The translations under genes were made by a program, and so were the position numbers. Shown one piece after another: positions 1-36,432 of a stretch of 36,432 bases of DNA (position 1 is the first letter of the stretch; each line of letters opens with the position of its first letter). This stretch comes from an uncultured Desulfuromonadales bacterium. Lineage in GTDB: Bacteria; Desulfobacterota; Desulfuromonadia; Desulfuromonadales; Geopsychrobacteraceae. The stretch lies in assembly GCA_947259715.1 (NCBI GenBank), contig CAMYNR010000069.1, positions 1 to 36,432 on the forward strand, in the 5' to 3' direction. The notes beneath the pieces are model-generated. The model saw nothing but the letters and a program-made list of their open reading frames with translations, did no database searches and was not told the origin of the DNA.

Positions 1-101
1 CAAGCATTTGCGCGGAGGCGTAGTGCTTTACGCCGCACAAGCGAATGTGCTGATTGACGCCGAACTGGTGAAAAAGGGCAGTTTCCGGACAGAAACTAGT
101 C
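1..101 (-). repeat. Copy 1 of modular hairpin repeat (module A), cut by the window edge
   Basis: Reverse complement ACTAGTTTCTGTCCGGAAACTGCCCTTTTTCACCAGTTCGGCGTCAATCAGCACATTCGCTTGTGCGGCGTAAAGCACTACGCCTCCGCGCAAATGCTTG is nearly identical to 10088-10187 and 16031-16130. Confidence 0.9.
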
Positions 102-171
102 TAAGTCTGGCCTTGACATCCCTAGCAAGCAATGACATTAAAACTTTTTTTAAAATAATTTTTATTTTTAG

Positions 172-199
172 TTGACTTTTATTATTTTCTGCTTATAAT
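172..199 (+). promoter_or_regulatory. Sigma70-like promoter
   Basis: TTGACT (172-177), 16-nt spacer, TATAAT (194-199) in an AT-rich region. Confidence 0.7.
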
Positions 200-205
200 A
201 ACAAT

Positions 206-277
206 CAAACAGCAAGACAAACTCTCTCAAACTTTTTTGCCCCGTGTTCTCCCTCCTGACGCGGGGCTATTTTTTTA
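206..277 (+). ncRNA. Candidate ~70-nt small RNA ending in an intrinsic terminator
   Basis: Strong promoter just upstream, no ORF, stem GCCCCGTG/CGCGGGGC (239-246/260-267) followed by TATTTTTTTA; loop TTCTCCCTCCTGA. Confidence 0.5.
239..277 (+). terminator. Rho-independent terminator
   Basis: 8-bp GC-rich stem, 13-nt loop and T-tract on the + strand; does not serve the minus-strand gene at 319. Confidence 0.8.
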
Positions 278-318
278 ACCGGTTTTCCATTTCGCTCCAG
301 CCGCCTTCGCTCCGCCCA

Positions 319-1974
319 TCAAACGCTTTTAAACACCTTGAGCAGATGCGGAACCAGCTGCTTTTTACGGGATAGAACCCCCTTGAGCCGGTAGAGATTC
401 TCCCCTTCCTGAGGGTAACCGATAATATAGGGAAGTTCGTTCGGCCCTGCTGTCAGCAGCAAGCTGGTCTCCATAACGATGTCGGTGACCAGCAGGGAAG
501 CGAGTTCATAACCCTTCTCTTCGCGAATCTTCTGCAATTCAGCCAGGAGCTCCTCGCGGCGCTGGTGGAAAGAATGAAAGTTGACCACCTCCACCTGACC
601 GAGCCCCAGCAAATAATCACCGACCTGATATTCCTTAAAGTCGGTCAGCAGCAGTTCCCTCGCCGGGATCCCGCTCGCCATAGTGCTTCCGGCGGCAAAC
701 AGCTCGCCACCGAACTCTTCGTAGTTCAGGTTCGAATGTTTTTCCAGCCAGGGCAGGAGTTCGCGGTCGATGGCAGTGGTTGTCGGGGATTTGAGGATAA
801 CCGTATCGGAAAGCAATCCCGCCAAAAGCAGGCCTGCGACCTTCTGGCTGGGCGCGATGCCGGCTTGCTGGTAGAGTGTTGCGACCAAAGAGCAGGTACT
901 GCCTAAAGGCTGATTGATGAAACGGATCGGGGTATCGGTGTGAAAATTTCCGAGCCGATGATGATCGATCACCTCAAGAATTTCGACTTTATCTGCCCCG
1001 GGAACCGACTGTGACAATTCGTTATGATCGACCAGAATCAAACGATTTGGTGAGTTTTTAATCAGATGGCTCTTGGTTGCCACCCCACTGACCCGGCCAT
1101 CTCCAGAAAGCACGATGGCCCCAGCCTGCTGACTGTGAACCAACTTCAAGCGCAAATCCTCCAACAGATCATTGCGGCCAACGGTGATGTAGTCATCATC
1201 AACCAAGGCGCCGACCGGTGTCGACATTCTGGTCAACCAGACACAATTTGCCGTATCAAGGCTGCTGACCAGGACAGAAACCTGTTTCTCCCGCGCCGCA
1301 GCAAGCAATTCTTCGTTCAGGGACGATCGACCGGAGAGAATCAAAAGCCTGACCCCAGCCTGAATCGCCAGCCTTTGAATTCCGACTCGATCGCCGGTAA
1401 TCAAAATCGTCTGCTCAGGGGTGGTCTCATCAACCCAGCGACTAAAGCTTTCCTCACAACGGGCCCCGACATAGAGGTTGAACTCTTCTACTGTTTCCGA
1501 TTCAACCAGATTCAGCGCCTCAGCTCCAAGGCAGCTCTGAATTGATTTGATCGATGCCTTGACACGCCGCAGCTTTTCTGGCTCGGTCGGCACCAGAAAG
1601 ATCTCTGAGGCCTTTTTCAGCAACAACAGCCCTTTCGGTCGTTGCTCATCGTCAACCACCGGTAATTGCCGGATATGATGGCGATGATAGAGTTCAATCG
1701 CTTTTGACATCGGCGTCGATTCGTGGATACTGACAACATCCTCCGTCACCACATCCTTGACCCTCGGGTGCACATCGGCCAAAAGAGCAGGAACTTCAAC
1801 CTGCAACCGGTCAAGAACGAATTCAGTTTGCTGGTTGATATTGCCAGCCCTGGCTGCGACCACATTTTCCAGCCCCTGCTGACGACGCAGCTCAGCATAG
1901 GCGATGGCGCTGCAAATCGAGTCGGTGTCGGGATTACGATGCCCAACGACATAGGTTTTCGCTTTTCCACTCAT
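319..1974 (-). CDS. Putative manganese-dependent inorganic pyrophosphatase with CBS and DRTGG regulatory domains (DHH/DHHA2)
   Basis: N-term VVGHRNPDTDSICSAIAYA, CBS-like segments, DHH motif VIDHHRLGNF, GSTCSLVATLY. Confidence 0.9.
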   Translation of the reverse strand: MSGKAKTYVVGHRNPDTDSICSAIAYAELRRQQGLENVVAARAGNINQQTEFVLDRLQVEVPALLADVHPRVKDVVTEDVVSIHESTPMSKAIELYHRHHIRQLPVVDDEQRPKGLLLLKKASEIFLVPTEPEKLRRVKASIKSIQSCLGAEALNLVESETVEEFNLYVGARCEESFSRWVDETTPEQTILITGDRVGIQRLAIQAGVRLLILSGRSSLNEELLAAAREKQVSVLVSSLDTANCVWLTRMSTPVGALVDDDYITVGRNDLLEDLRLKLVHSQQAGAIVLSGDGRVSGVATKSHLIKNSPNRLILVDHNELSQSVPGADKVEILEVIDHHRLGNFHTDTPIRFINQPLGSTCSLVATLYQQAGIAPSQKVAGLLLAGLLSDTVILKSPTTTAIDRELLPWLEKHSNLNYEEFGGELFAAGSTMASGIPARELLLTDFKEYQVGDYLLGLGQVEVVNFHSFHQRREELLAELQKIREEKGYELASLLVTDIVMETSLLLTAGPNELPYIIGYPQEGENLYRLKGVLSRKKQLVPHLLKVFKSV

Positions 1975-2051
1975 TGAAAGATATCCTTGAACGTATAAGA
2001 TAAAGTGCTTGGTTGTTTTTTCATTCGACGCAAAAGCAATCAGTAGACGAT

Positions 2052-2083
2052 AAAAAAACCTGGAACACGGAGGTTACAGGTTT
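2052..2083 (-). terminator. Intrinsic terminator downstream of the DUF3108 gene
   Basis: On the minus strand AAACCTG...CAGGTTTTTTT. Confidence 0.6.
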
Positions 2084-2109
2084 AATTGATTGTAGAAAAA
2101 AAACAAAGG

Positions 2110-2946
2110 CTATTTTTCTACATTTAACGGAGAAACGGCCTGTCGCAACACTCCCCGCACATCCCCCAGACCGATAACATCCTTCACTACGGCCCTTTGC
2201 GGTTTGCGATCCTGGTCAAAGCTGATCAACAGGTCACTTCCCTTGGTATCAAAAACCGAGGGGTCAAGCAAAACCTGGCAAAGGAGATCCTTGCCACCGA
2301 AAAATTTCTGATCAGATTTCGATTTGACGCGAATGGGGGTGACCACAATCTCCTCAATCCCCTTGCGATAAAAAGTCGGCATATGCACCTGACGATCATC
2401 AAAGGAACCGAAAACTCCGGCCCGCAGATTATAAAAACCGCTCAAAATATCGTAAACCGGGCCCTCGGTTTCTAAAGCGACCAGCACGTCCTTACGCTTG
2501 CGGCTGTTTCTGACTTTTTGATATCTCACCTGTCGGTTTATATAGTCAAAGGTGTAACTGGTCATTCTTTCCCGCCGCTCGTCACCATCCCCCTTGATCG
2601 AGTGGGAGCTGTGTCTCAGCGGACGCAAGGAGCCATCAGGACCGATTTCCATCAGGGTCTGATACTTCTCGACCCGATTTTTGCTGAGCCAGGCTGCAAT
2701 GCCAAGAGTTCGCGCCTCAAGAACTGCTAGGTAGGTCCCGGGCTGTTCTCCATGATTCAAACGAATCGACCCTTCTGCCAGGCGATCAAACCAAAGAAAT
2801 GACACGTCATAAGAGAGGTCTTCGCCCACCAGGGATTCAATCGGGTGCTGCTTTGGGGTCTTTGCCAGGGCTTCGCTCTGCGCCGCGACAAAACCTGGCA
2901 GCAATAAAATCAGGGAAAGCAAAACAAGCCACAATTTCGTCATCAA
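2110..2946 (-). CDS. DUF3108 domain-containing exported protein
   Basis: Signal peptide MMTKLWLVLLSLILLLPGFVAAQS; GEDLSYDVSFLWFDRLAEGSIRL and RRERMTSYTFDY typical of DUF3108. Confidence 0.8.
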   Translation of the reverse strand: MMTKLWLVLLSLILLLPGFVAAQSEALAKTPKQHPIESLVGEDLSYDVSFLWFDRLAEGSIRLNHGEQPGTYLAVLEARTLGIAAWLSKNRVEKYQTLMEIGPDGSLRPLRHSSHSIKGDGDERRERMTSYTFDYINRQVRYQKVRNSRKRKDVLVALETEGPVYDILSGFYNLRAGVFGSFDDRQVHMPTFYRKGIEEIVVTPIRVKSKSDQKFFGGKDLLCQVLLDPSVFDTKGSDLLISFDQDRKPQRAVVKDVIGLGDVRGVLRQAVSPLNVEK

Positions 2947-3280
2947 AACTCCTTAAGTGCAGCATTAATTCTGCTGTCACTGTATCTCTATCGGGACAGT
3001 ACTGTAAATCTATCTTCGTCAGGGCCCCTTGAACCGTTCCTGACAGACGCTCAAAGGCAAACCGCAGAGATCGTTCAGTTAACCTCAATCTAACCGATCT
3101 CTGGACGACACTCAGTTGCTCAAGTAAATGAAATTCTGATCATTGCTTTTTCAAGTTCAGTGCCAGAAAGACTCTTCGTTTCTCAGCAGAAAGCTCCATG
3201 AACCCCAGTTGACGCTTGACGCTCAGAGTCGCAGCCATTAATATTCATATATTCAAAACTATTTCGTTCAGGAATGCCAG

Positions 3281-3589
3281 ATGACCGACCAGACCATGCC
3301 CTTCAACAAAGAGCAGGATTACGACCGCGAATCGGAAATCCTCAAAGTTCTCGGCCACCCGATCCGTCTTAAGATCGTCGCCGGCTTGATGTCCCAGTCC
3401 TGCAACGTGAAAAAAATCTGGGAATGTCTCGGTCTGCCCCAAGCAACGGTATCGCAACATTTGGCCCTGTTAAAAAACAAATCGATCATTTCAGGGCGAC
3501 GGGAAGGGGTTGAAGTCTTCTACCAGGTCACCTCCCCTGAAGCACGCCGGATCGTTGGGGCGATCTTCGATCAGGGCAATCCTGGCTGA
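3281..3589 (+). CDS. ArsR/SmtB-family winged-helix transcriptional regulator
   Basis: LKVLGHPIRLKIVAGLM...LPQATVSQHLALLKNKSIISGRREGVEVFYQV. Confidence 0.9.
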   Translation: MTDQTMPFNKEQDYDRESEILKVLGHPIRLKIVAGLMSQSCNVKKIWECLGLPQATVSQHLALLKNKSIISGRREGVEVFYQVTSPEARRIVGAIFDQGNPG

Positions 3590-3625
3590 CAACAGTCTTT
3601 TATTTCAGGACGGGACACAGAGATA

Positions 3626-3656
3626 AAAAAAGGCCGCCTGTAAGGGCGGCCTTTTT
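3626..3656. terminator. Bidirectional intrinsic terminator
   Basis: AAAAAGGCCGCC-TGTAAG-GGCGGCCTTTTT. Confidence 0.9.
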
Positions 3657-3675
3657 AACTGAATCAGGGCAAAGT

Positions 3676-3873
3676 CTACTTTCCGGTGCGGATGGCCTCG
3701 ACCGTCTTCCCACGAATCCCCCAGTTTTCCGCCGGGAACTCCTCAATGATAATATGGGTTGCCTCGGGGTTCTTTCCCAGCACCTCTTTCATTGCCAGGG
3801 TGATTCTGTCGATCAGCTGCTCTTTTTTCTCTTCGCTGCATCCACCGACCATGCGTACAGTTACAACAGGCAT
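3676..3873 (-). CDS. 4-oxalocrotonate tautomerase family enzyme
   Basis: MPVVTVRMVGGCSEEKKEQLIDRITLAMKEVLGKNPEATHIIIEEF; Pro2 conserved. Confidence 0.9.
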   Translation of the reverse strand: MPVVTVRMVGGCSEEKKEQLIDRITLAMKEVLGKNPEATHIIIEEFPAENWGIRGKTVEAIRTGK

Positions 3874-3959
3874 TGACTAGCCTCCTTTCAACGCAGATTG
3901 AATTGAGTCCTCAGTATAGCCTGCAAGGCAGAAGAATCAATAGGCTTTTCCAATAAGTT

Positions 3960-4769
3960 TCAGGAAATCCGGCGGGCCAAAAGGTAGATCACCTCATAGG
4001 TCGCGGGAATACCTTTTTCATTGGCGTAGTTCTGCCGATAAAGCTCCATCAGCTGTTGCATGACTCGCCTGGAGGCCAATCCTGCCGGCCGCTGTTTACT
4101 GGCGTTTTGCGCCCCGATCCGTTTTAAATTTTTCAACAGCTGGGGAACCGACCGATGCCATTCAACTTCAAATTCAGAGCGTAGCAGCAACGGCTCAAAG
4201 TGCCCCTGCAAGGCCGAAGCGACAGTTTCCAGGCTGGCGAAGGTTTGTTCGTGCAAGGGTCGCGTACCCAAGGCCGCCTGATGCGAATCCCGCAATTCAA
4301 AGAGAGTTTTCTCGCCAAACATGGCAACGGCAAATAACCCGTCCGGCTTTGTGACCCGAGCGGCTTCGGCAAAGGCTGCGGGAAGATCTTCCAGCCATTG
4401 GTAAACGGAACTGGAGACCACCAGATCGAAGCTTTGCGATAAAAATGGCAAGGCGGCGGCATCGGCATCACAAATCAACCCCGATCTGGTCACCGAACGG
4501 GTCTGCAGACTCATCCCGTGGGCCAGATCGGAGAAGAGCAGCGGCACCTCGGGAAGGTGGTGCTCCAGCCGTCGACTCAGTTGGCCACTGCCAGAACCGA
4601 TTTCCAGCCCCTGCTGCCAGGTTTGTCTCTGTTCGGCAAGCAGAAGCCGCAACAGGTTTTCTGCCACTGTCTGCTGGACCTGCGCATAGCGATCGTATTC
4701 GCGGGCGTGGGCGGAAAAATGTTGTTGCACCTGGCGACGGTTTAAAGTTTCTTCCATAGTCTGGGGCAT
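3960..4769 (-). CDS. bioC: Malonyl-ACP O-methyltransferase BioC
   Basis: SAM motif LEIGSGSGQLSRRL, SSSVYQWLEDLP; start MPQTMEETLNRRQVQQHF preceded by GGAGGG. Confidence 0.85.
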   Translation of the reverse strand: MPQTMEETLNRRQVQQHFSAHAREYDRYAQVQQTVAENLLRLLLAEQRQTWQQGLEIGSGSGQLSRRLEHHLPEVPLLFSDLAHGMSLQTRSVTRSGLICDADAAALPFLSQSFDLVVSSSVYQWLEDLPAAFAEAARVTKPDGLFAVAMFGEKTLFELRDSHQAALGTRPLHEQTFASLETVASALQGHFEPLLLRSEFEVEWHRSVPQLLKNLKRIGAQNASKQRPAGLASRRVMQQLMELYRQNYANEKGIPATYEVIYLLARRIS

Positions 4770-5523
4770 GGCCAATACCCTCCACTGGGGCAAATTGAGC
4801 CCCAATGATTCGCTCGGCCAAATAACGGCCCGCCGCAACGGGAATGATCTGATCTTCTGTGCCGTGCTGCACCAGACAGGGCAGATCTATCCCTGCCAGC
4901 TGCCGACGTAAATCCTCGCGCCCCAGCAACGCCAGACTTTTTCTCGCCTCGGCAGGGTCTGGCAACCGCGCCGGGCGCACGGCAAACTTTAGAATCTGGC
5001 GAAACCGTTGTTTATCGATTTCAGTCGCAGAAAATTGCAGGTTGAAGAAATCTCCCAAAGTCTTTTCAAAAGCCCGCCCCAGATTACGTTCCAGGGCACG
5101 CAGCTGAGTGGCCGGCAGCCCATGAGACCAATCGGCAGATTGGCAGAACCTGGGCGTTGTTGCGACCAGCAGTAGTCGAGAGATCTCCATTTGCCGCGCG
5201 ATAGCCAACTGCAAGGCCACCTGACCGCCCAATGACCAGCCAAGCAATGCACTTGGTCCCAGCGCCAATTGCCGTGCCCAAGCGCTGATACTGTCGGAAA
5301 AAGCTGCCAGGCTGCAGGTTGCAGCGGCTGCAGATTCGCCGTGACCGGGCAGATCCGGGCAGAGCACGCGGTACTTGCCGGCCAGAAGAATGGCGACCTC
5401 ACCGAAGACCGCTGAAGACATTGACCAACCATGCAGCATGATCAACGGTGAGCCTGCACCCCACTCCTGCCAGCTCACTCGCTGGCCGTCAGGTAATTCC
5501 AGAGAATGCCGTTCAGCCGTCAC
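4468..5523 (-). CDS. bioH: Pimeloyl-ACP methyl ester carboxylesterase-like alpha/beta hydrolase BioH; the last ~100 codons overlap bioC out of frame
   Basis: HGWSMSSAVF, GWSLGGQVAL nucleophile elbow, GHAP catalytic His; sequence after GHAP does not look like a hydrolase. Confidence 0.75.
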   Translation of the reverse strand: MTAERHSLELPDGQRVSWQEWGAGSPLIMLHGWSMSSAVFGEVAILLAGKYRVLCPDLPGHGESAAAATCSLAAFSDSISAWARQLALGPSALLGWSLGGQVALQLAIARQMEISRLLLVATTPRFCQSADWSHGLPATQLRALERNLGRAFEKTLGDFFNLQFSATEIDKQRFRQILKFAVRPARLPDPAEARKSLALLGREDLRRQLAGIDLPCLVQHGTEDQIIPVAAGRYLAERIIGAQFAPVEGIGHAPDYGRNFKPSPGATTFFRPRPRIRSLCAGPADSGRKPVAASACRTETNLAAGAGNRFWQWPTESTAGAPPSRGAAALLRSGPRDESADPFGDQIGVDL

Positions 5524-6694
5524 CTTTTACATCCTTGACACAAGTGATGAGCATTTCCGCTGCCCGGCGCAACTCGGCCTGGCTATGGTCAGCCATCAGG
5601 GTGGCCCGCAAGCGACAGGTTCCCTCAGGCACGGTGGGAGGCCGGATGCCGCTGAGGAAAACCCCTTGCTGGAACAGTTTCGTCGCCGCCTGCATGGTCG
5701 GCTCCGGGGCGCCAATCAAAGTTGGAATGATCTGCGTGACGCTGCCGCACAGGTTAAGCCCGGCATCGCTCAACAGCCCGGCAAACACTTGTCGATTGGC
5801 CTCCAATCGGGCGCGCCGTTCGGCACCTTCCTGGCTGTCGATTAAATCGATCGCGGCCAGGTTCGCAGCCAGGACACCGGGAGGCAGGCTGGTCGAAAAG
5901 ATAAAACTGCGAGAGCGGTTGATCAGGGTATCGATGACCGCACGACTGGCAGCCAGGTAGGCACCGAAGCTTCCAAAGCCCTTGCCGAAGGTCCCCATCT
6001 GCAGGTCGATCTGTCCCAAACAGCCGAAGTGCTCAGCGGTCCCCCGGCCGTGCTTGCCGAGAACACCGCCGCCGTGGGCATCGTCGATCATCAACCAGGC
6101 ATGGTAACGTTCTTTCAGCGCCACCAGCCGATCAACCGGGGCCAGGTCACCGTCCATACTGAAAACGCCGTCGGTTACAATCAACCAGCGGCCCTTGCGA
6201 CCTGAGCTTTCACGCTCCAGCATCGCTTCCAGGGCCAGCATATCATTATGCGGATAGACCAGAATTCGGGCTCCAGACAGGCGGCAGCCGTCGATGATCG
6301 AGGCGTGGTTGAGACTATCGGAGAAGATGGTGTCTTCAGGGCCGAGAAGCCCCTGGATGATGCCGTTGTTGGCGGCATAGCCGGTATTGTAAACCAGCGC
6401 TGCCTCAGTCCCCTTAAATTCGGCAAGCCGTTCTTCCAGCCGATGATGCAGGGACATACTGCCGGAAATCAGGCGACTGGCTCCCGACCCGGTACCGAAA
6501 TCCCGCGTCGCCTGGCAGGATGCTTCGATCAGATTCGGATGATTGGCAAGGCCAAGATAGTTGTTTGAACAGAGCAGCAAGTAATCCTGCCCGGCGATTC
6601 TGACCCGCGGCCCCTGGGCCGATTCAACTTCGCGCAGGGATCTGAGCATTCCTCTTTCGGCCAGCGCCGCCAGGTTGTCTTCTAATGATTTCAT
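5513..6694 (-). CDS. bioF: 8-amino-7-oxononanoate synthase
   Basis: LLCSNNYLGLANHP, GSGASRLISGS, DDAHGGGVLGKHGRGTAEHF, TFGKGFGSFGAYLA; ATGA overlap with bioW. Confidence 0.95.
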   Translation of the reverse strand: MKSLEDNLAALAERGMLRSLREVESAQGPRVRIAGQDYLLLCSNNYLGLANHPNLIEASCQATRDFGTGSGASRLISGSMSLHHRLEERLAEFKGTEAALVYNTGYAANNGIIQGLLGPEDTIFSDSLNHASIIDGCRLSGARILVYPHNDMLALEAMLERESSGRKGRWLIVTDGVFSMDGDLAPVDRLVALKERYHAWLMIDDAHGGGVLGKHGRGTAEHFGCLGQIDLQMGTFGKGFGSFGAYLAASRAVIDTLINRSRSFIFSTSLPPGVLAANLAAIDLIDSQEGAERRARLEANRQVFAGLLSDAGLNLCGSVTQIIPTLIGAPEPTMQAATKLFQQGVFLSGIRPPTVPEGTCRLRATLMADHSQAELRRAAEMLITCVKDVKGDG

Positions 6695-7497
6695 CTCTCC
6701 CCCTGGCAAAATTGCGGCGGGTGAACCGCACCGATCTGGTCAATCAGCAGCGGAGCCTGCTCCAGCCAACTCACCAGCTCACCCAATTCAACTTGGCTGC
6801 GATCGATAAAAAAAGCCCGACCACCCCGCTCTTCCCCAACCGGTTTTAGATGGTTGATCCGCCGGTAACCAAGCTGAGGCGAGGCGACATAACCCGCCAG
6901 ATAATCAGGATCATCCGACCAGCAGAGCTCAGCCAGCACGCCGGGCGCGGCGATCACTTTCGCAGCAAGCGTCAAGGCCTCGACAACATGAGAATTATTC
7001 AGACCATGCTCCTTGAGCCGTTGTAGCAGGCGGTCGCGTGCGGCACAGGATAAATCCATTCGGCTGACTCTCACCCCACGGGCTTGATCGGCCTCCAGAC
7101 GCTCTCCACTCGCCGCATCGATCAGCATGGCGCCGCGCATACTGTTGCCACCGGGAGCGGCGCCGGCGGCGAGGGTTTGAAGCGCCTTAATGGCAGCGGA
7201 TCTTGAGATCCCGGCGGCTTCCAGGAGCTGCTGGGCCAGTTTGCGGCCCTGCTGCCAGCTTCCGACCTGATGATTGTGCAAGTCAGGCAGAGTCCCAGTT
7301 GCGACCTGCCTTGCCGGCACCGGATCAACCTGCAGATAAATCTTTTCAGCGGCACCGCGCGGATGGTTTAACGCACGCTCAATCAACTCAACCGCAGCTG
7401 TCCCAAGATCGGCAGTTTCCAGCAACCGCTCAGCACCTGAAATATGCTTACCCTCGCATTCAGCCCGCATCCGCAAACTATTCAAAATATTCGGCAT
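6691..7497 (-). CDS. bioW: 6-carboxyhexanoate-CoA ligase (pimeloyl-CoA synthetase)
   Basis: SLRMRAECEGKHISGAERLL, RGVRVSRMDLSC, DDPDYLAGYVASPQLGYRRI, GRAFFID. Confidence 0.92.
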   Translation of the reverse strand: MPNILNSLRMRAECEGKHISGAERLLETADLGTAAVELIERALNHPRGAAEKIYLQVDPVPARQVATGTLPDLHNHQVGSWQQGRKLAQQLLEAAGISRSAAIKALQTLAAGAAPGGNSMRGAMLIDAASGERLEADQARGVRVSRMDLSCAARDRLLQRLKEHGLNNSHVVEALTLAAKVIAAPGVLAELCWSDDPDYLAGYVASPQLGYRRINHLKPVGEERGGRAFFIDRSQVELGELVSWLEQAPLLIDQIGAVHPPQFCQGER

Positions 7498-7504
7498 GGC
7501 GGCG

Positions 7505-7557
7505 AAATTAGCACTTCATCCAAACCTTGTCAACCAAACCAATCGTCCAGGTTGACA
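7505..7557 (-). promoter_or_regulatory. Predicted bioW promoter overlapping the BirA operator
   Basis: Minus strand TTGACA-17 nt-TAATTT; the -35 lies in one arm of the inverted repeat. Confidence 0.55.
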
Positions 7558-7560
7558 AGG
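7525..7560. promoter_or_regulatory. BirA (biotin repressor) operator
   Basis: Perfect inverted repeat CCTTGTCAACC-N14-GGTTGACAAGG upstream of bioW; matches the known BirA pattern TTGTnAACC-N14-16-GGTTnACAA. Confidence 0.85.
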
Positions 7561-7634
7561 TCAAACTTTTCTTTTCCTGCCCTCCATGGTAGTTTTTGAA
7601 GTCAAATTTTCGCCCAGAGAGGTCGACGCGACAC

Positions 7635-8429
7635 ATGAACAATGTTCACCTGCTCCAGCTGGCGACACTTGCATACAGTCTGGCGGTCGCCTGCTATCTG
7701 CTGCAATTGTTTATGCCCCGAGGATGGCTGCAAAAACTTGCCTTTGCTCTGGTCTTAAGCGGCGTCCTGCTGCAGACCGGGTGCTTACTCTGGCGCTGGC
7801 AGCTGGCCGGGTTTTTGCCGGTTACCAACCTTTTTTCCACCCTGTTCTTTTTCAGTTGGGCGCTGGCCGCCTGCTATCTTTATTTCGAGCTGCGCTATAA
7901 AATCGGTGCCAGCGGCCTGTTTGTAATGTTCCTTAACCTGCTGCTGCTCAGCGCCGCCCTGCGGCGTGATCCCGCCCTGCCCCAACTTATCCCGGCCCTG
8001 GATACCCCCTTTTTCAGCCTGCATATCGTTTTTTCCTTTCTCGGGTACGCATTTTTCGCCATGGCTTTTTCTCTTGGGGTGCTTTACCTCTGGCAGCGCT
8101 TTCTGCCGAATTCTCAGCTGCCTGAACTCGCCACCATTAGAAAACTGAATGAAGAATCGATCCTGCTTGGCTTCGCTCTCTTCACCCTCTGCCTGATTGT
8201 CGGCGGCATCTGGGCCCATTGGGCCTGGGGCTATTACTTTTCCTGGAACATCAAAGGGGTCTGGTCGTTTCTGGTCTGGCTGTTTTACGCCGGCATGTGT
8301 CACGCGAAATTCGTCAAACGCTGGCAGGGAACCGGCTACGCACTGCTCTCGATTGCCGGCTTCGGCGTCGTCCTCTTCACCTACCTGGGCATCGGGGTGC
8401 TGCTCGACAGCAACCATCCCTTGGAGTAA
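7635..8429 (+). CDS. ccsB: Cytochrome c biogenesis protein CcsB/ResC (CcsA family)
   Basis: Multi-TM; WAHWAWGYYFSWNIKGVWSFLVWLFYAGMCHAK resembles the CcsA WWD-type region. Confidence 0.88.
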   Translation: MNNVHLLQLATLAYSLAVACYLLQLFMPRGWLQKLAFALVLSGVLLQTGCLLWRWQLAGFLPVTNLFSTLFFFSWALAACYLYFELRYKIGASGLFVMFLNLLLLSAALRRDPALPQLIPALDTPFFSLHIVFSFLGYAFFAMAFSLGVLYLWQRFLPNSQLPELATIRKLNEESILLGFALFTLCLIVGGIWAHWAWGYYFSWNIKGVWSFLVWLFYAGMCHAKFVKRWQGTGYALLSIAGFGVVLFTYLGIGVLLDSNHPLE

Positions 8430-9481
8430 TGCTGATGCTGAAACGCCTCTGGGAAACCTGCTGCTCACTGAAACTTGCCATCTACCTCGCTTCTGCCGCC
8501 ACCCTGCTGCTGATGGGCGGCTCGCTGCTGATCCCGTTTAACGCACATGTCTTCGGCAGCATGGACCGCCTGGCTCTCGGCACCTGGCTGGACCAGTTCG
8601 CGGCCAATTCTCTGGAGAAAACCTGGTGGTTTTATCTGGCCGCCGTGATCATGCTGCTGTTTGGCCTGAACACCCTTTGCTGCTTCATTGACTGGCTGGT
8701 GAATATCCGCGCCCGTTGGCGGAAAAGCGGTGAATACCTGCTGCACCTGGGAGTGATTCTGGTTCTTATTGCTTACACCTGGGGGAATATCGCCGGCTGG
8801 CGGCACAATGGTCTGCAGTGTCAGATCGGCGGGGTTACGCCGCTAACAAAATGGCCGGGACATTTTATCCGGGTGGATAACTTTGAACCGGTCTTTACCG
8901 GCCAAGGTCCGCCGCAGGACATGATCAGCGATATCACGATTCTGGAAGGAGACAGGGTCCTCCATCAGGGTCGGGTACAGATCAACCAGCCGTTCCTTGA
9001 TGGCGGGCTCGTGGTCACCCCGGTCTCTTTCGGCCGGCAGCCATCCGGTTACCGGGTGCGCCTGGCCGATTTTCGGCGGGTGGACTTCAAAACCAACACT
9101 CAAATCAGGCTGAATCATGGCGGAACCCTTCGGGTTCTGCGCTTTTTACCCGATGCCCGTCGGCAGGCAAACGGAGAGATTTTTTACCGCAGCAACCAAT
9201 TGGGCAACCCCGCCTTTGAGCTGCAATATACTCATCCGAACGGCGACAACTGGCGCGGCTGGCACTTCCTGCGCCAAGCCCTCCCCAAGGAGCTTGTCGG
9301 TCGTGGCCTTCGCCTGAGGCCTGAAGCACCACTGTTCGACAGCTACAGCAGCCTGACCATCAACTACGATCCCGGTGCGCCGCTGGCAGCTGTTGGCAGT
9401 GGCTTGATGACCGCCGGCGTACTGCTGGCGCTGCTTTCCTTCTATCGCAAGCGCCAGCGACAGGACCGGCCTGAGGTGTAA
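8429..9481 (+). CDS. resB: ResB-like cytochrome c biogenesis protein
   Basis: MLMLKRLWETCCSLKLAIYLASAATLLLMGGSLL; translationally coupled to ccsB (TAATG overlap). Confidence 0.85.
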   Translation: MLMLKRLWETCCSLKLAIYLASAATLLLMGGSLLIPFNAHVFGSMDRLALGTWLDQFAANSLEKTWWFYLAAVIMLLFGLNTLCCFIDWLVNIRARWRKSGEYLLHLGVILVLIAYTWGNIAGWRHNGLQCQIGGVTPLTKWPGHFIRVDNFEPVFTGQGPPQDMISDITILEGDRVLHQGRVQINQPFLDGGLVVTPVSFGRQPSGYRVRLADFRRVDFKTNTQIRLNHGGTLRVLRFLPDARRQANGEIFYRSNQLGNPAFELQYTHPNGDNWRGWHFLRQALPKELVGRGLRLRPEAPLFDSYSSLTINYDPGAPLAAVGSGLMTAGVLLALLSFYRKRQRQDRPEV

Positions 9482-10021
9482 GGTCATCGCATTTCCCTCT
9501 TCTTTGGTTTTAAGCACCCCTCGACTGACCAGTGAAAATCTCAAGGTGTCAATCCTGTCCCGATTGACACCAAAATCGTAGTAGCCGACGCGTGAAGCAG
9601 ACCGGACCGCGATAATTCCTTCGGAGGGCCGCAAGTTGAGTTCCAGGTCGTCTATAAAACCCAGCAGGTCACTTCGGCATTCAGCATGCAGATAGGTTGA
9701 AGTCACTGTAACAATATGAGCCCCAGGAAGTTCCGATACGGCTTCCTGCGCGAGTTGCCATGCCTTGTCGGATGAGATCGCCAGATGAAAGGGTTCAACC
9801 TGGTGATCGCTGTTTTGACTGTCGCTGGAGACGCAGTTGGGTGAGGATGGACAAGGAGCAAGCCCGGAGGCAGTGACACCAAGGCTTACCGGCTTGTGAC
9901 CAGAGCAGGAAAGAAGCAGGAAAACAAAACTGATGACTCCAGCGACTTTAAGAATTTTTTGCCCTTCTGAAAGAACAATCCGCATATCTTTTCTACTTTG
10001 AACACGGCCGGCAGCTACCAC
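9146..10021 (-). CDS. DUF1499 domain lipoprotein with a ~110-aa C-terminal extension antisense to resB
   Basis: LLSCSGHKPVSLG lipobox; CPSSPNCVSSDSQ, HAECRSDLLGFIDDLELNL, RSASRVGYYDFGVNRDRIDTL. Confidence 0.75.
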   Translation of the reverse strand: MVAAGRVQSRKDMRIVLSEGQKILKVAGVISFVFLLLSCSGHKPVSLGVTASGLAPCPSSPNCVSSDSQNSDHQVEPFHLAISSDKAWQLAQEAVSELPGAHIVTVTSTYLHAECRSDLLGFIDDLELNLRPSEGIIAVRSASRVGYYDFGVNRDRIDTLRFSLVSRGVLKTKEEGNAMTLHLRPVLSLALAIEGKQRQQYAGGHQATANSCQRRTGIVVDGQAAVAVEQWCFRPQAKATTDKLLGEGLAQEVPAAPVVAVRMSILQLKGGVAQLVAAVKNLSVCLPTGIG

Positions 10022-10087
10022 CAGTTTTCCACCCCAGCTACTGAAATCAGACTTTCATTTCGAGACAAAACCCAATGAGGGAATAGC

Positions 10088-10187
10088 TAGTTAGTTTCTG
10101 TCCGGAAACTGCCCTTTTTCACCAGCTCGGCGTCAATCAGCGCATTCGCTTGTGCGGCGTAAAGCACTACGCCTCCGCGCAAATGCG
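10088..10187 (+). repeat. Copy 2 of modular hairpin repeat (module A)
   Basis: TAGTTAGTTTCTGTCCGGAAACTGCCCTTTTTCACC...GCGGCGTAAAGCACTACGCCTCCGCGCAAATGC. Confidence 0.92.
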
Positions 10188-10537
10188 GAGCCATGCGCGG
10201 CGATAAACAGGAAAACGAAACAATAGAGCACCGCCAACTCACCGCCATTGAGAATCGGCAGAAACTCCTTGGTGCCATGGGCAAGCCAGTATGCAAAAGC
10301 CATCAATCCGCTGCAGAGAAAAGCTGCCCAGCGGGTCAGCAGGCCGATCATAATGAACAGGCCACCAAGCAACTCGATGGGGCCGGCGATGTAAATGATA
10401 TGGGCTGGAGTGCCGGCATGCGCCGCAAGAGGAAAATCAAGCAACTTCTGGGTTCCATGCCAGAGAAACAAAAAACCGGAGAAGATCCTCAGCAGAGCAT
10501 AGGTTTGGGTATCAAAGCGTGCCATGAAGTGACTCAT
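10133..10537 (-). CDS. DoxX family membrane protein, C-terminus encoded by the repeat
   Basis: LLRIFSGFLFLWHGTQKLLDFP, GPIELLGGLFIMIGLLTRWAAF; last residues AFARRRSALRRTSECAD come from the repeat. Confidence 0.85.
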   Translation of the reverse strand: MSHFMARFDTQTYALLRIFSGFLFLWHGTQKLLDFPLAAHAGTPAHIIYIAGPIELLGGLFIMIGLLTRWAAFLCSGLMAFAYWLAHGTKEFLPILNGGELAVLYCFVFLFIAAHGSAFARRRSALRRTSECAD

Positions 10538-10561
10538 TTTTTCACCTCCAGTAAAAGCTGA

Positions 10562-10703
10562 TTCTCTCTCCAGGAACCAGGCTCAGATGCCCCATAGCAA
10601 GGGTGTCTGTTGCCTGGATGGTGACAGTAAAGCTCCAGGGATTGGGTTCAAGTGGTCCTGGAGATGGGACATCTGAGCCCGGTTCGCCGATTGGTTGAGA
10701 GAA
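10562..10703. ncRNA. Copy 1 of a two-copy structured intergenic element
   Basis: Nested complementary segments: TTCTCTC/GAGAGAA, GGCTCAGATG/CATCTGAGCC, CTGTTGCC/GGTGACAG, CTCCAGG/CCTGGAG; homologous to 27456-27609. Confidence 0.6.
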
Positions 10704-10866
10704 GGACGTAGCAGATTGCCTTATTTGTATTCATATCACCATTGAGCACCGAAGCAAGCGGTCCGCAGGCGAATTCATTTCAGGTTGCACCTTCTGTGGT
10801 CCCCGCTCCTTAAGCAGATTGAAAAACAGCCATTCTGACCTATAATTTCGCTTGCCTGACCCTCGG

Positions 10867-10892
10867 TCTGATAAAAATATATACCTATCAGA
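10867..10892 (+). promoter_or_regulatory. Inverted repeat at the ribosome-binding region of the P-type ATPase gene
   Basis: TCTGATA-N12-TATCAGA, right arm overlapping the AGAGG Shine-Dalgarno. Confidence 0.4.
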
Positions 10893-10904
10893 GGATTGAA
10901 ACAT

Positions 10905-13625
10905 ATGGAGACCCTACTGTCCCGTCATTGGCACCATCTGCCCCAGGATGAGGTTGTCACCCTGCTGGAATCAAACCGCGAAACAGGGCTCGACATATTT
11001 ACGGTCAAGCATCGACAAACCCACTTTGGACCAAATCGTCTGACCCAGAAAAAAGGCAAGAGCCCACTTATATTGTTCCTGCTGCAGTTTCATCAGCCGC
11101 TTATTTATATCCTGCTGGCCGCGACAGCCATCACCTTTTTGCTCAGTGAATACGTCGACAGCGGTGTCATCTTCGGCGTTGTGCTGGTCAATGCGATCAT
11201 CGGCTATATTCAGGAAGCCAAGGCTTTAAAAGCCATTGAAGCACTAGCGCGCTCAATGGAAGGGATGGCGACGGTCCTGCGGGCAGGCGAAAAACACACT
11301 GTCGCTGCTTCAGAGCTGGTTCCGGGGGATATTGTCCTGCTGCAGTCGGGAGATAAAGTGCCGGCCGATATTCGCCTGCTGCGCTCCAGAGAGCTGCAGA
11401 TCGATGAATCGGCGCTGACAGGTGAGTCCGTGCCGGTGCAAAAACAGCACGAAAGGTTGGCTCAAGAGACCGGTCTGGCCGATCGCAGCAATATGGCCTA
11501 CTCTTCCACCCTGGTCACCTATGGGGCGGGATCTGGAGTGGTTGTCGCCACAGGTGATCTTACCGAGATCGGCCGGATCAACGCCCTGATCGCCAGTGCC
11601 GACACTCTGGCGACGCCGCTGACCAGAAAAATTGCCGATTTCAGCCACGTCCTGCTCAGGGCGATTCTGGTTCTGGCAGGTTTGACGCTGCTGGCCGGCT
11701 GGCTGCACGGTGAGCCCTTGCTGGACACTTTTCTGGCAGCCGTCGCACTGGCGGTCGGTGCGATTCCGGAGGGCCTGCCGGCCGCCATGACCATCATGCT
11801 GGCGATCGGGGTCGGCAAGATGGCCCGGCGCAACGCAATTATCCGCAAGATGCCGGCAGTAGAAACCCTAGGCAGCACGACGGTCATCTGCTCCGATAAA
11901 ACCGGCACCCTCACTCAGAACCAGATGACGGTACAATCCCTCTGGGCAGCTGGCCAGGACTATGAGCTGACCGGACTGGGCTATGCCCCGGAGGGCGAGG
12001 TGCGCCAAAGTGACCGACCGATCGAGCCATCCGCCAACCCCGCCCTGCTTGAATGCCTGACAGCCGGATTGCTCTGCAACGATTCCAGGCTGGTCAAAAA
12101 AGAGGCGCAATGGGGCATCGAAGGTGATCCGACCGAAGTCGCCTTAATCACTGCGGCGATAAAAGCTGGCCTCTCTCAAAAACAGGTCGAAAAGGATCAG
12201 CCGCGCATCGATACCCTGCCGTTTGAATCCCAGCATCAATACATGGCGACTCTGCATGGGTCGGGACCGGACGCGGCGGTCATTTACATGAAAGGATCGG
12301 TGGAAAGCGTTTTGGCCCGCTGCCATGAGGCCTTCTGGGACGAACCGGGGAAAAATAGTTTCGATCCGGACGCGATCCACCAGGAGATTGAGATTTTGGC
12401 TGCCAAAGGCCTGCGGGTTTTGGCTCTGGCGAGAAAAATGGTCACAGCGTCCAAGCAAACGGTCGACCATTCCGACGTAGCCGAAGGACTCACCTTCCTT
12501 GGCTTTCAAGCAATGATGGACCCACCTCGGGACGAGGCGACCAGCGCCGTCGAAGCATGTAAAAAAGCCGGCATCCAGGTCAAGATGATCACTGGGGATC
12601 ACCTTGTAACCGCCGCAGCAATTGCTCGCCAGATCGGTCTCGACCGTCAGGCCGGAAATAATCCGGATAAATTTGCCATCAATGGCCAGAAACTCTCGCA
12701 ACTCACCGACCAGGAATTGGTCGAGGTGGCCCGTCAAGCGGTTGTTTTTGCCCGGGTCACCCCGGAGCAGAAATTGCGGCTGGTCGAAGCCCTGCAGGCG
12801 AGCGGCCAGGTCACGGCGATGACCGGCGATGGCGTCAACGACGCGCCGGCTCTAAAACGGGCGGACATCGGTATTGCGATGGGCATCAGCGGCACCGAGG
12901 TGGCCAAGGAAGCTGCCGACATGGTGCTCACCGATGACAATTTCTCCACCATTCAGGCCGCCGTCGAAGAAGGCCGGGCGGTCTTTGACAACCTGATCAG
13001 ATTTATCACCTGGACTCTGCCGACCAATATCGGCGAGGGTCTGGTCATCCTGGTGGCAGTTTTTGCTGGTGTGGCCCTTCCGATCACCCCGGTCCAGATT
13101 CTCTGGATTAATATGACCACGGCCGTGCTGCTCGGGCTGATGCTAGCCTTCGAGAATAAGGAGCCGGGGATCATGGAACGTCCACCAAGACGACCGGACA
13201 CACCGGTCCTGACCCGGGTTCTTGCTTTCCGTATCGGTCTGGTCAGCCTGATGCTGCTGCTTGGCGCCTTCGGGCTGTTCGAATATGCCCTGCTGCATGG
13301 CCAAAGCATCGAAACCGCCCGCACCGTTGCCGTCAATATGTTTGTTTTCGGAGAGCTTTTTTATCTGTTTAATTGTCGCTCGCTGCGCTACTCGATGTTT
13401 GCTCTGGGGATTTTTTCCAACCGCTGGCTGATTGGCGGGGTCACAATCATGGCCCTGCTGCAAATATTTTTTACCTACTCTCCAATGATGAATCGCCTCT
13501 TTGGAACCGCACCTATCACCCTTCTTGAATGGGGCTGGGTTTTTGCCGGTGGTTTGCTGATCTACTGCGTGATAGGCGGGGAGAAATGGCTGCGGCGCCG
13601 CGCTCTGCGGGAAAGCCGGACTTGA
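10905..13625 (+). CDS. Cation-translocating P-type ATPase (P2A/PMR1-SERCA-like)
   Basis: DKTGTLTQNQMTV, TGES, PEGLPAAMTI, MTGDGVNDAPALKRADIGIAMG. Confidence 0.93.
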   Translation: METLLSRHWHHLPQDEVVTLLESNRETGLDIFTVKHRQTHFGPNRLTQKKGKSPLILFLLQFHQPLIYILLAATAITFLLSEYVDSGVIFGVVLVNAIIGYIQEAKALKAIEALARSMEGMATVLRAGEKHTVAASELVPGDIVLLQSGDKVPADIRLLRSRELQIDESALTGESVPVQKQHERLAQETGLADRSNMAYSSTLVTYGAGSGVVVATGDLTEIGRINALIASADTLATPLTRKIADFSHVLLRAILVLAGLTLLAGWLHGEPLLDTFLAAVALAVGAIPEGLPAAMTIMLAIGVGKMARRNAIIRKMPAVETLGSTTVICSDKTGTLTQNQMTVQSLWAAGQDYELTGLGYAPEGEVRQSDRPIEPSANPALLECLTAGLLCNDSRLVKKEAQWGIEGDPTEVALITAAIKAGLSQKQVEKDQPRIDTLPFESQHQYMATLHGSGPDAAVIYMKGSVESVLARCHEAFWDEPGKNSFDPDAIHQEIEILAAKGLRVLALARKMVTASKQTVDHSDVAEGLTFLGFQAMMDPPRDEATSAVEACKKAGIQVKMITGDHLVTAAAIARQIGLDRQAGNNPDKFAINGQKLSQLTDQELVEVARQAVVFARVTPEQKLRLVEALQASGQVTAMTGDGVNDAPALKRADIGIAMGISGTEVAKEAADMVLTDDNFSTIQAAVEEGRAVFDNLIRFITWTLPTNIGEGLVILVAVFAGVALPITPVQILWINMTTAVLLGLMLAFENKEPGIMERPPRRPDTPVLTRVLAFRIGLVSLMLLLGAFGLFEYALLHGQSIETARTVAVNMFVFGELFYLFNCRSLRYSMFALGIFSNRWLIGGVTIMALLQIFFTYSPMMNRLFGTAPITLLEWGWVFAGGLLIYCVIGGEKWLRRRALRESRT

Positions 13626-13647
13626 GAGGTAAGAGCCGAATACCAGC

Positions 13648-14550
13648 TTATTCAGCCAGCTGATAGTGCATAATCCAGAGCCCTTTTTCCGGCGCTGACT
13701 CAGGGAAATCAGGGCCAGGCTGCAACGCTTCAGCTAACTGTGCCGCCGGCAAGAGCTCGGCAAACTGACTTTGGATAAAATCGGGAGATAAAAAATGCGC
13801 GTTCAGACAGGCGAGGACCTCCCCACCAGGTGCCAATAATTCTGGCAAGCGGCGCAGCAATTTCGGCCAATCCCGTTCGGCATTAAAACTTTTCCCCTGG
13901 GAGGCCGGCGGATCGCAGACAATCAGGTCGAAGGGACCCAGTTTGCGCAATTTGCTGAAGCTGCGGAACAGCTCCAGAGGCAAGAAACTGACACCTCGCT
14001 TATCCAGGCCATTCAACCGGTGATTATAACGCCCCAACTCCAAAGCGCTGCGATTCATATCCAGATTAACCACCTGCCTGGCCCCGCCAGCAAGTGCCGC
14101 AACGGAAAAACTGCAGGTGTAGGCAAAAAGATTCAAGACTCTTTTCTGTTCCGACCGCTCCCGCACCAGCTGGCGTCCGGCTGCCATATCAATAAAAAAT
14201 CCGATATTCTGGGCGTCAGCTAAGCGCAGCCGATAGCTCAGACCGGCTTCAACGGCAACAACATCCTCCGGCAAACAGCCCCAGAGCAGACGGCTGGGGG
14301 AATTTCGCACAAACCGTTCCTGCAGCAAAATCCCTTCTGCCTGAGGAATAACCTGCCGCAACACCTGGACCAGCTGCTGCAACCATTCAGCGCCCCGGGC
14401 TCGATAGAGGGTTATCAGGATGACCGGCTGAAACCAATCGATGAGGAGATCATCATAGCCGGGGAAACAATGCCCACGGCCGTGAAAAAGGCGCCGCGAC
14501 TCTCCACCATGGGGAAGATGGGTTTGAATTTCTGCAAGAAGGGATTGCAT
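13648..14550 (-). CDS. Class I SAM-dependent methyltransferase, RlmI/RlmK-like
   Basis: VLNLFAYTCSFSVAALAGGARQVVNLDMNRSALELGRYNHRLNGL; FDLIVCDPPASQ. Confidence 0.82.
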   Translation of the reverse strand: MQSLLAEIQTHLPHGGESRRLFHGRGHCFPGYDDLLIDWFQPVILITLYRARGAEWLQQLVQVLRQVIPQAEGILLQERFVRNSPSRLLWGCLPEDVVAVEAGLSYRLRLADAQNIGFFIDMAAGRQLVRERSEQKRVLNLFAYTCSFSVAALAGGARQVVNLDMNRSALELGRYNHRLNGLDKRGVSFLPLELFRSFSKLRKLGPFDLIVCDPPASQGKSFNAERDWPKLLRRLPELLAPGGEVLACLNAHFLSPDFIQSQFAELLPAAQLAEALQPGPDFPESAPEKGLWIMHYQLAE

Positions 14551-14564
14551 GTAAAGCTGAAGCT

Positions 14565-14912
14565 CTAAAGCTGGTTTTTCAGGTCGGCAAGTTCGTTCTT
14601 GTGGTAGACATCAAAAAATATCACGCTGTTATCGGCTACCTTGTCGCAGAGTCCGCATTCATCCGCGAGTTTTTTGCCTTCGTTGCGACAGATTTCACAC
14701 CAGTGATAAATCAGCCGATAGTCGCGCCGGCCGACATATTTTTTATACCGCCCGTGATGCAAGCCATGCATCATTCCATCAGCATCATCCGGCGCCCTGA
14801 GCAGGCGCTGAATGACGCGCTGAATCCGCTGATAACCGGGTCGGTTGAGCTTGGCGATTTTTTTCATTTTGGCCAAAAATTTTGGTGTTGGATGATAGGT
14901 ATAGTTTGCCAT
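14565..14912 (-). CDS. RelE/ParE-superfamily toxin-like protein with a paired CxxC insert
   Basis: MANYTYHPTPKFLAKMKKIAKLN...HHGRYKKYVGRRDYRLIYHWCEIC...CGLCDKVADNSVIFFDVYHKNEL. Confidence 0.65.
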   Translation of the reverse strand: MANYTYHPTPKFLAKMKKIAKLNRPGYQRIQRVIQRLLRAPDDADGMMHGLHHGRYKKYVGRRDYRLIYHWCEICRNEGKKLADECGLCDKVADNSVIFFDVYHKNELADLKNQL

Positions 14913-14920
14913 CTGTTCTG

Positions 14921-15649
14921 CTAGCGCTCCCGCAGTTTCGCGAGCAGCCTCAGCAGCTCCAGGTAGAGCCAGACCAGGGTGACAATCAGTCCGAAGGCTG
15001 CATACCATTCAATATATTTGGGCGCGACACCGTCCCCCCGCTCAATAAAGTCAAAATCCAGGACCAGGTTCAATGAAGCGATCACCACGACAAACAGGCT
15101 GAAGCCGATGCCGATCCAGCCGGACTCGTGAATGTAAGGCATCTGCCAACCAAAAAAACTGCCGACAAAACCGATCAGGTAAACCACCATGATCCCGCCG
15201 GTCGCCGCGACGATTCCAAGGCGAAAGTTTTCCGTCACCTTGATTAAACCTGATTTATAGGCCAACAGCAGACAGAACAGCACACCAAAGGTTAAAGCGA
15301 CCGCCTGGATGACGATCCCTGGAAAACGAACTTCGAAAAAGGCCGATATTCCACCAAGAGCCAACCCTTCGAGAATGGCATAGGCCGGAGCCAGAACAGG
15401 GGCCCAGGTCTGCTTGAAAATTGCCACCATGGCAACAATGAAACCGCCGATCAGGCCGGTCATCATCCAGGGCATGACCGCTTGCTGACCCTGATTGTAA
15501 AACAGGTTCCAGGTCCAGCCGGCACCAATCACCAGTAACGCAAGCAGAGTCACGGTCTTGTTGACGGTGCCCTGTAAGCTCATCGTCTCTGCACCCGGTA
15601 AGGACTGGGTAAAGACCTTTTCTTTCATCATTGGATTGGATGTGCGCAT
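14921..15649 (-). CDS. Bax inhibitor-1/YccA family membrane protein
   Basis: Seven-TM pattern, LEGLALGGISAFFE, LDFDFIERGDGVAPKYIEWYAAFGLIVTLVWLYLELLRLL. Confidence 0.88.
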   Translation of the reverse strand: MRTSNPMMKEKVFTQSLPGAETMSLQGTVNKTVTLLALLVIGAGWTWNLFYNQGQQAVMPWMMTGLIGGFIVAMVAIFKQTWAPVLAPAYAILEGLALGGISAFFEVRFPGIVIQAVALTFGVLFCLLLAYKSGLIKVTENFRLGIVAATGGIMVVYLIGFVGSFFGWQMPYIHESGWIGIGFSLFVVVIASLNLVLDFDFIERGDGVAPKYIEWYAAFGLIVTLVWLYLELLRLLAKLRER

Positions 15650-15713
15650 AGATTACTCCTGCAAAAGAAAAACGATCCTTATCCTAGCAACAAACCCCCC
15701 GCTTGGCGACATG

Positions 15714-15741
15714 AAAAGACCTACCCATTTTCGGATAGGTC
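15714..15741 (-). terminator. Putative terminator after small GPERR protein A
   Basis: Minus strand GACCTATCC-GAAAAT-GGGTAGGTC-TTTT. Confidence 0.5.
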
Positions 15742-15768
15742 CATTACTCAACAGTCTTTTTTATCCAT

Positions 15769-15969
15769 TTAAAGAGAATAACTGACTTTTCGTCGCTCCG
15801 GGCCACTATAGATTTTCGGCCGCGGGTCGCGAACCGGATCGACTCCCACCACGACCCAGCCACTCTGCCTCTCGAACTCGCGTATTTTCTCCGTTTCAAT
15901 CAAGTACTGCAATAAGGAGGGGCGCACCAGCTCCTCGGACTCGTCGGGATATCTCACCTTGATATACAT
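15769..15969 (-). CDS. Small GPERR-motif protein A (GSU3473-like family)
   Basis: MYIKVRYPDESEELVRPSLLQYLIETEKIREFERQSGWVVVGVDPVRDPRPKIYSGPERRKVSYSL; GGAGGG ribosome-binding site. Confidence 0.8.
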   Translation of the reverse strand: MYIKVRYPDESEELVRPSLLQYLIETEKIREFERQSGWVVVGVDPVRDPRPKIYSGPERRKVSYSL

Positions 15970-16030
15970 TCTGCCCTCCTTTTCCAAGCGACCGCGCCAA
16001 TGGGCCCAAAGCTATAGATAGAGACCATAG

Positions 16031-16217
16031 ATTAGTTCCTGTCCGGAAGCCGCCCTTTTTTGCCAACTCGGCGTCAATTGGCGCAATCGCTTGTGCGGCG
16101 TAAAGTACTACGCCTCCGCGCAATTGCTTGATTTCCTTGATTTGACAAAAAATTGCTGGTTTCCAGATCAGAAACGCGCAGCGTGCCATCCGGGGTTTCC
16201 GGATGCCAACCAGTTAC
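16031..16217 (+). repeat. Full-length copy of modular hairpin repeat (modules A+B+C)
   Basis: ATTAGTTCCTGTCCGGAAGCCGCCC...ACTACGCCTCCGCGCAATTGC...CAAAAAATTGCTGGTTTCCAGATCAGAAAC...CATCCGGGGTTTCCGGATGCCAACCAGTTAC. Confidence 0.88.
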
Positions 16218-16333
16218 AATTCAACGATAAAAGTAGCACAAATGATAGGCAACTCAAGTCCTCTTTGCCAACTAGAAATTTACTGGAAAAGGTGTAAGAT
16301 TATAAGGACCTATCTGCCACAGGAGCCTGCCTG

Positions 16334-17167
16334 ATGAAAAAAACCAACCTGATTATTTTGTTATTAGCCGTTTTGATCGGTTTTTTACTTTATTCCATTT
16401 TCAGCCGGGATGAACCTGAAACCCTCTCGTTTGAGCAAACGGAAGATCAACCGGCCAGCGTAGAAGAAGAGCGCAAGGCGATTGTCCATTATCCAGTTCC
16501 CCAGCCAGTCCCAGAAGAGGGGGCGACAGAAGCTGGCGTTGAAGAGGAAACTTCCCCTCTGTCATTCCCGGAAAAATTGCCACCCTTGTCGCAGAGTGAT
16601 GCCCCGATACGGGAGGTTTTTACTGACCTCATCGATGAAAAAGGCAATCTAAAGCTTTTGGAGTTGAACAATTTCATTCCGAAAACCGTCGCAATTATAA
16701 ACAATCTGCCGGAAAAACAATTAGCCAAGGACCATTTGCCGTTAAAACGTCTGGACAGCCGCTTCCTTGTCTCCGGTAGCGCGGAGGCACCAGTAACAAC
16801 CAGTCGTAATCATAAACGCTATGAGAAATACGTTGAACTTTTTGAGGCGATAAATCCTGAACTGGCGGTAAAAACCTATTCTTACTTCTACCCGCTTTTT
16901 CAGGAAGCCTACAAAAAGTTGGGCTACCCCAAGGCCTACTTCAATGATCGTCTCGTGTTTGTCATCGATCACCTGCTGGAAACACCCGAGCCGCCGGAGC
17001 CTATCCAGCTGGCTCAGCCAGTGGTGAATTACACTTTCGCCGATCCGGCCCTGGAAAACCGCTCAGCAGGGCAAAAGCTCCTGCTCCGCATCGGTCCTGA
17101 AAATCGCCGCCGGGTCAAACAGCAGCTGGAGAAATATCGTCAACTCCTGGTGAAATCGCAACCTTGA
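16334..17167 (+). CDS. DUF3014 domain-containing protein
   Basis: N-terminal TM anchor; LPPLSQSDAPIREVFTDLI...ELNNFIPKTVAIINNLPEKQLAKDHLPL. Confidence 0.85.
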   Translation: MKKTNLIILLLAVLIGFLLYSIFSRDEPETLSFEQTEDQPASVEEERKAIVHYPVPQPVPEEGATEAGVEEETSPLSFPEKLPPLSQSDAPIREVFTDLIDEKGNLKLLELNNFIPKTVAIINNLPEKQLAKDHLPLKRLDSRFLVSGSAEAPVTTSRNHKRYEKYVELFEAINPELAVKTYSYFYPLFQEAYKKLGYPKAYFNDRLVFVIDHLLETPEPPEPIQLAQPVVNYTFADPALENRSAGQKLLLRIGPENRRRVKQQLEKYRQLLVKSQP

Positions 17168-17172
17168 AATAC

Positions 17173-17208
17173 GCAGGCCCATCCGATTGAATGGATGGGC
17201 CTGCTTTT
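17173..17208 (+). terminator. Intrinsic terminator of the DUF3014 gene
   Basis: GCAGGCCCATCC-GATTGAAT-GGATGGGCCTGC-TTTT. Confidence 0.9.
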
Positions 17209-17234
17209 ACCGTCTAGAAAATGTTCTTCGCACT

Positions 17235-17432
17235 TTAAGAATTGAGCCCACGGCGTTCCGGACCGCGATATGAGGACCGGGAAAAACGGCGAACTGGATC
17301 GATGCCCGGATAGACCCAACCATCGGTCCTTTGAAATTTCACAATCTCATCGCTCTCGATCAGCTTTTGGAGAATTTGTGGTTGAACCATATCCATCATT
17401 CCGTCTTGGTAAACAACAGCAACATCCCTCAT
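17235..17432 (-). CDS. Small GPERR-motif protein B (GSU3473-like family)
   Basis: MRDVAVVYQDGMMDMVQPQILQKLIESDEIVKFQRTDGWVYPGIDPVRRFSRSSYRGPERRGLNS. Confidence 0.8.
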   Translation of the reverse strand: MRDVAVVYQDGMMDMVQPQILQKLIESDEIVKFQRTDGWVYPGIDPVRRFSRSSYRGPERRGLNS

Positions 17433-17574
17433 CGCCAACCTCCTCTGCAAATGTTCATTCAGGATAGCAGCATTTTACCGAGGTGAAAAGGGAGGAAGAA
17501 TTATTTTCATCGCTAGATCAGCAGGTTACTTTCTTCAGTGCGTCCTTGATTTGCTAGAAGAAAACAGAGCTGCA

Positions 17575-17600
17575 AGAAAAAACCCGGCGAAGGCCGGGTT
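17575..17600 (-). terminator. Intrinsic terminator after GPERR protein C
   Basis: Minus strand AACCCGGC-loop-GCCGGGTTTTTT. Confidence 0.8.
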
Positions 17601-17623
17601 ATCTCATCTCAAAAATAAATTTT

Positions 17624-17809
17624 TCAGGTCCGCCGCTCTGGACCAGGGTATTGACTCCGAGAGACCGTCCGGATCGGGTCGTAACCGACTGTTACCCAAC
17701 CGTTCGACCGCAAAAATTGAACAATCTTTCTCTTCTCAATCAGTTTCTGTAATTTACGCGGCTGAACCTCCTTGATTTTTCCCGTGCTGTAACGAACGCG
17801 GATCAGCAT
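17624..17809 (-). CDS. Small GPERR-motif protein C (GSU3473-like family)
   Basis: MLIRVRYSTGKIKEVQPRKLQKLIEKRKIVQFLRSNGWVTVGYDPIRTVSRSQYPGPERRT. Confidence 0.8.
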   Translation of the reverse strand: MLIRVRYSTGKIKEVQPRKLQKLIEKRKIVQFLRSNGWVTVGYDPIRTVSRSQYPGPERRT

Positions 17810-17916
17810 AGCAAGCCTCTCCTTTCTGCATCTCAGGCCTAACAAGCTGCCGGATCAGAACCCGGTCAGCCAAAACCAGATGCGAAATATAGCAGAAAGG
17901 GAAAAGCGAATACCAC

Positions 17917-18144
17917 TCAATTTTCTTCACTGCTTCTGACCAACGGCTGCCCGGTACCAGAATGACGTCGCTCTGGTCCGCGGTAATGGCCTCGCAGCGA
18001 GCTGCGAATTGGATCCTTGCCCAGGGTGACCCAACCGGTTGAGCGTTCAAATTCTTCAATCTCACTCATCACGATCAGCTCATCAAGTTTTTTCGATGGA
18101 ACCAGATCGATTCTGCCATCCTTGTAGCGGACCCGTATTAACAT
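17917..18144 (-). CDS. Small GPERR-motif protein D (GSU3473-like family)
   Basis: MLIRVRYKDGRIDLVPSKKLDELIVMSEIEEFERSTGWVTLGKDPIRSSLRGHYRGPERRHSGTGQ... Confidence 0.8.
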   Translation of the reverse strand: MLIRVRYKDGRIDLVPSKKLDELIVMSEIEEFERSTGWVTLGKDPIRSSLRGHYRGPERRHSGTGQPLVRSSEEN

Positions 18145-18158
18145 AGAATCTCCTACGG

Positions 18159-19256
18159 CTAGTCATCCAGAAGAGCATCGATGCTGCTGAAGTCAAAACG
18201 CTTTTCAGCCAGATCGGTTATTAATTTAATTTTGTGCTGATCCTCAGCCATAATTTTCGAAACATCATCTCTGATAATCTCAAAGACCTTTGACGAGGTG
18301 CGCCCGGCGCGCATGTAGGGCACTCCACTGCTGTCGATGATCTTCTGCGTAATGGTGCTGATTTCACCGACCCCGGGAATAATAATCCCGGCAATTTTTT
18401 CCGCATACTCATCGATCTTATACAGGTTGGCCAAAGTGACCATCAATTCATCCCGGCTGCTGTTCACGATCACCAGCGTCGAATCCTGCAAGAGCTCTGC
18501 AACCCGCTGGGCCGAAGCAGCACCGATCTGAACATTATGCACAATACGCTGTGCTTCCTCATCGGTCGCCCTGAGTTCAATATTTAGCACATTGGCAATT
18601 CGCCTGAGGGTTGGATTGGCAAGAATTGGCTGATAATTGAACCCGCCGATAACTTTAATCCCCTCGGTTGCAAAGGCCAGATTGAGGTATTTAAGGGTTT
18701 GATCTCGTTTTTGCGGAATAATTTTATTGACCAGGATGGCTTTAACGTTGGCCCGCTCTTTCTGAAACAAGGCCAGGTTCATATGCGTGGCATCAACAAC
18801 ATTGCCCAAACCACCACCAGTGACCATTAGAACCGGGGCGTTAGACTCCCGGGCGATCCGGGCATTGTTGCATCCGAGCAACGAGCCGACTCCAGTATGC
18901 CCGGCCCCCTCAATAATAAGCAGATCATTTTTTTCTTCCAGCTCGCGGATGGCGGAAAACATTTTATCGAAGATCTGCTCTCGCTGCAGTTCGCCATCCA
19001 GCACCCGGCGGGTATCACCCTGCTGCAGGACGAAGGGTGACATCAAGGGCAGATCTTCTTCCAGGCCGAAGACCCTGGCCATCAAAATTGCATCCTTGTC
19101 AGCAACAAAGCCTTTGTATTCTGCCGGCTTGGGACCGATTGGCTTGATAAATCCGACCCGATCGTATTTCTTTCGGGCCATATGCATCAGCGACAGGCTG
19201 GTGGTTGTCTTGCCACTGTTCATCCCGGTCGCAGCAATGAAAACTTTACGCGCCAT
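18159..19256 (-). CDS. BioD-like P-loop ATPase with C-terminal DRTGG domain (similar to the phosphotransacetylase N-terminal region)
   Basis: MARKVFIAATGMNSGKTTTSLSLMHMA; LLIIEGAGHTGVGS; DRTGG-like LVIVNSSRDELMVTLANL...AGIIIPG. Confidence 0.8.
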   Translation of the reverse strand: MARKVFIAATGMNSGKTTTSLSLMHMARKKYDRVGFIKPIGPKPAEYKGFVADKDAILMARVFGLEEDLPLMSPFVLQQGDTRRVLDGELQREQIFDKMFSAIRELEEKNDLLIIEGAGHTGVGSLLGCNNARIARESNAPVLMVTGGGLGNVVDATHMNLALFQKERANVKAILVNKIIPQKRDQTLKYLNLAFATEGIKVIGGFNYQPILANPTLRRIANVLNIELRATDEEAQRIVHNVQIGAASAQRVAELLQDSTLVIVNSSRDELMVTLANLYKIDEYAEKIAGIIIPGVGEISTITQKIIDSSGVPYMRAGRTSSKVFEIIRDDVSKIMAEDQHKIKLITDLAEKRFDFSSIDALLDD

Positions 19257-19454
19257 CTAATTAAACTCCTTGGTCAAAGTGGAGCAATTCCCTGTTGTCC
19301 TCAATAAATGCCACGTAAACAGTCTACACGCAATCAGGAAAAAAGATTTTTGCTATAAAAATATCGCCGAGTTAAGCAGTAAAAACCCATGTTGACAAGT
19401 GCCCTCTGCCGGTTAAGCTTTCACATGAGAATTGATCTTTCCATGGAGGATAAA

Positions 19455-20090
19455 ATGCGAAAAGCTCTGGCGCTGTTGCTGTCTCTGGCCCTGTTCCCTG
19501 CTCTGTCTATCGCCGAAACGGTACATATTTCCAACCTGACATCGATAGTCTTCGACATCCCGCAAGGTTGGGTCAAAGCGAGCGAACCGCCAGAGCCATT
19601 GCTGGAGATTCTGGCTGAACACATCGGCCATGAAACCCTTGAAAAAACCGGTACCCTTCCCGGCCAGGAGCAGTTAATTGAAGCAGCAGAAAAACGCATG
19701 GCTTCGAATGAGGTGATCATCTACAACCCGCAAACCAACGCCCATATGACCCTCGATTTCAGCATGCTGCGGGCCGGCGAAAAGGCGCCAAGCAAAAAGG
19801 CGATCAAACTCTCTGCTGAGTATGCCGGTCAATCCCTGGAGCAGGAAGAAGGGGTCACCGGATTACAGGGGGAAAGCCAGGAAACCACCGTTTCAGGCGC
19901 CTGGTACGCGTACCGCTATGACGCCGGCTATCGGCATCATGAAGAAGAGATGCACTTCTCCGGTGTGATCGGTTTTATTTCACCCTACTGGTTCTATTTT
20001 TATTTCACCGATTTTAAAAAGGATCCGGGCGACCAGGAAAAAGCTGAGCAGCTGTTAAATTCCATCAACATCGTTAAACGTAAACCATGA
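19455..20090 (+). CDS. Exported protein of unknown function
   Basis: Signal peptide MRKALALLLSLALFPALSIAETV; ATGA overlap with the next gene; no family recognised. Confidence 0.7.
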   Translation: MRKALALLLSLALFPALSIAETVHISNLTSIVFDIPQGWVKASEPPEPLLEILAEHIGHETLEKTGTLPGQEQLIEAAEKRMASNEVIIYNPQTNAHMTLDFSMLRAGEKAPSKKAIKLSAEYAGQSLEQEEGVTGLQGESQETTVSGAWYAYRYDAGYRHHEEEMHFSGVIGFISPYWFYFYFTDFKKDPGDQEKAEQLLNSINIVKRKP

Positions 20091-21316
20091 AAAGTTCCCG
20101 GGTCAGGTTCCCCAACGCTGAAGGTCAACTGCTTTCCGGGAAAATCGACCTGCCTGAAGATGAAGCCCCTTTGGCTTGGGCGCTGTTTGCGCACTGTTTT
20201 ACCTGCGGCAAAAATCTCAAGGCGATCAGTCATATCTCCCGGGCTCTGTGCCGGGAGAAAATCGCCGTGCTGCGTTTTGACTTCACCGGCCTGGGACAAA
20301 GCGAAGGAGATTTTTCCGAGACCAATTTAAGCTCAAACATTGCCGATCTGGTTGCCGCCGCAACCTGGCTGGAACGGGAACAGGCGGCACCGAGCCTGCT
20401 GATAGGCCATTCCTTCGGCGGATCAGCCGTTTTACAGGCGGCCAATCAACTGCCCGCGGTTCGCGCAGTCGTTACCCTCGCGGCCCCGTTCGACCCGGAG
20501 CATGTAGCCAACCTGTTTGCCGAGAACAAGGAGCAACTCAGCCGTGCCGGTGAAGCCAGCGTTACGCTTGCCGGTCGTCAGTTCACCATCCGGGAACAGT
20601 TTTTACGTGATCTCGACGAACATCAGGTTGAGGAAAATATCCAGCATCTTAAGGCTGCGCTGCTGGTCATGCACTCACCCATCGATCAAATCGTCGGCAT
20701 CCAGAATGCCGCCAGAATCTATCAGGCCGCCAAACATCCCAAATCCTATATCAGCCTCGATGATGCCGATCATCTCCTCTCCCGCGAAAGTGATGCTCTC
20801 TACGCAGGCCAGATGATCGCCAGCTGGGCAGGCCGCTACCTGCAGCTCCTCGCCAGGCCTGGAATTCAGTCCTCAGTCATCGATAATCGCGTCACCGTGC
20901 GCACCGGCGCGGAAGGCTTTTTCACCGAAATCTTCGCCAACGGTCACCCTCTGATCGCCGATGAACCGCTCAGTTACGGCGGCACCAATCGCGGGCCGAC
21001 CCCCTATGACTATCTTCTGGTCTCCCTGGGAGCCTGCACCAGCATGACCCTGCAGATGTACGCCAGGCGTAAAAAGTGGCCGCTTGAATCAGCGATCGCG
21101 CGTTTGACCCACGCGAAGATCCATGCTGAAGATTGCCAAAGCTGCGAAACCAGCAATGGCAAGATTGATCGCTTCCATCGCGAGTTAGAGTTGATCGGCG
21201 CGCTCAGCGATGAACAACGCGAGAAACTCCTCCAGATTGCCGAACGCTGCCCGGTACACAAAACCCTGCATGGGGAAGTCGTCGTGACGACATCTCTGAA
21301 GCCTCACTCGAGTTAG
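20087..21316 (+). CDS. Fused alpha/beta hydrolase - OsmC family protein
   Basis: GHSFGGSAVLQAA hydrolase part; C-terminal GGTNRGPTPYDYLLVSLGACTSMTLQMYARRKKWPLES and RCPVHKTL OsmC part. Confidence 0.92.
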   Translation: MKSSRVRFPNAEGQLLSGKIDLPEDEAPLAWALFAHCFTCGKNLKAISHISRALCREKIAVLRFDFTGLGQSEGDFSETNLSSNIADLVAAATWLEREQAAPSLLIGHSFGGSAVLQAANQLPAVRAVVTLAAPFDPEHVANLFAENKEQLSRAGEASVTLAGRQFTIREQFLRDLDEHQVEENIQHLKAALLVMHSPIDQIVGIQNAARIYQAAKHPKSYISLDDADHLLSRESDALYAGQMIASWAGRYLQLLARPGIQSSVIDNRVTVRTGAEGFFTEIFANGHPLIADEPLSYGGTNRGPTPYDYLLVSLGACTSMTLQMYARRKKWPLESAIARLTHAKIHAEDCQSCETSNGKIDRFHRELELIGALSDEQREKLLQIAERCPVHKTLHGEVVVTTSLKPHSS

Positions 21317-21441
21317 TTTCCATTTGGAAACGGCCCTTTTTCGCAATCTCTGGTTCAATCTGCGGCCTTGCAAAAAATTGCTTGTTTCCAATCTGGAAAC
21401 CACACAGTGGCATCCGGAGTTTTTTGATGCTCACGAGTTAG
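21309..21441 (+). repeat. Internally deleted copy of modular hairpin repeat flanked by an 8-bp direct repeat CGAGTTAG
   Basis: CGAGTTAGTTTCCATTTGGAAACGGCCCTTTTTCGC...CAAAAAATTGCTTGTTTCCAATCTGGAAACCACACAGTGGCATCCGGAGTTTTTTGATGCTCACGAGTTAG. Confidence 0.85.
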
Positions 21442-21542
21442 ATTTTCGCCCCCTTCTTCTCAGCTGCAGCAGACCCGAAGAGCTCAAGGCCAGGATACTG
21501 CCCTGGCAACAGCCTTGCGCTTTTAGACTCGCCTGGAGCTCT

Positions 21543-21570
21543 TTGAAGCCGTAGATGGCAATGCTATAGT
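21543..21570 (+). promoter_or_regulatory. Candidate promoter of the TIR gene
   Basis: TTGAAG-16 nt-TATAGT, ~30 nt before the frame opens. Confidence 0.45.
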
Positions 21571-21598
21571 TTTGTCACATGGCGCCTAAGGAGTAACT

Positions 21599-22987
21599 AT
21601 TCTGACCAATAAAGACCGTCAAACATTCACCTGGGATGCTTTCCTCTCCTACAGCTCCGAGGATGCCTCTGCCGTCGCTCGGGTCCAGAGGTTTCTGGAG
21701 CGCTATCGGCTCCCCGACGGACGCAGACTGCGTATCTATCGTGATGAAACAGATATCTCCGGTGGCGAACTTCCAGAGCAGCTGCGGTCGGCGCTGGCGG
21801 ATTCCGGCTGCCTGCTGGTCTGCTGTTCTGATGCGGCAGCACGCTCAACCTGGGTCGAACGGGAAATAGAGGCCTACCGCTCCCTGGCTCCGCAACGACC
21901 GATCCTACCGTTGCTGATGGCCGCTGAACCGCCCGACAACCTCCCTCCCCCACTGACGGGTCAGGAACTTCGCTGGGCTGATCTCCGAAGGGGTTGGTGC
22001 TGGTTTTTTCCGCGCCGCAAGACACGGGTTGAGCTGGTCAGGGTGGTCGCCGCAGCAGCCGGATTTGATTTCCGGGCACTCTTGCCCCTTGACCGCCAGC
22101 GCCGCCGCAAAAATTTCTTTCGTTTTGCCGCCGTTTTACTCCTGGTCGGATTCGCCGCTGCCTGGTCTCCAGTGCAGATTTGGCGGGACGTCACCCCTGA
22201 AGGGCCAGCGGTGGTGGGCTGCGACAGCCTGGATGATGGCATCGCCGTTTACCAGATGAACGAGCCTCAGGCGATTAAAAATATCGTTCAGGTCCAGCGG
22301 AAAATCTTTTCCACTGCCGCAAGCACAGAAGTGCTGAATGAAAGACTGGTCCCCCGTGGTCGCCTGCTACCAGCCCCGGTCGCCGGTCGGCTTGGTGAAA
22401 ATTGCCGTGGAAGCTCCGGCTGGATCGGCGAGCCGCAACCTGGAACCTGTATCAAAATCACTGAGTCGGCAGAAATTGTGCCCTTTGACGATCCAATGGG
22501 AGGCGGCGAGATTGCTCTCAGCAAGGTTCGCGTCAATGGTCTGGAGAGGACTCTGGAGGTGTTCTGGAAGCCGATCGACTACTCTCGCTGGCAGGATTAT
22601 GGACGCACCTCGCATCCCTCCGAGGGATTGCCGGTGTTCGCCAGCGCAAATAAGCTCTGGCTTGGTTTTCCAGACAATGAATTTAACCGGGGGACGCTCT
22701 GGCACAGTGCCGACAGCGGCCGCAACTGGCAGGCCGAGACCGGTATCAGCGATGTTCGTTCGCTGCGCCAAACCGAACAGGGTGTGCTGATTGCCGCTCG
22801 CTTGAATCGTGAGTTGGGCTTTTATCTGCAACAAAACGACCGCTTTGAGCCGTTTGAGGTTCCGGGCAAGGGGGACCAGCTTGAAGTTTGTGGGGAGATA
22901 GAGGGTTTTCCGGTGATTCGGGTGGATCGCAAAATCTATCGCTTCGTACAGCAACCCTGGTGGCAAAGTCAATTGGGCGACAATTGA
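21599..22987 (+). CDS. TIR domain - transmembrane - extracytoplasmic Asp-box domain protein, probable non-ATG start
   Basis: Own translation from 21599: (I)LTNKDRQTFTWDAFLSYSSEDASAVARVQRFLERYRLPDGRRLRIYRDETDISGGELPEQLRSALADSGCLLVCCSDAAARSTWVEREIEAYRSL..., TM NFFRFAAVLLLVGFAAAW, Asp-box SADSGRNW; AAGGAG 5 nt before ATT; in-frame TAA at 21587. Confidence 0.8.
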   Translation: MLTNKDRQTFTWDAFLSYSSEDASAVARVQRFLERYRLPDGRRLRIYRDETDISGGELPEQLRSALADSGCLLVCCSDAAARSTWVEREIEAYRSLAPQRPILPLLMAAEPPDNLPPPLTGQELRWADLRRGWCWFFPRRKTRVELVRVVAAAAGFDFRALLPLDRQRRRKNFFRFAAVLLLVGFAAAWSPVQIWRDVTPEGPAVVGCDSLDDGIAVYQMNEPQAIKNIVQVQRKIFSTAASTEVLNERLVPRGRLLPAPVAGRLGENCRGSSGWIGEPQPGTCIKITESAEIVPFDDPMGGGEIALSKVRVNGLERTLEVFWKPIDYSRWQDYGRTSHPSEGLPVFASANKLWLGFPDNEFNRGTLWHSADSGRNWQAETGISDVRSLRQTEQGVLIAARLNRELGFYLQQNDRFEPFEVPGKGDQLEVCGEIEGFPVIRVDRKIYRFVQQPWWQSQLGDN

Positions 22988-23020
22988 ACCGCCGCCTTGG
23001 GGCAGACGACGGTTCAATTG
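22981..23020. terminator. Perfect 11-bp inverted repeat between convergent TIR and dxs genes
   Basis: CAATTGAACCG-N18-CGGTTCAATTG; no clear T-tract. Confidence 0.45.
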
Positions 23021-23029
23021 CGGTTAGAT

Positions 23030-24931
23030 TCAACCTGCGATAATTTGTGACTGGGGATAGTCGAGGGCCTGCTTGACCTTTTCGGCAATTCCCTCAGCAT
23101 TAAGGCCGAGCATTTTTCTCAACTCGCCCTGGGTGCCCTGCTCGATGAACTGATCTGGAATGCCGATCCGCAGGATGCGCGGATGCACATCGGCGTCAGC
23201 CAGTAATTCCAGGACGGCCGAACCGAAGCCGCCCTGCAAAGCATTCTCTTCCGCAGTGACGACCAGCGGCACCTTGCCGGCCTGCTCGATAATCAGCTCC
23301 TCGTCAAGGGGCTTGATAAAACGAGCATCGGCGACCGCCATTTCGATTCCTTGCTCAGCAAGCTGTTCAGCGGCCTGCAGCGCTTCGCCGACCATGGTGC
23401 CGACGGCGATTATCAAGCCGTCCTGCCCTTCCCTGAGCAGCTCTCCTTTACCGATCGGTAAAGGTAGAATCGGACCGTCCAGCGGCAAACCTTCACCGTT
23501 ACCACGCGGGTAACGGTATGCACAGGGGCCATCGGTGAGGCTGGCCGTCTTCATCGCCCGGCGCAATTCAACTTCGTTGCGCGGCACCATAAACGTCAGA
23601 TTGGGAATATGACGCATAAAAGAGTAGTCAAACACGCCATGATGGGTTGGCCCATCGGCGCCAACCAGACCGCCACGGTCCATGGCAAAGGTCACTGGCA
23701 GATTCTGCAGACAGACATCGTGCAGCGCCTGGTCATAGGCACGCTGCATGAATGTTGAATAGATGGTGACGACCGGGCGTAAGCCGCGGCAAGCCAGACC
23801 GGCCGCAAAAGTCACTGCGTGCTGTTCGGCAATGCCGACATCATAGAAGCGTTCCGGGAAGGTTTCGGAGAATTCTTTCAAGCCAGTCCCTTCGGCCATC
23901 GCGGCAGTAATCGCCACAATGCGGGAATCCTCCCGGGCCATTTCAACCAGGGTGTCACCAAAGACGCCGGTATAGGAGGCGGTACTGCCCGACTTGCCCC
24001 TCTGCACTTCGCCGGTGGCTTTATCGAAAGGACCGACCCCATGGTACTTGGGTGGGTTCTGCTCGGCCGGCTGGTAACCCTTGCCTTTTTGGGTCGCGAC
24101 ATGCAATAGCACAGGGCCTTCGATATGCGAGACATTCTCCAGGGTGACCATCAACTCATCGAGGTTGTGCCCATTGATGGGACCGAAGTAATCGAAGCCG
24201 AAGCCTTCAAAGAGCATCCCCGGGGTGATGAAACCCTTGATCGACTCCTCGGTGCGTTTCGCCAGGTTCACCAGCTCACGGCCGAAACCGGGCACATGGC
24301 TGAGAAAGTTTTCCGTCTCTTTTTTGAAGCGCAAAAAGGAATCACTGCTCATCTTACGGCTCAAAAAGGAAGAAAGTGCGCCAACGTTGGGTGAAATCGA
24401 CATCTCATTGTCGTTGAGGATGACGATCATCTTCTGCTTGAGATGTCCGGCGTGATTGAGGGCCTCAAAGGCCATCCCGGCGGTCAGCGAGCCGTCGCCG
24501 ATGACCGCAATCACCCTTTCGTCTCCGTTATTCAACTCAACCCCGGCGGCCATCCCCAGAGCCGCAGAGATCGAGGTGCTCGAATGACCGACATCAAAAG
24601 CGTCGTGCTCGCTTTCTTTACGTTTCGGAAAGCCGCTGATGCCTTCCAGTTGCCGCAAGGTGTGAAACTGCTCCAGACGCCCGGTCAGCAGCTTGTGCGC
24701 GTAAGCCTGGTGACCAACATCCCAGATGATCCGGTCAGCAGGTGAATTGAAGACGCGATGCAGAGCGATGCTCAGCTCGATCACCCCCAGGGAACTCCCC
24801 AGGTGACCGCCATTGACCGCCACAGTCGAAATAATCTGCTCGCGCAATTCCTCGGCCAGCTGAGTCAGCTCAGCTTTACTGAGCTGTTTTAGCTCGGCCG
24901 GAGATGTTAAGTGCTTAAGAATACTGCCCAT
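23030..24931 (-). CDS. dxs: 1-deoxy-D-xylulose-5-phosphate synthase
   Basis: [62 protein letters not shown]. Confidence 0.98.
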
Positions 24932-24992
24932 AATGTCCCTCATTTGTCTGTGCTGCCCGGCACAGCGCCACCCGCGGGTGGCTTATCTCTCC

Positions 24993-25898
24993 CTAAAACG
25001 AACGATCAACAATATAACTGGCGATCTCGCGCAGCGGCCTGGCCGAAGCATCGAAAATCTCCAGAGAAGAAAATGCGATATCCCGTAACTCGCGGGCCCT
25101 CTCACGCGCGCCATCCAGGCCCAGCAGCGCCGGGTAGGTCGCCTTGCCACGCTGCTGGTCGCTGCCGACATCCTTGCCCAACTCCTGCTGGTCGGCAACG
25201 ATATCGAGAATGTCATCAGCGACCTGAAAAGCCAGCCCGGCAGCCTCGCCATAGCGGCAGAGTGCCCGCCGCTGCTGCGCATCAGCGCCGCCGATAATCG
25301 CGCCCGATTCGATCGCCGCCAGGATCAACGCGCCAGTCTTGTGGGTGTGGATATATTCGAGGGTCGGCAGATCAATCGGCTGACCTTCCGACTCCATATC
25401 GACCACCTGGCCGCCGACCATCCCCCGGGAACCGGAGCTGCGCGCCAGCAGATGGATCACCTCGCGACGAGCCTCGGTCGACAGATCTTTGAAAACATCG
25501 GGGTTGGAAAGCAGCAGAAACGCTTCGGTCAACAGGCCATCACCCGCCAGGATCGCGATCGCTTCGCCATACACCTTGTGGTTGGTCGGCTTGCCACGGC
25601 GAAAATCATCGTCGTCCATCGCCGGCAGGTCGTCATGAATCAGTGAATAGCTGTGGATCATTTCAATGGCGCAAGCTGCAGGCAGGACCTGGTGCGGCGA
25701 ACCGCCGACCGCTTCGCAGGCAGCCATCATCAGAATCGGGCGAATCCGCTTGCCCCCGGCAAAAACCGAATAGCGCATGGCATCGTGCAGACTGGCGGGC
25801 AGCATGTCGACGGCAGGCAAAAACCGATCCAGTGCTGATTCCGCCAACTGAATACGTTCCTGCAGGTAGGCCTGCAATTGCCACTCAGAGTTCGCCAT
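24993..25898 (-). CDS. ispA: Short-chain polyprenyl diphosphate synthase (farnesyl/geranyl diphosphate synthase)
   Basis: GGKRIRPILMMAACE, DDLPAMDDDDFRRGKPTNH, FQVADDILDIV. Confidence 0.95.
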   Translation of the reverse strand: MANSEWQLQAYLQERIQLAESALDRFLPAVDMLPASLHDAMRYSVFAGGKRIRPILMMAACEAVGGSPHQVLPAACAIEMIHSYSLIHDDLPAMDDDDFRRGKPTNHKVYGEAIAILAGDGLLTEAFLLLSNPDVFKDLSTEARREVIHLLARSSGSRGMVGGQVVDMESEGQPIDLPTLEYIHTHKTGALILAAIESGAIIGGADAQQRRALCRYGEAAGLAFQVADDILDIVADQQELGKDVGSDQQRGKATYPALLGLDGARERARELRDIAFSSLEIFDASARPLREIASYIVDRSF

Positions 25899-26115
25899 CA
25901 AATTTCTCCCGCTGCAGACTGTCATCATCCTTTTTCAACAATTGCTCCACCTGCAACTCAACATCAGTTAACGATTTACGGCAGATCTCCGCTTGTTTGA
26001 CGCCATCGGCAAAGACCTTGAGGGACTGATCAAGGGAGAGTTCTCCGCTTTCCAATTGGTTGACCGCACGCTCAAGTTTATCCAGGGCGGCTTCGAAGCC
26101 TTTTTTTGCTGCCAT
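25885..26115 (-). CDS. xseB: Exodeoxyribonuclease VII small subunit
   Basis: FEAALDKLERAVNQLESGELSLDQSLKVFADGVKQAEICRKSL. Confidence 0.95.
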   Translation of the reverse strand: MAAKKGFEAALDKLERAVNQLESGELSLDQSLKVFADGVKQAEICRKSLTDVELQVEQLLKKDDDSLQREKFDGEL

Positions 26116-26197
26116 GAGAATATTTCCACCCAAAATGAATAAAAGACTTATTATCGCCAGCGGCCGAAGTCAACGTCAACCCCCGCAGGCAAGAAAA

Positions 26198-27403
26198 TCA
26201 GTCGGTTTTTTCCGTTTCACCGACGATAGCACGAACCTCACTGCTTTGCAGCTGCAAGCGAAGTCGATTTCCCTCTTTCACCTGGTCGGCATCGCGCAGG
26301 ATCTCGCCGGTCTCCTCAACATGGACGATGGCATACCCGCGTCCCAGCACGGTTAGAGGTGACAGGTCGTCAAGCCGGGTCGCCAGGCCGGCAAGTTGCT
26401 GCTGAGAACGCTGCAACTGGGTCTGCAGGCCACGGTAAAGCTGCTCGGTCAGCTGCTCAAGTCTGAGGCGCTGCAGACGCAGTTGATCGACCGGACCTCG
26501 GAGACGTTTTTCCAATCCCTGCAGGCGACTCCTCCAAAGCTGCAGGTTGCCACGCATCTGACCCGCCAGGCGCAAAACCAGCTGGTCAAGATGCCTCTCC
26601 AGATCGAGGCGATTCTGTACCACCAGCTCGGCAGCAGCACTCGGCGTCGCGGCGCGCAGATCAGCGACCAGATCGGCAATGGAAACATCGACTTCATGTC
26701 CGACGGCGGAGATAATGGGAATTTTCGAGGCAGCGATAGCCCGCGCGACCGATTCCTCATTGAATGCCCAAAGATCCTCGCGCGAACCGCCGCCACGACC
26801 AACCAGCAAAACCTCGCAGCTCCCTTCTCGATTAAGATCGGCGATCGCAGCACTGATCTCTTCCGCGGCCCCCTCCCCCTGCACGCGGACTGCGCGCAGC
26901 AATACCTTGACGCCAGCAGAGCGGCGTTGCAACACATTAAGAATATCATGCAGCGCGGCGCCGGTTGCCGAGGTCACAACGCCAATCTGCCGAGGAAATT
27001 TTGGCAGAGGCTTTTTCCGCTCCTGGGCAAACAACCCTTCCTGCTGCAGCTTGGCCTGCAGCTGCTCGAAAGCCAACTGCAAACCACCTTGACCGACCGG
27101 TTCCAGGGCTTCGACGATCAGCTGGAGTTCGCCCCGTTGCGGATAGATCGACACGCGCCCGCGGCAGATAACCTCCATGCCGCTTTCAGGTTCAAAGCGC
27201 ATTGTCCGTGCCGCGCTGCGAAACATGGCGCAACGCAGCTGCGCCCGCTGATCCTTCAGAGTAAAGTAGCAGTGACCGGAGGCCGGGCGGGTAAAGCTGG
27301 CCAGCTCGCCCTGCACCAGGACTTCGACGAAATTATCTTCGACTGTCTCCTGCAGCAGGCTGACAAGTGCGGAAACTGAAATAATCTGCGGATGAGATGA
27401 CAA
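26198..27403 (-). CDS. xseA: Exodeoxyribonuclease VII large subunit
   Basis: OB-fold GELASFTRPASGHCYFTLKD; VLLVGRGGGSREDLWAFNEE; SAVGHEVDVSIADLVADLRAATPSAAAEL. Confidence 0.98.
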   Translation of the reverse strand: MSSHPQIISVSALVSLLQETVEDNFVEVLVQGELASFTRPASGHCYFTLKDQRAQLRCAMFRSAARTMRFEPESGMEVICRGRVSIYPQRGELQLIVEALEPVGQGGLQLAFEQLQAKLQQEGLFAQERKKPLPKFPRQIGVVTSATGAALHDILNVLQRRSAGVKVLLRAVRVQGEGAAEEISAAIADLNREGSCEVLLVGRGGGSREDLWAFNEESVARAIAASKIPIISAVGHEVDVSIADLVADLRAATPSAAAELVVQNRLDLERHLDQLVLRLAGQMRGNLQLWRSRLQGLEKRLRGPVDQLRLQRLRLEQLTEQLYRGLQTQLQRSQQQLAGLATRLDDLSPLTVLGRGYAIVHVEETGEILRDADQVKEGNRLRLQLQSSEVRAIVGETEKTD

Positions 27404-27455
27404 ACGCTTTACCTTTCCCTATTTTTTACAAATCTGCTGTCAGGGTTATTTGGAT

Positions 27456-27609
27456 ATGCACTTTACTCCGCTGGCCTGGGACCGGGCTCAGATGTTCCTT
27501 TGCAAGGGTGTCCGTCGCCTGGATGGCGACAATCCCCAGGGATGGGTTCATACGGCCCTGGAAATGGGAAAGCTGAGCCCGTTTCGCCGATTGGTTGAGC
27601 GAAGTGCAT
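27456..27609. ncRNA. Copy 2 of the two-copy structured intergenic element
   Basis: Nested complementary segments: ATGCACTT/AAGTGCAT, GGGCTCAG/CTGAGCCC, GTCGCC/GGCGAC, CCAGGG/CCCTGG; homologous to 10562-10703. Confidence 0.6.
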
Positions 27610-27621
27610 AGCCAGATAGGA

Positions 27622-28815
27622 TTAATACATGCGGGTCAAAGCAGAGGCCGGAACAAAATCGATCTGCTGCTGCTTCAACCAGGCCAGTTCCTGGCGGAAC
27701 GCTTCGATTGTCTCCGGATAGGGGTGGCAGATGGCGATCACCTCGCCTTTGACATCGGAAAGGCGCACCATCTCACGGATCTGGCGACGAATGTAGCCGA
27801 CATCCTCCTCGTTATCGAGGAAGATGTTGCGCACTGCCGTCGGCAGGCCCATTTTTCTGGCTTCATCATAGGCAACCGAGCCGGCGATGGTTTTGCTGTC
27901 AATAAAGAACTGGCCGCTCTGCCGCAGTTCATCGAGCACAATCCGCATCGGCTCCCTCTCTTCGGTATATCTTGAGCCCATGTGGTTATTTCCACCGACC
28001 GCCCCTGGGACAAGATCGATGTAGCGGCGTACCAGCTGGCGGATTTCCTGCTCCGTCTGCCCAAGCAGGAGGGCATTGGGACCCGGGTTTGCTCTTGGGT
28101 AACTTTTCGGCTGCATCGGCATATGGATCATATATTCGCGACCTGCCCGCTGCAGCAGTCTGGCCGCCCGGGTCGCTTTTTCACTCTCCGGCAGGATTGC
28201 CGGGGTGATCAACAGGTCAAGCTCAAGCAGGGTTTCGAAGGTTTTCAGTGAGCGCCCCATATCATCCATGATGACCGCTATCTTTGGCCTGGAGCTCTTG
28301 ACTTCCAGCGGGACCCGGTAACGAAGATTGAGGCGAAGCTCACCTTGCCAAAAAAGATTGATCTGTCCCTTGCGCGGTTGCAGGTCCAGCTGGACAGGGG
28401 CCCCGGTAGCAGTCAACTGCGAGGCGAGGTCGGTCAACCGGTCGGCCGGGGGGTAATCGCCGAACACCTGCAAACGCTGAACCTCCCCCTCGTTGGAAAG
28501 TTTTTTCCAGCCTTCTGAATCCCGACCGCTGAGCAGCTCATTTTCGATCACCTGGAGAATCTGTTGATAGCCATAGATCGGTTGTTTCGGCGCTGGCTCA
28601 GGTTGGATTTGCGGAAGCGGCTTTTCCTCGTAAGCAAATTCGCCCCGCGGCGAAAAATAGCTTTCCCGCAAAACCACAAGGGTAAACAGGCATACCGCAA
28701 CGAAAACCAGCAAAAAAATGCTGGCGAGCAGGATTTTCAGTTTTTGGCCGGTCAACAATGCCGGCTTTTTGCGAATGTTCTTTTTCCTGACGGAAGATTT
28801 CTTTTTGGCAGTCAT
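27622..28815 (-). CDS. Divergent polysaccharide deacetylase family protein (YibQ-like)
   Basis: PKIAVIMDDMGRSLKTFETLLELDLLITPAILPES...EYMIHMPMQPKSYP...GNNHMGSRYTEE. Confidence 0.9.
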   Translation of the reverse strand: MTAKKKSSVRKKNIRKKPALLTGQKLKILLASIFLLVFVAVCLFTLVVLRESYFSPRGEFAYEEKPLPQIQPEPAPKQPIYGYQQILQVIENELLSGRDSEGWKKLSNEGEVQRLQVFGDYPPADRLTDLASQLTATGAPVQLDLQPRKGQINLFWQGELRLNLRYRVPLEVKSSRPKIAVIMDDMGRSLKTFETLLELDLLITPAILPESEKATRAARLLQRAGREYMIHMPMQPKSYPRANPGPNALLLGQTEQEIRQLVRRYIDLVPGAVGGNNHMGSRYTEEREPMRIVLDELRQSGQFFIDSKTIAGSVAYDEARKMGLPTAVRNIFLDNEEDVGYIRRQIREMVRLSDVKGEVIAICHPYPETIEAFRQELAWLKQQQIDFVPASALTRMY

Positions 28816-28870
28816 CTATTTACACGATCTATTGCAAGAGAGAAGCATATGCACCTGAAGCAGTTTTTTC

Positions 28871-30172
28871 TCAGGCCGCAGACTGCTGGCGTTGCAGAAT
28901 TTCAAGCCCCTTGAGCAAGTCCAGAGCACGCATCAACTGGTAATCCTGGCGATCCTCCTCGGTCAATAAGCTGGTCCCAGGCTCCTCGCTCTCCGGTTGT
29001 TGATTGGAAAGCGGCTGGAAGTGGTTCTGAAGGTCTTTTTCCCGCATTTGCCGCCCATCGGCAGTTTGATCGATGGCGCTTGGCGGCACCAGGATATCCG
29101 GGCTGATCCCCCGTGCCTGGATAGAGATCCCATTCGGTGTGTAATATCGAGCAGTGGTCAGCCGCAAGCCGGTTTCCTCGCCCAGCGGGATCACTGTCTG
29201 CACCGACCCCTTGCCAAAACTGCGTTCACCGATGATAACCGCCCGATCACGGTCATGCAGCGCGCCAGCGACAATCTCCGAGGCGCTGGCGCTGCCACCG
29301 TTGATGAGCACGACCAGCGGATAGTTCGGCTCAGTCCCCTGAAGCTGGGCATTGAAGCGCAACTGGCTGCCTTCTTCACGGCCCTCGGTATAGACGATCA
29401 GACCCTCCTCCAGAAACAGATCGGAGACCGCGACAGCCTGATCAAGCAAGCCCCCGGGATTGTTCCGCAGATCGAGAATCAATCCATTCAGGTCAGCGCC
29501 ATTGACCTGTTTCAGCTTTAGTAAATGGTCATGCAGATCGGCTCCGGTGCGCGCCTGGAACTGGGCCAGCCGGACATAACCATAGCCGTCATCGAGCAGC
29601 CGGCTTTTGACACTTTGCAGATGGATGATATCTCGGGTAATGGTAAAAACCTGAGGTTTTTCAAACTCAGGCCGCCAGATGGTCAGATTGATCGACTCAC
29701 CTTTGGCGCCCCGCATCAGCCGGACCGCCTCCATGATTTCCATATCCTTGGTCGGCGTATCGGCGATCTGCAGAATCTGATCCCCGGCTTTGATCCCTGC
29801 CTTGAAGGCCGGGGTGTCCTCAATCGGTGAGACAACCGTCAAAATGCCATCCTTGATGGTAATTTCAATTCCCAGGCCGCCGAATTCGCCATGGGTATCG
29901 TCTTTCATTTCCTGATACATCTCCGGCGTTAAAAAGCTGCTGTGCGGGTCCAGGGTCACCAGCATGCCGCGGATGGCGCCATAAATCAGTTCGTTCAGAT
30001 CGACCTCCTCGACATAACTTTTGCGAATAATCGATAAAACGTCGGTGAACAGTTCCAGGGTCTGGTAATCCGCGTCTTGATCAGCTGCGGCCGGGTGAGT
30101 GAAATAGCCGTACGGCAGAACCAAACCGAGTAACAGAATAAAAATGAACAGCAGGCGTCTGAAACGAGCCAT
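28871..30172 (-). CDS. S41-family C-terminal processing peptidase (CtpA-like) with PDZ domain
   Basis: LILDLRNNPGGLLDQAVAVSDLFL; GGSASASEIVAGALHDRDRAVIIGERSFGKGSVQTV. Confidence 0.95.
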   Translation of the reverse strand: MARFRRLLFIFILLLGLVLPYGYFTHPAAADQDADYQTLELFTDVLSIIRKSYVEEVDLNELIYGAIRGMLVTLDPHSSFLTPEMYQEMKDDTHGEFGGLGIEITIKDGILTVVSPIEDTPAFKAGIKAGDQILQIADTPTKDMEIMEAVRLMRGAKGESINLTIWRPEFEKPQVFTITRDIIHLQSVKSRLLDDGYGYVRLAQFQARTGADLHDHLLKLKQVNGADLNGLILDLRNNPGGLLDQAVAVSDLFLEEGLIVYTEGREEGSQLRFNAQLQGTEPNYPLVVLINGGSASASEIVAGALHDRDRAVIIGERSFGKGSVQTVIPLGEETGLRLTTARYYTPNGISIQARGISPDILVPPSAIDQTADGRQMREKDLQNHFQPLSNQQPESEEPGTSLLTEEDRQDYQLMRALDLLKGLEILQRQQSAA

Positions 30173-30190
30173 GGGATTCTCCTCTGCAGT

Positions 30191-31339
30191 CTAACGACGT
30201 CTTAACCATTTTAGCGGATCAACCGGTGACCCATTATAACGAATTTCAAAATAGATGCTGTCTCGCCCTTCCAACCCGGAGTAGGCAACCAGATCTCCGG
30301 CCTTGACAGTCTCGCCAATCTTTCTTGCCAGGCGCGCCGCTTGGGCATAGAGGGTATGATAGCCGCCGGGATGACTGAGGATAATGAGGTTGCCATACCC
30401 TTTAAACCAATCGGCATAGACGACCTGACCAGCAGCCACGGCATGCATCGGCTGACCCTCGTTGGTTGCGATTTCAATGCCGTTACTCTCGTAGATGGTC
30501 CCCAGCTGCGGATCTTTTTGGGTGCCAAAACCAATAACCACCTTGCCTTTAACCGGCCAGTTCAGCCGACTTTTGCCGGCACCAAAGCCGGTGCCCTCAG
30601 CCTGTTTGCGACTGCGGGCCTGTTTGGCCTCAGCTTCAAGCTTTTTAATCAGCTGCTGCAGGCGCCCGGACTTCTCCCGCAAATTGGCCAATTCGCGCTT
30701 GAAGCGGCCCTTTTCCGAGCGAACCTGGCTGAGAATTTTCGCCTGCAAACGCTCGCCCTGTTTGACCGTCTGGCGTTCCTGCTGTTCCTGATCCATTAAG
30801 TTCTGCCACTGAATTTTCAATTCCTGATAGGCAGTCAATTGAACCTGATGTTGCTGCAGTGCTTGTCGGTATTCGCGAATTAAAACCTTATCCGCCTCCA
30901 GGACCCGGGTCAGATACTGATATTGCTGCACCAGTTCGGTTGGTGAGTCGGTGGAGAAGAGAATTTTCAGCAGACCAGCCTCACCCTCTTTATACAGAGC
31001 CACCAAACGCTTCTCGACCCGCCGGCTGATCTTCTGCATGGCCCGTTTGCTGCCATCGATCTCACTCTGCTGCTCTCTAAGCTGCTGTGACAGGACTTTC
31101 TGGTGCTTTCGTAGCTGTTTTATCCGCTCATCGATCTGCCGCAGGGTCCGCTGCAGAACCGCCAATTCACGGTTGACTGCCGTCTCCGCCTGTTGCTTGG
31201 TCGCCAGGCGACTCTGAACACTCTCCATCCTTTTCCGGATAGATTCAAGCTGACTGCGATTTTCCTGCAGGTTGGCGAAAGCCATTGCAGGAAAAGAAAG
31301 TCCAGCCAAAAGCAGAAAGAAGAAGCTTAGCTTGCTCAT
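30191..31339 (-). CDS. envC: EnvC-like murein hydrolase activator (coiled coil + LytM/M23)
   Basis: Long coiled coil, then GIEIATNEGQPMHAVAAGQVVYADWFKGYGNLIILSHPGGYHTLYAQ. Confidence 0.9.
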   Translation of the reverse strand: MSKLSFFFLLLAGLSFPAMAFANLQENRSQLESIRKRMESVQSRLATKQQAETAVNRELAVLQRTLRQIDERIKQLRKHQKVLSQQLREQQSEIDGSKRAMQKISRRVEKRLVALYKEGEAGLLKILFSTDSPTELVQQYQYLTRVLEADKVLIREYRQALQQHQVQLTAYQELKIQWQNLMDQEQQERQTVKQGERLQAKILSQVRSEKGRFKRELANLREKSGRLQQLIKKLEAEAKQARSRKQAEGTGFGAGKSRLNWPVKGKVVIGFGTQKDPQLGTIYESNGIEIATNEGQPMHAVAAGQVVYADWFKGYGNLIILSHPGGYHTLYAQAARLARKIGETVKAGDLVAYSGLEGRDSIYFEIRYNGSPVDPLKWLRRR

Positions 31340-31343
31340 GGCC

Positions 31344-32240
31344 CTAGATACGCACAAAACGCCGCAAAGAGGTCAGGCTACCAAGACTGCCGAGCAGCAC
31401 ACCCGCAGCGACCAGACCGAGCTGTTGATTAAAGCTCAAAAACAGCAGCTCAAAATTGGCCGGGGTCAGCCAGAAAGATTTGATGCTCTGTTCAATCAAG
31501 ATTTTGAACGAGCCAGCCAGAAAGACCAGCGCCAGCAGCCCACCGGCGAATCCCTGCAGTGCTCCTTCGAGCAGAAAGGGAATTTTTATAAAGCGCATGG
31601 TGGCACCAACCAGGGCCATGATTTCCAGTTCATCGCGCCGCGCATAAAGGGTCAGCTTGATGGTGTTGGAAACAATGAATAAGGCGGCAAACAGAAGAAA
31701 GCCACCGAGCACCATGCCGACAAAGCGCAACATATCGACAAAGGTGTTGAATCGCTCCAGCCACTGTTGACCATAGCGTAACTCGTCAACCTCGATGGTG
31801 CTTTCCAGCCTTTTAATGACCTGATCGATCCCCTTCTGGTTACGAAACTCCTTTTTCAAACCTAACTCGAAAGAGGCTGGAAGGATATTTCTGTCAACTC
31901 CTTCGAGTAAGCTGGCGTCCTCCCCAAGGCGCTTGCGAAAGCGCTTCAGTGCCTCATCCTGGGAGACAAATCTGGCTGTTTCCAGCTCAGGAAAAGCTTG
32001 CAGAGTCTGCAGCAGTCCAGGAAGTTCCTGCGGCTTGGGGGATTTTTCCAGGTAGGCAACCACCTGAACCTCTTGAGTCCAGCTGGCGGCAAGCTGTTCA
32101 ATATTGAGCACCACCAGAAAAAAGCTGGCGACCGTCGCCAGGGCAACGGCCATGGTCAAAACCGCTGCGCTGCAGAGCAGAGGCCATTGACGCATGTTGC
32201 GCAGCGCCCGACGAACAAAATAGCGGATATTTTCCAGCAC
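31344..32240 (-). CDS. ftsX: Cell division protein FtsX
   Basis: Four-TM topology; RFVSQDEALKRFRKRLGED; NTIKLTLYARRDELEIMALVGAT. Confidence 0.92.
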   Translation of the reverse strand: MLENIRYFVRRALRNMRQWPLLCSAAVLTMAVALATVASFFLVVLNIEQLAASWTQEVQVVAYLEKSPKPQELPGLLQTLQAFPELETARFVSQDEALKRFRKRLGEDASLLEGVDRNILPASFELGLKKEFRNQKGIDQVIKRLESTIEVDELRYGQQWLERFNTFVDMLRFVGMVLGGFLLFAALFIVSNTIKLTLYARRDELEIMALVGATMRFIKIPFLLEGALQGFAGGLLALVFLAGSFKILIEQSIKSFWLTPANFELLFLSFNQQLGLVAAGVLLGSLGSLTSLRRFVRI

Positions 32241-32279
32241 CGCTGGACCTCCGGAGTGCAGGTTGAGAAAGAGAAAGAT

Positions 32280-32954
32280 TCAGAGCTGATCGGGTTGATA
32301 ATCGCCGACCAGTTTGCCCTGGTCAAGAGTAATTACCCGGCGGGGAAAACGTTTTTGCAGACTGTGGTCGTGGGTCGCCAGCAGCACGGTGGTGCCGCGG
32401 GCATTGGCGCGCTTGAACAGCTCCATGATATCGAGGGTGACCTGCTGATCAAGGTTGCCACTCGGTTCATCCGCCAACAGAATCAGTGGATCGACCACCA
32501 GGGCTCGGGCGATGGCAATACGCTGCTGTTCGCCACCGGAAAGCTCCAGGGGCTTACGCTGCAGGCGATGTTCCAGGCCGACTTCCTTTAACGCCTGATA
32601 AACCTTCTTGCTGACCTCGTAGCGCTTCTTCCCCTGGGCTTCGAGGGCAAATGCAACATTTTCATAAACGGTGCGGCTTTGCAGCAGTTTGAAATCCTGA
32701 AAGACCACGCCGATTTTACGTCGCAAAAAGGGGATCTGCTTGCTGCTGATGCGCGTGACGTTCTGGTTGTTGATCAGAATCTGCCCTTTGGTCGGTTTCT
32801 CCGCCGCATAAAGCATACGCAAAAACGTCGACTTGCCAGCCCCGGAGGCCCCGGTCACATAGACGAAATCCCCCTTGGGTATCTGGATACTTAAATCCTT
32901 GACCGCAGCCGATTCGCCGCCATAGCTCTTGGTTACGTTGAACAACTGAATCAT
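32280..32954 (-). CDS. ftsE: Cell division ATP-binding protein FtsE
   Basis: [49 protein letters not shown]. Confidence 0.95.
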
Positions 32955-32958
32955 AGGC

Positions 32959-33375
32959 TTACCAGTCCCGGTAGGCTTCGCCGTTTAAGCCGACCAGATC
33001 GCTGCCACTGTGAACATCAAAGCAGCCACCAGCTGCCAATTGGCCGTTGTCGGCCGGTTCCGGTGGTTCGCAGACCCAGCTGTCCCGCTCCCGGGTGAAA
33101 GGGTCAACGGGGATGTCGCGAATATATTTGTTGTTGACCAGCTCATCAAGGCTATCGGGATATTTTCCCTGATCGGCGAAAAAAGCATCCAACGCCCGGC
33201 GCAGCTGGTAGAGGTCCTCGACCAGCACCGCCTCGCGGGCTTTGATCTGGCTGCGCTGATAGCTGGGGATGGCGATCGCCGCCAGAATACCGATAATCGT
33301 CATCACCGCCAGCAGTTCGAAGAGGGTAAAGCCACCCTTGCCGGTGAATTTTTTCCAGAATCGAGAGACCATCAA
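32959..33375 (-). CDS. Type II secretion/type IV pilus pseudopilin (GspG-like)
   Basis: KGGFTLFELLAVMTIIGILAAIAIPSYQRSQIKAREAVLVEDLYQLRRALDAFFADQGKYPDSLDEL. Confidence 0.92.
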   Translation of the reverse strand: MMVSRFWKKFTGKGGFTLFELLAVMTIIGILAAIAIPSYQRSQIKAREAVLVEDLYQLRRALDAFFADQGKYPDSLDELVNNKYIRDIPVDPFTRERDSWVCEPPEPADNGQLAAGGCFDVHSGSDLVGLNGEAYRDW

Positions 33376-33378
33376 AAA

Positions 33379-33921
33379 TTACCAGTCGCGATAGTAGGTT
33401 CCATCCAGGGCGATCTCATCGCTCTGGCTGTAAACATCGTAGATATCATTGCCACCCCAGACCGTAGTGTCTGGATCGTCGGCATAGGAGCGCAAGCCCC
33501 AGCCGTCATCATAGAGATCGAATGGATCTGTGGGGATTCGCCGCAGATATTTTCGCGGAAAATCATAAAGACCGCCCCATTCATCCCCCTCAATCAAATC
33601 TTCCAGCTCTTTCGGGTAGCCGGTTTCATTGACGGCGGTGATGATTTTCTTCTCCTCTTTGGCTTTATCGTAATCGGCCTTGTACTCATCAATCGCCGTT
33701 CGGATCAGGCGCAGATTCCGCCGCAGCTCCAATTCCTTGCTGCGGGTCACGGTCACCTCAGCCATGGGGATGACCACCGAAGCGAGAATCGCCATGATCG
33801 CCATAGCGATCACCAGTTCGATCAGCGACAGCCCGGCGCTATTCAGTTTCCAAGCTGGAAACCTCACAGTGACATCCGGAGTGTCCAGATGCTCACTATT
33901 TAGTCGACGCAGAGGATGCAT
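33379..33921 (-). CDS. Type II secretion pseudopilin (GspG-like) with leader region derived from the repeat
   Basis: AGLSLIELVIAMAIMAILASVVIPM; upstream SEHLDTPDVTVRFPAWKLNS encoded by repeat module C. Confidence 0.85.
   Translation of the reverse strand: MHPLRRLNSEHLDTPDVTVRFPAWKLNSAGLSLIELVIAMAIMAILASVVIPMAEVTVTRSKELELRRNLRLIRTAIDEYKADYDKAKEEKKIITAVNETGYPKELEDLIEGDEWGGLYDFPRKYLRRIPTDPFDLYDDGWGLRSYADDPDTTVWGGNDIYDVYSQSDEIALDGTYYRDW
33845..33903 (+). repeat. Module C copy of the modular hairpin repeat inside the pseudopilin 5' end
   Basis: AGTTTCCAAGCTGGAAACCTCACAGTGACATCCGGAGTGTCCAGATGCTCACTATTTAG vs 21380-21441 and 16158-16217. Confidence 0.8.
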
Positions 33922-33933
33922 GGAAATTGCCGC

Positions 33934-36432
33934 TTACTCACCAATCTCAACCGTGACTCCGGCCGAATCGGTGCGTAGCCGCTCCCCGCGCGGGTTGCGG
34001 AAATTGGTCCGGGTCGGCGCGATCTCGCCACCACCAGGAGTGAGCGCCTTGAACTGCATGCTGAACAGCTCGCCGCTGCCGGAAACGCCTCTGCCGCCAG
34101 CACCCTGCTTGAGGCCGACAATAATCCGCCCACTGCTATCCAGGGCTGTGTGGGTAAAAATCGTCGGGCTGGCACCCTGTTTCAAGAAACTTCCCTCCGT
34201 CGCGCCGATAAATTCAAAGGCCTGGGTGTTGTACTGCACATATAACGGCGCACTGAAAAGACTCTCAACCTGATCGACAAAAAAGGTCACGCTGAAGGTT
34301 TCACCCGGCTTCACCAGTCGCGGGCTCTGCGCATAAACGCGCGGCTTAGTTATCGCGGCTGGCTGCGGCTGTTGCGGAATGCTTACTTCAGCAACAGCCA
34401 CCGCAGGCTGTTGAGAAGCAACCGGCGGAGCCTGGCCGCCAATCTCACCAGGCGGAACAGCTATGCCAGCCCCGGCAGGCAGCTGCTGAGCCTCTGGCTG
34501 AGGCAAAACTTCTTCACCAGGGGTTTCGGCTGGCTCAAAACTGCGCGGCTGCGGTGCCGGTGTTTCTGGCGTCACGGCCGGCGCAGACTCAGGATCCTGC
34601 TCCGGTTGATAGTCGACCTGCGGTTCCAGACCTTTTTGCCCGGTCGCGAACTCATCTGCGAAGGTGCCGAAATTGCGCCCATCCTTCAGGTCATCCTCAC
34701 CGCCGGACCAGATACTGGCCTCGCTCATCTGCGGCAAGCTGACCGCCTTGACGATGTGTGGCGTGATGGAGAGCAGAATCTCCCGCTTGCCATCGAATTT
34801 GTCGGTGTCGGTGAACAGTTCGCCAAGAAACGGGATATCGCCAAGCAGCGGAATCTTGGTTTTGGTGTTCGACCTGTCATCCCGAATCAGCCCGCCGATG
34901 ATGGTCTGCTCGCCATCTTTCAGGGTCAAAACCGTATCGGCGTTGGTGGTCGAAATGGTCAGCACCGCCGTGCCGCTGTCGGTGGTGGTGCGATCGAGTA
35001 CGTTACTGACCTCCAGCCCCAGCTTGGTCACGACGGAGCCATCCAGCTGAATGCTCGGCTCGACATTGAGCTTGACGCCAACATCGACATACTGGACATT
35101 TTCCGAGGTCTGATCGCCATTAATTGTAACGGTAATGGTCGGCTCCCTGGTCCCGACCAGCACCTTGGCCTTCTCCTTGTTTTTGACCCGGATTTTCGGG
35201 CTGGCGAGAATCTCCGAGTCGCCGAGGGTTTTCTTGAAGCGGAAGGTCGCGGTGGGAATCGCGTAAAAGGGATCCAGATCTTTTAGGCCATCAATCCCGG
35301 CGATCAGACCACTGGTCGAATCGCCAGGGCTTACACTGCTACTGACAATCGCTTTTGCGACTGTGGTGGTACCGCTATCCGATGTGGTCGAGGTGGTTTG
35401 GCCTAAGCCGGCAGACACCGAATAATTGCTCAATCCCAGACCGACCTCATTGCGGGTGGTATGGCTGACTTCGATCAGTTCCAGATCGAAAATCACCTCG
35501 GAATTGGAGCGGTCATTATTCTCGATAATCCGCTGCGCCAGTTTGATCACCGCCGGGGTGTCGCGCAGGATAATCGCGTTGAGCTCTTCATGGACATAGA
35601 TTTTTCGCACCTGCAGCATGGTCCGCAGCAGGTTGACCGCTTTTTTCGCATCGATGTTTGACAGGTAGAAGGTCTGAATAATCTGATCTTCGAACTGCTT
35701 CTGTTTATCCCGGGTTTTTGGAAACAGGATGATCGTCTTGCTGTTGAGGATCTTCTTGTCCAGCTTGTTCATCCGCAGCAATAGCTCCAGTGCCTGGGCA
35801 AAGGTCGCCTGTTCCAGGAACAGGGTCGTATTGCTGCCGCGTACATCTTCATCCAGAATAAAGTTGATCCCGGACAGGCCGGTCAGGATTTCAAAAACAT
35901 CCGGCAGCTTGGCATCGGTAAAATTCAATGTGATCGGCTGGGTGGAGGTCACTTCCAGTTCGACCCCGTCTATAACCGCATAACTTGATTTCTCAAGCTG
36001 CATTTTTAATTGCAGAGCGGGCGGAAAATCATCGACCAGGTTCAGGGCTTTGTCCAGGGCACTTTTCGCCTGCAGGTGGCGGCGGGCTTTGAGCAGGGTT
36101 TCAGCATCGGCGGTCAGCTTCTGGACCTGCAGATACTTGGCCGCGCGTTGCAGCCCTTCTTCAGCAGCAAAGTTCGACCCGTCCAAATCTGCGGCCAGCT
36201 GGTACTCCTGCTGGGCGTTCTGGTAGTTTTGCTGAGCAAAAAAACTGTCCCCCCAATTCTTATGCGCCAGGGACGCTTTATTCCGCGCGATATTGAGTTT
36301 TAAGCGATAGACATAGCTTTCCGGGTCTTTTTCCACAGCGGTCAACAGGGAAGCGACCGCTTGGTCGTAACTGCCCTGCGTCATCGCTTCCTCGCCAGCG
36401 TTAAAAGCGCTCCGCCCTGCGGCGCAGCCGAA
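33934..36432 (-). CDS. Secretin (GspD/PilQ family) with N-terminal TPR-like repeats and C-terminal cohesin-like domain; 5' end outside the window
   Basis: PITLNFTDAKLPDVFEILTGLSGINFILDEDV, DGEQTIIGGLIRDDRSNTKTKIPLLGDIPFLGELF; cohesin-like VKPGETFSVTFFVDQVESLFSAPLYVQYN; frame stays open to 36432. Confidence 0.9.
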   Translation of the reverse strand, partial: FGCAAGRSAFNAGEEAMTQGSYDQAVASLLTAVEKDPESYVYRLKLNIARNKASLAHKNWGDSFFAQQNYQNAQQEYQLAADLDGSNFAAEEGLQRAAKYLQVQKLTADAETLLKARRHLQAKSALDKALNLVDDFPPALQLKMQLEKSSYAVIDGVELEVTSTQPITLNFTDAKLPDVFEILTGLSGINFILDEDVRGSNTTLFLEQATFAQALELLLRMNKLDKKILNSKTIILFPKTRDKQKQFEDQIIQTFYLSNIDAKKAVNLLRTMLQVRKIYVHEELNAIILRDTPAVIKLAQRIIENNDRSNSEVIFDLELIEVSHTTRNEVGLGLSNYSVSAGLGQTTSTTSDSGTTTVAKAIVSSSVSPGDSTSGLIAGIDGLKDLDPFYAIPTATFRFKKTLGDSEILASPKIRVKNKEKAKVLVGTREPTITVTINGDQTSENVQYVDVGVKLNVEPSIQLDGSVVTKLGLEVSNVLDRTTTDSGTAVLTISTTNADTVLTLKDGEQTIIGGLIRDDRSNTKTKIPLLGDIPFLGELFTDTDKFDGKREILLSITPHIVKAVSLPQMSEASIWSGGEDDLKDGRNFGTFADEFATGQKGLEPQVDYQPEQDPESAPAVTPETPAPQPRSFEPAETPGEEVLPQPEAQQLPAGAGIAVPPGEIGGQAPPVASQQPAVAVAEVSIPQQPQPAAITKPRVYAQSPRLVKPGETFSVTFFVDQVESLFSAPLYVQYNTQAFEFIGATEGSFLKQGASPTIFTHTALDSSGRIIVGLKQGAGGRGVSGSGELFSMQFKALTPGGGEIAPTRTNFRNPRGERLRTDSAGVTVEIGE

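Follow-up and report, generated by a model that had tools for sequence, protein, structure and literature searches.

A family of MITEs with a structured, RNA-like core in Desulfuromonadales, and its possible role as a CsrA decoy

The window analysed here, a stretch of 36,432 nt, derives from a Geopsychrobacteraceae-like Desulfuromonadales MAG (assembly of 2.6 Mb, 77% complete) and contains two copies of a related element (Table 1). On its right, copy 2 directly abuts a divergent minus-strand gene for a polysaccharide deacetylase (27622-28815) at its stop codon, and the genes around copy 1 are unrelated to those around copy 2. Homology between 10562-10703 and 27456-27609 had been proposed in an earlier note from blocks of shared sequence, and is confirmed by a local score of 137 against a maximum of 25 in 300 shuffles, with the listed blocks common to both regions. 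Both copies also fold, as had been suggested, into structures more stable than those of shuffled sequences (z = -4.4 and -4.8). With regard to their boundaries, those of copy 2 are revised to 27449-27616, and copy 1 is without its left end. Both are probably decayed insertions, as copy 1 lacks this end and has an insertion within a loop, and part of the junction linker is missing from copy 2.

Table 1. Positions of the two element copies and their parts in the window
Feature	Position	Strand	Basis or remark
Copy 2, whole element (type A MITE)	27449..27616	+ (= GGA/core strand)	90% identity to 174-nt consensus, full length
Left flank of copy 2, half of degenerate 8-bp target-site duplication (CAGGGTTA)	27441..27448	.	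6/8 match with 27617-27624
Right flank of copy 2, other half of duplication (TAGGATTA)	27617..27624	.	Overlaps stop codon of minus-strand gene 27622-28815
Copy 2, left terminal inverted repeat (TTTGGATATGCACTTTACTC)	27449..27468	+	Pattern match, 3 mismatches
Copy 2, right terminal inverted repeat (TCTGGCTATGCACTTCGCTC on minus strand)	27597..27616	-	Exact pattern match
Copy 2, RNA-like core	27484..27580	+	Model R1, 78.7 bits; 4 nt of inter-hairpin junction linker missing
Copy 2, hairpin H1, GUCGCC-UGGAU-GGCGAC, GGA in loop	27514..27530	+	Family structure and fold
Copy 2, hairpin H2, CCC-AGGGAU-GGG, GGA in hexaloop	27535..27546	+	Family structure
Copy 1, element remnant, left terminal repeat lost, right one diverged	10562..10716	+	Alignment to consensus; right boundary by eye
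Copy 1, RNA-like core	10579..10680	+	Model R1, 86.5 bits
Copy 1, hairpin H1, UGUUGCC-UGGAU-GGUGACA, GGA in loop	10608..10626	+	Family structure and fold
Copy 1, hairpin H2, UCC-AGGGAUU-GGG, one extra U in loop	10634..10646	+	Family structure, alignment

The pair had been described as a two-copy element, but it belongs to a dispersed family. From 40 copies recovered by sequence search a covariance model (R1) was constructed, with which 17 copies of the core are detected in the host assembly at 76 bits or more; short forms that keep the element's ends but lack the core are also present there. A search of this kind had been suggested in the earlier note, and it matches the core in 47 of 136 Desulfuromonadales genomes, often with at least 29 copies in each; a comparison of the window with Rfam, likewise suggested, returned nothing at gathering thresholds. 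Exact matches to a 26-base probe come from Geopsychrobacter and uncultured Desulfuromonadales MAGs, and within genera the distribution of the core is patchy. Samples of the class and phylum outside the order contain no R1 match, and plasmid and viral collections no match to the element. Because repeats break assemblies, the copy numbers given here are underestimates. Contig ends fall within element copies at the start of G000:C41, at the end of G000:C209 and in several G005 and G008 contigs. The element is not described in the literature searched, which covered Desulfuromonadales repeats, Geobacter MITEs, CsrA or IS66 together with MITEs, and CsrA sponges in transposable elements; an earlier, unnamed record may exist among the multicopy sequences of Pelobacter carbinolicus.

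The elements are approximately 137-172 bp in length, have no coding capacity, and carry terminal inverted repeats of two types, including those of copy 2, although some copies possess no recognisable ends. Most relatives harbour type B ends (GTAACTATTCAGC...GCTGAATAGTTAC), and the host genome type A ends (TCTGG[A/C]TATGCACTTCGCTC and inverse). Type B elements are flanked by an exact 8-bp direct repeat in 17 of 51 cases and by one matching at 7/8 in 10 more (0.1% each in controls with mismatched flanks), and these repeats are never longer than 8 bp; for type A, 10 of 18 flanks match at 6-8 of 8 positions, against about 4% in controls. Ends of type B also bound a 1.7-kb IS66-family transposon in G009 (L252), and those of type A a 1.0-kb IS1595-family transposon in G003 (L283), both families being known for 8-bp duplications. 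The terminal repeats, the 8-bp duplications and the matching transposase-bearing transposons together identify the elements, almost certainly, as MITEs, with IS-type ends and 8-bp target-site duplications that the first reading of the window had missed. Much of the inverted-repeat symmetry is consequently that of transposon ends, and the outer stem once proposed, TTCTCTC/GAGAGAA in one copy and ATGCACTT/AAGTGCAT in the other, compares non-homologous parts of the terminal repeat. No transposase-bearing transposon with these ends was found in the host genome. For the type B ends, a single IS66 transposon was found altogether, several type B genomes having none.

In common with the MITEs of IS66 and IS1595, the elements share their ends with transposase-bearing IS, are flanked by 8-bp target-site duplications and are non-coding; unlike them, their interior is a conserved structured-RNA module and no remnant of an IS internal deletion, and the same module occurs with both end sets. 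REP/BIME elements mobilised by RAYTs are similarly multicopy intergenic palindromes, but RAYT-type genes, where they exist, do not have these ends around them, and the 8-bp duplications point to DDE transposition. A RAYT/REP origin was rejected after a search of 12 loci with Y1 transposase genes, none of which is flanked on both sides by the ends in question.

Type A elements of about 45-70 bp with no core (L022, L023/L142, L030 and L151) include some with near-perfect 8-bp duplications, and a further short core-less copy, L021, has a duplication at 7/8; the core is thus dispensable for movement. When compared with other host-genome copies, L016 (G000:C81:1653-1824) has a core whose outer arms point the opposite way, as if recombination between the arms had flipped the core. 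At L154 (1501-2233, G000:C143), a lone type A end lies beside two small overlapping ORFs, candidates for a RelE/HigB-type toxin and an HTH antitoxin on the basis of their resemblance.

Nested within these ends is a core of some 100 nt (about 77 nt plus an arm of about 12 bp on each side), in which a long stem closes a three-way junction with two hairpins, H1 and H2, each with GGA in its loop. Across the family, both members have changed in 27 of 37 pairs (169 cells, against 45 in shuffles), a signal that is lost when the pairing is slid. The junction linkers are near-invariant, and GGA is retained in 100 of 101 H1 loops and in 100 of 101 H2 loops whilst the neighbouring loop positions vary, the H2 loop reading ANGGAN in nearly all copies. 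The 174-nt consensus folds with -117.8 kcal/mol (z -12.2). Between the window copies themselves, helices had been thought to change in step; placed on the family structure, however, the pair displays 0 compensatory double changes, with 21 identical pairs, 5 single changes that keep pairing, and a loss of pairing through 8 single changes and 1 double change. The hairpin CTCCAGG/CCTGGAG is likewise an alternative pairing, the conserved hairpin being CCC-AGGGAU-GGG. What survives of the proposal of a functional RNA is therefore its core as a family trait, which draws on family-wide covariation, a GU:AC asymmetry in other genomes and conservation at orthologous sites, and not on any covariation between the window copies.

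A palindrome constrained solely as double-stranded DNA is expected to have no asymmetry between GU pairs and AC mismatches. On the core strand, the core helices of 100 copies contain 156 GU pairs against 20 AC mismatches; the ratio is 32:8 in BLAST-found copies from relatives and 50:13 when counted in relatives as distinct variants within genomes (p=3e-6), the copies from relatives being mostly top-scoring matches, which can favour GU over AC. The outer arms, which lie outside the model, show no such asymmetry (12:7 and 24:29), and this contrast counters an initial suspicion that the covariation stemmed wholly from the transposon arms. As a single-stranded DNA intermediate could also yield it, the asymmetry is support for RNA rather than proof. 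In the host genome the count is 16:14, and 7:5 among its eight best-scoring copies, so that this strand asymmetry is absent and the copies there look freed from constraint, or to be decaying relics. In relatives, the core is very probably a structured RNA under selection.

The rival explanation that fares best, albeit an unlikely one, is that of a purely selfish MITE, its whole palindrome, including the core, being kept for transposition or for a DNA-hairpin host factor, and with no RNA function. Whilst the terminal repeats, duplications (that of the core-less L021 included) and matching transposons are all in keeping with this, as are the random orientation of copies described below and the even GU:AC count of the host genome, it does not readily explain why the same core sequence is found under two unrelated end sets and in end-less copies at orthologous loci, nor how core-less copies moved without it. 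The excess of GU over AC in the core strand and not in the outer arms, and an independent similarity to the RNA family RF01731, also speak against it.

With regard to genomic context, 112 copies were analysed for which both neighbours could be placed; by crude gene calling, 111 of these occupy intergenic or nearly intergenic positions, and one lies inside a reading frame. Relative to the adjacent genes there is no preferred orientation (both genes sense 34, both antisense 39, divergent 23, convergent 16). The distance to gene ends is a few tens of bases, with a median of 30 bp for 3' ends, and some copies occupy orthologous loci in different species. At L084/L085 the arms have changed with compensation and the core is nearly identical; at L059/L226 and L090/L190 the arms differ and the core is flipped relative to the conserved flanks, either by in-place inversion or by a second insertion. 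L103 (G006) and L111 (G004) represent a conserved copy, antisense and just before the ATG of a hisG-like reading frame, with arms compensated between the two species.

The closeness to 3' ends, together with the very stable fold of the consensus, would suit a cis-acting structured RNA that has no dealings with CsrA and serves its own transcript as a 3'-end stabiliser, a processing site or an attenuator. We consider this quite improbable, since a simple stabilising hairpin needs no invariant GGA loops or junction linkers, and the orientation of copies is random. The latter also led us to discard regulation of the downstream gene in cis, by a leader or riboswitch, a role that the three-way junction with conserved unpaired linkers and the placement of some copies upstream of genes (e.g. 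the hisG-like frame in G004 and G006) might bring to mind, but that is most improbable given that the hisG-like gene is preceded by copies in antisense orientation, that two orthologous copies are flipped, and that the genes flanking the two window copies are unrelated to each other.

As to what a selected RNA might do, the paired GGA-in-loop hairpins fit the CsrA motif, as found in CsrA-sequestering RNAs. TwoAYGGAY RNA (Rfam RF01731; Weinberg et al. 2010, PMC2864571), a predicted CsrA binder according to PMC4333381, belongs to the same Rfam clan as CsrB (CL00106). The RF01731 model, which derives from other organisms, has matches in 8 of 18 tested genomes, with 28-46 each in G049, G014, G012, G028 and G021; its best score, 42.2 bits, lies below the gathering score of 43, which is reached in none of the 18, and membership of RF01731 is therefore not claimed. 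There is no match in 14 control genomes or in four tested R1-negative genomes (G013, G018, G039 and G055), nor does the model match the host genome or certain further R1-positive genomes, among them G009 and G116. Both RNAs possess two adjacent hairpins with GGA hexaloops, a CAAG linker after the first, GCGUC after the second, and an enclosing stem; window-type copies, however, carry CAGGGAUG and the pentaloop UGGAU in place of AYGGAY, strict AYGGAY loops being confined to part of the family and absent from the window copies. Whilst TwoAYGGAY is known from gammaproteobacteria, Clostridiales and the gut, the element described here is from Desulfuromonadales and is carried by MITEs in many copies per genome, the comparison with RF01731 members covering RNA sequence and structure. 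Paired GGA motifs in hairpin loops are also shared with CsrB/RsmY/RsmZ (RF00018 and relatives), but CsrB is a single, longer RNA gene with many sites, whereas the present element, a predicted RNA, offers two sites in each of many dispersed copies. The earlier guess at CsrA/RsmA binding is thus strengthened by sub-threshold similarity to TwoAYGGAY in dozens of copies and by the clan shared with CsrB, the binding itself being a prediction.

Amongst genomes with a completeness of 90% or more and a contamination of 5% or less, the core is carried by 23 of 50 with csrA versus 6 of 34 lacking it (p=0.01, hand-counted and with genomes taken as independent of phylogeny). No csrA match was obtained in two copy-bearing genomes, G025 (11 copies, 92% complete) and G091 (21 copies, 92%), and none was found in the 77%-complete assembly of the host. 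Overall, we lean slightly towards CsrA as the predicted ligand of the core.

The explanation put forward is a non-autonomous MITE in which a structured-RNA core is nested within terminal inverted repeats, and whose ends would be mobilised by DDE transposases acting in trans, of the IS1595 type in the host genome and of the IS66 type in most relatives. If transcribed, the core strand would fold into the long stem, three-way junction and two hairpins with ANGGAN/NGGAN loops, and the two GGA hairpins may then bind a CsrA dimer, titrating CsrA from its mRNA targets in the manner of CsrB/RsmZ and, as has been predicted, of TwoAYGGAY RNAs. This last step is suggested by the motif, by the sub-threshold likeness to TwoAYGGAY and by the co-occurrence with csrA. 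Random orientation counts against a decoy, in that about half of the copies would be off the sense strand of either neighbour's transcript; a decoy acting in trans would tolerate random positions, as long as the core strand is transcribed from a sufficient number of copies. A CsrA-type decoy RNA that is carried by MITEs, functional in relatives and probably a relic in the host genome has, in our estimation, an even chance of being correct.

A broader reading, which is rather doubtful, is that of an order-wide network of transposon-borne CsrA decoys, with one module in two unrelated IS families and tens of copies per genome. Were it true, the decoys would set the level of free CsrA, and individual copies could be turned on or off when their core inverts in place. 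The sRNAs that regulate CsrA are often unidentified, and in Geobacter there are predictions only (PMC11934962); an abundant, conserved and csrA-associated RNA module is thus a concrete candidate for CsrA antagonism in deltaproteobacteria. If borne out, the family would offer a clear example of a structured regulatory RNA borne by MITEs and common to two IS families, and mobile DNA could retune a global regulator through the copy number of its decoys.
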